This document shows positions 1-64,000 of a stretch of DNA of 64,000 nt, piece after piece (positions within the stretch are counted from its first letter, which is position 1; each line of letters begins with the position of its first letter). Location of the stretch: the NCBI GenBank assembly GCA_027532775.1, contig JAPZTO010000003.1, positions 1 to 64,000 of the forward strand. Reading direction: 5' to 3'. The translations under genes were made by a program, and so were the position numbers. The DNA is from Beijerinckiaceae bacterium (lineage in GTDB: Bacteria; Pseudomonadota; Alphaproteobacteria; Rhizobiales; Beijerinckiaceae). The notes under the pieces were generated by a model. The model was not told where the DNA came from and ran no database searches. It saw only the letters and a list, made by a program, of their open reading frames with translations.

Positions 1-1167
1 ACGGCCGGCCTGGACCACGTTGTTGTTGATGACGTTCGTGATTTCAGTCTTGTACGCTTCGTACTGGGTGCCCAGTTCGAGGCGGCGTGCGTTGTTGGTC
101 GCGCCGAGGATCGGGTTGCCCTGAACCACCGGAACCCCCGAGGCCGCGTTGAAGCGGGCCGCGCCGGTGACGGAGTCGAAGGCGCCCGTGCCGTTGAGGA
201 CGGTAACCGCATTGCCCGAGAGGTTACGCAGGGCAATCCGGAACTGGCCGGTGTTGGACTGGACGAACTCGGCCTTCACACCAGCGTTCAGAGCGTTGAT
301 TTCGGCAACAACCGAGTCAAGGTTCTTCACGGTCGTGGTCGACCAGGTCCGGGCCACACCGTCCGCGCCGAGGAACGAGAGCGACGAACCGGCGGCCACC
401 GACGAACCGGCGAAGGTCGAGGCGGTCGACAGCGCGCCACCCGTGCCGAAGCGCAGGCCCATCGGGTTCGAACCACCGAAGCCAGTCGGGCTGGCCGTAC
501 CGTTGGCGAATTTCGAGGCGGCGTAGGTGCCATCATAACCTGAATTGATCGCGGTCAGGTCATCGACCACCTGCTGCGAGGAGCGGCCGTCAAGCGTGAA
601 GCCGGTCTTGCCATCGGTGGCTTCAAGGATGACCCGCGAACCCGTGCCGTTGACTTCGAAGCGCATGGACACGCCGATATTGGCGTTGTTCAGCGCCTGC
701 GCCACCTGGCCCCACGTCGTGGTGTTCGTCGCCCCCGTGAAGGTATAGGTGAAGTTCTTGCCGTTATCCGAGGTGATCGAGAAGCGATGCCCCGTCGAAG
801 CACCGTTGACGGTGGTCGTGTCGGCGATGTTGGCAGTCGAGGTCGCCTGAACCGTCGTGGCCGAGCCGGCATTCAGCGCGTCCGAGGCCATCGTGTTCAT
901 CTGCTGGAGCAGGTTGCGGATCTGCTTCAGGGCGAGGTCGGTCGATTCGAGGGTCTTGAGGGCCGTCGAGATGTTGTTGTTGACGCGGTTGAGGTTCGAC
1001 GAACGGCTCAGCATCGTCTCCGACATCGTGTACTTGGTGGCGTCATCGGCCGCGCCGAAGATCGCCTTGCCGGTGGCAACACGCTTCTGGGAGATCTGGA
1101 AGAGACGGTTCGTGGTCTGGAGGATATTGACGTTGGCCGCAGTGGCGGCATTGAAAACGACAGACAT
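1..1167 (-). CDS. Flagellin, 5' part (C-terminus off the left edge)
   Basis: Structural subunit of the flagellar filament. The frame is open from an ATG at 1165-1167 to the window edge, giving 389 residues with no stop. The N-terminus reads MSVVFNAATAANVNILQTTN followed by a heptad-rich helix (RLFQISQKRVATGKAI, NLNRVNNNISTALKTLES, LKQIRNLLQQM). This is the conserved flagellin D0/D1 region. The middle is Thr/Asn/Gly/Ala-rich with few charges, as in the variable surface-exposed D2/D3 part. A purine-rich SD (gaaggagcg) precedes the ATG. No other flagellar gene is in view, so the C-terminal D1/D0 helix and the gene neighbours lie to the left. Family assignment is firm; which flagellin paralogue it is cannot be told. 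Confidence 0.9.
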   Translation of the reverse strand, partial: MSVVFNAATAANVNILQTTNRLFQISQKRVATGKAIFGAADDATKYTMSETMLSRSSNLNRVNNNISTALKTLESTDLALKQIRNLLQQMNTMASDALNAGSATTVQATSTANIADTTTVNGASTGHRFSITSDNGKNFTYTFTGATNTTTWGQVAQALNNANIGVSMRFEVNGTGSRVILEATDGKTGFTLDGRSSQQVVDDLTAINSGYDGTYAASKFANGTASPTGFGGSNPMGLRFGTGGALSTASTFAGSSVAAGSSLSFLGADGVARTWSTTTVKNLDSVVAEINALNAGVKAEFVQSNTGQFRIALRNLSGNAVTVLNGTGAFDSVTGAARFNAASGVPVVQGNPILGATNNARRLELGTQYEAYKTEITNVINNNVVQAGR

Positions 1168-1667
1168 TTGTGCGCTCCTTCTGAATGCACATAGATCAAA
1201 GTGTGAATTACGGCGCGTATAAATACGCAGGTAATTTCACGTTGCTTTTACAGAAGCTTTCCTGCTGCTGATTTGCGCATCATTGAGAGCTGAAACGACT
1301 CAAGTATTAACGAGATTATTTTTCGATGACTTGCATTTGTTGATAGTGAACAGGTGGTGAAAATCGCCGGAAATTGCAGATCTGCGCTGCGTAAACCTTC
1401 GTAGCGGAGGGGAACGCCCGGTTCGGGAGCCCCTTGCGGATCGTGGAATCCTGCCGCGGCGAAGGGCCGGATCGCCGGTATCCGGAACAGGCGCCGGGCA
1501 GCCACGTGCCCCTGCCGGGCGCCGGCATCGGTTAAATCATGGCTTTCGAGGGGGTTCCGGGCATGCCGCTCAGGCGGCCGGAGGCCGGCCGAGGCGACGC
1601 GCTGGACAGCATGAAATGGTTGGGTGCCCCGTTTCGCCGGAGCCGCGCCGATCGTCGGGCCCCCGCA
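1168..1667. other. 500-bp intergenic region upstream of flagellin
   Basis: No convincing gene. The half nearest the flagellin is noticeably AT-richer than the surroundings and should hold its promoter and 5' leader. A small perfect hairpin (arms gcgtat/atacgc, 1215-1228) lies about 50 nt upstream of the ATG and would be in the leader. I could not place a convincing sigma-28 or sigma-54 promoter. The half near 1500-1667 is GC-rich and shows nothing recognisable. Confidence 0.5.
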
Positions 1668-2357
1668 TCAGGACGGGAGGACAATCACCTTCGTCTTGAC
1701 CGGCGTCCGGTCATATAGGTCGATCATGTCCTGCGTGAGCAGCCCCGTGCATCCGCTCGTCACGCCGCTGCCGATCGATTCCGGATCGCTGGTGCTGTAG
1801 ATCGTGTACAGCGTGTACACACCGTTCTGATACAAATAGAGCGTGCGCGCGCCGAGCGGATTTTCGGGGCCGCCCGGCATGCCGCGGGCATATTTGGCGA
1901 CTTCCGGCTGCCGCTTGATCATTTCCCTGGGCGGCGTCCAGGTCGGCCACTCGGCCTTGCGCCCGATATAGGCCTCACCGCTCCAGAGAAAGCCTTCGCG
2001 GCCGACATTGGCGCCATAGCGCGTGGCATTGCCTTCGCCCTCGATCCGATAGACATAGAAATTCTTCGGATCGACGATGATCGTGCCCGGTGCCTCGTCG
2101 GTTTCGAGGCGGACAGTGCGGCGGAAATATTTCGGATCGACCTGGCTGATATCGACAGCCGGGATCGGGAATTTCTTGTCCGGCACGGCGCCGTAGAGCT
2201 TTTCCGCCTCGGCGAGGCTCATGCCGTCATTGGTAACGCACCCGCCCAAGGCCAGCGTACCGAGACCGGCCGTGGCGCCAAGCAGAAAAGAGCGCCGATG
2301 GAGGGCGCCCGAAGGATGCAGGCCCGTATCCTTGCTGTCCTTGCCCGTGATGATCAT
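1668..2357 (-). CDS. Exported L,D-transpeptidase-like (YkuD fold) lipoprotein with altered active-site motif
   Basis: 229 aa. L,D-transpeptidases form 3-3 cross-links in peptidoglycan or attach proteins to it, using a Cys nucleophile. The N-terminus has a twin-Arg (R21-R22) followed by a hydrophobic stretch and a lipobox ending at C40 (LGGC). It is therefore probably a Tat-exported lipoprotein. The YkuD-type segment follows, with GREGFLWSGEAYIGRK, NPLGARTLYLY and a C-terminal SGC motif. The expected IHGT is here I-Y-S-T (Y187), and the usual SGC-hydrophobic-Arg is S-G-C-T-G (C203, G205). The nucleophilic Cys is kept, but the conserved His and Arg are not. It stands alone between flagellin and nhaA. 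It may be a divergent subfamily or a catalytically altered protein. Confidence 0.82.
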   Translation of the reverse strand: MIITGKDSKDTGLHPSGALHRRSFLLGATAGLGTLALGGCVTNDGMSLAEAEKLYGAVPDKKFPIPAVDISQVDPKYFRRTVRLETDEAPGTIIVDPKNFYVYRIEGEGNATRYGANVGREGFLWSGEAYIGRKAEWPTWTPPREMIKRQPEVAKYARGMPGGPENPLGARTLYLYQNGVYTLYTIYSTSDPESIGSGVTSGCTGLLTQDMIDLYDRTPVKTKVIVLPS

Positions 2358-2504
2358 CGCGGAATTTCCCTTGTCCTGTCTTCCGACCAGAGAGAACTCC
2401 GGTACACACGCCTGAACCTTGCACTTCTTATCGAGATTGCCGCCTTATGCCACGATTGGCAAGCCGATCAAGCAGGGATCGTTCCCAAACCGTTCCAGCC
2501 CGGC

Positions 2505-3668
2505 TCAATCCTGCCTGTCGGAGGGCGCCAGCCGCAGGACCAGCCAGCCGATTGTCCCGGCCAGGAGTGAACCCGCCAGGACGCCGATCTTGGTCTGATC
2601 CTGAAGACCGGGCGAGCCCGGGAAGGCCAGCAGGCCGATGAACAGGCTCATCGTGAAGCCGATCCCGCAGAGCAGCGAGACGCCATAGAGCTGGAGCCAG
2701 GTTGCCCGGGCCGGCAGGTCGGCGAGACCGGTCCGGATGGCGATCCAGGCGAAGCCGAACACGCCGATCTGCTTGCCCGCAAACAGCCCCAGCATGATGC
2801 CCAGCGGGACTGAGGCGAGCAGCGCCGAAGGGCCGACGCCCGCCAGTGAGACACCGGCATTGGCGAAGCCGAAGACGGGAATGATCAGGAATGCCACCCA
2901 GGGATGAAGGGCATGTTCAAGCCGGTTGAGCGGCGCCTCCTCCGCGTCGACGGCACCCGGCGGCGGCGTCAGCGGGATTGTCAGGGCGAGGATGACGCCG
3001 GCCAGCGTCGCATGGACGCCCGACTTGAGGACGAAGGCCCAAAGCAGCCCGCCAAGAAGCAGATAGGCGGGCAGTTTCCGATGCCCGGACCGGTTGAGAG
3101 CGACAAGCGCCGCCAGCACACCCAGCGCGCCCAGCAGGGCGAGCAGGTTCAGCTTGGCCGTGTAGAACAAAGCGATGATGATAACGGCGCCGAGATCATC
3201 GAGAATGGCCAGCGCTGTCAGGAACACCTTGAGGGAAATCGGAACGCGCGATCCCAGAAGCGAGAGCACGCCGAGCGCGAAGGCAATGTCTGTCGCCGCC
3301 GGGATTGCCCAGCCGCGCAGCGTTTCCGGCGAATGGGCGTTGAACGCCACATAGATCAGCCCGGGGACCACCATGCCGCCCAATGCCGCGAGACCGGGCA
3401 AGGCGCGTCTCGGCCAGGTCGAGAGCTGGCCGACGAGGAACTCCCGCTTGATTTCCAGCCCGACCAGCAGGAAAAACACCGCCATCAGCGCATCGTTGAT
3501 CCAGTGCAGGACGGACAGCCCGCCGATATAGCGGCCGAGAGTCGTGAAATAGACCGGCGCGAGCGGAGAATTCGCGATAACGATAGCAAGAAGGGCAACA
3601 CCCATCAGGATGATGCCGCCTGCGGCTTCGCTCTTCAGGAAATGACGGATGGCAAAGGGCTGGCGCAT
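2505..3668 (-). CDS. nhaA: Na+/H+ antiporter NhaA
   Basis: 387 aa, close to the usual NhaA length. Inner-membrane antiporter that exports Na+ in exchange for H+, for pH and salt homeostasis. The protein is almost entirely transmembrane segments. Motifs seen are [11 protein letters not shown] (residues about 68-77), the TM4 region [10 protein letters not shown] with D127, and TM5 [12 protein letters not shown] with the paired D157-D158. These correspond to E. coli D133, D163 and D164. The start is the ATG at 3666-3668. The gene is monocistronic on the minus strand with a long AT-rich region upstream. A 9-bp inverted repeat (3755-3763/3828-3836) lies 90-170 nt upstream, of unknown meaning. Confidence 0.97.
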
Positions 3669-4480
3669 GGGTACGGGTTTCCTGCGAAGGCGGCCCGACC
3701 TTCGTTAACCCTGCCTGCCCGACAGCCGGACAGCGCACCCAGGAGGGGTTCTAGCGTGAAATCGTGAAACTTCAACTCCCGGCGGTACGGAGCGATGATT
3801 GATGCGTGGCGTGATCGGCAAGGCGGGGATTTCACGGAGCTTGCAGAAAGACGGAGAGGTTTGGTAATTGAAGAGCTACAGGGCAACGATCGCTGTTAAA
3901 GTACAATCACTCCCTCGCGCCTAGCTCTTAAATATTAATTTTGACTTGGCTTGTACAATATTTTTGTTTAATCTCGATAGAGATTTAATACATATGAAGC
4001 GATATCAATTTTAAATCATTCATGATAAAAATCCGGTTAATTTTAATATTGTCTCTAGACACTACTTATTGTCGTACTGAATGATATTTCAAACTCCAAC
4101 CAGATATGGATTTCTGATTTTATCAGACAGTCTAATTTTTTCTACTACAATTTCCTATCTGCGCCAATAAATATTCCAACAATCTTGATTATACTTATTT
4201 ATCTCCGCAAACCGTCTGCAGAAGGTTAGGACCGGCCACAAAACCGGGATTTCTCGAAGAACCAAGGCGCCCGACCAGTCAACATCGGGGGCCCCTTCGA
4301 GGACATCACAGGATGCCTGGAAGCATCGAGGAAAGGTCTGGCGGAAAGGAAGTCTGCCATTTCAAAGTTCAAATCGATTTCTTCTTGTCGTATATCCTTT
4401 AAAGCTGCGGATGCGACAAAAACAGGCATCGAAGCTGAGCTGAAAGTTGTGTCCCTTATCCTCTGCGTCGGAGGGTGATC
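3669..4480. other. Gene-poor gap with AT-rich island (about 3890-4210)
   Basis: No supportable gene. From about 3890 to 4210 the composition drops sharply to AT-rich, with many T/A runs, in a chromosome that is otherwise strongly GC-rich. Part of it may serve as the nhaA promoter region, but 300 bp is more than a promoter needs. Frames through it are broken by frequent stops. 4211-4480 returns to mixed composition. A 111-codon minus-strand frame there (4226-4561) resembles nothing I recognise and overlaps the GFA fragment. The region looks like a decayed or horizontally acquired remnant. Confidence 0.5.
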
Positions 4481-4651
4481 ATGAAGACCAAGCTTTTCGA
4501 GGGCGGGTGCTTGTGCGGCTGGATCCGTTTTCAGGCGAGAGGACCAGCACAGAAGCCCCACACTTGCTCATGCAAGATGTGTCAGCGCCACACAGGAGCA
4601 CCGACCACTGCTTGGGTCGAATTTCCGGCCGACATTCACCCGGTGAAGTAA
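4481..4651 (+). pseudogene. N-terminal fragment of a GFA (glutathione-dependent formaldehyde-activating/CENP-V) family protein
   Basis: The 56-codon frame starts at an ATG preceded by a purine-rich cggaggg. It reads MKTKLFEGGCLCGWIRFQA, then HTCSCKMCQRHTGAPTTAWVEF, and stops at 4649-4651. GGCLCG and CxCxxCxRxxGAP are the zinc-binding signature of the GFA family, whose members are usually about 120-150 aa. The C-terminal half, which should carry the rest of the beta fold, is missing, and the next bases are the kdp promoter. I read it as a truncated remnant left when the kdp block or the AT-rich island was inserted. A functional 56-aa mini-protein cannot be excluded but is unlikely. Confidence 0.7.
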
Positions 4652-4675
4652 GGCGTCTGGAACTGACCGCAGGCC

Positions 4676-4742
4676 TTTACGCGCGCTTTACGCGCTGGCG
4701 CCGCTTTTCACATCGCGGCTTTACGTTACTCCACCCTATTCA
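4676..4742 (+). promoter_or_regulatory. Candidate KdpE operator and kdp promoter
   Basis: Two copies of TTTACG (4676-4681 and 4687-4692) are separated by 5 bp, so they repeat every 11 bp. A third TTTACG lies at 4720-4725. OmpR/PhoB-family regulators bind direct repeats with about 11-bp period, and the E. coli KdpE box is a TTTA-rich repeat with 5-bp spacing. A possible -10 (TATTCA, 4737-4742) follows about 45 bp after the tandem pair, with no good -35, as expected for an activated promoter. kdpF starts at 4770. Confidence 0.6.
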
Positions 4743-4769
4743 AAGAGCGGATTCAACGGAGGCTTCTCC

Positions 4770-4859
4770 ATGCCGCTCGATATGCTTCTCGGGCTCGGCC
4801 TTGCGGCCGGGCTGTTCATTTATCTTGTCGCCGCGCTTGTCGCGCCCGAACGGTTCTGA
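4770..4859 (+). CDS. kdpF: K+-transporting ATPase small subunit KdpF
   Basis: 29 aa: MPLDMLLGLGLAAGLFIY, then LVAALVAPERF and stop. It is a single hydrophobic transmembrane helix with a short polar end, exactly the size of KdpF, and lies directly upstream of kdpA. KdpF stabilises the KdpABC complex in the inner membrane by binding lipid/KdpA. The SD (ggagg, spacing about 6) is good. The gap to kdpA is 11 bp, so it is the first gene of the operon. Such short genes are often missed by gene finders. Confidence 0.93.
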   Translation: MPLDMLLGLGLAAGLFIYLVAALVAPERF

Positions 4860-4870
4860 GGGGGGCGGAC

Positions 4871-6556
4871 ATGCAAGCCGATCTTCTCCAGGCCGGGCTA
4901 TATGCCCTCATGCTCCTCGCGCTGGCTGTCCCGCTCGGATGGTTTATGGCAAGGGTCTTCACCGGGGAGGTGCGGTTCCTCGCGCCCCTTGAACACGTGA
5001 TCCTTGGCGCAGCCGGCGACCGACGCGAGCAGGGCTGGAAGGCCTATGCGTCCTCGCTTCTTCTTTTCAACGCCGCCGGCTTTTCGCTTCTCTTTGGTAT
5101 CCTGCTGTTCCAGCACCGCCTTCCGATCAATCCGCAGGGCTTCGACGGGCTTTCCTGGCATCTCGCGATCAACACCGCGATTTCCTTCGTCACCAATACC
5201 AACTGGCAGAGCTATGGCGGCGAGACGACGCTCTCGCATTTCAGCCAGATGGCCGGGCTGACGACGCAGAATTTCCTCTCCGCCGCCTCCGGCATGGCCG
5301 TGGCCGTGGCTGTCGCACGCGGGTTTGCCGCCCGGCAGGCGAAGCATCTCGGTAATTTCTGGACCGACATGACCCGCGCGACGCTCTACATCCTGCTGCC
5401 GGGGGCGATCACGCTGGCTATTCTCTTCCTCGCCTTGGGTATGCCGCAGACGCTTTTCGCCTCGGTCGACGTGACGACGCTCGAAGGCGGCAAGCAGACC
5501 CTTTCGTTGGGGCCGGTGGCCTCGCAGATCGCGATCAAGCAGCTCGGCACCAATGGTGGCGGCTTCTTCAACGTGAACTCGGCGCATCCGTTCGAGAACC
5601 CCACGGCCATCACCAACTTCCTCTCAATGCTGGCGATCCTCGCGATCCCCGCCGCGTTCACGTTCACCTATGGGCGGATGGTGAATGATCCGCGCCAGGG
5701 CCGCGCGCTGTTCGTGGCGATGGGTCTGCTGCTCGTTGCGGCTTTCGCGGCAATGTATGCCGCCGAGCGCTTCGGCAACCCGTTGCATGCCGCCTATGCC
5801 GATCCCGCGGCCGGGAACATGGAAGGCAAGGAGGTGCGTTTCGGCCTCGTCAATTCGGTGCTCTGGGCCGTGACCACTACCGCCGCTTCGAACGGCTCGG
5901 TGAATGCGATGCATGACAGCCTCACGCCGCTCGGTGGCCTCATCGCGATGCTCAACATCCAGCTCGGCGAGATTGTCTATGGTGGCGTGGGCGTGGGCCT
6001 CACCGGCATGCTGCTCTTCGTGATCATCACGGTGTTCCTCGCCGGACTGATGGTAGGTCGCACACCGGAATATCTCGGCAAGAAGATCGAGGCACGCGAG
6101 GTAAAACTTGCCGCACTCACGCTTCTTGTCATGCCTATCGGCGTGCTGGTCTTCGGCGCCCTCGCGATTGCCACCGGCACTGCGCAGTCCAGTGTGCAGG
6201 ATGCCGGCCCGCATGGCCTTTCGGAGCTGATCTATGCGTACAGCTCCGCGACCGGGAACAACGGCTCGGCCTTTGCCGGCTTCACTGCGAACACAGCATT
6301 CCACAACACGATGCTCGGCCTCGCAATGCTGCTCGGGCGGTTCGGCTACATCATTCCGATCCTTGCGATTGCCGGTTCGCTCGCAGCGAAGACACCGGCG
6401 GCTGCGACCGCTGGCACCTTCCCGACCCACGGGCCGGTTTTCGTCACCCTTCTCATCCTCACCATCCTGATCGTCGGAGCGCTAACCTTCCTGCCCGTGC
6501 TCGCTTTGGGCCCCATCGCCGAGCATGTCTCGGTGCTGTTCGGCCGGACCTTCTGA
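4871..6556 (+). CDS. kdpA: Potassium-transporting ATPase subunit A (KdpA)
   Basis: 561 aa, the normal length. K+-selective channel-like subunit of the high-affinity Kdp pump in the inner membrane. It belongs to the superfamily of K+ transporters with four M1-P-M2 repeats. Selectivity-filter-like stretches are visible: [51 protein letters not shown] and [14 protein letters not shown]. About ten hydrophobic helices are present. The SD gggggcg precedes the ATG. kdpB begins 11 bp after the stop, indicating an operon with translational coupling. Confidence 0.98.
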
Positions 6557-6567
6557 GGAGTATCCCC

Positions 6568-8613
6568 ATGTCGAAACAGGCAACCACAGAAATCGGACTC
6601 CTTGAACCCGCGATTCTCAGGGAGGCCCTGAAACAGGCCGTGCTGAAGCTGAACCCCAAGGGGCTCGCGCGGAACCCGGTGATCTTCTCGACCGCGCTCG
6701 TCTCAATGCTCGCGACAATCCTCACCATCCGCGAAGGGATTGCGGGCGGTGCGACCTTCGCCATCGGGATCCAGATCACACTCTGGCTTTGGTTCACTGT
6801 GCTCTTCGCGAATTTCGCGGAGGCCGTTGCCGAAGGGCGCGGCAAGGCGCGGGCGGATACTTTCCGCGCCACGCGATCCAAAGGTCGCGCGAAGGTGCTG
6901 CTTGACGCGCATGATCGTCAACTCTGGGAATTCCAAGAGGTCGAACTCCTCGAACCCGGCGAGGTGATCCTGATCGAGGCGGGCGAACTCATCCCCACCG
7001 ATGGCGAAGTGATCGAGGGCGTGGCCTCCGTGAATGAAAGCGCCATCACGGGCGAGTCCGCGCCGGTGATCCGCGAGGCCGGCGGAGACCGCTCATCGGT
7101 AACGGGCGGGACGACGATCGTCTCGGATTGGCTGGTGATCCGGGTTACCACCCGGCCCGGCGAAACCTTCCTCGATCGCATGATCGCGATGGTCGAAGGC
7201 GCGAAACGCCAGAAGACGCCGAACGAGATCGCGCTCGATATCCTGCTCGCAGCGCTCACCCTGGTGTTCCTGCTGGTGGTGGTGACGCTGCCGTTCTTCG
7301 CAAATTGGTCGGGCACGACCATCCCCGTGATTTATCTGATCGCGCTGTTCGTCACGCTTATTCCCACGACCATTGGCGGTCTGCTCTCGGCCATTGGCAT
7401 TGCGGGCATGGATCGCCTTGTGAAAGCGAGTGTAATCGCGAAATCCGGTCGCGCGGTCGAAGCGGCGGGCGATATCGACGTGCTGCTTCTCGACAAGACC
7501 GGCACCATCACCTTCGGCAATCGCATGGCCGATGCATTCGAGCCGGTCCCTGGCGTTCACGAGATCACGCTGGCGGAAGCGGCCTATCTGGCTTCGCTCG
7601 CCGACGAGACGCCGGAGGGCAAGTCCATTGTGGAACTGGCTGCCCGCAAGTTCGGCTTCACGCCGGGCACGACGCGCGACACCGCAACCTTCGTGCCCTT
7701 CACCGCGCAGACAAGGATGTCGGGCGTGGACCTTGCCGACGGAAGCTCGATCCGCAAGGGAGCCTCGGATACCATCATCGCCATGCTGGGGGGGAAGGTG
7801 GATCCGGCACTCGAGGGCATCGTTCGTCGCATCGCCTCCACCGGAGCGACGCCCATCGTGGTGGCGCGTGATGGCAAGGCGCTGGGCGTGGTACACCTGA
7901 AGGACGTGGTGAAGCCGGCCATTCGCGAGCGTTTCGCAGAGTTGCGCCGCATGGGCATCCGTACGGTGATGATCACCGGCGATAATCCGCTCACCGCCGC
8001 AGCGATCGCCGCTGAAGCGGGGGTGGATGATTTCCTTGCCGAGGCCACACCCGAGAAGAAGCTGGAACTCATCCGCAAGGAGCAAGCCGAAGGCAAGCTC
8101 GTGGCGATGTGCGGCGATGGCTCCAACGATGCACCCGCCTTGGCGCAGGCCGATGTCGGTGTGGCCATGAATTCCGGCACACCCGCCGCGAAGGAAGCAG
8201 GCAACCTGATCGACCTCGACTCCGACCCCACAAAACTCATCGAGATCGTTCTGGTCGGAAAACAACTCCTCATCTCGCGCGGGGCGCTGACCACGTTCTC
8301 CATCGCGAATGATGTTGCGAAGTATTTCGCGATCCTCCCGGCCTTGTTCATTGCGGCCTATCCCGGCCTCGGGGCGCTCGATGTGATGGGCCTGGCCTCG
8401 CCTCAAAGCGCCATTCTCTCGGCCATCATCTTCAATGCACTGGTCATCATCGCGTTGATCCCGATTGCGCTGAAGGGGGTCGCCTACCGGCCAGCTTCGG
8501 CCGCGAGCCTGCTCACACGCAATCTCGTCATCTATGGCCTTGGCGGGCTCATCGTGCCGTTCGTCGGCATCAAGGCGATCGATCTGACCGTCAATGCCCT
8601 GCGCCTCGCCTGA
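6568..8613 (+). CDS. kdpB: Potassium-transporting P-type ATPase subunit B (KdpB)
   Basis: 681 aa, full length. Catalytic P1A-type ATPase subunit that hydrolyses ATP to power K+ uptake through KdpA. The phosphorylation motif is DKTGTI with D309. Others are the actuator motif TGES (ITGESAPV), the nucleotide-binding region KGAS, and the hinge [20 protein letters not shown] followed by [20 protein letters not shown]. The membrane segments include the unusual charged helix typical of KdpB. SD ggag, spacing 8. kdpC follows after 14 bp. Confidence 0.98.
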
Positions 8614-8627
8614 TCAAGGAGACAGCC

Positions 8628-9215
8628 ATGTCCCAGCTTCGCGCTGCCCTCGTCCTCTCGGTTCTCTTCACGCTTCTGACCGGGTTGGCCTATCCCCTGG
8701 CCATCACCGGCATCGGACAGGTTCTACTACCCCATCAAGCGAATGGCTCGCTGGTGAGACGCGGGGAAGCGGTGGTCGGTTCGGCCCTGATCGGGCAGAA
8801 CTTCGCCCTGGATCGCTATTTCCAAGGCCGCCCCTCGGCCACGAGTGCGGTTGACCCGGCGGACACGACGAAAGCCATCGATGCCCCCTACAACGCCGCC
8901 AATTCGACCGGCTCCAATCTTGGCCCCTCCAGCAAGGTGTTGGCTGGAGCCGTGGAGGCCCGCGCCAAGGCATTGGGCGAGGGCCCGCAGCCGGCCGATC
9001 TCGTCACGGCCTCGGCTTCGGGGCTCGATCCGCATCTTTCGCCGGCCGGGGCACTTGCGCAGGTTGCTCGGGTGGCAAAGGCGCGCGGCAAGCCGGAGGC
9101 GGAAATCCGCGCTCTTGTCGAGCGGCAGGTCGAGGGGCGCGATCTTGGCATCCTCGGCCAACCGCGCGTCAATGTGCTGGCGCTGAATCTCGCCCTCGAC
9201 GCCCTCGCGCCATGA
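8628..9215 (+). CDS. kdpC: Potassium-transporting ATPase subunit C (KdpC)
   Basis: 195 aa. Single-pass inner-membrane subunit (hydrophobic segment at about residues 8-30) with a periplasmic C-terminal domain. It assists assembly and ATP affinity of KdpFABC. Family features are LTGLAYPLAITGIGQVLLPHQANGSL, the SALIGQNF and YFQGRPSAT blocks, and the NSTGSNLGPSSKVL motif. The C-terminus has VNVLALNLALDAL. SD aaggag. An 18-bp gap separates it from kdpD, so pump and sensor are likely co-transcribed. Confidence 0.97.
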   Translation: MSQLRAALVLSVLFTLLTGLAYPLAITGIGQVLLPHQANGSLVRRGEAVVGSALIGQNFALDRYFQGRPSATSAVDPADTTKAIDAPYNAANSTGSNLGPSSKVLAGAVEARAKALGEGPQPADLVTASASGLDPHLSPAGALAQVARVAKARGKPEAEIRALVERQVEGRDLGILGQPRVNVLALNLALDALAP

Positions 9216-9233
9216 GTCCATGTTGAGCTTCTG

Positions 9234-11966
9234 ATGCCGACGACTGACCCCGCTCGTCCTACCCCGGAAAGCTTCCTCGATGCCGCCCGCGCCGAGGAAG
9301 CGACTTCGCGTTCCGGGAAGTTGAAGATCTTCCTTGGTGCGTCGCCCGGCGTGGGCAAGACCTTTGCCATGCTTGAAGAAGCGCGGATCCGGGCGCGCGC
9401 GGGCGTGGATGTCGTGGTGGCGCTCGTCGAGACGCATGGCCGCGCGGAAACCGCCGCCTTGCTCGGCGCCTTGGAGCAGGTTCCCCGCCGCCGGATCGAG
9501 TATCGGGGGCAGGTCCTTGAGGAGATGGACCTGGACGCGCTTCTGGCCCGAAAGCCGCGGCTCGCGCTGATCGACGAATTCGCGCACACCAACGCGCCGG
9601 GATCGCGCCACCCGAAGCGGTGGCAGGATGTGATGGAGGTGCTCGATTCGGGCATTGATGTCGTCACCACGCTGAACATCCAGCATATAGAGAGCCTGAA
9701 TGACGCTGTAGCGCAGATCACCGGCATCCGGGTGCAGGAGACGGTGCCCGATGCCGCGCTGGACCGTGCCGACCAGATCGAACTGATTGACCTTCCACCA
9801 GAGGAGCTCATCCAGCGCCTCAAGGACGGGAAGATCTATCTGCACCAGCAGGCCGGCCGTGCTCTCGAGAACTTCTTCACGAAGGGCAAGCTGACCGCCT
9901 TGCGGGAGATGGCCTTGCGCACGGCGGCAGGCCGGGTCGATGCCGAGATGCTCGACCTCAAGAAGGCGCAGGCCGACCAGACCATCTGGCCAACGGCCGA
10001 GCGATTGCTCGTCTGTGTGAACGAAGCTCCGGTGGGCAAGGCGCTGGTTCGCACCGGCAAGCGCATGGCAGATCGCGCGAAGATTCCTTGGATTGTCGCG
10101 ACCGTCCTCACGCCAAAACATGAGGCGATGGATGCCGACGCACGAGGCGTGACCCAGGATGCGCTTCGACTGGCCGAGACCCTCGGTGCGGAAACCGTGA
10201 CGCTTCGCGCGGAATCGAACGCGGCCGGCGAGATCCTGCGCTTCGCCCGGGAACGCAACGTGACACGGCTCGTGATCGGGCGGCCACGCTGGCGCAACAA
10301 CCTGTTGCAGCGGCTGGTCGGGCTCATCCGCGAGCCCGTTTCCGAGACCCTGCTCGATGAAGCGACGGATTTCGAAATCACAGTTGTCACCCCGCATGTG
10401 AAGATCGAGCGGAGAAAGGCCCTGCTTAGGCGCTCGCTGATCCCGTCGGATTGGCGAGGACCGGTCGCGGCCGTTCTTGCAAGCACGATCGTGACGCTTC
10501 TTGCCTGGCCCATCACGCAGGTCGATGCCATTCCCGCCGGCGCAATCACGGTGCTTTATCTGCTGGGCGTGATGCTGGTGGCCTATCGCTTCGGGCTGGC
10601 GTCATCGCTGCTGGCAAGCGTCACGGGGTTTCTGGGCTACAACTTCTTCTACACGGAGCCCTATCTCACCCTGTCGGTCACCAAATCATCCGACATTGTC
10701 TCGTTGACCGTCTTCCTCATGGGAGCACTCTTCACGGGTACACTTGCGAGCCGGTTGAAGGCGCAGGTGGAGACCATGCGTGCGGCGCAGGCCCGGACCG
10801 AGACTCTCTACGATTTTGCCCGCAAGATTGCCTCGGCCACCAAAGCCGATGATGTACTCTGGGCCGCGGTCGCGCATGTCGCGCGGGTCCTGCATGCCGA
10901 CGTGTTGATCCTGACGCCAGACCGACAGGGGCAATTGTACCAGGTGCAAGGTTGGCCGGCCATCGACGAAGAGCTCGATGCGCGCGACCTTGCGGCGGCA
11001 CAATGGGCGTTCGAGAGGGCAGAAGCAGCGGGCTTCGGCACAGATACCCTGCCGAACGCGGCCTGGCAGTTTGTACCGCTCGCCACCGCCGGCCGACCCT
11101 TTGGCACCATGGGTGTTCGTTTTCACGATGCCTCCCGCGCGAAGGACCCGGAAACGAAACGCCTGCTGCTCGCTGTGGAGGATCAGGTGGCGGTGGCCGT
11201 GGAGCGTAACCGGCTTTCGGAGGAGGTCGCCAATGCGCGTGTGACCGCCGAGAGTGACAAGCTGCGCGCCGCTCTTCTCAATGCTGTCAGCCATGACCTC
11301 CGCACGCCGCTCGTCACCGTGATCGGCGCGACCTCCAGCCTTGCGGACGATTCCAGCAGCCTGACGGAGGAGGCGCGGCGGATGCTCGCCTCGAGCGCCC
11401 ACGAGGAAGCACGGCGGCTCGACCGCACTGTACAGAACCTGCTGGACATGACCCGACTCGGCCATGGCGCGCTGAAACCCAATCGTGCGGCGATCGACCT
11501 GCGGGAAATCATCGGCCGGGTGCGCAACGATCTCGGTCGCGTCCTCAATGCCCACAGCCTCGTGATCGATATCGCCCCGAACCTGCCACCGCTCGATGTG
11601 GATCCGGTGCTGATCGGGCAGGCTCTGGCGAATGTGCTGGAGAATGCGACCAAGTACGCCCCGGCCAATTCCGTCATCCGGGTCACGGCCCGCTCCGAGG
11701 GGCCAAACGCCACGATTTGCATCGCGGATGAAGGGCCGGGCATTCCGGCAGGAGACCGCGACAGGGTGTTCGATCTCTTCTATCGCGCGGCACAGGGCGA
11801 TGGAGCGCCGGCGGGAACGGGAATGGGGCTTGCCATCGTCAAGGGTCTCGTGGAAGCCCATGGAGGAAGTGTGTGCGCGGAAGCCGGGCCGCAGGGTCGC
11901 GGTACGGCCATTCGGCTCAGGCTTCCCCTTGCGACATTGCCACCCTTGGAGAGATCCGGCGCATGA
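9234..11966 (+). CDS. kdpD: Osmosensitive K+ channel histidine kinase KdpD
   Basis: 910 aa, usual length. Membrane sensor kinase that activates KdpE when K+ is limiting. Domains in order are the cytosolic KdpD domain with Walker A GASPGVGKT (residues 35-43) and FAHTNAPGSRHPKRWQDV, and a USP-like domain (about 250-370, starting ERLLVCVNEAP). Four closely spaced transmembrane helices follow (about 400-500), then a GAF-type domain. The kinase core has H687 in NAVSHDLRTPL, N-box ANVLENATKYAP, DEGPGIP and a GTGMGLAIVKG G-box. Its stop overlaps the kdpE start by 4 bp (ATGA). Confidence 0.98.
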   Translation: MPTTDPARPTPESFLDAARAEEATSRSGKLKIFLGASPGVGKTFAMLEEARIRARAGVDVVVALVETHGRAETAALLGALEQVPRRRIEYRGQVLEEMDLDALLARKPRLALIDEFAHTNAPGSRHPKRWQDVMEVLDSGIDVVTTLNIQHIESLNDAVAQITGIRVQETVPDAALDRADQIELIDLPPEELIQRLKDGKIYLHQQAGRALENFFTKGKLTALREMALRTAAGRVDAEMLDLKKAQADQTIWPTAERLLVCVNEAPVGKALVRTGKRMADRAKIPWIVATVLTPKHEAMDADARGVTQDALRLAETLGAETVTLRAESNAAGEILRFARERNVTRLVIGRPRWRNNLLQRLVGLIREPVSETLLDEATDFEITVVTPHVKIERRKALLRRSLIPSDWRGPVAAVLASTIVTLLAWPITQVDAIPAGAITVLYLLGVMLVAYRFGLASSLLASVTGFLGYNFFYTEPYLTLSVTKSSDIVSLTVFLMGALFTGTLASRLKAQVETMRAAQARTETLYDFARKIASATKADDVLWAAVAHVARVLHADVLILTPDRQGQLYQVQGWPAIDEELDARDLAAAQWAFERAEAAGFGTDTLPNAAWQFVPLATAGRPFGTMGVRFHDASRAKDPETKRLLLAVEDQVAVAVERNRLSEEVANARVTAESDKLRAALLNAVSHDLRTPLVTVIGATSSLADDSSSLTEEARRMLASSAHEEARRLDRTVQNLLDMTRLGHGALKPNRAAIDLREIIGRVRNDLGRVLNAHSLVIDIAPNLPPLDVDPVLIGQALANVLENATKYAPANSVIRVTARSEGPNATICIADEGPGIPAGDRDRVFDLFYRAAQGDGAPAGTGMGLAIVKGLVEAHGGSVCAEAGPQGRGTAIRLRLPLATLPPLERSGA

Positions 11967-12649
11967 GCCAACCTCGCATCCTGATCATCGAGGATGAAGC
12001 GCCGATCCGCCGCTTCCTTGCGATTGCGCTGGGTGCAGGCGGCTTCGAGGTGATCGAGGCAGAGCGGGGACGGGCAGGAATCGAACGCGCGGCGATCGAA
12101 TCCCCCGATGCGATCCTGCTCGATCTTGGCCTGCCGGATATCGACGGCAAGGTCGTGATCGCCGGCATCCGCGAATGGTCGCAAGTGCCGATCCTCGTGC
12201 TCTCGGTGCGGGATGGAGAGGCCGAAAAGATTGCCGCACTGGACGCCGGTGCGGATGACTACGTCACGAAACCCTTCGCCACGGGCGAACTTCTTGCGCG
12301 TCTTCGCGCTGCACTCCGAAAGCGCCCGACAGGGACGGCCGAAAAGGCGGAACTCGCATTGGGCGCTCTGGAGATCAACCTCGCGACACGGATGGTGCGT
12401 GTCGAGGGCGTGGAAGCAAAACTCACACGTAAGGAATTCGACGTTCTGGCGCTCCTTGCGCGTCATGCCGGGCGGCTGGTGGGGCATCGCCAGCTTCTCA
12501 CGACCATCTGGGGCCCGGCCCATGCCGAAGATACGCATTATCTGCGCATCGCCATCGGGCATATCCGTGAAAAGATCGGCGATGACGCCGCCGATCCGCG
12601 TTTCATCCTCACCGAACCAGGAGTGGGCTATCGGTTGCTGGATGGCTGA
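11963..12649 (+). CDS. kdpE: KDP operon response regulator KdpE
   Basis: 228 aa, OmpR/PhoB family. Receiver domain (residues 1-115) has acidic pocket ED at 10-11, phospho-acceptor D54 (ILLDLGLPD) and K in YVTKPF. The C-terminal winged helix (about 130-228) has LTRKEFDVLALLARHAGRLV and RIAIGHIREKIG. The start is the ATG overlapping the kdpD stop. A longer in-frame extension begins inside kdpD and is rejected, because this ATG gives the canonical N-terminus SQPRILIIEDE. When phosphorylated by KdpD it should activate kdpFABC. Candidate operator at 4676-4692. Confidence 0.97.
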   Translation: MSQPRILIIEDEAPIRRFLAIALGAGGFEVIEAERGRAGIERAAIESPDAILLDLGLPDIDGKVVIAGIREWSQVPILVLSVRDGEAEKIAALDAGADDYVTKPFATGELLARLRAALRKRPTGTAEKAELALGALEINLATRMVRVEGVEAKLTRKEFDVLALLARHAGRLVGHRQLLTTIWGPAHAEDTHYLRIAIGHIREKIGDDAADPRFILTEPGVGYRLLDG

Positions 12650-12887
12650 ATACCTGTTGCAGCCCGAATATGCGGGGCGACTGTCTGATTTCCGAATTCG
12701 TTCCCCAAAGCCGTCCGTCCGGTTCCGGCCCCAGTTCGGACCATGCGGCGTCCACTGAGAGTATGTTTTCGCAGTCTTGCAATCTGCCGCTTTGAGTGAC
12801 GGAAGGGGGCCGGAACCGGAATCGCGGCTGCCGGGACATGCACTTTCGAAAGCAGCCTCTTCCATATCGAGGCGACAACCGATTGAT
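12650..12887. repeat. Convergent intergenic region with 15-bp inverted repeat
   Basis: Space between the ends of kdpE (+) and the APC permease (-). It holds a perfect 15-bp inverted repeat, arms tccggttccggcccc (12718-12732) and its complement (12806-12820), separated by 73 bp. Position between convergent stops suggests a role in termination or a remnant repeat. No T-tract follows either arm, so a classical intrinsic terminator is not supported. No gene was found. Confidence 0.45.
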
Positions 12888-14129
12888 CTAGAATACCCCA
12901 ATCCGGCGCGCGATATCGATAGCCAACATGCCGCTGCTGGTCACCACACCTGCGACAGGAACCCAGAACGGGCAGTCGAAGATGTCGGGCGGCGGGCTTG
13001 TTTCCCGCCCCTTGATCACGATTAGCGCTAGATTGACGAGCACGAAGATCAGCAAGGTGCCAATGGATGCGAGGTCAGCGAGACCCGACAGCGGAACAGC
13101 CAAGGCGAGCCCCAAGATGCCAGCGACGGCCATCAGGGTGGCGAAAACCGGGGCACGGGTCTTCTGGTCGACCTGCGCAAGTCGCTTTGGCAATTGTCCT
13201 CGATCCGCAAGGCCGTAGAGCACCCGCGCGATAATGATCATGTTCACGAGAATGCCATTCAGTGTTGCGGCCACTGCAATCGCACTCATCACACCCAGAG
13301 GCCAGCCGGTGAGCCGTTCGAAGACCAAAGCCAGCGGGGCCGGCGAAGCGGCAAGCTCGGCCGGTGGCACGGCGCTGACCGCAATCAGCACGACGAGCGC
13401 GTAGAGCAATCCAGTCAGGCCGAGGGTGATGAACAGCGCGCGGGGAAGCGTGCGGCGCTGATCCTTCATTTCCTCCGAGATGTTCACGAGATGCTCGAAG
13501 CCAATGAATGCAAAGACGGCGAGCAAGGCCGCCGAGGCAATCCCCGGCCAGGCGGTCGCATCGGCAAGGCCGGGCGCCATGTCGAGGATGGGTGCCACAA
13601 GGTCGAGTGTCAGGAATCCCGCTCCGATGATCATCGCCAGGCCGGCAACCTCGATCATGGTCATCAGGCCGGCGAGGCTTACGGCCTGAAGCGTCGCGCG
13701 TGTGGCAATCGCGCCGAGAAGCAGAATGATCCCGGTCACCAGCACGGGTTTGGGCAGGGGCAGGAAAACGCTGACATAGCCTGCTGCACCGACGGAAATC
13801 GTAGCGGCGGAGATCGCGGAGGTGACGATGCTCAGCAAACCGACCGCCAGCGCCATGCGCTGCCGCCGGAACGCCGCCTCCACATAGGCGGCCTCGCTTG
13901 CGGAGACCGGGATGCGCGTGCCGAGTTCGGCGAAGGTCGCGGCCGAAAACCCCATCACTCCCGCGGCCAGCAGGAAAGCCATCGGCGCATGAACGCCGGC
14001 GCGTCCGGCCGCCAGCCCGACCAGCACATAGATGCCGGCACCGATGGTGATGCCGAGACCATAGAGAACGGAATGGGTGAGACCCAGCGAGCGCGCGAGG
14101 CCTTTTTCCGCCGCTTCAGCTGCGGTCAT
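12888..14129 (-). CDS. APC-superfamily amino acid/polyamine permease
   Basis: 413 aa with about 11-12 hydrophobic helices. Inner-membrane secondary transporter of the amino acid-polyamine-organocation superfamily. The N-terminal block LGLTHSVLYGLGITIGAGIYVLVGLAAGRAG is the TM1 signature of this family (GxGIGAGI-type unwound segment). The TM6-like block AVFAFIGFEHLVNISEEMKDQRRTLPRAL matches the family's conserved F-x-G-x-E plus polar loop. It is somewhat shorter than the usual 440-480 aa. The substrate cannot be read from sequence. The gene is monocistronic and convergent with kdpE. Confidence 0.88.
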   Translation of the reverse strand: MTAAEAAEKGLARSLGLTHSVLYGLGITIGAGIYVLVGLAAGRAGVHAPMAFLLAAGVMGFSAATFAELGTRIPVSASEAAYVEAAFRRQRMALAVGLLSIVTSAISAATISVGAAGYVSVFLPLPKPVLVTGIILLLGAIATRATLQAVSLAGLMTMIEVAGLAMIIGAGFLTLDLVAPILDMAPGLADATAWPGIASAALLAVFAFIGFEHLVNISEEMKDQRRTLPRALFITLGLTGLLYALVVLIAVSAVPPAELAASPAPLALVFERLTGWPLGVMSAIAVAATLNGILVNMIIIARVLYGLADRGQLPKRLAQVDQKTRAPVFATLMAVAGILGLALAVPLSGLADLASIGTLLIFVLVNLALIVIKGRETSPPPDIFDCPFWVPVAGVVTSSGMLAIDIARRIGVF

Positions 14130-14271
14130 TGCACGATTTCAGGACCATGGTGCGCGCCTTTTCGGCTGGTTTGGGGGCTTGCAAGGAACGGTAACGGAAC
14201 GTTTTTCTGCCGGACATCAGCCATGGCATAAGGAACGCACCATCGCCAGCCGGGCGATCTGTCTGCGCCAT

Positions 14272-15162
14272 TCATTCCGCCTCATGGAGCACGATCGCAT
14301 CGATCCCCGACGGGGCAGCAAAACCCTTGGGCGGCCAGACGCCATCGACAAGGATCGCCGTGGCCCAGGCATCTGCCTCCATGCAGGTCGGCGCCAGCAC
14401 AGTAACCGAAATGTGCTTCGATTTGACGGGTGCACCGGTTGAGGGGTCGATCAGGTGCGAAATCAACTGACCACCGACATCCCGGCACTGGCGATAGGTG
14501 CCTGACGTCGCCACGGCCATCTCACGCAACTCGATCACGCCGGAGAGTTCCCGCTTGCCGGCAAGAGGGCGCTCAAGGCCAACCGCCCAGGGCGTGCCAT
14601 CCGCCTTTGGCCCGCCGGCCCGCAATTCACCATCGATGCTGGCAAGCCAATGAGAGAGGCCGGCATCCTTCAGCACGTCACCGAGCCTGTCCACGCCATA
14701 ACCCTTGGCGATGCCCGAGAGATCGAGGCTGAGCGGCCCATGCTTGCGGGCCCGCTGGCCGCGCCGGTCCAGTTCCAGCGTCTGCCGCGTGATGGGCCGC
14801 GGGCCCACAAACGCCGGCGCCTTGTCCGCAAGGGGGCCGAAGCCCCATCTGCCGACCGCTTCGCCAAGACCGATGTCAAATGAACCGTTGGATTGCGCTT
14901 CGATGGCCAGCGCAGTTTCGAGCACGTGGATCAGGCTCTCCGGGAGTTCGATCCATTGATCGACCAAAACGTTGTTGAGCCGTGAGATATCCGAATCCGG
15001 CTTCCAGTTCGACATGACGGCATCGACTTCCGATACAGCCTCATGAAGCTCTCGGCCCAGCGCCTGCACATCCATGGTTGGTTCGGCATAGGCGATGACG
15101 GAATAGCGCGTTCCCATCGTGTTGCCGTTCAGGGCGAGGCGGAGAAGCGGGTCAGTAGACAT
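14272..15162 (-). CDS. apbE: FAD:protein FMN transferase (ApbE family)
   Basis: About 296 aa. ApbE cleaves FAD and attaches FMN through a phosphoester bond to Thr/Ser in target proteins. Family motifs are GTRYSV near the start, SNWKPDSDISRLN, GSFDIGLGEAVGRWGFGP, LDLSGIAKGYGVDRLGD, ASIDGELRAGGPK and the C-terminal SHLIDPSTGAPV followed by ADAWATAILV. I start at the ATG at 15160-15162, giving N-terminus STDPLLRLALNGNTMGTRYS. The longer frame upstream lies inside the preceding gene. Either way no signal peptide or lipobox is visible, although many ApbE proteins act in the periplasm. It overlaps the preceding reductase gene by 11 bp, so the two are one operon. The likely substrate is the DUF2271 protein two genes upstream. 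Confidence 0.93.
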   Translation of the reverse strand: MSTDPLLRLALNGNTMGTRYSVIAYAEPTMDVQALGRELHEAVSEVDAVMSNWKPDSDISRLNNVLVDQWIELPESLIHVLETALAIEAQSNGSFDIGLGEAVGRWGFGPLADKAPAFVGPRPITRQTLELDRRGQRARKHGPLSLDLSGIAKGYGVDRLGDVLKDAGLSHWLASIDGELRAGGPKADGTPWAVGLERPLAGKRELSGVIELREMAVATSGTYRQCRDVGGQLISHLIDPSTGAPVKSKHISVTVLAPTCMEADAWATAILVDGVWPPKGFAAPSGIDAIVLHEAE

Positions 15163-17377
15163 CTTCGACGAGCCTTCCATTCCGGCGCAGGGTGGGGAGA
15201 TCGAGGCCCAGCGGGGCCAGAGCCCCGGACAATGCAAGGCGAACGCCTTCAGCCATGTCGCGCCCGCCGCAGATCAGGATCTGACCGCCAGCGGCGATCT
15301 CGGCGCGAAGTTCGGGCGCATCCAGGGTGATCAGATCCTGGACGTATCCGCCGCCCTTGATTCGCGAGAAAATCGTGCGCAGCCGTGTCAGGCGCCCATT
15401 CGAGCGCGCGTTCTCGAGTTCCGTGCGGAAGAGGAAATCCGAATTCGGATCGCGGCCACCCCAGTAAAGACGTACCGGGTGGCCGGGCCGGGCATTCCGC
15501 ACAAAGCCGACCAGCGGGGCGATACCCGCTCCGGCGCCGATCAGGATCAGCGACGAGGCCTTCGCATCCGGCCGGAAGGCCGGGTTGGGGTGGATTACCG
15601 CCTTAATCTCCTCTCCGGGCAGCAGGCCGTAGAGATAGCCCGAGCAGATTCCGCCCGGCTGATGCCGCACGCAGATTTCCAGAATGCCGCTGCCCGATGC
15701 GGAAGCGATGGAATAGAAACGTGGCCGGGGATCGGAGGGCGGAGAAATCGCCACAAGGTCGCCGGGCTCGAAGCGGGGCATCCAGCCAAGACTTTGCTGG
15801 AGCCGCACCGGCAGAAGCCGGAAACGCGGCACAATCGCGAAACGGAGGATGACCGTCGGCGCCTGCACCTCGGCCCCGTAATCCTCGCGTTCGATCACGC
15901 GGTATCGCTGGACGAAGGGTGTCGCATCATCGAGTCGCAGTTGCAGGGGCAGATCAAGACTAAGGGCCAGTTGTTCGCCCCATTGCAAGAACGCTTCCGC
16001 CGATTGCCGGTCGATCCGTTCGGTTGGGACCGCGAGCGCGAAGCCACGGGCCAGACAGGCCGTTTCAACCTGCTCGGCATAGCCGCAAAACCTCGGAAAC
16101 TGCCGATCACCGAAGCCGACGATCATCACATCGGGCTTCGGACCTTCCCATTCTGCGAGTTTGTCGATGAACCGGTTTGCGGAGGCGGGCGCTTCGCCAT
16201 CCCCCGCCGTTGCCGCGAGGATAACTATCTGCGAAGCCGGAGAACGGGCAGGCAGATCGTTCATCGGGGCAAGGTGGACCCGGCGCCCGGCAGCTGTCAG
16301 CGCCCGGTGCAGCGCCTTCGCAAAGCGCATCGTGGAACCACCCTCCGAGCCAACGAGCAGGAGGATATCCGCCGCACTGGCAGCGGAATTGGCGCGAATG
16401 CGGCCGGAAGCGAAGCGCCGACGCAGGCTGATCATGAGGCCAGTCAGCGCAAGCACGAGCCCGCCGGCAGAATTGATGGCCAGAAGGATCGCGAGCCAGA
16501 GCAGGCCTTCCGCCGTATGGAGTCGATAGGCGATATCCCGCACATGCCAGGCGAGGGAATAGCGATCCTCACGCAGCACCTGCCCCGTCGCAACATCGAC
16601 GAAGCGGATGGCCTCATCCGTGCGGATGACGATCGGGTCGCTCGCATCCGCCGGATCAGGCAGGATGATCTCGCGCAGGTTCGCAAGCGAGAGTGTTGCC
16701 AACCCATCCAGCGTGCTGAGCGGGCGCGGCGCTTCTCCACTTGCGCTGACGAAAACATCCTCGGCTGCGCCATCCGGCAGCATTTCAAACCCGATCAGCG
16801 ACATGTGCAGGCCCGTTACCGAGGACAGGAGCAAGCCTGCAACCGCGATGCGGCCCAGTTCAAGGTGCCAGCGGCGGATGCCTTCGCCCCGAAACGGTAG
16901 GAGCAGGGCTGACCAACCGCCAAATATGCGCTTCAGCATGACAAGCCCGGTCAGGCAGAGGAGCAACATCACGGCGGCCGCGCCTCCGGCGGCAAGCCGC
17001 CCACCATCACCCGAAAGCCAGGCCCGATGCAGGTTCGTGATCATGCGCGAGGTTGGCGAGGCCGTATCGATTGAATTCGCAATGCCGGTCTTCGGGTCCA
17101 CGAGAACCGAGCGCGGGCGCCCTTGCGCAAGATGCGTGACGCGTACCCGCCCCGAAGGTGTCCGGGTAATCTTCTCGACACCGGTGATCTGCGTGGTGAT
17201 TGTCTCGGCAAGATCCGCCAGCGAAATCGTCGCTTCGGCAACCCTTGGGGCCGTGGCGGAATCCAGTGCGGCCTGTCCCGCGAGAATGGCGCCGGTGCCG
17301 GCTGTGATGGCCAGCACCAGTGCGAGAAACAGGCCGGGGAGAGCGTGCCATTGGCGCAGCATCACGGGCTCCATCAC
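15152..17377 (-). CDS. PepSY-transmembrane / flavodoxin / NAD(P)H flavin reductase fusion
   Basis: 741 aa. A PepSY-associated membrane domain has helices at about residues 12-35, 128-148, 173-197 and 291-318. Histidines near these helices (H116, H171, H191, H278, H287) could bind haem. Next is a flavodoxin-like domain (about 338-465: LLLVGSEGGSTMRFAKAL, VGFGDRQFPRFCGYAEQV). A ferredoxin-NADP reductase-type module follows (about 500-741), with FAD motif RFYSIASASG, pyridine-nucleotide motif LIGAGAGIAPLVGFV and C-terminal ICGGRDMAEGV. The family is thought to pass electrons from cytosolic NAD(P)H via FAD and FMN across the membrane to periplasmic acceptors. The substrate here is unknown (ferric complexes or a flavinylated partner). 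An alternative start is M6. It overlaps the DUF2271 gene by 4 bp. Confidence 0.9.
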   Translation of the reverse strand: MMEPVMLRQWHALPGLFLALVLAITAGTGAILAGQAALDSATAPRVAEATISLADLAETITTQITGVEKITRTPSGRVRVTHLAQGRPRSVLVDPKTGIANSIDTASPTSRMITNLHRAWLSGDGGRLAAGGAAAVMLLLCLTGLVMLKRIFGGWSALLLPFRGEGIRRWHLELGRIAVAGLLLSSVTGLHMSLIGFEMLPDGAAEDVFVSASGEAPRPLSTLDGLATLSLANLREIILPDPADASDPIVIRTDEAIRFVDVATGQVLREDRYSLAWHVRDIAYRLHTAEGLLWLAILLAINSAGGLVLALTGLMISLRRRFASGRIRANSAASAADILLLVGSEGGSTMRFAKALHRALTAAGRRVHLAPMNDLPARSPASQIVILAATAGDGEAPASANRFIDKLAEWEGPKPDVMIVGFGDRQFPRFCGYAEQVETACLARGFALAVPTERIDRQSAEAFLQWGEQLALSLDLPLQLRLDDATPFVQRYRVIEREDYGAEVQAPTVILRFAIVPRFRLLPVRLQQSLGWMPRFEPGDLVAISPPSDPRPRFYSIASASGSGILEICVRHQPGGICSGYLYGLLPGEEIKAVIHPNPAFRPDAKASSLILIGAGAGIAPLVGFVRNARPGHPVRLYWGGRDPNSDFLFRTELENARSNGRLTRLRTIFSRIKGGGYVQDLITLDAPELRAEIAAGGQILICGGRDMAEGVRLALSGALAPLGLDLPTLRRNGRLVEDVY

Positions 17378-17835
17378 ATTTCGATGGCGATGGACTTCAC
17401 GTAGCCGCGCCCGGCTGAAGGTTTGCCGATGCTGGCCTTTTCGAGCGTGATCCGCGCATCGGCCGGCACGTCGCTTTCCTTCTCGACGGCGCTGTCGACA
17501 CGGATTTCGAAGCCTGCATCAATCAGGGCATCGGCAATCTCGGCGCTGACGGTGAGGCTGCGGCCGGCACCAACGCTGGCGCCGGTCGTGCCATCGATCC
17601 GCCCGCCGGATTGGCGGAACCAGCCGGAGAGATGCTTGTGATACTTGGCCTTTCCGCCCGCGACATGGATGGTCTGCCGGAGTTTGCCAGCCTTGTCCGT
17701 CACGTAGATCGCGAGATAGGCCCCGTCGCCACCATAGGCGTTCAGCGTGGTCGTGATGCGCACGGGGCGCGCTTCTGCAATGACAGGCAACAGAAGCGGC
17801 AGGGTAAGGGCCAGAGCGAGGATCGGCTTTTTCAT
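17374..17835 (-). CDS. Exported DUF2271 protein with an ApbE-type flavinylation motif
   Basis: 153 aa from the ATG at 17833-17835; the longer frame reaches into the sensor gene. Residues 1-22 form a clear Sec signal peptide (MKKPILALALTLPLLLPVIA, then EARP). The mature part has the DUF2271 pattern (YLAIYVTDKAGKLRQTIHVAG, HLSGWFRQSGG). Residues 81-87 read D-G-T-T-G-A-S, matching the Dxx(S/T)GA(S/T) consensus recognised by ApbE flavin transferases (compare NqrC/RnfG). Ser87 would take the FMN. With apbE in the same operon, it is probably a periplasmic FMN-carrying electron carrier paired with the PepSY reductase. Its promoter region contains one of two matching inverted-repeat operators (17880-17928). 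Confidence 0.85.
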   Translation of the reverse strand: MKKPILALALTLPLLLPVIAEARPVRITTTLNAYGGDGAYLAIYVTDKAGKLRQTIHVAGGKAKYHKHLSGWFRQSGGRIDGTTGASVGAGRSLTVSAEIADALIDAGFEIRVDSAVEKESDVPADARITLEKASIGKPSAGRGYVKSIAIEM

Positions 17836-17879
17836 GGGAGGTCTCCGGTCGATGATGAACCGGAGCCTCGCCCTTGAGA

Positions 17880-17928
17880 CTGACATGCACCTGAAGCGCA
17901 ACGTGATTTTTGTTCAGCTTCGTGTCAG
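17880..17928. promoter_or_regulatory. Inverted-repeat operator upstream of the DUF2271-reductase-apbE operon
   Basis: Arm CTGACATGCACCTGAA (17880-17895), a 17-bp spacer, then the inverted arm at 17913-17928 (CTGACACGAAGCTGAA on the minus strand). The same arms with the same 17-bp spacing recur at 19966-20014. The consensus is CTGACAyNNANCTGAA, in which CTGA itself repeats every 11 bp, as expected for an OmpR-family regulator. It lies 45-93 bp upstream of the DUF2271 ATG and overlaps the stop of the sensor kinase gene. Confidence 0.65.
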
Positions 17929-19256
17929 CGAAGCGGGAATGCCAACCGGATCTCGACGCCCTGGCCACGGTCAGTCGTGGCAGGAGTAAGCGTCCCGCCA
18001 AGTCCCTTGGCGATTGCAGAGATGATGGCCAGGCCGAGGCCGGCGCCCTCGGCGCGCGTGGCGCCACGCTCGAAACGCTGGCAGAGCCGCTGGAATTCCT
18101 CGGTTGCGATAGGCGGCCCGCCATTGACGACAGAAAGGGCGCCATCATCACCGAGCAACACGCGGATGGGCTCCCCCGATGGGCCGTGCTTCAGCGCATT
18201 CTCGACCAGATTGCGCAAGGCGATCGCGAAGATGTCGATATCGACATTCGAGAGGATGGGTTGCTCCGGCAGGACGCATTCGATGCGGCCTGCGCCAGGC
18301 AAGTCGGCGAGAACCAGCGGAAAGATCGTTCGCAGGTCGTGCTCCGCAGCGCTTCTAAGGTTGCCGCCTTCGGCCTTGGCCAATTGCAGCAGTTTTTCCG
18401 TGAGGCGCGCGAGCCGAAGCAAGGCCGCCTCGATATCGGCCGCCCGCGCACGATGGGCGGGATGGTCGAGATCGGCGATCAGCCGCTGCGTTTGTGCCAG
18501 CGCGCCGGCAACGGGGGTTCGCAATTCATGCGCGGCATTGGCCGTGAGGCTCCGCTCGGCTTCCAGCGTACGCCGAAGGCGCTCGAGCAGGAGATTCACC
18601 GCCCGTTCGACCGGATGAATCTCGCTCGGCAAGCCAGCGGCAGCGATGGGCGCAAGATTGCCCTCGCCACGGGAGGCAATCACCGCGCCGAAAGCCGCAA
18701 CCGGCCGGACGCTGCGCGACACCAGCCAGATCGTCGCGCCGATCATGCCCGGCAGCAGCAGAAGAAGCGGCAGGGACAGCACAACAACGCTTTGCCGAAC
18801 CGTGCTTGCGCGATGGCCGGGCCGCTCCATTGCAGTCACGACAATCGACCCGCTGACCGCACTTTCGGTGTAGAAGCGGCTCCCGTTCCAGTTCCGGAAT
18901 CCGGTCACCTCGCCGGGAGGGAAAAGGGCCGGCTCCGCATCATGGGACTGGAGAAGCACGCGGCCGGAGCCATCCCGGACGACATAGGTGATATACTCCT
19001 CGTGCTTGCCGACATCCGGCAGGCGCTGTTCCACCGTGTCATCCGCTTCCCGCGCGAGGATATCCGAATAAGCCAGCGGCAGCACACGCTGCACCACTTC
19101 CTGCATCGCGCTGTCGAAGACCTCGTCGATTTCATGCCGGACGAGGAGGCCAGCCCCGGCCACGGCGACCAGCCAGCCCACGGCAATCGCCAGCCCGAGG
19201 CCCCACAACAGGCGGTTTTGGAGACTGAAGCCGGAAGCAGACGGGGGGGCACGCAT
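17925..19256 (-). CDS. Two-component sensor histidine kinase
   Basis: 443 aa inner-membrane sensor kinase. TM1 (about 20-39), a periplasmic sensor loop of about 115 residues, TM2 (about 157-179) and a HAMP-like linker are followed by the DHp domain with H243 in NAAHELRTPVAGALAQ. The HATPase has N-box LRNLVENALKHGP, VVNGGPPI and GAGLGLAIISAIAKG. The architecture resembles QseC/PmrB-type kinases. The loop has no Cys and only scattered acidic residues, so the signal is unknown. It is 6 bp from the response regulator gene and precedes the DUF2271 operon on the same strand. It most likely controls that flavin electron-transfer locus. Confidence 0.95.
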   Translation of the reverse strand: MRAPPSASGFSLQNRLLWGLGLAIAVGWLVAVAGAGLLVRHEIDEVFDSAMQEVVQRVLPLAYSDILAREADDTVEQRLPDVGKHEEYITYVVRDGSGRVLLQSHDAEPALFPPGEVTGFRNWNGSRFYTESAVSGSIVVTAMERPGHRASTVRQSVVVLSLPLLLLLPGMIGATIWLVSRSVRPVAAFGAVIASRGEGNLAPIAAAGLPSEIHPVERAVNLLLERLRRTLEAERSLTANAAHELRTPVAGALAQTQRLIADLDHPAHRARAADIEAALLRLARLTEKLLQLAKAEGGNLRSAAEHDLRTIFPLVLADLPGAGRIECVLPEQPILSNVDIDIFAIALRNLVENALKHGPSGEPIRVLLGDDGALSVVNGGPPIATEEFQRLCQRFERGATRAEGAGLGLAIISAIAKGLGGTLTPATTDRGQGVEIRLAFPLR

Positions 19257-19262
19257 CGCGGC

Positions 19263-19925
19263 TTACCCTTCCCGCACGAGGCGATACCCAAGGCCACGCT
19301 CGGTCAGGATGCGATCGTGACCGATCTTCTTGCGCAGGCGTGCGACATAAACCTCGATCGTGTTGCTCTCGACCTCGGCATCGAGCGCATAGAGCCGCTC
19401 CTCGATGTCGGTCTTCGAGATAATGCCCGAAGGCCTGCTCAGCAGGGCCTCCAGAACGGCCCATTCGCGGGCGGTGATTGGCAATGCGCGACCGTTTCGG
19501 GTGGCCGAGCGCTCGGCCAGTTGGATTTCGACATCGCCCAGCATGACCCGAGTTGAGGGTTGGCCATTCGCCCGCCGCGTGACCGAACCGATGCGGGCTG
19601 TGAGTTCGGCCAGTTCGAAGGGCTTGACGAGATAATCGTCCGCCCCGGCATTGAGCCCGGAAATCCGGTCGGAAAGCTGGTCGCGTGCCGTCAGGATGAT
19701 GACTGGCGTTGCATCTCCGCCGGCTCGAATACGTTTCAGGAAATCGAGGCCACGCCCATCAGGCAGCATGAGATCGAGAAGGATGAGATTGTAGGTCGCA
19801 ACCGCCCGGCAATCCTCGGCCTCGGCGAGCCGCATCACCCAGTCGACTGCATGTCCTTCAGCCAGCACATGGTCCCGGACCGCGGCTCCGAGCAGGGCAT
19901 CATCTTCGATCAGCAGAACGCGCAT
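19263..19925 (-). CDS. OmpR-family response regulator
   Basis: 220 aa from the ATG at 19923-19925. The receiver domain has EDD at residues 7-9, phospho-acceptor D51 (LILLDLMLPDGRG), T in LTARD and K in YLVKPF. The C-terminal winged helix has ITAREWAVLEALLSRPSGIISKTDIEERLY and EVYVARLRKKIG. It is the first gene of the run RR-HK-DUF2271-reductase-apbE and is divergent from a small PepSY gene across a 129-bp gap that holds a strong inverted repeat. The likely target sites are the two matching operators in this locus. Confidence 0.95.
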   Translation of the reverse strand: MRVLLIEDDALLGAAVRDHVLAEGHAVDWVMRLAEAEDCRAVATYNLILLDLMLPDGRGLDFLKRIRAGGDATPVIILTARDQLSDRISGLNAGADDYLVKPFELAELTARIGSVTRRANGQPSTRVMLGDVEIQLAERSATRNGRALPITAREWAVLEALLSRPSGIISKTDIEERLYALDAEVESNTIEVYVARLRKKIGHDRILTERGLGYRLVREG

Positions 19926-19965
19926 GACGCCCCCTTCGAGCACCAGCCGCGAGTAATGCACCAAG

Positions 19966-20014
19966 CTGACATCAATCTGAATGTGTTTCTTCGCAGCATT
20001 CAGGTCGATGTCAG
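19966..20014. promoter_or_regulatory. Inverted-repeat operator in the divergent RR/PepSY promoter
   Basis: Arm CTGACATCAATCTGAA (19966-19981), 17-bp spacer, inverted arm 19999-20014 (CTGACATCGACCTGAA on the minus strand). The arms differ at only 2 of 16 positions, and the symmetry extends two further bases into the spacer on each side. It lies between the response regulator (ends upstream at 19925) and the small PepSY gene (ATG at 20055). This suggests autoregulation plus control of the PepSY gene. Confidence 0.72.
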
Positions 20015-20054
20015 ATTGACCGGGCATGCCTTTCTCCAGGACAAGGGGAATGCC

Positions 20055-20330
20055 ATGAGCACAATCCGTTTTCTCGTGCTGTCGGGAAGCCTGCTGGCTC
20101 TCGCAGGCCCGGCTGCGGCCAGTCCCCGGTGCAAGGCGCCACTCGATACATGGCAACCGCGCGAGGCATTGGAGAAAAAGCTCCGGGACGAAGGCTGGCA
20201 GATCCGCCGGATCAAGACCGATGATGGCTGCTACAAGGTGGAAGGCGTGCGTGCGGATGGACAGCGCGTGAAAGCGACCTTCCAGCCTGATACGCTGATG
20301 CTGATCCGCGAAAAGACACGCGACGACTGA
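20055..20330 (+). CDS. Small exported PepSY-domain protein
   Basis: 91 aa. A signal peptide (MSTIRFLVLSGSLLALAGP, AAAS) is followed by one PepSY-like unit: REALEKKLRDEGWQIRRIKTDDGCYKVEGVRADGQRVKATFQPDTLML. This type of small periplasmic PepSY protein is commonly encoded next to two-component systems and is thought to act in the periplasm, possibly on the sensor. The ATG at 20055 is preceded by aagggg. The upstream frame extension runs through the operator and is rejected. It has Cys residues in the mature part (RCKAP, DDGCYK) that could form a disulphide. It is divergent from the response regulator. Confidence 0.85.
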   Translation: MSTIRFLVLSGSLLALAGPAAASPRCKAPLDTWQPREALEKKLRDEGWQIRRIKTDDGCYKVEGVRADGQRVKATFQPDTLMLIREKTRDD

Positions 20331-20382
20331 TCTCGCTCTCGCTTTGTGACCGATGCCCCTCGGGAAACAGAAGGGAAGACCC

Positions 20383-21078
20383 ATGCACCCGCTTCATCGC
20401 GAAACCCATCTCGTTGCCCGGATCGGCTGGTTGCGGGCGGCCGTGCTCGGCGCCAATGACGGCATCATTTCCACCGCGAGTCTGGTCGCCGGCGTCGCTG
20501 CGGCGGCAAAGTCTCCAAGCGAAATTCTCGTCGCCGGCGTCGCAGGTCTTGTTGCGGGTGCGATGTCTATGGCAGCAGGGGAATATGTGTCCGTTGCCTC
20601 CCAGGCCGACACCGAAGCCGCCGATGCCGCGCGCGAGCGACGCGAACTGGCTGAGCAGCCGGAGGCAGAGCTGGCCGAACTGGCGGGGATCTATGTCGCG
20701 CGCGGTGTTGAACCGGCCTTGGCCCATCAGGTCGCAGTGCAGATGATGGCGAAAGATGCCTTCGGTGCCCATGCCCGCGACGAGCTTGGCTTTTCCGAGC
20801 ATGGCTCCGCACGACCCATTCAGGCCGCCCTCACCTCGGCCGTGACTTTTGCTGCCGGTGCCGCCATCCCGCTGGTGATCGCCGCGATCTCGCCCGCGCA
20901 GGAGCTGGCGATAATCGTCTCGGGAAGTTCCCTGCTGTGCCTTGCCATTTTGGGTGCGGTGGGCGCCAGGATCGGCGGCGCACCAGCTTTGAAGCCGGCC
21001 GTGCGGGTCACCTTCTGGGGCGCAATCGCAATGGGCATCACCGCTGCAATCGGCGCGGTGACCGGACAGGTGCTTTAG
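20383..21078 (+). CDS. VIT1/CCC1-family iron/manganese transporter
   Basis: 231 aa from the ATG at 20383 (SD aaggga). Membrane protein of the vacuolar iron transporter family, which moves Fe2+/Mn2+ out of the cytosol. The N-terminus has WLRAAVLGANDGIISTASLVAGV and AGAMSMAAGEYVSVASQADTEAADAARERREL, the two family signatures. An acidic/polar cytosolic metal-binding region follows (about 85-140). Three more helices follow (TFAAGAAIPLVIAAI, AIIVSGSSLLCLAILGAVGA, FWGAIAMGITAAIGAVTG). It lies 52 bp after the PepSY gene and may be co-transcribed. This suggests that the neighbouring electron-transfer locus also deals with metals. Confidence 0.92.
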   Translation: MHPLHRETHLVARIGWLRAAVLGANDGIISTASLVAGVAAAAKSPSEILVAGVAGLVAGAMSMAAGEYVSVASQADTEAADAARERRELAEQPEAELAELAGIYVARGVEPALAHQVAVQMMAKDAFGAHARDELGFSEHGSARPIQAALTSAVTFAAGAAIPLVIAAISPAQELAIIVSGSSLLCLAILGAVGARIGGAPALKPAVRVTFWGAIAMGITAAIGAVTGQVL

Positions 21079-21289
21079 GCCGGAATTGCTTCACGGTGCT
21101 TCCGGATGACCGGTTTTGGCAATTTGACGAGAGCAGCTGAAAGACTGGATTGGGGGGGCGAGGCTCAGGAAGCAAGCGTTGCAGCTCTTGCTGTTCGTCG
21201 TCATGACGACCCGACCCCACCCATCCCGACGACCGTCGTGGAATATCACCAGCTTCCACAAAAGAGGACCTTGGCAACGGTTCTAATGA

Positions 21290-21379
21290 TGGCGGACAGG
21301 GAGGGATTCGAACCCTCGATAGAGTTGCCCCTATACACGCGTTCCAGGCGTGCGCCTTCAACCACTCGGCCACCTGTCC
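21290..21379 (-). tRNA. tRNA-Ser(GGA)
   Basis: 90 nt with CCA encoded. The acceptor stem GGACAGG pairs with CCTGTCC, followed by G-CCA. The D arm is GGCCGAGTGGTTGAAGGC. The anticodon stem CACGC/GCGTG carries the loop CTGGAAC, so the anticodon is GGA (reads UCC/UCU). There is a long class II variable arm, and a T arm GAGGG-TTCGAAT-CCCTC. The first 29 nt are repeated twice upstream in tandem (see the repeat entry). Confidence 0.97.
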
Positions 21380-21597
21380 ACACGCACGCCGGGAAGGCGC
21401 ACGCAATTTCCCTTGCTTCGGACGCGATGCCCTTGGGCATCGCTGGTGCGCCTTCAACCACTCGGCCACCTGTCCACACGTACGCCGGGAAGGCGCACGC
21501 AATTTCCCTTGCTTCGGACGCGATGCCCTTGGGCATCGCTGGTGCGCCTTCAACCACTCGGCCACCTGTCCACACGCACGCCGGGAAGGCGCACGCA
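21351..21597 (-). repeat. 96-bp tandem repeat carrying truncated tRNA-Ser 5' halves and a hairpin
   Basis: Period exactly 96 bp, about 2.6 copies (starts 21351, 21447, 21543), nearly identical (one C/T difference at 21481). Read on the minus strand, each unit is leader, the first 29 nt of tRNA-Ser (acceptor 5' strand, whole D arm, start of anticodon stem), then CCA and a perfect 9-bp hairpin GCGATGCCC-AA-GGGCATCGC (21424-21443 and 21520-21539), then a linker. The last unit runs into the intact tRNA instead. The tRNA fragments are at 21447-21475 and 21543-21571. Unit boundaries follow the tRNA sequence, so this is a duplication of the tRNA start with its leader. Confidence 0.93.
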
Positions 21598-21759
21598 TCA
21601 CGTCGCAGGGCGACGCAAGCCCGGCCTTATGGCGGGGTGCGGCGGAAAATGCAAGGCTCGCGAGGCATCTGCTCGCGATGGTTTCACGTTTGGTTGACAG
21701 GGGTTGCACGGCTGCGTGCGCGGCCCCAGCTTGGAACGAGCCAGCGAAAGGGAAATCCG

Positions 21760-22416
21760 ATGTTTTTCCGCAAGAAGTCCGAAATGCCGAGCGCCGCCAC
21801 CGCCTTGCCGGGGCGTGAGGCGCCGATCGCCACGGCCAGCCGGCACCATGTGCTGGGGCAGCCGCTGAAAGGTCCGTATCCGGAAGGGCTGGAAACAGCC
21901 ATTTTCGGGCTGGGCTGCTTCTGGGGGGCGGAACGCAAGTTCTGGCAACTCGGTGCCGGCATCTGGACAACCGCGGCCGGCTATTCCGCAGGCTACACCC
22001 CGAATCCGACCTATGAGGAAGTCTGTTCCGGCCTGACCGGTCACAACGAGGTTGTTCTCGTGGTCCATGATCCGGCGCAGGTCAGCTACGAGATGCTGCT
22101 GAAGACATTCTGGGAGAATCACGATCCGACCCAGGGCATGCGGCAGGGCAACGATATCGGCACGCAATACCGTTCCGGGATCTATGTCACCACGCCGACC
22201 CAGCGGCAGGTGGCGGAGGCCTCGCTTGCCGCCTTCCAGACAGCTTTGGAAGCCCGCGGTTACGGCCGGATCACGACCGAGATCCGCGAGGCTGGGCCGT
22301 TCTATTTCGCCGAGGAATACCACCAGCAATACCTGGCCAAGAACCCGGCCGGCTATTGCGGCCTCGGGGGCACCGGCGTTTCCTGCCCGATCGGACTGGC
22401 AAAAGCCGCGGGGTGA
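21760..22416 (+). CDS. msrA: Peptide-methionine (S)-S-oxide reductase MsrA
   Basis: 218 aa from the ATG at 21760. Repairs oxidised methionine in proteins using thioredoxin. The catalytic motif is GCFWG with C53. Others are the family blocks [50 protein letters not shown] and YHQQYL, and a C-terminal Cys pair (GYCGLG, VSCP) for recycling. A much longer in-frame extension starting at 21106 runs through the tRNA repeat and is rejected. SD gaaaggga. About 40 residues precede the core. No signal peptide, so cytosolic. Confidence 0.97.
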
Positions 22417-22465
22417 GCATGCCCGAATTGGCATGCCGCTTCTCATCGGCCGTGCCGGATGCTAA

Positions 22466-22496
22466 GGGCTCCCTGTCTCTTCTCGGCCGGGAGCCC
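22466..22496 (+). promoter_or_regulatory. Hairpin sequestering the ribosome-binding site of the UPF0114 gene
   Basis: A perfect 8-bp stem GGGCTCCC (22466-22473)/GGGAGCCC (22489-22496) with a 15-nt loop. The only SD-like element (GGGAG, 22489-22493) lies in the 3' strand of the stem, 5 nt before the ATG at 22499. No U-tract follows, so a terminator for msrA is less likely. It may limit translation initiation. Confidence 0.5.
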
Positions 22497-22498
22497 CC

Positions 22499-23002
22499 AT
22501 GATCGAACGTGCGCTCGAACAATTCCTTTTCCGGAGCCGCTGGCTGCTGGCGCCGTTCTACGTGATGCTTGTCATCTCGCTCTGCGTCCTGCTGCTCAAG
22601 GCTGGCCAGGAGACGGTGCATTTCGTCGTCCATGCCCTGAGCGCCACCGAATCCGATGTCATTCTCGGGGTCCTCGCGCTGGTTGACCTGACGCTGACCG
22701 GATCGCTGATCATCATCGTCATCTTCTCGGGCTACGAGAATTTCGTGTCCAAGATCGAGGTCGAGGATGCGAAAGACTGGCCGGAATGGATGGGCAAGAT
22801 CGATTTCTCGGGGCTGAAACTCAAGCTTCTGTCCTCGATCGTCGCGATTTCCGGGATCCAGGTGCTCAAGGCCTTCATGAACGTGAAGAACATCAGCGAC
22901 CGCGACCTGATCTGGCTGGTCGTGATTCATCTTGTCTTCGTGGGTTCAGGGTTGCTGATGGCCTTGACCGACAAGATCTCCGGCGACGCCAAGAGCCATT
23001 GA
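22499..23002 (+). CDS. UPF0114 (YqhA) family membrane protein
   Basis: 167 aa. Four hydrophobic segments at about residues 16-36, 52-78, 104-122 and 135-157. Family hallmarks are the start LEQFLFRSRWLLAPFYVMLV, then LVDLTLTGSLIIIVIFSGYENFVSKI, WPEWMGKIDFSGLKLKLLSSIVAISGIQVLKAFM and a C-terminal HLVFVGSGLLMALTDKI. Function of the family is not established. It follows msrA after 82 bp, and a stable hairpin covers the SD. It is convergent with ptsN. Confidence 0.92.
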   Translation: MIERALEQFLFRSRWLLAPFYVMLVISLCVLLLKAGQETVHFVVHALSATESDVILGVLALVDLTLTGSLIIIVIFSGYENFVSKIEVEDAKDWPEWMGKIDFSGLKLKLLSSIVAISGIQVLKAFMNVKNISDRDLIWLVVIHLVFVGSGLLMALTDKISGDAKSH

Positions 23003-23115
23003 CGGCCAGGAGAACTTGACGACCAGCAACCATTGAGGTCACGAACGACCGGGAATGGCGCCCGAAGCGACAGCTCCGGCGCCCCCTTCCGGACCATGCC
23101 TGATCCAGACCACGC

Positions 23116-23580
23116 TCAGGCGGCGCGCGAGGTCGTCTCTGAGGTCAGGATCGCATAGATCGCCGCGGCATCATCGGTCTGGCGCAGCTTCTGAGGCACG
23201 CCGGGTGCCCGGAACAGCCTTGCGATCCGTGCCAGCGCCTGGAGATGATCCGCGCCGGCATCCTCGGGCGCAAGCAGCACGAAGACGAGATCCACCGGCT
23301 CGCCGTCCAGCGCCTCGAAATCGACCGGCCGTGCGAGTTGCGCGAAGAATCCGACCAGCCGGCCAAGGCCAGCCATGCGGCCATGCGGGATGGCAATGCC
23401 CTGCCCTATCGCCGTCGTGCCCAGCCGCTCGCGCTGGAGCAGCGTCTCGAAGACGAGACGCTCGTTCAGGCCGGCCACGCGTGCGATATGCCCGGCAAGA
23501 TCCTGGAGGATCTGCTTCTTGCCGTTCCCCTTGAGGCCGGCCAGCACCGATTCGGGCGTGATCAGAGAGGTGATCGTCAT
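23116..23580 (-). CDS. ptsN: PTS IIA-like nitrogen-regulatory protein PtsN (EIIA-Ntr)
   Basis: 154 aa from the ATG at 23578-23580. Cytosolic EIIA of the nitrogen PTS (PtsP-NPr-EIIA-Ntr), which regulates K+ and nitrogen/carbon balance by protein contacts. The phosphorylatable His lies in GIAIPHGRM, in the fructose/mannitol EIIA fold. Others are the N-terminal ITPESVLAGLKGNGKKQILQDLA and VDLVFVLLAPEDAGADHLQALARIARLFR. It is the last gene of the conserved rpoN-hpf-ptsN order. EIIA-Ntr binds KdpD in E. coli and Rhizobium, which is worth noting given the kdpDE genes in this window. Confidence 0.95.
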   Translation of the reverse strand: MTITSLITPESVLAGLKGNGKKQILQDLAGHIARVAGLNERLVFETLLQRERLGTTAIGQGIAIPHGRMAGLGRLVGFFAQLARPVDFEALDGEPVDLVFVLLAPEDAGADHLQALARIARLFRAPGVPQKLRQTDDAAAIYAILTSETTSRAA

Positions 23581-23650
23581 GGGCACCCTCTAAGCAGAAT
23601 GCGTGCCGGAAGGCCAGAGCCAACTCGACCCTGGCCCCGGCGGGGCGAAT

Positions 23651-24223
23651 TCAACCGATATCAACCCAGCCGTAATGCCCGTCTTCGCGCCGGTACAGTA
23701 CGTTGATCCGCTCGGTTCCGGCATTGCGAAAGACGAGGACAGGCGCCTTGCCCTTCTCGAAGGCGGCCACAGCGCCCGTGATGGAAAGCCGCATCGCGCC
23801 GGCCAGGGGCTCGGCGATGATGGCCGCGCCGCCGCCCGTTACCTCGATCACATCATCCTCGGCATCGTCATGGCCATTGACCATGGGAGCTGCCATCCCT
23901 GCGAAATCCGCCGCGTTGAGGCGGTCGGCGCCGTGGCGGTCCCGCTTGCGTTTGAAGCGGCGCAGCTGCTTGGCAATCCGCTCCACCGCGATTCCGACGC
24001 TCTGGTAGGCATCCGTGGCTTCACCGGTGACATGCATGACCGGGCCGTGATCGAAATGGACGGCACATTCGGTCTTGAAGCCGATCCCGTCCTTCGCGAC
24101 GGTGACATGGCCTGAATAGCCGGCATCGACATATTTGCGCACCGCATCGTTGAGCCGAGTCTCGGCCTGTGCCCTGAGCACGTCACCGAGATCGATATTC
24201 TTGCCGGAAACACGTATCGCCAT
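23651..24223 (-). CDS. hpf: Ribosome hibernation promoting factor, long form (HPF/RaiA)
   Basis: 190 aa from the ATG at 24221-24223; a GTG 30 nt upstream is a weaker option. The N-terminal S30AE domain (about 1-100) has IRVSGKNIDLGDVLRAQAETRL and the basic stretch QLRRFKRKRDRHG. The C-terminal long-HPF dimerisation domain has APVLVFRNAGTERINVLYRREDGHYGWVDIG. It inactivates 70S ribosomes into 100S dimers in stationary phase. It sits between rpoN and ptsN. The 230-bp gap to rpoN includes a G9 homopolymer (24258-24266) and a 7-bp hairpin (24282-24300) without a T-tract. Confidence 0.96.
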   Translation of the reverse strand: MAIRVSGKNIDLGDVLRAQAETRLNDAVRKYVDAGYSGHVTVAKDGIGFKTECAVHFDHGPVMHVTGEATDAYQSVGIAVERIAKQLRRFKRKRDRHGADRLNAADFAGMAAPMVNGHDDAEDDVIEVTGGGAAIIAEPLAGAMRLSITGAVAAFEKGKAPVLVFRNAGTERINVLYRREDGHYGWVDIG

Positions 24224-24453
24224 GGATTGAACCTCAGATAAGAGACGGGCCACCCGCGGGGGGGGGCCGATTCGGGTGCGATGTGGCCATGCCGGCCACA
24301 GGGTTCCGTGAGGGATGCTGCGCCTGATTCCTCCTCTGGTTCTGGAAGGAGAGGCTACGTCCGGGCTTCCCGCAAAGTCAACGAAAGCCCGTGCTGCCCT
24401 GCAACAGCGTATTGCCCGGAATCCGGGCGGGCTGATGGCAAAACCGGCAGGGT

Positions 24454-25992
24454 TCAGCCGACGCGGCTGCGCGGCAAGGCAGCCATTTTCTCGCGGCGGC
24501 GGACGGAGGACGAGGCGATTCCGAGGCCTTCGCGGTACTTGGCCACGGTGCGCCGGGCAATATCGATGCCCATATCGCGCAGCTTGTCGACAATCGCGTC
24601 ATCGGAGAGCACGGACTGCGCCTCCTCCTGATCGATCAGTTGCTTGATCCGGTACCGCACGGCCTCGGAGGAAACCGAGGCGCCGCCATCGGAAGAAGCG
24701 ATCGCCGTGGTAAAGAAATACTTCATTTCGAACAGGCCGCGCGGCGTCGACATGAACTTGTTGGCGGTTACCCGGCTGATGGTCGATTCGTGCAGCGACA
24801 CGGCATCCGCGATCATCTTCAGGTTGAGGGGCCGGAGATGGGCGACACCGTAGGTGAAGAAGGCATCCTGCTGCCGGACGATCTCGCTGGCGACCTTAAG
24901 GATGGTGCGGGCGCGCTGCTCGAGACTGCGGACAATCCAGTTGGCGTTGGTCCAGGCCTCGTCGATGAAAGCCCTCACTTCCTTCTCCGCGCCCTTGCCG
25001 GCCACGCGGGCATAGAAGGTCTTGTTGGCAACGACGCGGGGCAGCGCATCGGAATTCAGGTCAACCTGCCAGCCGCCATCCGGTGTCGCGCGGACAAATA
25101 CATCCGGCGTGACCGGATCGACCGGGTTGGCGCCGAAGATCAGGCCCGGCTTTGGATCTAGACGGCGGATCTCGGCGATCATGTCCGCGAGGTCCTCCTC
25201 GTCGACGCCGCAGACGCGCCGGAGCTGGCCGAATTCACGCTTGGCCAGAAGGTCGAGATGGTCGACCAGAGCCGCCATGGCGGGGTCCAGCCGGTCCTTC
25301 TCGCGCAGCTGGATCCGGAGGCATTCGGCGAGATTGCGCGCCCCGACACCGACCGGATCGAAGCCCTGCACGATTTCAAGGGCAAGCTGGCAGCGCGATT
25401 CGGGCACGCCGAGCCGCTGGCTGATATCGGCAAGCGATTCGAGCAGGTAGCCGGTCTGGTCGATCTGGTCGATCATCTGCGCCGCGATCACGCGGGTCAG
25501 GTCGTCGGTGTCGGTGCAGCCGAGCTGGTTCTCGAGATGCTGATGCAGGGTCGTTGCACTGGCGCAATAGGCCTCGAGATTATGGTCGGCATCATCCAGC
25601 GAAGCCCCCTTGCCGCTGCCGCCGGACAGGTTCCAGAAGGGGGAATCGGGCTGGGGCAAAGCCTGGTCGGGCACGGCCTCGTCGGGGAAGGCGTTCTCGA
25701 AATCGGTTCCGGTCTCGCGTTCAAGCGTGGCGCGGTCGGCGGGAAGGTCCTCGCGGGCCCAGTCCCCCGGCTCGGCCGTCATCGCGGTCGAATCCGGCCG
25801 CTCCTCCTGGTTGATCGGCGCCTCTTCGGCCCGGGCGTCCCGTTCGAGCAGCGGGTTCTTCTCGAGTTCGGCCTCGACATAATCCTGCAGCTCGACGGTG
25901 GAGAACTGCAGGAGCTTGATCGCCTGCAGCAGCTGCGGCGTCATGACCAGAGACTGGCTCTGGCGCATCATCAGTTTTTGACTGATCGACAT
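24454..25992 (-). CDS. rpoN: RNA polymerase sigma-54 factor RpoN
   Basis: 512 aa. Directs transcription from -24/-12 promoters together with enhancer-binding activators. Region I is Gln/Leu-rich (QKLMMRQSQSLVMTPQLLQAIKLLQFS), followed by an acidic region II and the core-binding domain. The HTH is SLHESTISRVTANKF. The RpoN box near the C-terminus is ARRTVAKYREGLGI. The length is normal for alphaproteobacteria. It lies between lptB and hpf as in other Hyphomicrobiales. A 169-bp gap upstream should hold its promoter. Confidence 0.98.
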   Translation of the reverse strand: MSISQKLMMRQSQSLVMTPQLLQAIKLLQFSTVELQDYVEAELEKNPLLERDARAEEAPINQEERPDSTAMTAEPGDWAREDLPADRATLERETGTDFENAFPDEAVPDQALPQPDSPFWNLSGGSGKGASLDDADHNLEAYCASATTLHQHLENQLGCTDTDDLTRVIAAQMIDQIDQTGYLLESLADISQRLGVPESRCQLALEIVQGFDPVGVGARNLAECLRIQLREKDRLDPAMAALVDHLDLLAKREFGQLRRVCGVDEEDLADMIAEIRRLDPKPGLIFGANPVDPVTPDVFVRATPDGGWQVDLNSDALPRVVANKTFYARVAGKGAEKEVRAFIDEAWTNANWIVRSLEQRARTILKVASEIVRQQDAFFTYGVAHLRPLNLKMIADAVSLHESTISRVTANKFMSTPRGLFEMKYFFTTAIASSDGGASVSSEAVRYRIKQLIDQEEAQSVLSDDAIVDKLRDMGIDIARRTVAKYREGLGIASSSVRRREKMAALPRSRVG

Positions 25993-26161
25993 CCCGCTTT
26001 ACCGCCTGCCTGTCCCTGTCGTGCGCCGCATCGAATCGACGCGCCTTCGTGATCGGCACAGATATTGCACACTCGCTTGTGCCTTCGTGAAGTGCAAGCG
26101 CGAAGTTGGGTTAATGCTGCACTGCGTCAAGGCATCGCTGCCGGTGCCGCTTGAATTGCCG

Positions 26162-27025
26162 CTAGAGGCGGAAATCCTCGCCAAGATAGAGGCGGCGGAC
26201 ATCCGGTGAGGCGATGATCTCGTCGGGCGTGCCTTCCATCAGCACCTGGCCGGAATGGATGATATAGGCGCGGTCGATCAGGCTCAGGGTCTCGCGGACA
26301 TTATGGTCGGTGATCAGCACGCCGATGCCGCGCGCCTTGAGATGGAGCACGAGGTCCTGGATATCGCCGACGGCGATGGGGTCAATCCCCGCAAAGGGCT
26401 CGTCCAGCAGCATGAAATTCGGCCGGCCGGCGAGCGCGCGGGCAATCTCGCAGCGCCGCCTCTCGCCGCCCGACAGGGCAATCGATGGCGATTTCCGCAG
26501 ACGGGTGATCGAGAATTCATCGAGCAGCGCGTCGAGCTGCTCCTCGCGCTTGCGGCGATCCGGCTCGACCATCTCGAGCACGGCACGGATATTGTCCTCG
26601 ACGGTCAGGCCGCGGAAGATCGAGGCTTCCTGCGGCAGATAGCCGATGCCGAGCCGCGCGCGCCGATACATCGGCAGGCGGGTGATGTCGAACCCGTCAA
26701 GCTGGATCTGGCCCTGATCCGCCGGGACAAGGCCGGTGATCATGTAGAAGACGGTGGTCTTCCCGGCGCCGTTGGGGCCCAGGAGGCCAACAGCCTCACC
26801 CCGGCGAACATTGAGGCTGACATCGCGGACGACCTGCCGCTTGCCATAGCTCTTGCCAAGGGAATAGGCCGCCAGCATGGCCTCGCCGGGGTCGCGGCCA
26901 GATTCATCGACCCGCCGCGGCAGCCGGGCGCCACGGATGGTCGGGGCTGCCGGCATGGCGGGCGCCGCCGGACGCGCCGCATCCTCAGCCGTGCTCCGCC
27001 CTCGCTTCAGCCACCTGCCCAGCAC
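26162..27025 (-). CDS. lptB: LPS export ABC transporter ATP-binding protein LptB
   Basis: 287 aa with a GTG start at 27023-27025. ATPase of the LptB2FGC complex that extracts LPS from the inner membrane. Walker [11 protein letters not shown]-loop [11 protein letters not shown], signature [15 protein letters not shown], Walker [13 protein letters not shown], and H-loop TDHNVRETL, which is typical of LptB. Residues 1-49 are a Pro/Ala/Arg-rich extension before [14 protein letters not shown]. An ATG at 26876-26878 would give a compact 238-aa protein of the standard LptB length, so the start is uncertain. It belongs to the lptC-lptA-lptB run. Confidence 0.95.
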
Positions 27026-27102
27026 GCCTTGCCCCTGTTAACCCCTGCCGCCCGATTGCCTGCTTATGCCGGTCTTCGAGGGGCCGTGGCAATGCCCCTG
27101 TC

Positions 27103-27711
27103 TCAGTTCGTCCGCGGGCCGCATTCGCCCGCCGCCTTTTTCTTGTCGTCGCTTCCCGGTGTGAAGACACCCTGGACGCGGCCTTTCGCCCCGGCATCGA
27201 CGGTCGCGCGCCCGGTCTTGACGTCATAGACCGCGCGCTCGCCGCGCTGGACATTGTCACAATCGGAAATGATGACATTGCCGGTCAGGGTCACGGTTTC
27301 GGCCTGGGCATCATAGGTCATGAACTTGCCGGTTGCGGCCTGCGTGCCCGAACTGACGCTGACCGGGCCTTCGAAATCGATCTTGCGGATCGAATTCTGG
27401 CCGGCCGGCGCAGCCTGGCTGCTACCGCCCGCATTCTTGTTGGTGATGTAATGGACAATCATCGAGGACGAGCGAACCGTCGTCTGGCCCTGCACGACCA
27501 CGACATCGCCGGAATAGACCGCGCGGTTCTCCTTGTCGAAAACCTCGAGGCGATTGGAATCGATCTTGATCGGCTCCTTCGAGCTGGAGCCGAACCCGGC
27601 GAAGGGTGCGCCGGTGCCGCTCTTGGCCTTCTGCGCCAAAGCAGGGGTGGCGGCTGCGATCAGCATCACGGCCGCGCCGAGGGCCGCCTTGCGAAACATG
27701 TCGATCATCAT
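27103..27711 (-). CDS. lptA: LPS transport periplasmic protein LptA
   Basis: 202 aa. Periplasmic beta-jellyroll bridge that carries LPS from LptC to the outer-membrane LptDE. The signal peptide is MFRKAALGAAVMLIAAATP-ALA (M5 is an alternative start). The OstA-like core has PIKIDSNRLEVFDKENRAVYSGDVVVVQG, IRKIDFEGPVSV and LTGNVIISDCDNVQRGERAVYDVKTGRA. The C-terminal tail is charged. It overlaps lptC by 4 bp (27708-27711). lptB follows after 77 bp. Confidence 0.95.
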   Translation of the reverse strand: MMIDMFRKAALGAAVMLIAAATPALAQKAKSGTGAPFAGFGSSSKEPIKIDSNRLEVFDKENRAVYSGDVVVVQGQTTVRSSSMIVHYITNKNAGGSSQAAPAGQNSIRKIDFEGPVSVSSGTQAATGKFMTYDAQAETVTLTGNVIISDCDNVQRGERAVYDVKTGRATVDAGAKGRVQGVFTPGSDDKKKAAGECGPRTN

Positions 27712-28475
27712 GGATCCTTGCCGGGCGCGGAGGCGCCGGTCTCCTGCTTGTCCGGCCCGGACGAGGAACCGGGATTGACGAAGATGCTGCGGACGCGGCC
27801 TTCGAAGACGAGCTTGCGTCCGTTCTCGTGCACCTGCATGCGGTCGGCCGCGACATCGCCCTGGTTGGTCTTCACCTCGACTGGCTTGTCGGTAACAATC
27901 AGCCCCGAGCGGAAATCGATCTGCGCATCCTTGAGGCGCGCATCCATGCCGGTTTCGGTGCGGACCGAGACCCCGCCATCGACATCGAGCTTCTCGCCCT
28001 TGCTGTCATAGGTGCCGCGTGCGCCGGCGAGATCGGCCCAGCCTTCCTTGCCGGTCTGCATCCGGGCCTTGAGGCCGTCGAGCTCGACCATGTTCGGGGA
28101 CTTGATATCCTGCGTGGCGGTAGCGGCGTTCAGCTCATAGGAGCTGCCGTCGCGCTTGAAGCCGGACAGGCGCGGCTTCTCCATCACGATCTTGCGGCCC
28201 TGGATGCCGACCGTGTCGGTCGACACATCGGGAACAGCGAGGATGCCGGCTACCGTCCGGACCACCAGGAAAACGATCGTCGCGAGGGCGAGAACCGGAA
28301 TCGTGCGGCGCCAGAACCGGACATGGCGGGAATGGCGTGCCGCGGCGCGGAAGGCGGGGTGATCCTGCAGATGCGGCGGCAGATCGGCATCGACAGCCGG
28401 CGCAAACCATTGGCCGAACCGGCCCGGCTCCCGTCCTGTCCTTATGCCGCCCGTCATGGCCATGGTCTGCTGCAA
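27708..28475 (-). CDS. lptC: LPS export system protein LptC
   Basis: 255 aa. Bitopic inner-membrane protein of the LPS exporter. The cytosolic N-terminus is about 55 residues, longer than in E. coli, which is common in alphaproteobacteria. There is one TM helix (RRTIPVLALATIVFLVVR, about 55-75). A periplasmic LptC/OstA beta fold follows (KIVMEKPRLSGFKRDGSSYEL, GVSVRTETGMDARLKDAQIDFRSG, NGRKLVFEGRVRSIF). The C-terminal 20 residues are polar and disordered. First gene of lptC-lptA-lptB; it lies 66 bp downstream of the RNase D-like gene on the same strand. Confidence 0.93.
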   Translation of the reverse strand: MQQTMAMTGGIRTGREPGRFGQWFAPAVDADLPPHLQDHPAFRAAARHSRHVRFWRRTIPVLALATIVFLVVRTVAGILAVPDVSTDTVGIQGRKIVMEKPRLSGFKRDGSSYELNAATATQDIKSPNMVELDGLKARMQTGKEGWADLAGARGTYDSKGEKLDVDGGVSVRTETGMDARLKDAQIDFRSGLIVTDKPVEVKTNQGDVAADRMQVHENGRKLVFEGRVRSIFVNPGSSSGPDKQETGASAPGKDP

Positions 28476-28541
28476 TCCTTCACATGGTGCCGTTGCCTGA
28501 GGATATGAGGAACAAACACGCCAATTTCTTGTCGGCCCGCC

Positions 28542-29156
28542 TCAGCTATGCGCGAAGATATCCGTTTCCGGCCAGCCATCCAGATCCAGCTGTGACCGGG
28601 TCGGGAGAAAGTCGAAGCAGGATTGCGCCAGAGCCGTGCGATTCTCCCGCGCCAGCATCATGTCGAATTTCGCCTTGAGGCCGTGGAGATAGAGCACATC
28701 CGAAGCGGCATAGGCCAGCTGCGCATCGGTCAGCGTTTCCGCGGCCCAGTCGGAGGATTGCTGCTGCTTGGACAATTCGACGCCGAGCAGTTCGCGGGTA
28801 ATGTCCTTCAGGCCATGCCGGTCGGTATAGGTGCGCGTCAGGCGCGAGGCGACCTTGGTGCAATAGACCGGAGAAGGCATCACCCCGAAGGTCAGGCGGA
28901 GAACCGCCAGATCGAATCGCGCGAAATGGAAGAGCTTCAACGTGCGCGGATCCGACAGCATCGCGACAAGGTTGGGGGCCGATTTCTGCCCCGGCGCGAT
29001 CTGGATCACATCGGCGGTGCCATCGCCGGTGGAGAGCTGGACCACGCAGAGCCGGTCACGATGCGGCACGAGGCCGAGCGTCTCGGTATCGATCGCCACG
29101 ACGGCGCCGGAAGGGATGGGCTTGGCAAGGTCGCCGCGATGCACGCGAATGGTCAT
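28542..29156 (-). CDS. RNase D-like 3'-5' exonuclease (short form)
   Basis: 204 aa. DEDDy exonuclease fold. Exo I is AIDTETLGL with D23 and E25, Exo II is FHFARFDLAVL, and Exo III is YAASDVLYL (Y-x3-D). It consists of the catalytic domain only. E. coli RNase D has two further HRDC domains (about 375 aa), absent here. It is probably an RNA 3'-processing enzyme, but the substrate is not known. The start ATG is at 29154-29156, and it precedes lptC on the same strand. Confidence 0.9.
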   Translation of the reverse strand: MTIRVHRGDLAKPIPSGAVVAIDTETLGLVPHRDRLCVVQLSTGDGTADVIQIAPGQKSAPNLVAMLSDPRTLKLFHFARFDLAVLRLTFGVMPSPVYCTKVASRLTRTYTDRHGLKDITRELLGVELSKQQQSSDWAAETLTDAQLAYAASDVLYLHGLKAKFDMMLARENRTALAQSCFDFLPTRSQLDLDGWPETDIFAHS

Positions 29157-29257
29157 CTTTGATATTCCAGGGGGATGCAGGACAGGGGATAGCTGTCCTT
29201 AGTTGAAAATCCCTTCCTTGCCAAATTGCAGGAGCCAGAACCCGATCCCCAAAGTGA

Positions 29258-29313
29258 CATTGCATCTATGCAATGGATTATCCGGGAGATCGGACTATAT
29301 ATGCGTCAACGCA
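29258..29313. promoter_or_regulatory. Two palindromes in the ring-cleaving dioxygenase promoter
   Basis: First: CATTGCAT-CT-ATGCAATG (29258-29275), perfect 8-bp arms. Second: TGCGT-CA-ACGCA (29302-29313), perfect 5-bp arms. They are 26 bp apart, 33-88 bp upstream of the ATG at 29346, and flank a TATATA (29296-29301) that could be a -10. The layout fits a dimeric repressor such as a MarR-type regulator, but none is encoded nearby. Confidence 0.55.
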
Positions 29314-29345
29314 ATGAATACGGGGTCATCCCCCAGGAGTTCCCG

Positions 29346-30293
29346 ATGCAACTGCATGGTATCCACCACCTCACGGCCATCACGGCCGATGCCCGGGCCA
29401 ATTACCGCTTCTATACCGAGGTTCTCGGGCTGCGGCTTGTGAAGAAGACCGTCAACCAGGACGATGTCTCGGCCTATCACCTGTTCTATGCCGATGGCGA
29501 GGCCACGCCCGGCACCGACCTGACCTTCTTCGAATGGCCCGTTCCGCCGGAACGGCGCGGCACGCATTCGATCACGCGGACCGGCTTCCGTGTCACCGAC
29601 GAGGCGAGCCTTGCCTATTGGCAGGCCCGGTTCGAGGCGCACAAGGTCCGGCATGGCGCGATCCATGTGCTTGACGGGCGCGCCTCGCTCGATTTCGAGG
29701 ATCACGAAGGCCAGCGCTTCCGCCTCGTCGTGGATGGCGGCGTCGGCGAGGCCTTCCCGTGGTCGAAGAGCCCGGTCCCGGCCGAGCACCAGATCCGTGG
29801 TCTCGGCCCGATCGAGATCAGCGTGCCGGACATCACGCCGACCGAGCGTTTCCTGACGCTGCTCTACGAGATGCGGCGGGAGCGGAGCTATGCCCGGACG
29901 GACGGGACCGAGGTCGTGGTCTTCGCGATGGGCGAAGGCGGGCCGGATGCGGAATTCCACGTCGCGATCGAACCGGGCGCGCCGACCGCCCGGCAGGGCG
30001 CCGGCGGGGTGCATCACGTGGCCTTCCGGGCACGCGACGAGCAGGAATATGCCTACTGGGTCGACCGCTACAAGCAGCTCGGGCTGCCGTCCTCGGGGCC
30101 TGTGGACCGGTTCTATTTCCGCTCGCTCTACGTGCGGGAGCCCAACGGCATCCTGATCGAGATCGCGACGGACGGCCCGGGCTTCGCGACGGACGAGCCG
30201 AAGGAAAGCATGGGCGAGGCGCTCTCCCTGCCGCCTTTCCTCGAAAAAAAGCGCGTCGAAATCGAGCGCAACCTCAAGCCGATCAGCGCCTGA
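29346..30293 (+). CDS. Ring-cleaving dioxygenase (vicinal oxygen chelate family)
   Basis: 315 aa from the ATG at 29346 (SD caggag); the longer frame upstream crosses the palindromic promoter and is rejected. Two glyoxalase/VOC modules are present: residues 1-140 start MQLHGIHHLTAITADARANYRFY, and about 150-290 contain GGVHHVAFRARDE. Candidate Fe(II) ligands are the His in IHHLT, the His in VHHVAF and the Glu in EPNGILIEIATDG. The family includes hydroquinone-type dioxygenases such as MhqO/PcpA-like proteins. The exact substrate is unknown. Its stop is 4 bp from that of the convergent pcaB gene, so it lies beside an aromatic-catabolism operon. Confidence 0.88.
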   Translation: MQLHGIHHLTAITADARANYRFYTEVLGLRLVKKTVNQDDVSAYHLFYADGEATPGTDLTFFEWPVPPERRGTHSITRTGFRVTDEASLAYWQARFEAHKVRHGAIHVLDGRASLDFEDHEGQRFRLVVDGGVGEAFPWSKSPVPAEHQIRGLGPIEISVPDITPTERFLTLLYEMRRERSYARTDGTEVVVFAMGEGGPDAEFHVAIEPGAPTARQGAGGVHHVAFRARDEQEYAYWVDRYKQLGLPSSGPVDRFYFRSLYVREPNGILIEIATDGPGFATDEPKESMGEALSLPPFLEKKRVEIERNLKPISA

Positions 30294-30296
30294 GGT

Positions 30297-31619
30297 TCAG
30301 GTGTCGAGGCCGGCGAGGATCCTGTCGATCAGCATCCTCGCCGGCTCGAGCTGGTTCAGCGGGTTCCGCAGGGCTTCCCAGTCAACCGAGACCGGCGAAC
30401 GTTCCTCCAGGACCGCCAGCAGCGGGCGTGTATCCTGGGCCATGGCCTGGATCCCCTCCCGCACGATCGCAGCCGCCTGGTTCCTGTCCGAGGCCGCCGC
30501 CAGCGCAAAGGTCGCGGCTTCCGCCATGACCAGCTCGCGGGTGGCCGCCAGATTGGCCGCCATGCGACCGGTATCGACGCGGAGCCTCGCTATTGCTTCC
30601 TGTGCGAGGCGAAGGGCGGCGCCGGTCGTTGCCATCAGGGGCGGCAAGGTCAGCCATTCCAATGTCCAGGCAGCGCCATCGCGCTCGGTGGCGTGAAGGG
30701 CGGCCTGGGGCAGGCCCGACCCTTGCCCGGCCGCTGCCCGTCCGAGTGCCACAAGCACCTCGGCGATCACCGGGTTCTGCTTCTGCGGCAGGGTGGAGGA
30801 ACCGCCCGCGCCCTCGAATCCGAGTTCGCCGACTTCCGATTGCGCGAGACTGACGAGATCAGCGCCGATCCGCCCGATCGAGGTCGCGACCAGCACCAGC
30901 AAAAGGCCGAATTCGACGAGCCTGTCGCGGCCGCCATGCCAGGGTTCGGCGCGGCCGAGGCCGAGATCATCGGCGAGGGCATCCATGATCTCCAGCCCGC
31001 GTGGCCCGAAAGCGGAGAGATTGCCGGCCGCACCGCCGAGCTGGACCACCAGCAGCCGTGGCCGGATTTCGCTGAGGCGCTGGCGATGGCGCTGGAGCGG
31101 CTGCAGCCAGTTCGCCACGCGGAGGCCGAACAGGGTCGGCGCGGCGATCTGGGTCCGCGTCCGGGCAAGGCAAGGGGTTTCGCGGTGGGCACGGGCCAGC
31201 TCGGCGAGTGCGAGGACGAGGCCTTCAAGGCGCGAATCGAACAGGTCGATCACGGCGCGCAGCCGCAGCACGAGGGCGAGATCGGCGATATCCTGCGAAG
31301 TCGCGCCCCAATGGAGCCAGGGCGCGAGGTCCGGGTCGATCTGCTTGCGCAAAGCCGCCACGAGGCCCGGCGCCACGACACCATCGCGGGCGGTGGCGGC
31401 GCGGAGATCGCCGGGATCGATCATGACCCGGTCGAGCGCAGCCTCCAGCGCGAGAGCCGCCTCGGCGGGGATCATCCCCGCCTTGCCCTGCACGCGGGCC
31501 AGGGCCTTCTCGGCCGCGATCATCGCGCCAATCTCGGCGGCATCGCTCAGCAGCGGCTGCAGCTCGGCATCGTCGAAGAGATCGCCATACAAGGCCGATT
31601 CAAGGGTGTGGATGGCCAT
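30297..31619 (-). CDS. pcaB: 3-carboxy-cis,cis-muconate cycloisomerase PcaB
   Basis: 440 aa. Converts 3-carboxy-cis,cis-muconate to 4-carboxymuconolactone (beta-ketoadipate pathway). Fumarase/aspartase superfamily. The signature is GGSSTLPQKQNPV (family GSSxMPxKxNP), with HWGATSQDIADLA and CLARTRTQIAAPTLFG. Length matches PcaB without the C-terminal extension found in some. Last gene of pcaC-H-G-B, 38 bp after pcaG. Its final codons contain a strong 12-bp inverted repeat (30309-30320/30334-30345) that could terminate the convergent dioxygenase transcript. Confidence 0.95.
   Translation of the reverse strand: MAIHTLESALYGDLFDDAELQPLLSDAAEIGAMIAAEKALARVQGKAGMIPAEAALALEAALDRVMIDPGDLRAATARDGVVAPGLVAALRKQIDPDLAPWLHWGATSQDIADLALVLRLRAVIDLFDSRLEGLVLALAELARAHRETPCLARTRTQIAAPTLFGLRVANWLQPLQRHRQRLSEIRPRLLVVQLGGAAGNLSAFGPRGLEIMDALADDLGLGRAEPWHGGRDRLVEFGLLLVLVATSIGRIGADLVSLAQSEVGELGFEGAGGSSTLPQKQNPVIAEVLVALGRAAAGQGSGLPQAALHATERDGAAWTLEWLTLPPLMATTGAALRLAQEAIARLRVDTGRMAANLAATRELVMAEAATFALAAASDRNQAAAIVREGIQAMAQDTRPLLAVLEERSPVSVDWEALRNPLNQLEPARMLIDRILAGLDT
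30309..30345. repeat. 12-bp stem hairpin inside the 3' end of pcaB, just past the dioxygenase stop
   Basis: Perfect arms GCCGGCGAGGAT (30309-30320) and ATCCTCGCCGGC (30334-30345) with a 13-nt loop. The hairpin starts 15 bp after the dioxygenase stop and lies within the last codons of pcaB. It could end or stabilise the dioxygenase transcript. No T-tract, so terminator function is only inferred. Confidence 0.4.
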
Positions 31620-31657
31620 CCGGATCCGTCCTCCGCCGGGATACTCGATCGACCCGG

Positions 31658-32227
31658 TTACATGTCGAAGAAGACGGTTTCATTCTCTCCCTGAAGCCGG
31701 ATGTCAAAGCGATACTGGCCCGGCCCCTGTTTCGCAGCCACCAAAGTGGCGCGGCGGGCGGCCGAATCCACCCGCTGGAGCGCCGGATCGGCAGCGTGGA
31801 GCGCCAAATCCTCCGGGAAATACATCCGCGTATGCAGGTGGATGTTGATGCCGCGGGCGAAGACCAGCAGGCTGCAATGCGGGGCCTGGTTCTGCCCGTT
31901 GCGCCAGGGCAGGGCCGGCGGCCGGATCGTTTCGAACCGGTAGAGGCCGGTCTCGGAATCGGCGCCGGCGCGGCCCCAGAGGCCTTTTGCGCCAAGCTCG
32001 CCGCGGGCGTTGCACTGCCACAGTTCGATCAAGGCATCCTTGACCGGGTTGCCGAGCCCGTCATGGACGATTCCCTCAATGACGATCCGCTCACCCTCGG
32101 CCGCGATGACATTCAGCGCCTCGTTATGGCGCATGGCCAAGCCGGCCTGGGCGGGCAGCAGGCCGATATGGACATAGGGGCCGGCGGTCTGGGACGGGGT
32201 TTCCTTGAGATAGTTGACCGGCATCAC
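31658..32227 (-). CDS. pcaG: Protocatechuate 3,4-dioxygenase alpha subunit PcaG
   Basis: 189 aa. Non-catalytic-iron subunit of the intradiol dioxygenase that opens protocatechuate to 3-carboxy-cis,cis-muconate. Family blocks are [55 protein letters not shown] and [26 protein letters not shown]. The alpha subunit matches the beta subunit fold but lacks the full set of iron ligands. It overlaps the pcaH stop by 4 bp, consistent with coupled synthesis of the alpha-beta protomer. Confidence 0.96.
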
Positions 32228-32952
32228 ATGCCCTCCGGACGGTTCTCGAAGAAGGTCTGCTGGCGCCCGCGCAGGACGATATCAAAACGGTAGACGAGGC
32301 AGTCGAAGGAGCGCATCTCGCCCATATCGAGCCTGGCGACGAGCTGGTCGACAGCGCGGTCATCGCGGATTGTCCGAACAATAGGACAAAGCGGGATCAG
32401 CGGATCGCCCTCGAAATAGAGCTGGGTGATCAGCCTCTGGGCAAAGGCCTCGCCAAAGACCGAGACATGGATATGGGCGGGGCGCCAGTCCGAGCCGTGG
32501 TTCGGCCAGGGATAGGGCCCGGGCTTGATGGTGCGGAAGAAATAGCGGCCGTCATCGTCGCTCATGCAGCGGCCGCAGCCGCCGAAATTCGGATCAAGCG
32601 GCGCGAGGTAGCGGTCATTGCGGTGGCGGTAGCGGCCGCCGGCATTGGCCTGCCAGACTTCGAGCAGGGTGCGCGGCACGGGGCGGCCTGTCTCGTCCAT
32701 CACCCGGCCATGCACGATGATCCGCTCGCCGATCGCCTCGCCCCCGGTGCCGGTTGCGGCGGCGTAGTTGCGGATCAGGTCATTGTCGAGCTCGTGCAGC
32801 ATATCGGCCTTGAAGACGGGGCCGGATTTCTCGGCCGGCCCCTGGTCCAGCGAGAGCAGGGCGCATTTCGGCGAGCGGAGCACCGAGGTCTTGTAGCCGG
32901 GCGTATAGGCCGGCGGGTGCCAACTCCTGTCACGGCGCATGTAATCCGTCAT
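32224..32952 (-). CDS. pcaH: Protocatechuate 3,4-dioxygenase beta subunit PcaH
   Basis: 242 aa. Catalytic subunit carrying the non-haem Fe(III). It has the conserved N-terminal segment [17 protein letters not shown] and the dioxygenase core [25 protein letters not shown], then [17 protein letters not shown]. The iron ligands are expected at Tyr in GGRYRH, Tyr in KPGPYPW and the two His in RPAHIHVSV, all present. Overlaps pcaG by 4 bp; pcaC lies 33 bp upstream. Confidence 0.97.
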
Positions 32953-32985
32953 GTCGCGTTTCCTGTCGTGTCTCTCCGGCCGGTC

Positions 32986-33372
32986 TCAGGCCGGCCTGGC
33001 TTCCGCCGCCATGGCGGCATAGGTCTGCTTGGCGATCTTGAAGGCGGTGTTGGCGGCAGGGACGCCGGCATAGACCGCGACATGCATCAGCGCCTCGCGG
33101 ATATCCTCCATCGTGGCGCCGGTATTCGCCGTGGCCCGTACATGCATCGCCACCTCGTCATGATGGCCGAGGGCGGCAAGAATCGCGATGGTGATCATCG
33201 AGCGCTCGCGGCGCGTCAGATGGTCGCCCGCCCAGACGGTGCCCCATGCGCCTTCGGTGATGAAATCCTGGAACGGGGCGTCGAATGCGGTCGTGTTGGC
33301 ATTGGCCCGGTCGACATGGGCATCGCCCAGCACGCCCCGGCGGGTTTTCGTCCCGGTTTCTTTTCGGCTCAT
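32986..33372 (-). CDS. pcaC: 4-carboxymuconolactone decarboxylase PcaC
   Basis: 128 aa. Decarboxylates 4-carboxymuconolactone to beta-ketoadipate enol-lactone. The AhpD-like helical fold has RRGVLGDAHVDRANANTTAFDAPFQDFITEGAWGTVW, then LTRRERSMITIAILAALGHHDEVAMHV, then the signature EALMHVAVYAGVPAANTAFKIA. First gene of the pcaCHGB operon. pcaD, pcaQ and pcaIJ/F are not in the window. It is divergent from uraH, and a perfect palindrome (33427-33446) lies 55 bp upstream. Confidence 0.96.
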   Translation of the reverse strand: MSRKETGTKTRRGVLGDAHVDRANANTTAFDAPFQDFITEGAWGTVWAGDHLTRRERSMITIAILAALGHHDEVAMHVRATANTGATMEDIREALMHVAVYAGVPAANTAFKIAKQTYAAMAAEARPA

Positions 33373-33426
33373 TGTGCCCTTCGACTTCTGGCGTTTCTCC
33401 GATGGGCCGGATCATGGCCAGCGCCC

Positions 33427-33446
33427 TCCGGATTTGTAAATCCGGA
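33427..33446. promoter_or_regulatory. Perfect palindrome between pcaC and uraH
   Basis: 20 bp with 9-bp arms (TCCGGATTT-GT-AAATCCGGA) in the 192-bp divergent gap, 55 bp from the pcaC ATG and 119 bp from the uraH ATG. It is the only AT-containing core in an otherwise GC-rich stretch. Likely an operator for the pca operon, the ura operon or both; no regulator gene is adjacent. Confidence 0.55.
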
Positions 33447-33564
33447 AAACCGGCGCCGGCTCTGCCTGCCGCACGAAGTTCGCATAGCGCATCATCCATC
33501 CCCTCGCTTGCGATGCCCGATGGCGCTCTTTACCCTCTGGCCGGTTCGTCAGGAGTGATTCACG

Positions 33565-33921
33565 ATGGGGCGTCTTTCTACGCATGTCCTTGATACAGCG
33601 CAGGGATGCCCCGCCGCGGGCATGCGCATCGAGGTTCTGGAAGCACGGGCCGGCGGCGGATGGGAGAAGATCGCCGATCTCGTGACGAATGCCGATGGCC
33701 GTACGGACGCGCCGGTCCTATCCGGCACCGCTTTCCGGACGGGTTCATTCCAGCTCCGCTTCCATGTCGCCGCCTATTTCCGGAGCCGGGGGGTAACCCT
33801 GCCCGAACCGCCTTTCCTCGACATCGTGCCGCTGCATTTCGGCATGGCGGAGCCGGACGGACATTATCATGTCCCGCTGCTCTGCTCGCCCTACGCCTAT
33901 TCCACCTATCGCGGGAGCTGA
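33565..33921 (+). CDS. uraH: 5-hydroxyisourate hydrolase UraH
   Basis: 118 aa. Transthyretin-like enzyme hydrolysing 5-hydroxyisourate to OHCU in urate breakdown. Hallmarks are the N-terminal [21 protein letters not shown] with catalytic His, [11 protein letters not shown], the [19 protein letters not shown] block and the C-terminal tetrapeptide YRGS. The stop is 4 bp before the next ATG, so it is in an operon with the puuE-uraD fusion. Urate oxidase itself is not in the window. Confidence 0.97.
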
Positions 33922-33925
33922 GATC

Positions 33926-35368
33926 ATGACCGCTGAAGCTCCCTATCCGCGTGACCTGATCGGCTATGGCAGGCGGCCGCCCCATGCCCGATGGCCGGGC
34001 GGGGCGCGGGTCGCGGTCCAGTTCGTGATCAATTACGAGGAGGGCGGCGAGAATTGCATTCTCCATGGCGATGCCGCCTCGGAAGCCTTCCTGTCCGAGA
34101 TTGTCGGCGCTCAGCCCTGGCCGGGCCAGCGGCACATGAACATGGAATCGATCTACGAATATGGCTCGCGTTCCGGGTTCTGGCGGCTCTACCGGATGTT
34201 CACCGAGCGCGGCCTGCCAGTCACGGTCTTTGGGGTCGCCAGCGCCATGGCGAGGCATCCGGAAGCGGTGCGCGCCATGGCCGAAGCAGGCTGGGAAATC
34301 GCCACGCATGGCCTGAAATGGATCGACTACCGTGATTTTGCACCGGAGGAGGAGGCCCGCCATATCGCAGAGGCCGTGCGGATCCAGCGGGAGATGGCGG
34401 GCGAGCGGCCACTCGGCATGTATCAGGGCCGCAGCTCGGCGCAGACGCTCCGGCTGACCATGGCGGAGGGCGGCTTCCTCTATTCCGCAGACAGCTATGC
34501 CGACGAGTTGCCCTACTGGGTCAGCGGGCCGAATGGCCGCGGTGGCGAGGGCCCGTTCCTGATCGTGCCTTACACGCTCGACGCGAATGACATGCGTTTT
34601 GCGACCCCGCAGGGCTTCAACAGCGGCGACCAGTTCTTCAGCTATCTGAAGGACAGTTTCGACCTCCTCCATGCCGAGGGCGAGACCGTGCCGAAGATGA
34701 TGTCGATCGGGCTGCATTGCCGGCTCGTCGGCCGGCCGGGCCGTGCGGCCGCCCTGGCGCGGTTTCTCGACTACGTGCTGGACCATGAGGGCGTCTGGGT
34801 GGCGACCCGCCTCGATATCGCACGGCACTGGGTGATGAACCATCCGCCTGCCGGCGGCTGGCGGCCCTCCACGCTCTCCAGACCGCTCTTTGTCGCGCGG
34901 TTCGGCGGCGTCTTCGAACATTCACCCTGGGTTGCCGAAGCGGCGTTTGCAAACGGGCTTGACCCGCGTTGCGATACGCTGGACGGGCTGCACGCGGCCA
35001 TGGTCCGGGCCATGCAGGCCGGCAGCCGCGCGCAGCAGGAAGCCCTGATCCGGGCGCATCCGGACCTTGCGGGACGCCTTGCACTGGCAGGGGAACTCAC
35101 CCCCGAATCGACGCAGGAACAGGCCTCTGCCGGGCTCGACCGCCTCACTCCGGAGGAGCTTTCCGCCTTCACTGCCCTGAACACGGCCTATCTCGAGCGG
35201 TTCGGCTTCCCCTTCATCATGGCGGTGAAGGGCCAGAACAAGGCGACGATCCGCGCCGCGTTCGAAAAGCGGATCGGGCACGATCCGGCCACGGAATTCG
35301 CCACCGCTCTCGACGAGATCGGGAAGATCGCCCGTTTCCGCCTGTCCGATATCCTGGAAAGCCGCTGA
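33926..35368 (+). CDS. Bifunctional allantoinase (PuuE) / OHCU decarboxylase (UraD) fusion
   Basis: 480 aa from the ATG at 33926. Residues 1-about 310 are a PuuE-type allantoinase (polysaccharide-deacetylase/NodB fold): [72 protein letters not shown]. Residues about 320-480 are an OHCU decarboxylase: [17 protein letters not shown] with the catalytic His, [51 protein letters not shown]. The fusion covers OHCU to allantoin and allantoin to allantoate. With uraH, it turns 5-hydroxyisourate into allantoate. The pgi ATG is 2 bp after the stop. Confidence 0.95.
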
Positions 35369-35370
35369 CC

Positions 35371-36957
35371 ATGACCGATTCTCTCGCCGCCTGCTGGGCT
35401 GATCTCGATGCCCACAAGACGCGCCTTGCGCAGGACCGGACAACCGACCTCTTCTCCCGGGATTCCGAACGGTTCGTGCGTTTTGCCGCCGAATTCGAGG
35501 ACATGCTTCTCGACCTGTCGAAATGCCGGGTCGACGAGGCGGCGATGACGAGCCTTGTCGCGCTGGCCCATCATGCCGGGCTCGCGCAGGCACGGCAGGC
35601 CATGTTCGCCGGTGAGCCGATCAACGCGACCGAGGGCCGGGCCGTCCTGCATGTGGCGCTTCGGCAGCATGAGGGAACGCGGCTGACGGGCGGCACTGAC
35701 GTGATGCCGGACATCCTCGCCACGCGGCAGGCCTGCTTCCGCTTCGCCGAAGGCATCCGGAACGGCAGCATCGCCACAGTGACGGGCGCGCCGTTCACCG
35801 ATATCGTCAATATCGGGATCGGCGGCTCCGATCTCGGCCCGGCCATGGCCGTCGAGGCCCTGCGCCCCTATAACGACGGGCCGCGGGTCCATTTCGTCTC
35901 GAATGTCGACGGCGCCCATCTGGCAGACACGTTGCGCGGGCTTGAGCCGGCGCGCACGCTCGTCATCGTGGCCTCGAAAACCTTCACCACGATCGAAACC
36001 ATGACCAATGCCCGCTCCGCGCGGGAATGGATGGCCTCGGCCCTCGGCGAGGCGGCGATCGGCCCGCATTTCGCGGCGGTCTCGACCGCGCTCGACAAGG
36101 TTGCCGCCTTCGGCATCCCGCCAGAGCGGGCCTTCGGCTTCTGGGACTGGGTCGGCGGGCGCTACTCGATCTGGTCGTCGATCGGGCTGCCGCTGATGAT
36201 CGCGATCGGCCCGGCGCGGTTCAGCGCCTTCCTCGCCGGGGCTGAGGCGATGGACCGGCATTTCGAATCGGCCCCGCTGCGCCACAACCTGCCGGCCCTG
36301 CTCGGCCTGATCGGCGTGTGGCATCGCCGCGTCTGGGGCCATGCCAGCCGTGCCATCATTCCCTATGACCAGCGCCTGCATCGGTTCCCCGCCTATCTGC
36401 AGCAGCTGGATATGGAATCCAACGGCAAGTCGGTCCGGAAGGATGGCCATGCTGTGGAGGGCGTGACGGGCCCCATCGTCTGGGGCGAGCCGGGCACGAA
36501 TGGCCAGCACGCCTTCTTCCAGCTTCTGCATCAGGGCACGGATGTCATCCCGGTCGAGTTCCTCCTTGCCGTCGAGGGCCACGAGCCGGCCTATGCCCAT
36601 CACCACCAGTTGCTGATCGCCAATTGCCTCGCCCAATCGCAGGCCCTGATGGTCGGGCGCAGCCTCGCCGAGGCGAAAGGCAACCCGCATCGCGTCTTCC
36701 CCGGCGACCGCCCCTCCATCACCTTGCTCTACCGCAAGCTCGATCCCTACACGCTGGGGCGGCTGATCGCGCTCTACGAGCACCGGGTCTTTGTCGAGGC
36801 GGCGATCTACGGGATCAATGCCTTCGACCAATGGGGTGTGGAGCTGGGCAAGGAACTGGCCACGCAACTGGCGGAGCCCCTGGCCAGCGGTCGCAACCTC
36901 GGGTCGCTTGACGGCTCGACGGCGGGGCTTATAGCGAGGATCAGAGGGGATCATTAA
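35371..36957 (+). CDS. pgi: Glucose-6-phosphate isomerase
   Basis: 528 aa from the ATG at 35371, 2 bp after the puuE-uraD stop; a longer in-frame extension inside the previous gene is rejected. Interconverts glucose 6-phosphate and fructose 6-phosphate in the cytosol. Motifs are [48 protein letters not shown], the catalytic Glu in [18 protein letters not shown] and the catalytic Lys in [13 protein letters not shown]. It may be read from the ura promoter, an unusual companion for a glycolytic gene. Confidence 0.97.
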
Positions 36958-36971
36958 CAGCAGGAGGCCGT

Positions 36972-37538
36972 ATGCTGGCGCTCTCTCCCCGGACTGTTCT
37001 TCTCCCCATCGATTTCCAGGAAGGCTTTTTCAGCCCGCGCATGCCGCCGCTCGGCCAGCCGGGCTTTGACCGCAATGCGCTGGCGCTCATTGCCGCCTGG
37101 CGCCGGAAGGGATGGCCGATCCTCCATGTGCGGCATGATTCCGCCGAGCCGGGCTCCTGCTTCCGCCCGGATGATCCCGGCAATGCGCTCCGACCCAGTT
37201 TCTCCCCGGCGGAGGGCGAGGCGCTGGTGACGAAATCGGTCAATTCCGCCTTCCTCAACACCGATCTTGACCTGCGCCTGAAGCGGCTCGGGGCGGATGG
37301 TGTCATCGCCTTCGGCATCTCGACGGATATGTGCGTCTCGACGACAGTACGGACCGGCAACAATCTCGGCTGGCGGATGATCGTCGCCGGCGATGCCTGC
37401 GCCGCCTTCGAGCAGAAGGATCTCGATGGCGCTGTCCTGCCGGCAGCGGAGATCCACCGCTTCCATCTCGCCACCCTGCGCAATGAATTCGCGACGGTGG
37501 CCAGCACGGCGGAGATCCTGCACGCCATGGCAGCCTAA
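36972..37538 (+). CDS. Isochorismatase-family cysteine hydrolase
   Basis: 188 aa. Catalytic triad visible: D14 (LLPIDFQEGFF), K88 (VTKSVNSAF) and C121 (GISTDMCVSTTVR). These enzymes hydrolyse amides or related bonds (nicotinamidase, N-carbamoylsarcosine or ureidoacrylate/peroxyureidoacrylate amidases). The exact substrate is not clear. Position 14 bp after pgi and downstream of the ureide genes hints at a carbamoyl/ureido substrate, but this is inference. The operon ends in an intrinsic terminator. Confidence 0.9.
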   Translation: MLALSPRTVLLPIDFQEGFFSPRMPPLGQPGFDRNALALIAAWRRKGWPILHVRHDSAEPGSCFRPDDPGNALRPSFSPAEGEALVTKSVNSAFLNTDLDLRLKRLGADGVIAFGISTDMCVSTTVRTGNNLGWRMIVAGDACAAFEQKDLDGAVLPAAEIHRFHLATLRNEFATVASTAEILHAMAA

Positions 37539-37560
37539 GGGCAGGGACTTCCGGACATGA

Positions 37561-37594
37561 AAAGGGCCGCGCTTTCGGCGCGGCCCTGATTTTC
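37561..37594. terminator. Bidirectional intrinsic terminator between the hydrolase gene and pnp
   Basis: Stem GGGCCGCGC (37565-37573)/GCGCGGCCC (37579-37587), 5-nt loop, flanked by AAAA on the left and TGATTTT on the right. It can stop the plus-strand ura-pgi-hydrolase transcript and the minus-strand pnp transcript, which converge here. Confidence 0.85.
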
Positions 37595-37613
37595 CCATCC
37601 CTTGCGGAAGGGC

Positions 37614-39776
37614 TTACTCGGCGTCGTTTTCAGCTGCCCGGGCAGCATCGCGCTCGGCCTTCTGCTTGGCTTCGAGATCCTCGCCGGTTTCCTGATCGAC
37701 GATCTTCATCGAGAGCTTGGTCTTGCCGCGCTCATCGAAGCCGAGGAACTTCACCTTCACCTTGTCGCCTTCCTTGACGACATCGGTGGTCTTGGCAACC
37801 TTGCGCGGGGCAAGCTGGGAGATATGGACCAGCCCGTCACGCGCGCCGAAGAAGTTCACGAAGGCGCCGAAATCGGTCGTCTTCACAACCGTGCCATCAT
37901 AGATCTGGCCGACTTCCGGATCCGAGGCGATCGACCTGATCCAGTTGATCGCGGCCTTGATCTTCTCGCCTTCCGCCGAGGCGACCTTGATCGTGCCGTC
38001 ATCCTGGATGTCGATCTTGGTGCCGGTCTTCTCGGTGATCTCGCGGATCACCTTGCCGCCGGAACCGATGACTTCGCGGATCTTGTCCGGGTTGATCTTG
38101 ATGGTCTCGATGCGCGGCGCATACTGGCCGAGCTGGCCACGCGGCTGGGTGAGGGCTTCCGCCATCTTGCCCAGAATATGCATGCGCCCGCCCTTGGCCT
38201 GCGAGAGCGCGACCTTCATGATCTCCTCGGTGATCCCGGCGATCTTGATGTCCATCTGCAGCGCGGTGATGCCGTTCTCGGTGCCGGCCACCTTGAAGTC
38301 CATGTCGCCGAGATGATCCTCGTCGCCCAGGATATCCGAGAGGACGGCGAAGCGATCGCCCTCGAGGATCAGGCCCATGGCGATACCGGCCACCGGCGCC
38401 TTCAGCGGCACGCCGGCATCCATCATCGCGAGGCTCGAACCGCAGACGGTTGCCATCGACGAGGAGCCGTTCGACTCGGTGATCTCCGAGACGATGCGCA
38501 TCGTGTAGGGGAATTCATGCTGCGCGGGCAGCATCGGGTGCAGCGCGCGCCAAGCCAGCTTGCCGTGGCCGATTTCGCGGCGGCCGGGCGAGCCCATGCG
38601 GCCGGTTTCGCCGACGGAATAGGGCGGGAAGTTGTAATGCAGCAGGAAGCGCTCCTTGCGGGTGCCTTCCAGCTCGTCGATGAACTGCTCGTCATCGCCG
38701 GTGCCGAGGGTCGCGACCACGAGGGCCTGCGTCTCGCCACGGGTGAAGAGCGCCGAGCCATGGGTGCGCGGCAGCATGCCGACTTCCGAGACGATCTGGC
38801 GGACATCGGTCAGGCCGCGGCCATCGATGCGGCTCTTGGTGTCGAGGATGTTCCAGCGCACGATCTTGGCCTGGACTTCCTTGAACACGGTCTTGAGCTG
38901 TTCCTTGTCGAACTTCGCCTCGCCACCTTCCGGCGCAAGCGCGGCGAAGACCTTCGCCTTGGCCGCATCGACCGCCTTGTAGCGGCCCTGCTTGTCGATG
39001 ATCTTGTAGGCCTCGCGGAGGTCCGACTCGGCGACCTCGAGCACGGCCTTCTCGATATGCGAGAGATCGGTCGGGGTGTAGTCGCGCGGTTCCTTGGCAG
39101 CCTTCTCGGCCAGGCCGATGATCGCGTCGATCACCGGCTGGAAGCCGGCATGGCCGAACATCACGGCGCCGAGCATCACTTCTTCCGAAAGCTGCTGGGC
39201 TTCGGATTCCACCATCAGCACGGCGTCGCCCGTGCCGGCCACGACGAGATCGAGGACCGAGTCCTTCATCTGGTCAAGCGTCGGGTTCAGAACGTATTCG
39301 CCGTTGATATAGCCGACGCGGGCACCGCCGACCGGGCCCATGAAGGGCACGCCCGAGATCGTCAGCGCGGCCGAGGCGGCAACCATGGCCACCACATCCG
39401 GGTCATTCTCGAGATCATGGCTGAGGACCGTCACGATGACCTGGGTCTCGTTGCGGTAGCCTTCCACGAAAAGCGGGCGGATCGGGCGGTCGATCAGGCG
39501 GGAAACAAGCGTTTCCTTCTCGGTCGGACGGCCTTCGCGCTTGAAATACCCCCCCGGAATACGGCCGGCCGCGAAGGCCTTTTCCTGATAATTCACGGTG
39601 AGCGGGAAGAAATCGATACCGGGCTTCGGATCCTTGGCCGAAACGACGGTAGCGAGAACGGTGGTCTCGCCGTAGGTGGCGAGCACGGCGCCATCGGCCT
39701 GGCGGGCAATGCGGCCCGATTCAAGCGTGAGCGTGCGGCCGCCCCACTGGATGGTCTTGCGTTGGATATCAAACAT
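37614..39776 (-). CDS. pnp: Polyribonucleotide nucleotidyltransferase (PNPase)
   Basis: 720 aa. Phosphorolytic 3'-5' exoribonuclease, trimeric, part of RNA decay. Two RNase PH domains: first [30 protein letters not shown], second with [31 protein letters not shown] and [21 protein letters not shown]. These are followed by KH ([18 protein letters not shown]) and S1 ([31 protein letters not shown]) domains and an acidic tail. Downstream of rpsO in the usual order, with a 267-bp leader containing a hairpin. Confidence 0.98.
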
Positions 39777-39907
39777 GATCTGTCCTGTTCAGGCGCGCGC
39801 AAAGTGCGGCAGCGCCGGTAGCGCACGTCGGTCCGGCCTTGAGGCCACGACGCGCGTGGTTTCGAGAGAGGTTGGGAAACCACCCGAATCCATGAGCAAG
39901 ACGGCGA

Positions 39908-39939
39908 GACGCTTCCCTGGCCCTCGGGCCCGAAGCGTC
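39908..39939 (-). promoter_or_regulatory. Hairpin in the pnp leader
   Basis: Outer stem GACGCTTC (39908-39915)/GAAGCGTC (39932-39939), with inner GGCCC/GGGCC pairing, in the rpsO-pnp gap about 130 nt before the pnp ATG. In E. coli the same gap holds the rpsO terminator and the RNase III hairpin through which PNPase represses itself. A comparable role here is inferred. There is no T-tract. Confidence 0.5.
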
Positions 39940-40043
39940 CGGCGATCCTGCCATGGCCTTCGCCTGTTTCCCGCGCCGGGCCGGCCCCTGCCGGTCCGAC
40001 GCGAGCAGAGGCGGCTGGCGCCCCTGCCCATTCGGTTGCCCGC

Positions 40044-40313
40044 TTAGCGGCGGATGCCGAGACGCTCGATCAGCGTCCTGTAGCGGGCCTCGTCCTTCTT
40101 CTTGAGATAATCAAGGAGCGAACGACGCTGCGACACGAGCTTGAGCAGCCCGCGGCGCGAATGGTTGTCCTTCTTATGCGTCTTGAAATGCTCGGTCAGG
40201 GTCGAGATTCGGCTGGTCAGAATGGCCACCTGCACTTCCGGCGAGCCAGTATCGCCCGCCTTGGTCGCATAATCGGAAATCAGCGCGGATTTGCGCTCGG
40301 CTGTGATCGACAT
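40044..40313 (-). CDS. rpsO: 30S ribosomal protein S15
   Basis: 89 aa, exact family length. Primary 16S rRNA-binding protein of the platform. Conserved S15 features are the [25 protein letters not shown] segment, [34 protein letters not shown] and the C-terminal [12 protein letters not shown]. It lies between truB (160 bp upstream on the same strand) and pnp. Confidence 0.98.
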
Positions 40314-40473
40314 CGGATGCCTCCATGAGGTTCGAGAAACGGCCCGGCCGGGATGTCGTCCAGCAGGGTCAGGTCAGACGCGCCAGCGCGTCGTGGCGGG
40401 AGCCTTGCTTCTGCCATGGCCGCGTGCATAGCAGGAAATTCATGAAAAGCCAGCGAAAAGACCGGCCAGATCG

Positions 40474-41418
40474 TCAGGCGAGGTTGAACACGCGGTGCGG
40501 GCGCAACTCGCCCTTGTCGATTTCACCGATCGCGATCAGCTCGTGGCCGGCAACGACAGCGACATGGCCGAGCATTGTCGGAGCGTCGCGCCCGCGCAGG
40601 ATGACGCTCTGGCCGCGCTTGAGGCGGGCGGCATCGTGACGCGAGACCTGAAGTTCGGACAGTTCGGCAAGACCACGATCGACCGGCGCCAGCAGCGTGG
40701 CGATATGGGCTTCCTGCTCGACCGGGTCGGGCAACGTCCGGGTCAGATCCTCTACCGGGATGAATTGCTGCTCGAGGAAGGGGCCGACGCGGGTGCGGCG
40801 CAAGCCCGTGACATGGCCGAAACAGCCGAGGGCGCGGCCGAGATCACGGGCGATGGCGCGAACATAGGTGCCCTTGCCGCATTCGGCCTCGAGCGTCGTC
40901 GAGTGGCCATCATGCGCAACGATCGTGAGACTGTCGATCAGCACCTCGCGGGCCTCGAGTTCCACCTCCTCGCCATCGCGGGCAAGATCATAGGCGCGCT
41001 CACCATCGACTTTGATCGCCGAGAATTTCGGCGGCACCTGCAGGATCGCGCCGGTGAAGCGCGGCAGCATCGCCTCGACCTCGGCCTGCGAGGGGCGCTG
41101 GTCGGAGGTGCGGGCCGGCGTGCCCTCGGTATCGTCGGTCGTCGTCTCGATGCCCCAGGTCACGGTGAAGCGGTAGGCCTTCTTGCCGTCCATCACATAG
41201 GGCACGGTTTTCGTCGCCTCGCCGAGCGCGATCGGCAGGCAACCGGAAGCGAGCGGATCGAGCGTGCCGGCATGGCCGGCCTTCTTGGCCCGGAAGACGC
41301 GTTTCACGATGGCGACGGCATGGGTCGAGGTCATGCCGACCGGCTTGTCGAGGATCAGCCAGCCATGGACATCGCGCTTCTTCGGGCGCTGGCCCGGGGG
41401 AGAAAGGGTTTCGGTCAT
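40474..41418 (-). CDS. truB: tRNA pseudouridine(55) synthase TruB
   Basis: 314 aa. Makes pseudouridine 55 in the T loop of tRNAs. The catalytic Asp is D54 in [13 protein letters not shown]. Others are the substrate-binding [22 protein letters not shown] and [35 protein letters not shown]. The C-terminal PUA-like part contains [11 protein letters not shown]. It overlaps rbfA by 4 bp. Part of the rimP-nusA-ylxR-infB-rbfA-truB run. Confidence 0.98.
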
Positions 41419-41867
41419 TCCGTCTCGGTTTTCTTGTCGTCGCCGGCGGCAAGGTCGCGGCGGACGCGGTCATCGTGGAAGATCTTCTCGATCCGGGCCG
41501 CCTCGTCATAGCGGTCATCGACGCGGAATCGCAGTTCGGGTGAATATTTCAGCTCGCGCAGGCGGCGGGACACTTCGAGGCGAAGCTCTTTCGCATTGCG
41601 GTTGAGCGCCGCCACTGCCTCGGCCTCGCCGGCTTCGCCAAGGACGGCCTTGCCGCCCAAGGGCATGACCAGCACGGTGCCGTGGCGCAGATCCGGCGAC
41701 ATTCGGACTTCCAGCACGGAAATCAGCATGCCCGAGAGTTCCGGATCATGGATGTCGCCGCGCGCCAGCACTTCCGCCAGGACATGGCGGACCTGCTCGC
41801 CGACACGAAGCTGGCGTTGGGAAGGCTGGCCGGGATTGGGATTGGGACGAACCATGTTCCGCTCCAA
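41415..41867 (-). CDS. rbfA: 30S ribosome-binding factor RbfA
   Basis: 150 aa. Assists late 30S maturation and cold adaptation by binding the 5' end region of 16S rRNA. The KH-like fold has [51 protein letters not shown] and [37 protein letters not shown]. The C-terminal charged tail is longer than in E. coli. It follows infB after 53 bp and overlaps truB. Confidence 0.97.
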
Positions 41868-41920
41868 AAGAGAAAGGCCGGGTCAGCCCGGCCTCCCATA
41901 GATGCAAGAGGCCCGAAAGG

Positions 41921-44900
41921 TCACAGCGAGCGCTGGATTTCCTCGACGCGGAAGCATTCGATGATGTCGCCCGCGCGCATGTCCTCGTAATTGGCGAAGG
42001 CCATGCCGCATTCCTGGCCGGACTGGACTTCCTTCACCTCGTCCTTGAAGCGCTTCAGCGTCTTCAGCGTGCCCTCGTGGACCACGACACTGTCGCGGAT
42101 CAGGCGCACCTTGGCACCGCGCTCGACCTTGCCGTCGGTGACGATACAGCCCGCGATATTGCCGACCTTGGTGATGTTGAAGACCTGCTTGATCTCGGCA
42201 TTGCCGAGCATGGTCTCCCGCAGGGTCGGGGCCAGCATGCCGGACATCGCCGCCTTCACGTCATCCACGAGGTCGTAGATGATGTTGTAGTAGCGGATCT
42301 CCACGCCAGAGCGCTCGGCCGATTCCCGGGCTTCCTTGTGCGCACGCACATTGAAGGCCAGCACCACGGCGCCGGTCGCGTTGGCGAGGGTGATGTCGGA
42401 TTCGGTGATGCCGCCAACACCCGTATGCAGGATGCGCGCTCGAACCTCGTCGTTCCCGAGCTTTTCGACCGACGCCGCGATGGCTTCGACCGAGCCCTGA
42501 ACATCGCCCTTGATGACCAGCGGGAACTCCTTGCGGCCTGCGGCATCCTTGGCTTGCTTCATCAGATCAACCAGGCTGCGCGATTGGCCCGAGCCACGCG
42601 CGGCTGCGTTGTCGCGCTTCTGGCGCTCGCGGTAATTCGTGATCTCGCGGGCACGGGCCTCGCTCTCGACCACCGCCACGCGGTCGCCCGCTTCCGGGGC
42701 ACCCTGGAAGCCGAGGATCTCGACCGGCAGGGACGGGCCGGCTTCGGCCACGTTCTCGCCCTTGTCGTTGATGAGGGCACGGACGCGGCCCCACTGGGCG
42801 CCGGCCACGACAATGTCGCCGGTACGCAGCGTGCCACGCTGGACGAGCACGGTAGCGACGGGGCCGCGACCGCGATCGAGTTTCGCTTCGATAACCGAGC
42901 CTTCGGCGGGCCGCTCCGGGTTCGCCCGGAGTTCAAGCACTTCGGCCTGCAGCTGGATGATCTCGAGCAGCTTTTCCAGATTGAGCTTCTGCTTGGCCGA
43001 GACCTCGATTTCGAGTGTATCCCCGCCCATGCTTTCAACCTGCACATCGTGCTGAAGCAATTCCGTGCGCACGCGCTCGGGCTTGGCTTCCGGCTTGTCG
43101 ATCTTGTTGATCGCCACGATCATCGGAACCTGCGCGGCCTTGGCATGGTTGATGGCCTCGATCGTCTGCGGCATCACGCCGTCATCGGCGGCGACCACGA
43201 GAATGACGATGTCCGTCACCTTGGCACCACGGGCACGCATGGCCGTAAAGGCGGCGTGGCCCGGCGTATCGATGAAGGTCACCTTGCCGCCCAGCGGCGT
43301 CGTGACCTGATAGGCACCGATATGCTGGGTGATGCCGCCCGCCTCGCCCGAGACGACGTTGGTCTGGCGGATGGCATCGAGCAGCGAGGTCTTGCCGTGG
43401 TCGACATGGCCCATGATCGTCACGACCGGGGCGCGGTAGACCATGGTGTCATCATCATCCGGCGTATCGAAGAGGCCTTCCTCGACATCCGCCTCGGCAA
43501 CGCGCTTCACGGTATGGCCGAGATCCTCGGCGACGAGCTGGGCCGTATCGGCGTCGATCACATCGGTGATCTTGTGCATCTGGCCCTGCTTCATCAGGAA
43601 GCGGATGACATCCACCGCGCGTTCCGACATGCGGTTCGCCAGTTCCTGGATGGTAATCGTCTCCGGAATGACCACCTCGCGGATGATCTTTTCCTTGGGC
43701 TCGTTGTTGGCCATGCCCTTCATGCGCTGCACGCGGCGCTTGAAGGCGGCCACCGAACGCTGACGCTCGTCCTCGTCCGAGGTCACGGAGGTCACGGTCA
43801 GGCGGCCGCGCGACTTCTCGGCTGCGCCCTTGGTGCGTTCTGGCTTCGCCGGGGCCGGCACCTTGACGCCACTGCCGCGACGCACGCGGCCTTCCTCGTC
43901 TTCATCGGGCCGCGGGGCGCGGGGCGGCACATTGCCGACCTCGCGCTTGGGACGCATGTTTTCCAGTTCCTCGATCGGGGCTGCACCACCGATCGACGGA
44001 CGGCCGCCCGGCGGGCGCGAGCCCGGGGCCGGCGCCTGGCCAGGCCGAGGCGCGAAGCCGAGGCGGACCGTTCCGGCCGGGCGTTCGCCCTGCGGGCGGC
44101 TGCCCTCGAAACGCTGGCCCTCCGGCCGGGGACCATCACGACGGATCCCGTCACGCGGGGGTCCGCCCTCGCGGCGGAAGCCGCCTTCACGCGGGGCGCC
44201 ATCCTGCGGGCGACGCTCGCCGCCTTCAGCCGGACGGCCGAAACGCGGGCCATCAAGGCGCGGCGGCCGGGTGCCGAAATCACGGGCAGGTGCCGCCGAA
44301 CGCGGCTGGTCCTGGCGCATACCGGAATCCTGGCGCATGCCCGGAGCCGGGCGCGGTTCGTAACGGCGGGTTTCCGAAGGGGCGGAAGGCGCCGGCTGGG
44401 GCGCCGGGGCAGCCGCCTGCGGAGCGGCCGGAGCCGGGGCGGGCGCCGAAACGACAGGCGCCGGAGCAGTTACGGATTCCGTCTTCGGAGCAGCAGCCTG
44501 GCTCGCGGCCTCATCGGCGCGGCGGCGCTCTTCTTCCTCGCGGCGGCGGGCTTCCGCCGCAGCGCGATCGCGTTCCTCACGCTCGTGACGCTCTTCATCC
44601 TGGCGACGGCGATCTTCCTCCTCGCGGCGGCGGGCCTCCTGAAGGACCTGCGCGCGGGCACCCCGCTCGTCTTCGGTGAGCGTGCGCTGCTGCGACGAGC
44701 CAAGTCCGAGCCGGACCGCATTTGCCTTGGCTTCAACGGGCGGGCGCGGCGGCGGAGGGGCACTCTTCGTCTCGACAACCGGGGGCTTGGTCTCCCGCGG
44801 CTCGAAGCCGCCACCGGGACGCCGTTTGACGGTCTCGACCACGACGGATTTCGTCCGACCATGGGAGAAGCTTTGCTTGACGACGCCCTGCTCCACGGGA

Positions 44901-44965
44901 CGCTTCAGCGAAAGCGTCTTCGATACCGAGAGCGTCTTGTCGCCCGTGCCGTTATTCTCACTCAT
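41921..44965 (-). CDS. infB: Translation initiation factor IF-2
   Basis: 1014 aa from the ATG at 44963-44965; the frame extends 17 codons further but that start overlaps the ylxR end. GTPase that places initiator tRNA on the 30S subunit. The N-terminal 450 residues are low-complexity, rich in Arg/Glu/Pro/Gly/Ala repeats ([34 protein letters not shown]). The IF2_N motif is [24 protein letters not shown]. The G domain has [23 protein letters not shown] and AINKIDKP. Domains II-IV follow, ending in the [19 protein letters not shown] block. The strongly biased N-terminus creates a 1012-codon antisense frame that is not a gene. Confidence 0.98.
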
Positions 44966-45012
44966 TCGTGTCGTAATCCTCGACGATCGATCTGCCGTTT
45001 TGCCTGCCCGGG

Positions 45013-45768
45013 TCATTCCCGGGCCGGCGGGTTCCCGGTTCCGCTTGATGCACCCAGCGAACTGGGATCCGGCGTGGCACCTTCATCCTGCAAGGGAGAT
45101 GCCGGAACGCCGTGAGCGCCGGCATCCGGAACCGCTTGCGGAACCGCCGGGCCATGCGCCTGAAATTCAACGAACCTCAGCGCCCTTTCAATGAAAACGG
45201 ACGCTGCATCATGAACCGAGAGCGCCGCATGTATCACATGTTCACGCCCTATGGACAGACCTAATTCGTCGGAAGCAAAGGCAAGAATCAATTTTGGGTC
45301 AGTCCGGCGGGGTCCGCGGCCCCGGCAGAGACCCTGCAGGCGGAGCTTTTCGGCTTCCGAACCATCCTTCGCCTGCACCAGCGCAAGGAAGGGAGGCCGC
45401 ATCCCCTCGATCTTGGCGAAGCCGGATGTGACTGCTCCGGCCTTGTTGCAGAGCGCGAGCATCTGCAGGGCATCCTGGCGGAGCAGGTCGGCGGTCCGGT
45501 CGATCAGGTCCGGTGTCGCGATGACCGGCTGGCGGAAATGCCTCCCAAAGACCTGGCGCTCGATCGCCCGCCGCAGGGCATCCCGACGAGCCGTGACCCA
45601 GACACCGCGGCCTGGCAGCCGGTTGCGGATATCGGGAACAACCAGGCCATCCGGCGCGCGGACGAAGCGCAGGAGCTGGTCCAGGGGCCGGATTTCCCGC
45701 GTGGCCGCGCAGAGGCGGGTGCGGGTATTCCGGTCAGGGCCGTCATCCAGCGCTTCGTCCATGGACAA
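45013..45768 (-). CDS. YlxR/DUF448 RNA-binding protein with L7Ae-like domain
   Basis: 251 aa. The N-terminal YlxR domain (about 10-90) has [54 protein letters not shown]. An L7Ae/L30e-like domain follows (about 95-200): [22 protein letters not shown] and [11 protein letters not shown]. The last 50 residues are Pro/Ala-rich and probably disordered. It lies between nusA and infB as in many bacteria. Members bind RNA or nucleoid DNA; the precise role here is unknown. It is separated from nusA by 12 bp. Confidence 0.93.
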
Positions 45769-45780
45769 GGCCTCTTCGCA

Positions 45781-47364
45781 TCAGGCCTCTTCGGCCATCT
45801 CCTCGACCGGCTCTTCCTCGGTCACCCAGCCGGCGGCAATGCGGGCGGCCATGATCATGGCCTCCGCCTCGTCCCGCGAGACATCGAGGCCCGAGAGGAA
45901 ACCGGTGAAGCGGGTGGTCTCGCCGCCCTTCTTCTCCGTCCAGCCGACGAGATCATCGGTCGCGCAACCGGCAAGATCCTCGACTGTCTTCACATCGTTC
46001 TCGCCGAGGGCCACCAGCATGGCCGAGGTCACGCCCGGAATCTCGCCGAGCGCATCCTCGACGCCGAGTTCACGGCGGCGGGTCTGGCGCTCGGATTCGA
46101 TCCGCTCGAGATAGGAACGGGCGCGGTTCTGCAATTCGTCGGCAGTCTCGCCGTCAAAGCCCTCGATGGCCAACACGTCCGAGCGGTCGACATAGGCGAT
46201 TTCCTCGATCGTGGCGAAGCCTTCCGAGGCAAGAAGCTGGCCCACCATCTCGTCGACATCGAGCGCCTCGCAGAAGAGCTTCGAACGCTCGGCGAATTCC
46301 TTCTGGCGGCGCTCGGATTCCTCGGCTTCCGTCAGGATGTCGATGTTCCAGCCCGTCAGCTGCGAGGCAAGACGGACATTCTGGCCGCGGCGGCCGATGG
46401 CAAGGCTGAGCTGGTCATCCGGCACGACAACCTCGATGCGCTCGGATTCCTCGTCCAGGACGACCTTCGACACTTCGGCGGGCTGAAGCGCATTGACGAT
46501 GAAGGTGGCGACATTGTCCGACCACGGGATGATGTCCACGCGCTCGCCCTGCAATTCCTGCACGACGGCCTGGACGCGGCTGCCGCGCATGCCGACGCAG
46601 GCGCCAACGGGGTCGATGGAGGAATCGCGGCTGATCACGGCGATCTTGGCGCGGGAGCCGGGATCACGGGCCACGGCCTTGATCTCGATGACGCCGTCAT
46701 AGATTTCCGGCACTTCCTGCATGAACAGCTTCGCCATGAACATGGGATGCGTGCGCGACAGGAAGATCTGCGGGCCGCGCGTCTCGCGGCGGACATCGAA
46801 CAGATACGAGCGGATCCGGTCCCCCGGGCGGAAGACCTCACGCGGGATCAGCTCGTCGCGGCGGATCACCGCTTCGCCCTTGCCGAGATCGACAATGACA
46901 TTGCCGTATTCGACGCGCTTGACGACGCCGTTGATGATCTCGCCGATCCGGTCCTTGAATTCGTCATACTGACGGTCGCGCTCGGCCTCGCGGACCTTCT
47001 GCGTGATGACCTGCTTGGCGCTCTGGGCGGCCATGCGGCCGAATTCCACCGGCGGCAGCGGCTCGGACAGCGAATCGCCGACCTGGGCAGCCGGGCTCTT
47101 CTTGCGGGCATCGGCGAGGTTGATCTCGCGGGCATCGTTCTCGACCGCGTCGACCACCTGCATGATCCGCGTCAGGCGGACTTCGCCAGTCTTCGGATGG
47201 ATCTCGGCGCGGATGTCGGTTTCCGAGCCGTAGCGCGACCGGGCGATCTTCGCATAGGCATCTTCCATGGCCCCGAGAACAATCTCGCGATCGATCGATT
47301 TCTCGCGCGCCACGGCATCCGCGATCTGCAGAAGCTCAAGGCGATTGGCGCTGACTGACATCAT
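45781..47364 (-). CDS. nusA: Transcription termination/antitermination protein NusA
   Basis: 527 aa ([25 protein letters not shown]2 equally possible as start). Binds RNA polymerase and nascent RNA. The NusA N-terminal domain is followed by S1 ([31 protein letters not shown]) and two KH domains ([56 protein letters not shown]). C-terminal acidic helix-hairpin-helix repeats have [30 protein letters not shown]. 39 bp after rimP. Confidence 0.98.
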
Positions 47365-47403
47365 GTCCTCCGTCGGGGATGGGAGAGCGGGGCAAGCCCG
47401 TTC

Positions 47404-48093
47404 TCAATGGCGCTTGTCTTTCTTCTTCGGCCCGGAGGCCGGGAACTTCTTCTGGGGCTTGGCCGGGCGCGGCGCGCGCGGCGGCAGGACCGCCATTTCC
47501 GGCTCGGCCGCCGCATCCTCGTCGCCGCTCTCGATCCCGTCCGCCAGGAGCGCTTCCTTGCCGCGGCGGAGCGATTCCTCGATCACCGCATCGGTCAGGA
47601 CGAGGCGAGCCTCCTGGATGTCGCGGATCTCGAGCCAGTGGCGGGGTTCGGCACCCTCGGCGACATCCGGCAGCAGGATGGCGATCTTCTCGCCTTCCAC
47701 ACCATCGATGAAGCCGCGATAGCGCTTCCGGCCATCGACCGGAACAGCCATCTCGATGCGCGCGTCATAGCCGATCCAGCGCGCGAAATCGCTGATCCGC
47801 ACGAGCGGGCGGTCAATGCCGGGCGAGGAAATCTCGAGATGATAGGCGGTGCTGATCGGATCCTCGACATCAAGCACCGGCGCGACCGCGCGGCTGACGA
47901 TCTCGCAATCATTGACGCCCATCGTCCCGTCAGGGCGCTCGGCCATGATCTGCACCGTGCAGCCGTTGAGGCCCGAGATCTTCACCCGGACCAGCCGGTA
48001 GCCAAGGCTCCGGACGATCGGCTCGACGATCCGGCCAACGCGGCTGGCCATGCCGTTTTCGGTGATGAGCCGGGGCTCGTTCAGATCATCCAT
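47404..48093 (-). CDS. rimP: Ribosome maturation factor RimP
   Basis: 229 aa. Needed for 30S assembly. Core blocks are [105 protein letters not shown]. About 50 extra C-terminal residues, acidic then Lys/Arg-rich (ending [12 protein letters not shown]), extend beyond the E. coli protein, as is usual in alphaproteobacteria. First gene of the rimP-nusA-ylxR-infB operon. Confidence 0.97.
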
Positions 48094-48244
48094 TCAGGCG
48101 GACCTCCGGGGCTCAAACAAAAAGAGCGGGTCCGTCGCCGGCCCACTCTGTTTTCGCGTGTAACCCCGCGTAAACTGAGATTGATCGCGCTTCTATAGCC
48201 CTCCGGCCGGCCGATGGCAAGCCCGGCCCGGCGGGCCCGGCCGG

Positions 48245-48967
48245 TCAGGCCTTGCGGAACCGGAAATAGCCTGGCACGCGGCCTTCGCGGATCGCTTTTT
48301 CCTCGTAGCGGGTGCGATGCCACCCGGCCCAGGGCTCCGACCAGTCTGCTGCGGTTTCCGCCAGCCAGACGAGATCCGTCCGCGGCAGGATCCGCGCCAG
48401 AGTCCAGCCAGCATAATCGTCGATATCGGTCGCAAAGCGGAACTCGCCGCCGGGCGAGAGGGCGCGGACCACCGCATCCAGGAAGGCCGGATCGACGATC
48501 CGGCGCTTGCGCTGCCGCCGCTTCGGCCAGGGGTCGGGATAGAGCAGGTCAACCCGCGCGAGGCTGCCCTCGGGCAGGGCAGCCAGAATGTCGCGGCCAT
48601 CCCCGCGCAACAGGCGGATGTTATCGAGGGAATCCGCTTCGATCGCGGCCAGCAGCTTGGCAACGCCGTTCAGGAAGGGTTCGACGCCGAGATAGCCAAT
48701 GCCGGGGTTCTGCCGGGCCTGAGCCGCGAGATGCTCGCCGCCACCGAAGCCGATCTCGAGCCGGAATTCCGCCATCGGACGCGAAAAGAGCGGGCGGGGC
48801 CCTTCAGACAGGCTGTCGAGCGGGATGGTCAGTCCGGGCAGCTGGCCTTCGATCCGCGCCGCCTGGGCCGCGCGCAGAGCCTTGCCTTTCGAACGGCCAT
48901 AAAGCTGACGGCGAGGAGCCCTTGCGGGCCCCTCGCCGTCGAGGTTGTTTGGATCCACCGGGTTCAC
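48245..48967 (-). CDS. trmB: tRNA (guanine-N7-)-methyltransferase TrmB
   Basis: About 240 aa. SAM-dependent enzyme making m7G46 in tRNA. Motifs are EIGFGGGEHL (SAM site), YLGVEPFLNGVAKLL, LLRGDGRDIL, VDLLYPDPWPKRRQRKRRIVDPAFLD and GEFRFATDIDDY. No good ATG fits. The ATG of the longest frame (49027) overlaps the 3' end of metK by 49 bp, whereas GTG codons at 48967 or 48958 start just after the metK stop and give the typical short N-terminus before RRQLYGRSKGKAL. I chose 48967; the start is uncertain. Confidence 0.92.
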   Translation of the reverse strand: MNPVDPNNLDGEGPARAPRRQLYGRSKGKALRAAQAARIEGQLPGLTIPLDSLSEGPRPLFSRPMAEFRLEIGFGGGEHLAAQARQNPGIGYLGVEPFLNGVAKLLAAIEADSLDNIRLLRGDGRDILAALPEGSLARVDLLYPDPWPKRRQRKRRIVDPAFLDAVVRALSPGGEFRFATDIDDYAGWTLARILPRTDLVWLAETAADWSEPWAGWHRTRYEEKAIREGRVPGYFRFRKA

Positions 48968-48978
48968 GGCGAGGTCGA

Positions 48979-50190
<1,212 letters not shown>

Positions 50191-50297
50191 GTGCGACTCC
50201 CTGCTGATGGGTTACGGCCAGCAATGGCCCGGGCTTGGCCGGGCGGATAGGCCGACGGGCGCGTTCCTTGTCGCAGAATGCCGGTCCGGTCAAGTCA

Positions 50298-50321
50298 TTT
50301 TGGCGAACAAGTTCGCCAAAA
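50298..50321. promoter_or_regulatory. 24-bp perfect palindrome between xre and metK
   Basis: Arms TTTTGGCGAAC (50298-50308) and GTTCGCCAAAA (50311-50321) around AA. It lies 108 bp upstream of the metK start and 47 bp after the xre stop. It ends in A rather than T on the minus strand, so a terminator is unlikely. Perfect dyad symmetry beside an XRE-family gene suggests an operator controlling metK. Confidence 0.65.
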
Positions 50322-50367
50322 CGAACAATGCAGCCGGCATAGCAAACGAGAACGCGCCGAAACCGGG

Positions 50368-50799
50368 TCAGCTCTTGCGCTGGCCCTCGACCAGCGTCGT
50401 CACGAGATCGACCACGCGCCGCCGGACTTTCGGATCCTCGATCGAGGAAAAGGCCTTGGCCAGCGCGATCCCCTCCGGCGTGGACAGGATGTCGACACGG
50501 TATTCGGACTGGGCGGGCTCGGCGAAGCCGGCAGCCATGGCCAATGTCTCGTCCCTCGGGGAGCCCTCGAAAAAATAGGCGACCGGCACGCCAAGGACCT
50601 GCGCAATACTCTGCATGCGGCTGGCGCTGATGCGGTTTGCGCCCTTCTCGTATTTCTGGACCTGCTGGAACGTGACGCCGAGGGCCTCGCCCAGTTTTTC
50701 CTGGCTCATCCCGACGGTGATGCGGCGCATCCGGACCCGGCTTCCGACATAGCGATCGACGGGGCTAGGCGCCTTCTTCATCCCGATATCGTCATTCAT
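50368..50799 (-). CDS. XRE-family transcriptional regulator upstream of metK
   Basis: About 143 aa from the second ATG of an ATGATG pair, with SD gagg 8 nt upstream; upstream Met codons are possible. The N-terminal Cro/C1 HTH (about 15-70) has VGSRVRMRRITVGMSQEKLGEALGVTFQQVQKYEKGANRISASRM, followed by QSIAQVLGVPVAYFFEG. The C-terminal half (IALAKAFSSIEDPKVRRRVVDLVTTLVEG) resembles the helical dimerisation tail of alphaproteobacterial XRE proteins. Gene order lnt-xre-metK-trmB is conserved in Hyphomicrobiales. The likely target is the palindrome at 50298-50321; the signal is unknown. Confidence 0.92.
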   Translation of the reverse strand: MNDDIGMKKAPSPVDRYVGSRVRMRRITVGMSQEKLGEALGVTFQQVQKYEKGANRISASRMQSIAQVLGVPVAYFFEGSPRDETLAMAAGFAEPAQSEYRVDILSTPEGIALAKAFSSIEDPKVRRRVVDLVTTLVEGQRKS

Positions 50800-50853
50800 C
50801 ATTGTGACCTCAACTAGGAATTCTTCCACCATCGACCGATGCATTCCCGGACA

Positions 50854-52497
50854 TCAGGACAAACGATCCCTTCGATCCCTGAACCGCGACAAACCCGACA
50901 GCAGCAATAAACAAAACAAGATTGCGATAGAAACGCGCTCACCATACTGGCGATACACGGTGCTTGCTAGCCCCCGCGGCAACGGAGAATCAAGCACATC
51001 GGCGATGCCGAGCCCGATCTTCGCAAGGATCCGGCCATGCGGATCGACCACAGCCGAGATGCCGCTGTTGGCGGCGCGCACGAGCGGCAGTCCGAACTCG
51101 ATGCTCCGCAGCCGAGCCTGGGCGAAATGCTGGTAGGGCCCGGACGTCTGGCCGAACCAGGCATCGTTCGTCACGACGACCATCACCGCCTCGCCGGTCG
51201 GCGGCAGGTTAATCTCGCCGGGGAAGATCGCCTCGAAGCAGATCAGCGGCAGGATGGCGGGGAGGCCCGGAATGGCCAGCGGGCGCCGCTCGGGGCTGGC
51301 GGTGAACCCGCCGATCACCGAGACGAATTGCTGCAGCCCGATCGAGCGCAGCCAATCCTCGAAGGGGAGGTATTCGCCGAACGGAACGAGATGGACCTTG
51401 TCATAACCGGCGATGATACCGGTCTTGTCGAGGACCTGCATCGCATTGAAATAGCGGAAACGGGGCCGGGCCTGGCCGGTCTCCTCGGCGCGGATCGCCC
51501 CGGTGATCAGATGCGTGCGCGCCGGGAGGAACCGGCCGATGGCCGCCAGCGCCTCCTGATTGCGTTCAAGGACATACGGAAACGGCGATTCCGGCCAGAA
51601 GAGATGGGTGACATCCGCAATACCGGTGGCATGGGCGCCCCGGGCAGCATCGCTCAATTCCAGATAGCGCCGCAGCAGGTCCGGGCCGAGCGTCTCGAAG
51701 GTCTTGGCATCCTGCGGGATATTCGGCTGCATGATCCGGAGGCGGATCTCGGGCATCACCGGCAGCAGGGCGAAATCGACACCCTGCCCGCCCGTGGGCT
51801 TGAGCCGGAGCAGCCCGAAACCCGCCATCCCGGCCAGAACAAGGACCGCGAGGAAGGAGGGGCCCCAGCGGCCCGTGCGGCCGAGCCCCGTTGCCACAGT
51901 TGCCGGCGCAGCAAAGAGGGCCAGCGCCAGCAGGCCGAGTCCGCTCGCCCCGATCCATGCCGCCGATTGCGCCAGCACGACATGGTTGGCAAAGACCTGG
52001 CCGAAGCTGTTCCAGGGAAAGCCGGTAAGAACCCAACCCCTGAGGTTTTCCACGACGCCGAGACCGAAGGCCAAAGCGAGGATGCGGCCCGCCCCGCGGG
52101 ACCAGAGCAGGAAGGCGAGGCACAGGCCGAAAGCGGGGAAGAGGGCGAGGAATGCCGGCAGGCCGAGGACGCCGAGCGGCAGCAGCCAGATGAATTGCGG
52201 ACCGCCGGTGACGAAGGCCGCGCCCAGCCACCACAACCCCGCCACGAAATAGGCAAGCCCGAACGCCCATCCGACCAGCCAGACCTGGATCAGGCGGTTG
52301 CGGATCCCGAGTTCACCCTGAAAGATCGAATCGACCGACCAGACAAGAAGGGGAAAGGCCACGGCGAGGGCCGGCAGCAGGTCCAGGGGTGGCAAGGCAA
52401 GGGCAGCGATCAGGCCCGCGAGCAGGGCAACGAGAAGGCGGGTCCGGCGGCCGGCCAGCACGATCCCGTGGTAGAGGCCCTGCACCCGATCCACCAT
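50854..52497 (-). CDS. lnt: Apolipoprotein N-acyltransferase Lnt
   Basis: 547 aa from the ATG at 52495-52497; a GTG nine codons upstream is possible. Integral inner-membrane enzyme adding the third acyl chain to lipoproteins. The N-terminal half has about 6-7 TM helices. The periplasmic nitrilase-like domain has its catalytic Glu in FWPESPFPYV, Lys in YDKVHLVPFGEYLP and Cys in PLICFEAIFPG, followed by VVTNDAWFGQTSGPYQHFAQARLRSIE. A final TM helix (SIAILFCLLLLSGL) follows. Part of the miaB-phoH-ybeY-corC-lnt run. Confidence 0.97.
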   Translation of the reverse strand: MVDRVQGLYHGIVLAGRRTRLLVALLAGLIAALALPPLDLLPALAVAFPLLVWSVDSIFQGELGIRNRLIQVWLVGWAFGLAYFVAGLWWLGAAFVTGGPQFIWLLPLGVLGLPAFLALFPAFGLCLAFLLWSRGAGRILALAFGLGVVENLRGWVLTGFPWNSFGQVFANHVVLAQSAAWIGASGLGLLALALFAAPATVATGLGRTGRWGPSFLAVLVLAGMAGFGLLRLKPTGGQGVDFALLPVMPEIRLRIMQPNIPQDAKTFETLGPDLLRRYLELSDAARGAHATGIADVTHLFWPESPFPYVLERNQEALAAIGRFLPARTHLITGAIRAEETGQARPRFRYFNAMQVLDKTGIIAGYDKVHLVPFGEYLPFEDWLRSIGLQQFVSVIGGFTASPERRPLAIPGLPAILPLICFEAIFPGEINLPPTGEAVMVVVTNDAWFGQTSGPYQHFAQARLRSIEFGLPLVRAANSGISAVVDPHGRILAKIGLGIADVLDSPLPRGLASTVYRQYGERVSIAILFCLLLLSGLSRFRDRRDRLS

Positions 52498-52606
52498 GCT
52501 GCCCCCCTGCCCCCGGGCCGTCACGGAATTCCGGACGATCTTCTCGGTGATTCGATGGTTACAGGACTTGTCACGGCGTCAGGGCCGCTGGCAAGTCCTT
52601 TCACAC

Positions 52607-53515
52607 TCATTCCCCGGCCGCGTCGGCGATTTCCGGGGCCGGGGCGATGCGGAGGCGTCGGATCCGCCGGGAATCCCCGTCAAGGATGGTGAAGATCAAG
52701 CCATTGTCGGAAGCAACGCTCTCGCCCACAACCGGCACACGCCCGAGGAAGGCCGTCACATAGCCGCCGATCGTGCCGATCTCGTGTTCGTCACTGATCG
52801 GCTCGAACGGGACCTTGAGCAGGGCCGTCACTTCCTCCAGCGTGGCATAGGCGTTGATCGCGATGGCGCCGCCTTCGAGAGGCTCGACTCCGGAATCCTC
52901 GGCAATGTCGTGCTCGTCCTCGATCTCCCCGACGATGATCTCGATCAGGTCCTCCATGGAGACAAGGCCGTCCGTGGCGCCATATTCATCGATGACCAGC
53001 GCCATATGGATCCGCTTTGACTGCATCTCCAGCAGCAGGTCGAGGGCCGGCTTCGAGCCCGGCGCGAACAGGACCGGGCGGACCAGGCCGATTTCCCGCA
53101 CCCGGGCATCGAGCGGGATCGAATCCAGCCGGGCGAACATGTCGCGGATATGGATCATTCCGCGCGGGTCATCGAGCGTTTCGGTATAGACCGGCAGACG
53201 TGAATGCGCGGCGGAGGCGAAAAGGGCCCGCAATTCGGCCAGGGTCGCGTCATCCGGCACGGCGATGATGGCGCTTCGTGGCACCATGACATCCTGGATG
53301 CGGATATCCCGCGCAGTCAGCAGATTGCGCAGGATGCGCTTTTCCTCGACGGTGAAATCATCGTCGCCGCCGGCTTCTCCTTCCTCGAGAGCGTCCTCGA
53401 GATCATCGCGGATCGACCCCGGCGCCTTGAGTCCGAGCGCGACTTTCAGACGGTCGAACCAGCTGTCACCCTTGGCGCCCTCGCGGACATTGCGATCAAG
53501 ATCCTCCTGGCTCAT
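52607..53515 (-). CDS. CBS-domain protein of the CorC/HlyC family
   Basis: 302 aa. Two CBS motifs (DIRIQDVMVPRSAIIAVPDDATLAELRALF; VREIGLVRPVLFAPGSKPALDLLLEMQSKRIHMALVIDEYGATDGLVSMEDLIEIIVGEI) and a C-terminal CorC_HlyC FAD-like fold (ATLEEVTALLKVPFE, IGTIGGYVTAFLGRVPVVGE). No membrane domain, so it is cytosolic like CorC. Named for Mg2+/Co2+ efflux, but its genomic link with ybeY suggests another envelope or ribosome role. 4-bp overlap with ybeY. Confidence 0.94.
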   Translation of the reverse strand: MSQEDLDRNVREGAKGDSWFDRLKVALGLKAPGSIRDDLEDALEEGEAGGDDDFTVEEKRILRNLLTARDIRIQDVMVPRSAIIAVPDDATLAELRALFASAAHSRLPVYTETLDDPRGMIHIRDMFARLDSIPLDARVREIGLVRPVLFAPGSKPALDLLLEMQSKRIHMALVIDEYGATDGLVSMEDLIEIIVGEIEDEHDIAEDSGVEPLEGGAIAINAYATLEEVTALLKVPFEPISDEHEIGTIGGYVTAFLGRVPVVGESVASDNGLIFTILDGDSRRIRRLRIAPAPEIADAAGE

Positions 53516-53988
53516 CCCTGTGCCTCCGGACGGTCGGCATAGGGATTGGCAATGCCGAGGCCGGCAAGCAGCGCGATCTCGCGCGCTTCCATGGCCTCGG
53601 CCTCCTCGTCCTGCTGGTGGTCATGGCCGAGCAGGTGAAGGGTGCCGTGAATGACAAGATGGGCGACATGGTCGGCCAGAGACTTGCCCTCGGCCTCGGC
53701 TTCCGAACGGCAGGTCTCGTAGGCGAGAATGATATCCCCGAGGACCGGCGCGGGCTGGCCGGGGATCTGCGGCGCGGGGAAGGAGAGAACGTTGGTTGGC
53801 TGGTCCTTGCCGCGATACTGGGCGTTAAGCTCGCGTACGGCGGCGTCATTGCCGAGCAGGACGGAGAGACCCACGTCATCTGCCTTCTCGGCGACGAGGG
53901 TGGCCAGAACGGCGCGTTCCACCACGGCTTCAACCCCCGGGATGGCCTTCCAGCCAGGGGATTCGATCAAGATGTCTATGTCGGGCAT
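53512..53988 (-). CDS. ybeY: Endoribonuclease / rRNA maturation factor YbeY
   Basis: 158 aa. Metal-dependent RNase for 16S rRNA 3'-end maturation and ribosome quality control. The zinc motif HGTLHLLGHDH (H-x3-H-x5-H) and NAQYRGKDQPTNVLSFP are present, as is LGDIILAYET. Overlaps corC by 4 bp and touches the phoH stop by 1 bp, so tightly coupled. Confidence 0.97.
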   Translation of the reverse strand: MPDIDILIESPGWKAIPGVEAVVERAVLATLVAEKADDVGLSVLLGNDAAVRELNAQYRGKDQPTNVLSFPAPQIPGQPAPVLGDIILAYETCRSEAEAEGKSLADHVAHLVIHGTLHLLGHDHQQDEEAEAMEAREIALLAGLGIANPYADRPEAQG

Positions 53989-55064
53989 CAGCGCATTGCA
54001 GCGGGATTTCCAGCCCCGACCTCCTCATAGGCTTGCACGATCCGGCGAACGAGATCGTGCCGGACGACGTGCTGATGGCCGAACCGGACATGGCCGACCC
54101 CCTCGACATTCTGAAGGAGAGCGATGGCTTCGCCAAGTCCGGATTTCTGCCCCGGGGGCAGGTCGATCTGCGTCGGATCCCCGGTAATGATCATCCGGGA
54201 GCCCTCGCCGAGCCGCGTCAGGAACATCTTCATCTGCATCGAGGAGGTGTTCTGCGCCTCGTCGAGCAGGATCAGCGCGTTGGACAGGGTGCGGCCGCGC
54301 ATGAACGCAAGCGGCGCGACCTCGATCACGCCGGTCTGCAGCGCGCGCTCGACCAGCCGCCCTTCCATGAAATCATAGAGGGCGTCGTAGATCGGCCGGA
54401 GATAGGGGTCGACCTTGTCGCGCATGTCACCTGGCAGGAAGCCGATCTTCTCGCCAGCCTCGACCGCCGGGCGGGAGAGAATCAACCGCTCGACATGGCC
54501 GGCCTCGAGCAATTGCACCGCATGGCCCACGGCAAGCCATGTCTTGCCGGTGCCGGCCGGGCCTTCGGCGAAAACCAGCTCGTGCCGGGCGAGGACCCGC
54601 AGGTAGGAATCCTGCGCGGCATTCCGCGCCTTGGTGATGCCGCGCTTGCGGGTGGTGACATGGCCGAAGCCGGAATAGGCCTCGCGGGCCTTCGCCACCG
54701 TTTCCGGTTCGGGCGGCGGCGGACGATCCGGAAAGAGGCCGCGCTGGGTGGCTGTCTCCTCGATCGCGCCATCGACATCGCCGGTCCCGACGACCCGGCC
54801 GCGCTTGACGGTGGCATAGAGGGATTCGAGCACGCGCCGGGCATGCTCGACCTGCTCGCGCGGGCCGCGCAGCTGGATCTGGTTGCCGTTGACATGCGCG
54901 ACAATGTTCAGCCGCCGCTCGAGATGGGCGATGTTCTGGTCGTAATTGCCGACAACGAGGCTCGCGGCCCGGTTATCGTTCAGGGTGAGGGATTCCTCCA
55001 CCCCCTCGAGGGAAGCCTGTACGGAGGCCGCAAGGCGCGATGGCTCGCTGAGGCGCATGGTCAA
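53988..55064 (-). CDS. PhoH-like ATPase (PhoL)
   Basis: 358 aa. Cytosolic P-loop ATPase, often called PhoH/YbeZ, partner of YbeY in RNA metabolism. Walker A is [16 protein letters not shown] and Walker B is [13 protein letters not shown]. Other blocks are [55 protein letters not shown], and an N-terminal KH-like segment before [13 protein letters not shown]. Overlaps miaB by 4 bp. The first Met or M3 could be the start. Confidence 0.96.
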
Positions 55065-56491
55065 GCGGCTTGATCCTCCCGTTTGGGCTGCGATTCGGCG
55101 ACAAGCCGGCCCTGCAGCGAATTGGACGTCACGTCGAGCAGGTCAACCGACCAGATCCGCCCGAGGACGGTTTCGGCGGGCACCCCCTCCGGCAGGTCGA
55201 CATGGACGGCCTGCAACCAGGGCGATTTCCCGGTGAGCTGACCGGGATGGCGCCCGGCCTTCTCGAAAAGCACATCGGCCCGCCGCCCGAGGGTCGAGCG
55301 GTTGAAGGCATTCTGCTGGTCCAGCAGCAGCGCCTGAAGCGCGTGCAGGCGAATGGACTTCTCGGCTTCCGGCACGTCATCGACGCCCTCGGCGGATTTC
55401 GTGCCCGGCCGCGGGCTGTATTTGAACGAGAAGGCCGAAGCGAAGCCGATCTCCCGCACCAGCGCCATCGTATCCTCGAAGTCAGCCTCGGTCTCGCCGG
55501 GAAATCCGACGATAAAATCCGATGAGAGGGCGATATCGGGCCTTGCTTTGCGCATCCTGTCGATGATCCGGCGATACAGATCCCGATCATGCTTCCGATT
55601 CATCGCCTTGAGAATGCGGTTCGAGCCGCTTTGCACCGGCAAATGCAGGTAAGGCATGACTTTCGGATTGTCGCGATGGATCGCATAGAGATCGTCGGTC
55701 ATGTCCAGCGGATGGCTGGTTGCATAGCGGATCCGGTCCAGCCCGTCGATTTCCGACAGTGCATCGATCAGCGCGGCCAGCGAAAGCGTGCCACCCTCCG
55801 CCCCTTCACCGTGATAGGCATTCACGTTCTGGCCAAGCAGCATGATCTCGCGGATCCCGGCCGCGACCATGATGCGGGCCTCGGCGAGAATCGCCGTCGC
55901 AGGGCGCGAGGACTCGGCGCCGCGGGTAAAGGGCACGACGCAGAACGAACAGAACTTGTCGCAACCTTCCTGCACAGTAAGGAAGGCCGACGGGCCTTTC
56001 GCCGCAAGCCGACGGGCCCCGGGGGGCGGCAGCGCGTCGAATTTGTCGACGGCCGGAAATTCCGTATCGACAACGCGCCGTCGCCGGGCATTGGCCAGCA
56101 GGCCGGGCAGGTTCTGGTAGCTCTGCGGGCCGACCACCAGATCGACCGCCGGCTGGCGATGCATGATCTCGCGGCCCTCGGCCTGCGCGACGCAGCCCGC
56201 CACGGCGATCAGCGTGGATCGTCCGGCTTCCGCCCGCTCGGATTTCAGCCGACGCAGGCGGCCGAGTTCGGAATAGACCTTCTCGGATGCCTTCTCCCGG
56301 ATATGACAGGTATTCAGGATGACGAGATCCGCCTCCTCAACCACATCGGTCGTCGCATATCCCTCCAGCGCCAGCAGATCGGCCATGCGCTCGGCATCAT
56401 GGACATTCATCTGGCAGCCGAACGACTTGATATGGACGCGCTTCGTCGCTTCGGGAATCGCGGTCTCGGGCGAATTCGGACGGTTCGACAT
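55061..56491 (-). CDS. miaB: tRNA-2-methylthio-N6-dimethylallyladenosine synthase MiaB
   Basis: 476 aa radical-SAM methylthiotransferase for A37 of tRNAs. The N-terminal UPF0004 domain binds a second cluster through C26, C62 and C100 ([27 protein letters not shown]). The radical SAM triad is [17 protein letters not shown] (CxxxCxxC), with [11 protein letters not shown] and [19 protein letters not shown]. The C-terminal TRAM domain contains [13 protein letters not shown]. It starts the tightly overlapping miaB-phoH-ybeY-corC block. Confidence 0.98.
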
Positions 56492-56538
56492 GTCGCTTCT
56501 TTACCGCCCGCAACGGCATTCGAAAAGGGCGATGGCTG

Positions 56539-57345
56539 TCATATTCCGTCGCCGCGCAGCGTGCGGGTATGGGTCCGGCGGATCTCGGCCTCGATCTCGC
56601 GGGTGATCGACTTCCGGTCCGAGCCGGGGCCGACCTCCCGTGCGGGCAGGAACGTCACGCGGCATTCGATGCCCGGCAATGTCAGAAGATCCGCCAGATG
56701 CGGCACAAGCTCCATGTCGCCATGCCAGGCGATATGCGGGTGATCGCCGCGCCCGATCGGCAGGCCGCCGATCTTCGGATAGGCGATGTTGAGCGGCTGG
56801 ATGTAGGAGGCGCCCTCATTCCGGCCTGAGGCGGCCTGCGCCGCGCCGATCAGCGCCGAGCGGAAGGGCAGCACGCGCCGGCCATCACTGGTTGTCCCCT
56901 CGGCGAAGAGGACCAGCGCATCGCCGGATTCGAGCCGCGTCGCGATGGCGCGGTTGACTTCCGCCGTCTTGCCGCGGCGCTGGCGCTCGACGAAGACCGA
57001 GCGTTGCAGCCGGGCGAGCGTGCCAAAGACCGGCCATTCGCCGACCTCGCTCTTGGCGATGAAGGAGACGGGCCGAAGCGAGGAAATCACGACGATATCG
57101 AGCCAGGAGAGATGATTGGCCGTGATGAGCAGCGGCGATCGCCCATCCGCCGCGCCGCGCCGGACCACTTTCACCCCCAGCACCATCAGAAGATAGCGAT
57201 GGAAATAGACCGGCATCCACCGGGCGAGGGGCGGGGCAAGGCGAAGGGCCAGCCATTGCGCCGGCAGGCCGAGGGCGAAAGCCGGCGCCAACGCCAGCAG
57301 GCGCAGCGTGATCAGGATGCGCCGGGTCAGCCCTGTCTCGATCAT
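56539..57345 (-). CDS. 1-acyl-sn-glycerol-3-phosphate acyltransferase (PlsC family)
   Basis: 268 aa from the Met opening MIETGLTRRILITLRLL (57343-57345); 33 upstream codons are basic and low quality. Makes phosphatidic acid from lysophosphatidate at the inner membrane. There is a hydrophobic N-terminal segment, then the acyltransferase boxes: NHLSWLDIVVIS (H-x4-D), VFVERQRRGKT, LFAEGTTSDGRRVLPF and the proline box YIQPLNIAY. It lies between rimI and miaB. The exact acyl donor and product are not readable. Confidence 0.92.
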   Translation of the reverse strand: MIETGLTRRILITLRLLALAPAFALGLPAQWLALRLAPPLARWMPVYFHRYLLMVLGVKVVRRGAADGRSPLLITANHLSWLDIVVISSLRPVSFIAKSEVGEWPVFGTLARLQRSVFVERQRRGKTAEVNRAIATRLESGDALVLFAEGTTSDGRRVLPFRSALIGAAQAASGRNEGASYIQPLNIAYPKIGGLPIGRGDHPHIAWHGDMELVPHLADLLTLPGIECRVTFLPAREVGPGSDRKSITREIEAEIRRTHTRTLRGDGI

Positions 57346-57409
57346 GCGCGTGCCGTTCCCTTTCCGCTTTCGCGGCGATAGCAGGAAGGCCCGGCCAAGG
57401 GAACCGGGT

Positions 57410-57940
57410 TCAACCGAATCGGGGGGTCGGATCGAACCGGCCAAGATCGGCCTGCATGGTCAGGGCATCGCGGCGGGGTGAACCGGGCACGCCGGAATAG
57501 TAGCCCTTGCGGCGGCCGATCTCCGCGAACCCGGCCTGGCGGTAAAGGGCGAGGGCCGCGTTGTTGCCATCGGCCACTTCAAGAAACATCGTCCGGGCTC
57601 CGGCCTGTGCGGCATGGCCCATATGGCGGTCAAGCAAGGCCGGGGAAAGGCCGAGGCCGCGAATCTCGGGATCGAGCGCGATCGAGAGCAGTTCGGCTTC
57701 ATCCGCCGCCACCCGGCTTATGGCGAAGCCGGTGACCACATGGCCGAAAGGCGCCTGCGAGACGAGAACGTCGGCGATGGCGCGGTCGAGGATCATCTGC
57801 TCGAACTCCTCGCGCGACCAGCCGATGGCGAAGCCTTCGGCATGGATGGCCGCCATGCGACCGGCATCAAGCACCGATGCGCGTCGCAGGCTGTGCCGGG
57901 CAAGGCCGGAACGGAACCAGGGCCAGAGCCAGTACCACAT
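57410..57940 (-). CDS. rimI: Ribosomal protein S18-alanine N-acetyltransferase RimI
   Basis: 176 aa GNAT-family acetyltransferase. Acetyl-CoA motif A is LLSIALDPEIRGLGLSPALLDRHM, motif B is MFLEVADGNNAALALYRQAGFAEIGRRKGYY, and GFAISRVAADEAE precedes them. The RKGYY ending is characteristic of RimI. About 20 hydrophobic/basic residues precede the domain. Directly after tsaB (9-bp gap), the usual partnership. Confidence 0.92.
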   Translation of the reverse strand: MWYWLWPWFRSGLARHSLRRASVLDAGRMAAIHAEGFAIGWSREEFEQMILDRAIADVLVSQAPFGHVVTGFAISRVAADEAELLSIALDPEIRGLGLSPALLDRHMGHAAQAGARTMFLEVADGNNAALALYRQAGFAEIGRRKGYYSGVPGSPRRDALTMQADLGRFDPTPRFG

Positions 57941-57949
57941 GATCGTGCC

Positions 57950-58648
57950 TCAGGCCCGCTGCAGGCGGGCCTTGTCCTGCAGGGTCACGTTGGCCTCCCG
58001 CAGGTAGAGCGGCTTGGCAGGCGAAGCAGCGGGATCGGCCACGGCGCCGAGGCGGGCGACCCAGGCGATTTCAGGCGCAGGCCGTTGCTGGATGGCAGGG
58101 CGCTGGCCCGGCCGGTTCTCGAGAATCGCGCCCCGTCGCGCCTGGGCCAGTTTTTCGGCGGCGTTGCCGACGAAGACGACGGGTCCGTCGCCGATCTTCC
58201 GCGCGGCTTCCTCGACCGGATAGACCCCGGGACCGGCCATGGTGCGACCGCCGATGGCGAGGGACTGGAAATAGACGAGCCCGTTCCGCGCATCGATCGC
58301 CGCGGCAACGGGCGAGCGATCGCCCGAGAACAGGATCGGCGCCGCGAAAGCCGAAAGGGTCGACACGCCGACCACCGGACGCTGGTGGATCAGACCGAAG
58401 CCCCGGGCCGCCGAAATGCCGATCCGGAGCCCGGTGAAGCTGCCCGGCCCGATGGTGACGGCGAAGCGCGACAGGTCGGCGAAGGCAATACCGGAACGGT
58501 CAAGCACGCGGCGGACCAAGGGCATCAGCGCCTCGGCATGGCCCCGCTCCATCGTCACGGTTTCCTCGGCGAGGATCCGGTCCTCGCTCGGCGCGAAGAT
58601 GGCTGCCGAAGTGGCGCCGAGCGCCGTGTCGAGGGCCAGGAGATACAC
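57950..58648 (-). CDS. tsaB: tRNA threonylcarbamoyladenosine biosynthesis protein TsaB
   Basis: 232 aa. Non-catalytic partner of TsaD in t6A37 synthesis. ASKHA fold: MYLLALDTALGATSAAIF, HAEALMPLVRRVL, the GPGSFTGLRIGISAARGFGL block and ARNGLVYFQSL. The metal-binding His residues of TsaD are absent, as expected for TsaB. Part of nfu-tsaB-rimI. Confidence 0.95.
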   Translation of the reverse strand: MYLLALDTALGATSAAIFAPSEDRILAEETVTMERGHAEALMPLVRRVLDRSGIAFADLSRFAVTIGPGSFTGLRIGISAARGFGLIHQRPVVGVSTLSAFAAPILFSGDRSPVAAAIDARNGLVYFQSLAIGGRTMAGPGVYPVEEAARKIGDGPVVFVGNAAEKLAQARRGAILENRPGQRPAIQQRPAPEIAWVARLGAVADPAASPAKPLYLREANVTLQDKARLQRA

Positions 58649-58666
58649 GCCGTCGCTCCGGGGCCG

Positions 58667-59224
58667 TCAGGCCGCTTCGACGGACTGGACATCCGGCAGG
58701 AAGTGGCGAAGGAGGTTCTGGATGCCGTGCTTCAGCGTGGCGGTCGAGCTGGGGCAACCCGAGCAGGAGCCTTTCATGGTCAGGTAGACCACGCCGTCGC
58801 GGAAGCCGCGGAAGGTGATGTCGCCGCCATCGCCAGCGACAGCCGGGCGGACCCGGGTTTCGAGCAGTTCCTTGATCGTCGCCACGGTCTCGGCATCCTC
58901 GGGAGCGAAGAACTCCTCGCCCGCAGTCTCGGCCGGGCCGCCTTCGGCAAGGATCGGCGCGCCGGAAAGGTAATGCTCCATGATGGCACCGAGAATGGCC
59001 GGCTTGAGATGCTGCCATTCGCCGCCGCTCTTCGTCACGGTCACGAAATCCGAGCCGAAGAACACGCCCGTCACGCCGGGAATGCCGAACAGGGCAGCCG
59101 CGAGCGGCGAGGCGGCGGCCTCGTCCGGGGCACGGAATTCCCGCGTGGAACCGGCGAGGACATCGCGTCCGGGCAGGAATTTCAATGTGGCAGGGTTCGG
59201 GGTGGCTTCCGTCTGGATGAACAT
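58667..59224 (-). CDS. Nfu-type iron-sulfur cluster scaffold/carrier
   Basis: 185 aa. The N-terminal Nfu_N domain is MFIQTEATPNPATLKFLPGRDVL and LFGIPGVTGVFFGSDFVTVTK. The C-terminal NifU domain has the cluster-binding CxxC, C154 and C157 (MKGSCSGCPSSTATLKHGI), with RPAVAGDGGDITFRGF. It delivers Fe-S clusters to apoproteins. It lies 18 bp before tsaB on the same strand; MiaB, in the same cluster, is an Fe-S enzyme. Confidence 0.95.
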   Translation of the reverse strand: MFIQTEATPNPATLKFLPGRDVLAGSTREFRAPDEAAASPLAAALFGIPGVTGVFFGSDFVTVTKSGGEWQHLKPAILGAIMEHYLSGAPILAEGGPAETAGEEFFAPEDAETVATIKELLETRVRPAVAGDGGDITFRGFRDGVVYLTMKGSCSGCPSSTATLKHGIQNLLRHFLPDVQSVEAA

Positions 59225-59330
59225 GGGGGCCTCTTCGCGCGTGGTCGGAGCCGGAGGTCAAGGAACCGGTACGCCACGCCCCCGATATATGATGTCGAGG
59301 AAACCGAGGGAAGGGGGCATCGGCCCGGCC

Positions 59331-59825
59331 TCAGGCCAGCGCCTCAAAATCCGCTTCCGCCAGCCCGCCGGGAACAATCGTCACCGGAACGGGGAAATTG
59401 GCAGCCACGCGGCCAGCAATATGCGAGACGAGCGGCCCCGGCCCTTCCTTGCCGATGCCGGCAGCCAGGACGAGGACAGCGATATCCTCGTCCGCCTCGA
59501 TCAGCCCCATCACCTCCTGTGCCGGCTGGCCGGTGCGGATGATGCGCTCGGGTTCGAACCCCGCCTCGCGCCGGACCAGCTCTGCCGCCTTGTCGAGCCG
59601 CTGTTCGGCTTCGGCCTCCGCCTCGGCCCGCATGAGATCTCCCACGCCCAGCCAGGGCTGGCCTTCTTCCGGGATGACGATGGCCAACATGATGATGCTG
59701 GCGCCGGAACGGCGGGCGCGGCGTGCCGCAAACAATGCGGCACGGGCACATTCCGGCGTGTCATCGACCACGATGAGGATTTTCGGGCGATGGCCTGGCT
59801 CGTAAGCCCGTCGTCGAAACGGCAT
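59331..59825 (-). CDS. Universal stress protein (UspA family)
   Basis: 164 aa from the ATG at 59823-59825. Single Usp domain: KILIVVDDTPECARAALFAARRARRSGASIIMLAIVIPE and ELVRREAGFEPERIIRTGQPAQEVMGLIEAD. The C-terminal end is IAGRVAANFPVPVTIVPGG, in place of the ATP-binding G-2x-G-9x-G(S/T) motif (LVLAAGIGKEGPGPLVSHI is only a partial match), so ATP binding is uncertain. It lies between trpS and nfu; physiological role not known. Confidence 0.9.
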   Translation of the reverse strand: MPFRRRAYEPGHRPKILIVVDDTPECARAALFAARRARRSGASIIMLAIVIPEEGQPWLGVGDLMRAEAEAEAEQRLDKAAELVRREAGFEPERIIRTGQPAQEVMGLIEADEDIAVLVLAAGIGKEGPGPLVSHIAGRVAANFPVPVTIVPGGLAEADFEALA

Positions 59826-59893
59826 GCATGTCCCCGCCTGTGGCCGGCTTCCCGCGCATGGTGCCAAAGCACCGGACCGGAGGCAAGCGCCGC

Positions 59894-60955
59894 TCAGCGG
59901 CCGAGGAAACCCATGATCTCGCGGACCTGCCGGAGAACCGGGTCTGCAAGGGCCCGCGCGCGCTCCGCACCATCGAGGAGGATCGCGTCGATGGCGGAGG
60001 CATCATCGACCAGACGCCGCATTTCCTCGCCGATCGGCGACAGCTTTTCGACGGCGAGATCGACCAGCGCGTTCTTGAAGGTCGAGAACTGCCCCCCGCC
60101 GAACTCGCCGAGGATCGAGTCCGCCTCGCGGCCGGACAAGGCACAGAAGATCGTCACGAGATTCTCGGCCTCGGGCCGCGCGGCCAGCCCGGCCACCTCG
60201 CCCGGAAGAGGCTCGGGATCCGTCTTGGCCTTGCGCACCTTCTGCGCGATCGCATCGGCATCATCGGTCAGATTGATGCGCGAATAGTCCGAAGGGTCGG
60301 ATTTCGACATTTTCTTCGTGCCGTCGCGCAGCGACATGACGCGCGGCGCCGGACCGGCGATCAACGGCTCCGGCAGGGGGAAGAACTCGCCCGATTCAAG
60401 GCCCAGAGCGCGGATGCGGCCGCCGAAATCGAAGTTGAATTTCTGGGCGATGTCACGCGTCAGCTCGAGATGCTGCTTCTGGTCCTCGCCGACCGGCACA
60501 TGCGTCGCCCGGTAAGCAAGGATGTCCGCCGCCATCAGCGTCGGATAGGCATAGAGGCCGACGCTGGCATTCTCGCGGTCCTTGCCGGCCTTTTCCTTGA
60601 ACTGGGTCATCCGGTTCAGCCAGCCGATCCGGGCGATGCAGTTGAAGATCCAGGCCAGTTCGGCATGGGCCGAAACCTGGCTCTGGTTGAAGATGATCTG
60701 CTTCTTCGGGTCGATGCCGGCGGCGATGAAGGCTGCGGCGACCTCGCGCGTCGCGCGGCGCAGCTCCATCGGGTCCTGCGGCAGCGTGATGGCGTGCATG
60801 TCCACCACGCAATAGACGCATTCATGCTCGTCCTGCAGGTCGACGAACCGCTTGATGGCCCCGAGATAATTGCCGAGATGAAGATTGCCGGTGGGCTGGA
60901 CGCCGGAAAAGACGCGCGGCCGATAGGGCGTGAGCGGAGCGGCTGGTGTCGTCAC
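59894..60955 (-). CDS. trpS: Tryptophanyl-tRNA synthetase
   Basis: 353 aa, class I aminoacyl-tRNA synthetase. The HIGH-type motif is [12 protein letters not shown] and the KMSKS motif is [14 protein letters not shown]. The Trp/ATP pocket segments include [10 protein letters not shown]-like [17 protein letters not shown] and [28 protein letters not shown]. The start ATG is not obvious; the Met at 60955 opens [23 protein letters not shown]. It follows murJ with a gap of 68 bp. Confidence 0.98.
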
Positions 60956-61023
60956 GCGATTATCCTCGAATTGGTTTGCGTTGCGCCTCTATCAACCCGC
61001 GCGAGGCTCGACAAGCCGCGATT

Positions 61024-62592
61024 TCAGGAGGATCGGGCCTGGCGGCGGATGGCGGCGAGGGAATAGACGCCCATCAGCCGGGTCAGCACGCCGAAAACGA
61101 GGATCCCCCCGAGGCAGAGCGCGGCCAGCACCGCGACGCGGAGCCCGAACCCTCGGCCGGGTTCGAGCAGGGGCGTGGCATGCGGCAGGATTGCATGGAT
61201 GCACCAGCCCATGGCCAATGCGCAGAGCAACGTGGCCGCAACCCGCCAGCCTGCCCGGGGCTGGAAGGCCAGCCTTCCGCGCGCCATGGCAAGGAGCAGG
61301 AGCGTATTGACCCAGACCCCGGCAACCACACCGCCGGGCGCGGCCAGCACCGGATCCACCGTCCGGAGGAACCAGGCCGCGATGCCGTTCACGGCCAGTG
61401 CCAGCAAAGCCGCCAGCACCGGCCGCCCCATTTCCTCGCGGGCGAGGAAGGCAGGCAGGACAACCTTGATGAGAACAAAGGCCGGCAGGGCCAGCACCAG
61501 GACTTTCAGGATCCGGGCGGTGTGGCGGGCATCCTCGGCGAGGAATGCGCCGTGCCGGAACAGGATCGAGACGATGGGCTCGGCGAGGATCCAGAGGCCG
61601 ATTGTGGCGGGGAAGATCAACAGGGCAGCAAAGATGACCGATTCGGTCTGGGCCTGCGCCATGGCCTCGCCATCGCCCTGCTGGAAGCCGCGCGAGACAT
61701 GCGGCAGCAGCACGATTCCGATCGCCGAGGCGACAAAGCCCAGCGGCAGCTGGAACAGGCGATCGGCGAAATAGAGCATCGAGAGGATCCGCGGCTCGAG
61801 CGAGGCGGTCTGGCTCGCCATGACCATGTGGACATGGCCTGACCCGGCGACGACCATCGCCGGCAGCATCCTCATGAGCAGGGACCAGGCGCCGGGGTCG
61901 ATCCGCCCGGCCAGAGCATCCCAGGGCCGTGGCGACAAGGCGAGGCCGAGTCGCCGCGCCGCCAGCCAGAGCATGATGAGTTGCACCAAACCGGCAACAA
62001 GGACGGTGCTGACAAGGACAAGCCCCGATTCCCTTGGCCCTGCCGTAGCGCCGGCAAGGATGACGGCCAGCACGAGGATCATCATCAGGTTGAGCGTAAG
62101 AGGCACCAGGGCTGCCAGCGCGAATCGGTCGAGCGCGTTGAGCAGGGCGGCAATGGCCGCCCCGAGAATGACGAAGCCGACAAAGGGGAAAGCGATCCGC
62201 CCGAACAGGACGGCATTGTCCAGCTTGCCCGGATCGGCCGCGAAGCCATGCGCCAGCAGCGTCATGACCTGCGGCATGAAAAGCTCGGCGAGGAGAACAA
62301 GGAGAATCGTCGCCACCAGCAGGATGGACAGCAGATCTTCGAAGAATCCCTGCATCGCCTGCTGGCCGCCCTCGCGCTCGAGGCGGGCAAGACGCGGGAC
62401 GAGCGAGGCGTTGAAGGCGCCCTCGCTCACCATCTTGCGGATCAGGTTGGGTATGAGGAAGGCCGCGACATAAATGTCGGCAATCGGCCCGGTGCCGAGA
62501 GCGGCGGCGATCATCACGTCCCGCAAGAAACCCGTTACGCGGGAGGCGAGCGTCGCCGAGCCGACAATCGTGAAGGGAAGGGCGAGCGACAT
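61024..62592 (-). CDS. murJ: Lipid II flippase MurJ
   Basis: 522 aa from the ATG at 62590-62592; the longer frame overlaps the phosphoesterase end. Flips lipid II across the inner membrane for peptidoglycan synthesis. About 14 TM helices. Signatures are ATLASRVTGFLRDVMIAAALGTGPIADIYVAAFLIPNLIRKMVSEGAFNASLVPRLA in the N-terminus, with the conserved Arg residues, and LQLPLGFVASAIGIVLLPHVSR-like LFQLPLGFVASAIGI. It is 32 bp downstream of the phosphoesterase gene. Confidence 0.97.
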   Translation of the reverse strand: MSLALPFTIVGSATLASRVTGFLRDVMIAAALGTGPIADIYVAAFLIPNLIRKMVSEGAFNASLVPRLARLEREGGQQAMQGFFEDLLSILLVATILLVLLAELFMPQVMTLLAHGFAADPGKLDNAVLFGRIAFPFVGFVILGAAIAALLNALDRFALAALVPLTLNLMMILVLAVILAGATAGPRESGLVLVSTVLVAGLVQLIMLWLAARRLGLALSPRPWDALAGRIDPGAWSLLMRMLPAMVVAGSGHVHMVMASQTASLEPRILSMLYFADRLFQLPLGFVASAIGIVLLPHVSRGFQQGDGEAMAQAQTESVIFAALLIFPATIGLWILAEPIVSILFRHGAFLAEDARHTARILKVLVLALPAFVLIKVVLPAFLAREEMGRPVLAALLALAVNGIAAWFLRTVDPVLAAPGGVVAGVWVNTLLLLAMARGRLAFQPRAGWRVAATLLCALAMGWCIHAILPHATPLLEPGRGFGLRVAVLAALCLGGILVFGVLTRLMGVYSLAAIRRQARSS

Positions 62593-62624
62593 GCCGGGAA
62601 GTTGGGCGAAACCAACCGCCGGCG

Positions 62625-63389
62625 TCAAGCGCCGGAGCCGCCGAGGGCTGCAGGCATCCAGCCGGAGCGTAAAGGGGCGGCCCAATCCGGCCTGCCATTT
62701 TCTTCGGCCCGCCGTGCCGCCGCCTCGTTGTCATAGGGCAGGGCGCGGAAGGTGACATCCGGCTCTCCGGAGGCGGGCAGCGTCAGCAGGACATAGCAGG
62801 CCAGCGGCGTTCCGGCTTCGGAGACATGGGCGCGGCCGGTCCCGTCCTGATAGCCGGCGCACCCGACGCTGCCGGGATTGAGGATCCAGCGCCCATCCGG
62901 CAGGCGCAGAAGGTCCGGACGGTGACTGTGCCCGAACAGGATGATCCGCGCGTCAACCGGGCCGAGGCGACGCGCGATTTTGGCGACAGGCGCACGAACG
63001 AGCCGGCCCTCGACAATATCCTCCACGACATAGCGGTCATCATACTGCGGCGTGGCGTGGAAGGCCCGGATGCCCGGGGCCGGACTGGCCATGAAGGGCA
63101 AGGCCCGCAGCAGGGCGCGGCTCTCCGCATCAAGCGCATCGAAGGCGAAACGATCGGAAGGGCCCAACCCATCGGGTGATTCGCTGCCGGCAAGCCGGTC
63201 ATGATTGCCGCGGACGCCGGGAATGGCGTGTTTCCGCATCAGATCGAGCGTCTCGCGCGGCCAGAGCGGGCCCGAAACCCGGTCGCCGAGGTCAAAAAGC
63301 GCGTCAGCGCCCTGGCTTCGGATGTCGCGCAGAACCGCCTCGAGCGCGAGGACATTGCCATGGATATCAGCGAGGATGGCCAGCCTCAT
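62625..63389 (-). CDS. Calcineurin-like metallophosphoesterase (YfcE/MJ0936-type)
   Basis: 254 aa from the ATG at 63387-63389, giving RLAILADIHGNVLALEAVL. Dimetal motifs are D-x-H (ADIHGN), GDRVSGP, GNHDR and GHSH with H-x-H (LFGHSHRPDLL), then NPGSVG. All expected metal ligands are present. A probable phosphodiesterase or nucleotidase; substrate unknown. It lies between hslU and murJ. Confidence 0.92.
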   Translation of the reverse strand: MRLAILADIHGNVLALEAVLRDIRSQGADALFDLGDRVSGPLWPRETLDLMRKHAIPGVRGNHDRLAGSESPDGLGPSDRFAFDALDAESRALLRALPFMASPAPGIRAFHATPQYDDRYVVEDIVEGRLVRAPVAKIARRLGPVDARIILFGHSHRPDLLRLPDGRWILNPGSVGCAGYQDGTGRAHVSEAGTPLACYVLLTLPASGEPDVTFRALPYDNEAAARRAEENGRPDWAAPLRSGWMPAALGGSGA

Positions 63390-63399
63390 GGCATTTTCC

Positions 63400-64000
63400 T
63401 CAGAGGATGAAGCGCGAGAGATCGGCGTTGCGGGCGAGATCACCGATTTCGCGGCGCACCCAGTCGCCATCGATCACGATCGTCTCGCCGCCACGATCGG
63501 TCGCGGTGAAGCTGATCTCGTCAAGCACGCGTTCCAGCACCGTCTGCAGGCGGCGCGCCCCGATATTCTCGACATTGCTGTTCACCTCGAAGGCGGCGCG
63601 GGCCAAAGCGGCGATCGCATCCTCGGTAAACGAGAGCGAGACCTGTTCGGTGGCCAAAAGCGCCACGGACTGCTTGATGAGCGAGGCTTCGGTGTCGCTG
63701 AGGATGCGACGGAAATCCTCCTCGCCGAGCGGCTTGAGCTCGACCCGGATCGGCAGGCGGCCCTGCAGCTCGGGCAGGAGATCCGAGGGCTTGGCGACAT
63801 GAAACGCGCCGGAGGCAATGAAGAGGATATGGTCGGTCTTGACCGGGCCATGCTTGGTGGCCACCGTCGTGCCCTCGATGAGGGGCAGCAGGTCGCGCTG
63901 GACGCCTTCGCGGGAGACATCGCCGCCACCGCGCCCCTCGCGGACCGAGATCTTGTCGATCTCGTCGAGGAAGACGATCCCGTTTTCCTCGACCGAACGA
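63400..64000 (-). CDS. hslU: ATP-dependent protease ATPase subunit HslU, C-terminal part (N-terminus off the right edge)
   Basis: About 200 C-terminal residues; the frame is open at the right edge. AAA+ unfoldase of the HslUV (ClpYQ) protease. Visible features are the Walker B region [74 protein letters not shown] (sensor 1 and arginine finger region), and sensor 2 [20 protein letters not shown]. The C-terminus RFIL inserts into HslV. hslV should lie just beyond the edge or nearby. Confidence 0.97.

Follow-up and report, generated by a model that had tools for sequence, protein, structure and literature searches.

A mirrored four-half-site element, the probable operator of an adjacent OmpR-family regulator at a PepSY/DUF2271 flavin electron-transfer locus of a Beijerinckiaceae bacterium

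Two 49-bp elements (17880-17928 and 19966-20014), both reading CTGAC-N6-CTGAA-N17-TTCAG-N6-GTCAG, lie in a flavin electron-transfer locus within our window, a 64,000-nucleotide stretch of a Beijerinckiaceae genome. Each is made of four short half-sites in mirror-image layout. We hold with good confidence that each element is an operator of the adjacent response regulator, which would bind it as two opposed tandem dimers and activate transcription, and that together they define a local, autoregulated regulon.

Element 2 (arms 19966-19981, plus strand, and 19999-20014, minus strand) occupies the divergent promoter between the genes for an OmpR-family response regulator resembling PmrA/QseB (19263..19925, minus strand; PF00072 and PF00486) and a small secreted-type PepSY_2 protein of 91 aa (20055..20330, plus strand; PF13670), in which two Cys are invariant among 50 aligned sequences. 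A VIT1-family transporter gene (20383..21078, plus strand, start at 20353 or 20383; PF01988), missed by the sequence-only reading, lies directly 3′ of the PepSY gene. The QseC/PmrB-like sensor histidine kinase (17925..19256, minus strand; PF00512 and PF02518) scores best against NCBIfam QseC and PmrB, below the cut-off in both cases. It has an ExxE-like stretch (E42 conserved at 0.92, E45 at 0.73) that resembles the PmrB iron motif; similar residues may be general in this kinase group, and we give the stretch no weight as evidence. Element 1 (arms 17880-17895, plus strand, and 17913-17928, minus strand) lies upstream of an operon for a DUF2271 protein (17374..17835, minus strand; PF10029), a reductase with PepSY_TM, flavodoxin and NAD(P)H-binding domains (15152..17377, minus strand; PF03929, PF00258, PF00175) and an ApbE-family flavin transferase (14272..15237, minus strand; PF02424). 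The DUF2271 protein is a predicted ApbE substrate with a TGAS motif at residues 84-87, conserved among 58 aligned sequences at 0.95 for T84 and 1.00 for G85, A86 and S87.

The sequence-only reading had described four 16-bp arms, a 17-bp gap in both pairs, recurrence of CTGA every 11 bp within each arm, and the placement of one pair upstream of the DUF2271 operon and the other in the divergent regulator/PepSY promoter. All of this was borne out: the four arms fit CTGACAYNNANCTGAA exactly where they had been placed, both gaps measure 17 bp, and the 11-bp recurrence is found in all four arms. Within the element the half-sites start at positions 1, 12, 34 and 45 (11 times 0, 1, 3 and 4), which puts the whole set on roughly the same side of the helix. 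Element 2 is exactly central between the divergent start codons at 19925 (minus strand) and 20055 (plus strand), with 40 bp on each side, and element 1 is 44 bp from the DUF2271 start codon (17835, minus strand).

The two-element pattern is exact and beyond chance. No match to CTGACAYNNANCTGAA with up to two mismatches occurs in the window besides the four arms, which are exact; shuffled windows held a mean of 1.13 such matches, and 2 of 100 shuffles reached four. Neither window pair has a mismatch at any of the 22 constrained positions, the best of 300 Markov-1 simulated windows has five, and in the actual window each other gap length between 0 and 40 leaves four mismatches or more. The genome-wide scan that had been proposed finds the full element at up to three mismatches only twice in the 3.8-Mb genome, both times here. 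The exact arm with a free N5 has five copies genome-wide, four of them the window arms; the fifth has no partner in the paired search and sits within a 693-codon open frame. Lone arms were considered as markers of extra regulon members and rejected. Positions are available for 25 of the 28 arms with one mismatch; these 25 and the fifth exact arm all fall in stop-free frames of at least 217 codons, although G+C-rich DNA often contains such long frames. With these 26 located lone arms inside long stop-free frames, we claim no further target.

Conservation was followed across 397 genomes of the order, own genome included, by scanning for the full element at up to three mismatches; many of the compared sequences are related, and the counts are not independent. 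Matches were found in 79 genomes at 102 places in total, and the share of places at the homologous locus was 26/26 with no mismatch, 19/19 with one, 16/18 with two and 20/39 with three. A place at the locus is present in 61 of the 79 matching genomes, a count that includes the doubtful cases G275 and G371. A control scan with the element written backwards matched 10 genomes once each. The element itself has 21 off-locus places, roughly double the control, which leaves room for a few genuine sites in other parts of the genomes. Conservation in close relatives had also been named as a check: 5 of the 16 other genomes of the genus have DUF2271, and all five (L123-L127) keep both palindromes at 17 bp.

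When 25 loci were picked by the DUF2271 protein alone, 24 had an inward-facing pair of arms, exactly 17 bp apart in 22, and none had an outward-facing pair. Of the 44 inward pairs, 38 have the 17-bp gap. No pair at this distance exists in L172 (gap 9 bp) or L178 (gap 37 bp), and L167 and L179 have one pair each at 18 bp. Three weak DUF2271 matches (L153-L155, E 4.6e-4 to 7.8e-4) were followed as 3-kb loci, which contain no pair. Eleven loci have the element and the regulator with DUF2271 absent within about 11 kb. Six loci first seen as 3-kb stretches were refetched at 11 kb, giving three without DUF2271 and one (G269) with it; G275 and G371, each with a doubtful three-mismatch site by a partial regulator match, are not among the 11. 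Most loci lacking the regulator also lack the element, among them L047/L130, L051 and L052, which have DUF2271 or reductase homologues with no regulator found nearby; the exceptions are L176 and L177, with an element before DUF2271. Judged by sequence, the element tracks the regulator across the order and beyond. The sequence-only reading had proposed that this regulator binds both sites and governs its own gene along with the PepSY gene and the electron-transfer operon, a proposal that the comparison of relatives supports.

The regulator itself has a receiver domain and a winged-helix effector domain, with the phospho-acceptor D51 present in 63 of 64 aligned sequences and a gap in one, which places it in the OmpR/PhoB family. 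Its closest solved structures are BasR/PmrA (8jo2 and 4s04), and against the NCBIfam PmrA equivalog NF007928 it scores 205.8 bits with a cut-off of 330, making it PmrA-like and not PmrA. S187, N188, V192, R196 and R210 are invariant in 64/64 regulators. The adjacent regulator is likely the protein that binds the element. Use of both elements by a different regulator of the genome is quite improbable in our judgement. One candidate for it would be the same-genome paralogue at L182, whose recognition helix, with SNTIEVFVGRLRKK, is nearly identical, and the L176 and L177 genomes do carry the element without the regulator beside it. Yet the element accompanies the adjacent regulator even where DUF2271 is absent, and the L182 neighbourhood has no exact arm, only two one-mismatch arms that are unpaired.

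A consensus scan of the window found no sigma-70 promoter. The −10 positions in the window were placed by the family-wide peak at offset 10, which is the top −10 offset for all three genes, and the resulting putative hexamers, each 10 bp outside its element and weak by sequence, are GAGGCT for DUF2271 (17864..17869, minus strand), TACTCG for the response regulator (19950..19955, minus strand) and CATGCC for the PepSY gene (20025..20030, plus strand). At 33 divergent PepSY/regulator sites offset 10 gives the highest −10 score on either side (3.97 and 3.42; means 1.73 and 1.72), and at 18 one-way DUF2271 sites it does so on the gene side alone (4.11; distal 0.72). The fixed distance from box to −10 in these two largest site classes is as expected of an OmpR-family activator promoter. 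Offset 10 is not the top one on either side of six DUF2271/regulator sites, and four PepSY-only sites show a raised score on the distal side too. The distal arm of the one-way sites has no promoter, and it is their best-kept part, with no mismatch in 18/18; among 17 of these sites (the duplicate site of L105 being excluded) the proximal arm is the worse one in six and the distal arm in none (sign test p = 0.03). The −10 peak outside the gene-side edges and the kept distal arm on the promoterless side are new observations and, like the element, its geometry and its conservation, are established from the sequence. They fit an activator that binds as a pair of tandem dimers facing each other and that requires the far arm in order to bind.

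Other readings of the same layout have to be weighed. The element sits where a −35 box would be, its edge a median of 43-50.5 bp from the start codon, and the same regulator might therefore act as a repressor, covering the −35 region and blocking polymerase until a signal frees it. We regard this as unlikely, as the fixed 10 bp to a degenerate −10, with no consensus sigma-70 promoter, is an activator-dependent layout, and BqsR, whose sites have the same pentamer-N6-pentamer layout overlapping the −35, is an activator (PMC4682146, partial text). It is also possible to read each arm as an independent activation box, mirrored only to serve two divergent promoters, with element 1 a duplicated copy; this agrees with element 2 and with the −10 on both sides of the 33 divergent sites, but the one-way DUF2271 sites keep the far arm intact without a −10 signal while the near arm decays, and we give it a low probability. 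That the repeats act as RNA hairpins, in a terminator or a leader, is scarcely credible and was rejected. The RNA of element 2 does fold well (−24.5 kcal/mol, z −6.8), but the fold of element 1 is no better than shuffles (z −0.8), and across 87 elements the positions between the half-sites are unpaired from arm to arm (0.40 against 0.38 with shuffled partners). Neither element has a terminator-like site, and Rfam at gathering thresholds gave only a tRNA in 14000-21800.

Our comparison with described systems draws on partial texts of the papers cited. The half-site is related to the PmrA/BqsR box as a G-type form of it, and what sets the element apart is its mirrored layout. The BqsR operator of Pseudomonas aeruginosa, TTAAG-N6-TTAAG, serves an activator, and its downstream pentamer can overlap the −35 (PMC4682146); a PepSY gene adjoins the gene of its kinase BqsS (PMC12714742). 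Our elements share the pentamer pair, the 6-bp spacer and the 11-bp period, CTGAC-N6-CTGAA being found in every window arm, and the layout also in the 87 distinct elements, which were selected for it. They differ from BqsR sites in having KTCAG/CTGAM in place of TTAAG, two sites in the genome in place of hundreds of candidates, and two pairs opposed across 17 bp with the far pair kept. The box of PmrA/BasR, the closest solved regulator, is CTTAAT-N5-CCTAAG, likewise tandem head-to-tail half-sites at an 11-bp period (PMC3973317), with no mirrored second box described in the accessible text. The half-site differs here from (C)TTAA(G) in its third base, G in place of T: all eight half-sites of the window carry G, and in the 87 elements (chosen for CTGAM, one mismatch allowed) G makes up 0.92-0.97 and T 0.03-0.07. 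Position 196 is Arg in 64/64 regulators here and Asn in PmrA. AgrR/CopR-type operators (PMC7380067) are 6-4-6 inverted repeats flanked by direct repeats; they too serve the OmpR family, combine both kinds of repeat on a single face of the DNA and occur at divergent operons. Unlike them, with their 4-bp gap and optional outer repeats, ours has a 17-bp gap and four pentamers, and none of the 44 inward pairs has a 4-bp gap. UzcR of Caulobacter (CATTAC-N6-TTAA) has the same N6 layout with a different half-site (PMC8963506) and was rejected as the known counterpart.

The genes also have described relatives. DbfQRS encodes a small periplasmic PepSY protein beside a kinase and a regulator, with opposite-strand layouts reported (PMC12714742). 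A small PepSY gene adjoins the kinase and regulator genes here too, and PepSY2 is present in 50/64 regulator loci; unlike DbfQRS, the protein is a PF13670 PepSY_2 and the module stands together with an operon for flavin electron transfer. Flavinylation clusters combine PepSY_TM and an NAD-binding domain, DUF2271 with [S/T]GA[S/T], ApbE and in some cases VIT1, and such systems are known from genome mining in thousands of genomes (PMC8238504); PepSY_TM, DUF2271 with the motif, ApbE and VIT1 are all present in our locus. In the accessible text the control reported for such systems is by Fur, and the Caulobacter cluster is reported to be under Fur control (PMC3751524, PMC12004947), unlike the two-component control with its own operator that we predict here. 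Among the matches listed in the open-licence literature we found no printed description of this operator or of two-component control for DUF2271 clusters.

We infer binding, a tetramer, activation, feedback and an iron signal as follows. The phosphorylated regulator would bind as two head-to-tail dimers, one per arm, the opposed dimers being separated by one empty helical turn. The gene-side arm would stand in for the −35 box at a promoter whose −10 hexamer, 10 bp further out, is poor, so that transcription would be activated by regulator binding. At element 2 one symmetric operator would serve two divergent promoters (regulator-kinase and PepSY-VIT1), and at element 1 the outward arm would activate DUF2271-reductase-ApbE, the promoterless far arm being kept, we propose, because it helps to load the four-half-site unit. 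The product would be a small regulon under positive autoregulation that serves a flavin-based electron pathway across the membrane. To judge from the company of its genes, the pathway probably has a link to iron. Feedback of the small PepSY protein on the kinase, after the manner of DbfQ and DbfS, may be part of the circuit. The original proposal is sharpened in that the regulator is probably an activator, the palindrome probably one four-half-site unit, and the VIT1-family gene probably a member of the regulon. This gene is present in 12/64 regulator loci (window counted), and in L103 and L105 a PepSY2-VIT pair some 10 kb away from the regulator carries a separate element.

More tentatively, at somewhat below even confidence, we propose a distinct class of OmpR-family operator, opposed tandem boxes one turn apart that function only as a four-subunit unit. 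The promoterless far arm would be an obligatory lock that confines the regulon to two neighbouring sites among several megabases of DNA. Operators of this kind would be kept widely within the order, in other Alphaproteobacteria and in some Pseudomonadota beyond that class, and would couple flavin-based trans-membrane electron export and VIT1 transport to a PepSY sensor module.

That many other bacteria have this switch at the matching position suggests joint activation of the sensor-pair and flavin electron-export genes by the regulator next to them. A large group of flavinylated PepSY/DUF2271 systems thereby gains a candidate regulator and operator, and VIT1 and the small PepSY protein are placed in the same putative circuit, which would narrow the possible signals for periplasmic electron export. 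The elements may also offer a natural case of OmpR-family regulators gaining very high site specificity.

Two minor observations were made along the way. Many regulator paralogues are listed for L176 and L177. The TGA stop codon of the histidine kinase gene (17925..17927, minus strand) falls within CTGAC, the outer half-site of element 1, an overlap missed by the earlier reading that recurs in 16 of the 87 distinct elements.

Element 1 (17880-17928) and element 2 (19966-20014) of the window have the same 49-bp layout, CTGAC-N6-CTGAA-N17-TTCAG-N6-GTCAG. Their half-sites begin at positions 1, 12, 34 and 45 (11 × 0, 1, 3 and 4); each element is made of two tandem pairs opposed across a single vacant helical turn. 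The sequence-only reading was exact in observing these inverted elements: its 16-bp arm consensus fits all four arms exactly, and the rest of the window has no match even at two mismatches. Among 300 windows simulated with the same dinucleotide composition, the best pair had at least five mismatches in the 22 constrained positions, while the window holds two pairs with none. Genome-wide (3.80 Mb), the exact arm with N5 free occurs five times, four of them within this locus, and the scan suggested by that reading found the full element solely here, even allowing up to three mismatches.

Pfam places on the minus strand the response regulator (19263-19925), a histidine kinase (17925-19256), the DUF2271 protein (17374-17835), a PepSY_TM-flavodoxin-NAD-binding reductase (15152-17377) and ApbE (14272-15237), and on the plus strand a small PepSY_2 protein (20055-20330) with a VIT1-family gene directly after it. 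The closest solved relatives of the regulator are BasR/PmrA. The best NCBIfam models (PmrA and QseB for the regulator, QseC and PmrB for the kinase) score far under their cut-offs, so we call the pair PmrA/QseB-like, not PmrA. Element 2 is exactly central in the divergent promoter, 40 bp from either start codon. Element 1 sits between the kinase gene and that for DUF2271, and because the kinase stop codon TGA (17925-17927) falls inside its outer half-site CTGAC, coding end and operator have bases in common; 16 of 87 distinct elements show this overlap.

Our first sample comprised the window and 25 loci selected solely for encoding a DUF2271 relative, at genus, family, order, class and phylum levels, with three weak matches excluded (L153-L155). 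Allowing one mismatch per arm, an inward-facing pair was found in 24 of the 25 loci, with exactly 17-bp spacing in 22, and none of the 25 showed an outward-facing pair. The spacer is 17 bp in 38 of 44 inward pairs (counting the window's two), the remainder being 18 (two), 6, 9, 37 and 53 bp. The sole locus without a pair, L130, is also without the regulator. Phylogenetic footprinting, also proposed from the sequence, found both elements kept in all five same-genus DUF2271 loci (L123-L127). The same arms are 9 bp apart in L172 (4162-4202) and 37 bp apart in L178 (3592-3660), a natural variation in spacing against which the geometry could be tested.

For the second sample, 397 genomes from the order, our own included, were searched gene-blind for the motif at up to three mismatches. 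The motif matched in 79 genomes at 102 places, all of which were examined. Places were at the locus, that is, adjoining a homologue of the regulator, the small PepSY protein or DUF2271, in 26/26, 19/19, 16/18 and 20/39 cases at zero, one, two and three mismatches, and 61 of the 79 genomes had at least one such place (including two doubtful, G275 and G371). The pattern read backwards matched once each in 10 of the 397 genomes. Since the 21 off-locus places are about twice that control, most look like chance and a few may be real sites. Those with two mismatches (L087, L088) are near-identical sequences from two genomes.

Median distances from element edge to start codon are 43 bp for the regulator, 50.5 for PepSY and 50 for DUF2271, with narrow spread. 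A −10 hexamer, scored at each offset from 0 to 59 outside the element, was best at exactly 10 bp for each of these three genes. The 33 divergent PepSY/regulator sites peak there on both sides (3.97 and 3.42 versus means of 1.73 and 1.72), and the 18 one-way DUF2271 sites peak there on the gene side (4.11), the other side scoring 0.72 against a higher mean of 1.41. The picture is less clean in the small classes than in these two: both sides peak at 10 in seven regulator-only sites, four PepSY-only sites peak on the gene side with the distal side raised too (3.25), and at six DUF2271/regulator sites the score at offset 10 is high (3.50, 3.67) and not top. This arrangement matches the layout of promoters where an OmpR-family box replaces the −35; E. 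coli phoA has the same 10-bp distance from box to −10. The closest described case to this activator layout is BqsR, reported as an activator whose TTAAG-N6-TTAAG overlaps the −35 (PMC4682146). The DUF2271 start is 425-449 bp from the element in 11 of 34 DUF2271 rows, leaving space for a small gene. The one inspected (L092, 5068-5421, minus) is a signal-peptide-like (MKKILLL...), Asp/Arg/His-rich frame between element and DUF2271 without a Pfam match up to E 1, possibly a metal-binding additional member of the regulon.

The far arm, away from the gene, is free of mismatches in 18 of 18 one-way DUF2271 sites, and the near arm averages 0.39. By site the near arm is worse in six and the far arm in none (n = 17; p = 0.03, a modest test given related sequences). 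The far arm is thus probably retained for binding, being mismatch-free though it serves no visible promoter while the near arm decays, which would favour a four-subunit complex over two separate boxes. The mirrored four-site form is a conserved variation on an operator type already known; no published description of it was among the matches listed in the open-licence literature.

Element 2 alone folds well, as it would if the elements acted as RNA hairpins, but this is unlikely because positions between half-sites do not pair across arms (0.40 versus 0.38 with shuffled partners). That the same regulator acts as a repressor, or that a different regulator serves the elements, is less likely. The recognition helix of L182, a paralogue in the same genome, is similar, and L176 and L177 have an element without an adjacent regulator, both of which count against a unique assignment. 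In these two loci, from the same phylum outside the class, the element (5814-5862 and 5007-5055) precedes DUF2271-reductase-ApbE and has one outer half-site of CTTAA form, nearer that of PmrA. A one-mismatch arm CTGTCGCGAACCTGAC (L181, 1450-1465) ends 35 bp before another OmpR-type regulator match in the same genome begins, and is possibly that regulator's own box.

The element nevertheless tracks the adjacent regulator, not DUF2271. At 11 loci (L104, L107, L108, L110, L111, L112, L114, L146, L244, L245, L247) it lies beside the regulator with DUF2271 absent within about 11 kb, the L112 genome encoding DUF2271 elsewhere (L113). The pair was not found at reductase/DUF2271 loci where no regulator was detected nearby (L047/L130, L051, L052); L050 also lacks it, but its contig starts within the reductase gene and is uninformative. 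In two relatives (L103, L105), VIT accompanies a second PepSY2 gene some 10 kb away from the regulator, with an element of its own; a third PepSY2 gene also has one (L106, L150). This speaks for PepSY-VIT as a genuine target. Numbered by gap-free alignment with the solved relative PmrA, whose base-facing residues are described in PMC4660055, positions S187, N188, V192, R196 and R210 are invariant in all 64 regulators compared, among them that of the window. At 196, PmrA carries Asn and recognises CTTAA, whereas window-type regulators have Arg, with CTGAM; Arg 196 may read the new G, as PhoB Arg201 reads a guanine (PMC3973317).

The proposal that the regulator controls itself, the PepSY gene and the electron-transfer operon is well supported by comparison across relatives. 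It probably activates its own gene, the electron-export operon, and the genes for VIT1 and for PepSY, its putative periplasmic modulator. PepSY_TM-DUF2271-ApbE clusters have been proposed to transfer electrons from the cytosol to a flavinylated periplasmic protein and associated with iron reduction and VIT1 (PMC8238504), and the window's DUF2271 protein has the TGAS modification motif. DbfQ binds and restrains the kinase DbfS (PMC12714742), an example of how small PepSY proteins encoded next to a two-component pair can act. The likeliest signal, judged by gene company only, is iron or a related metal.

Elsewhere in the window, a large sensor kinase and then an OmpR-type regulator (9234-12649) presumably resemble KdpD-KdpE. 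A 96-bp tandem unit (21350-21597; 2.6 copies, 98% matches) adjoins and overlaps tRNA-Ser(GGA) (21290-21379, minus), each unit containing one end of that gene plus flanking sequence.
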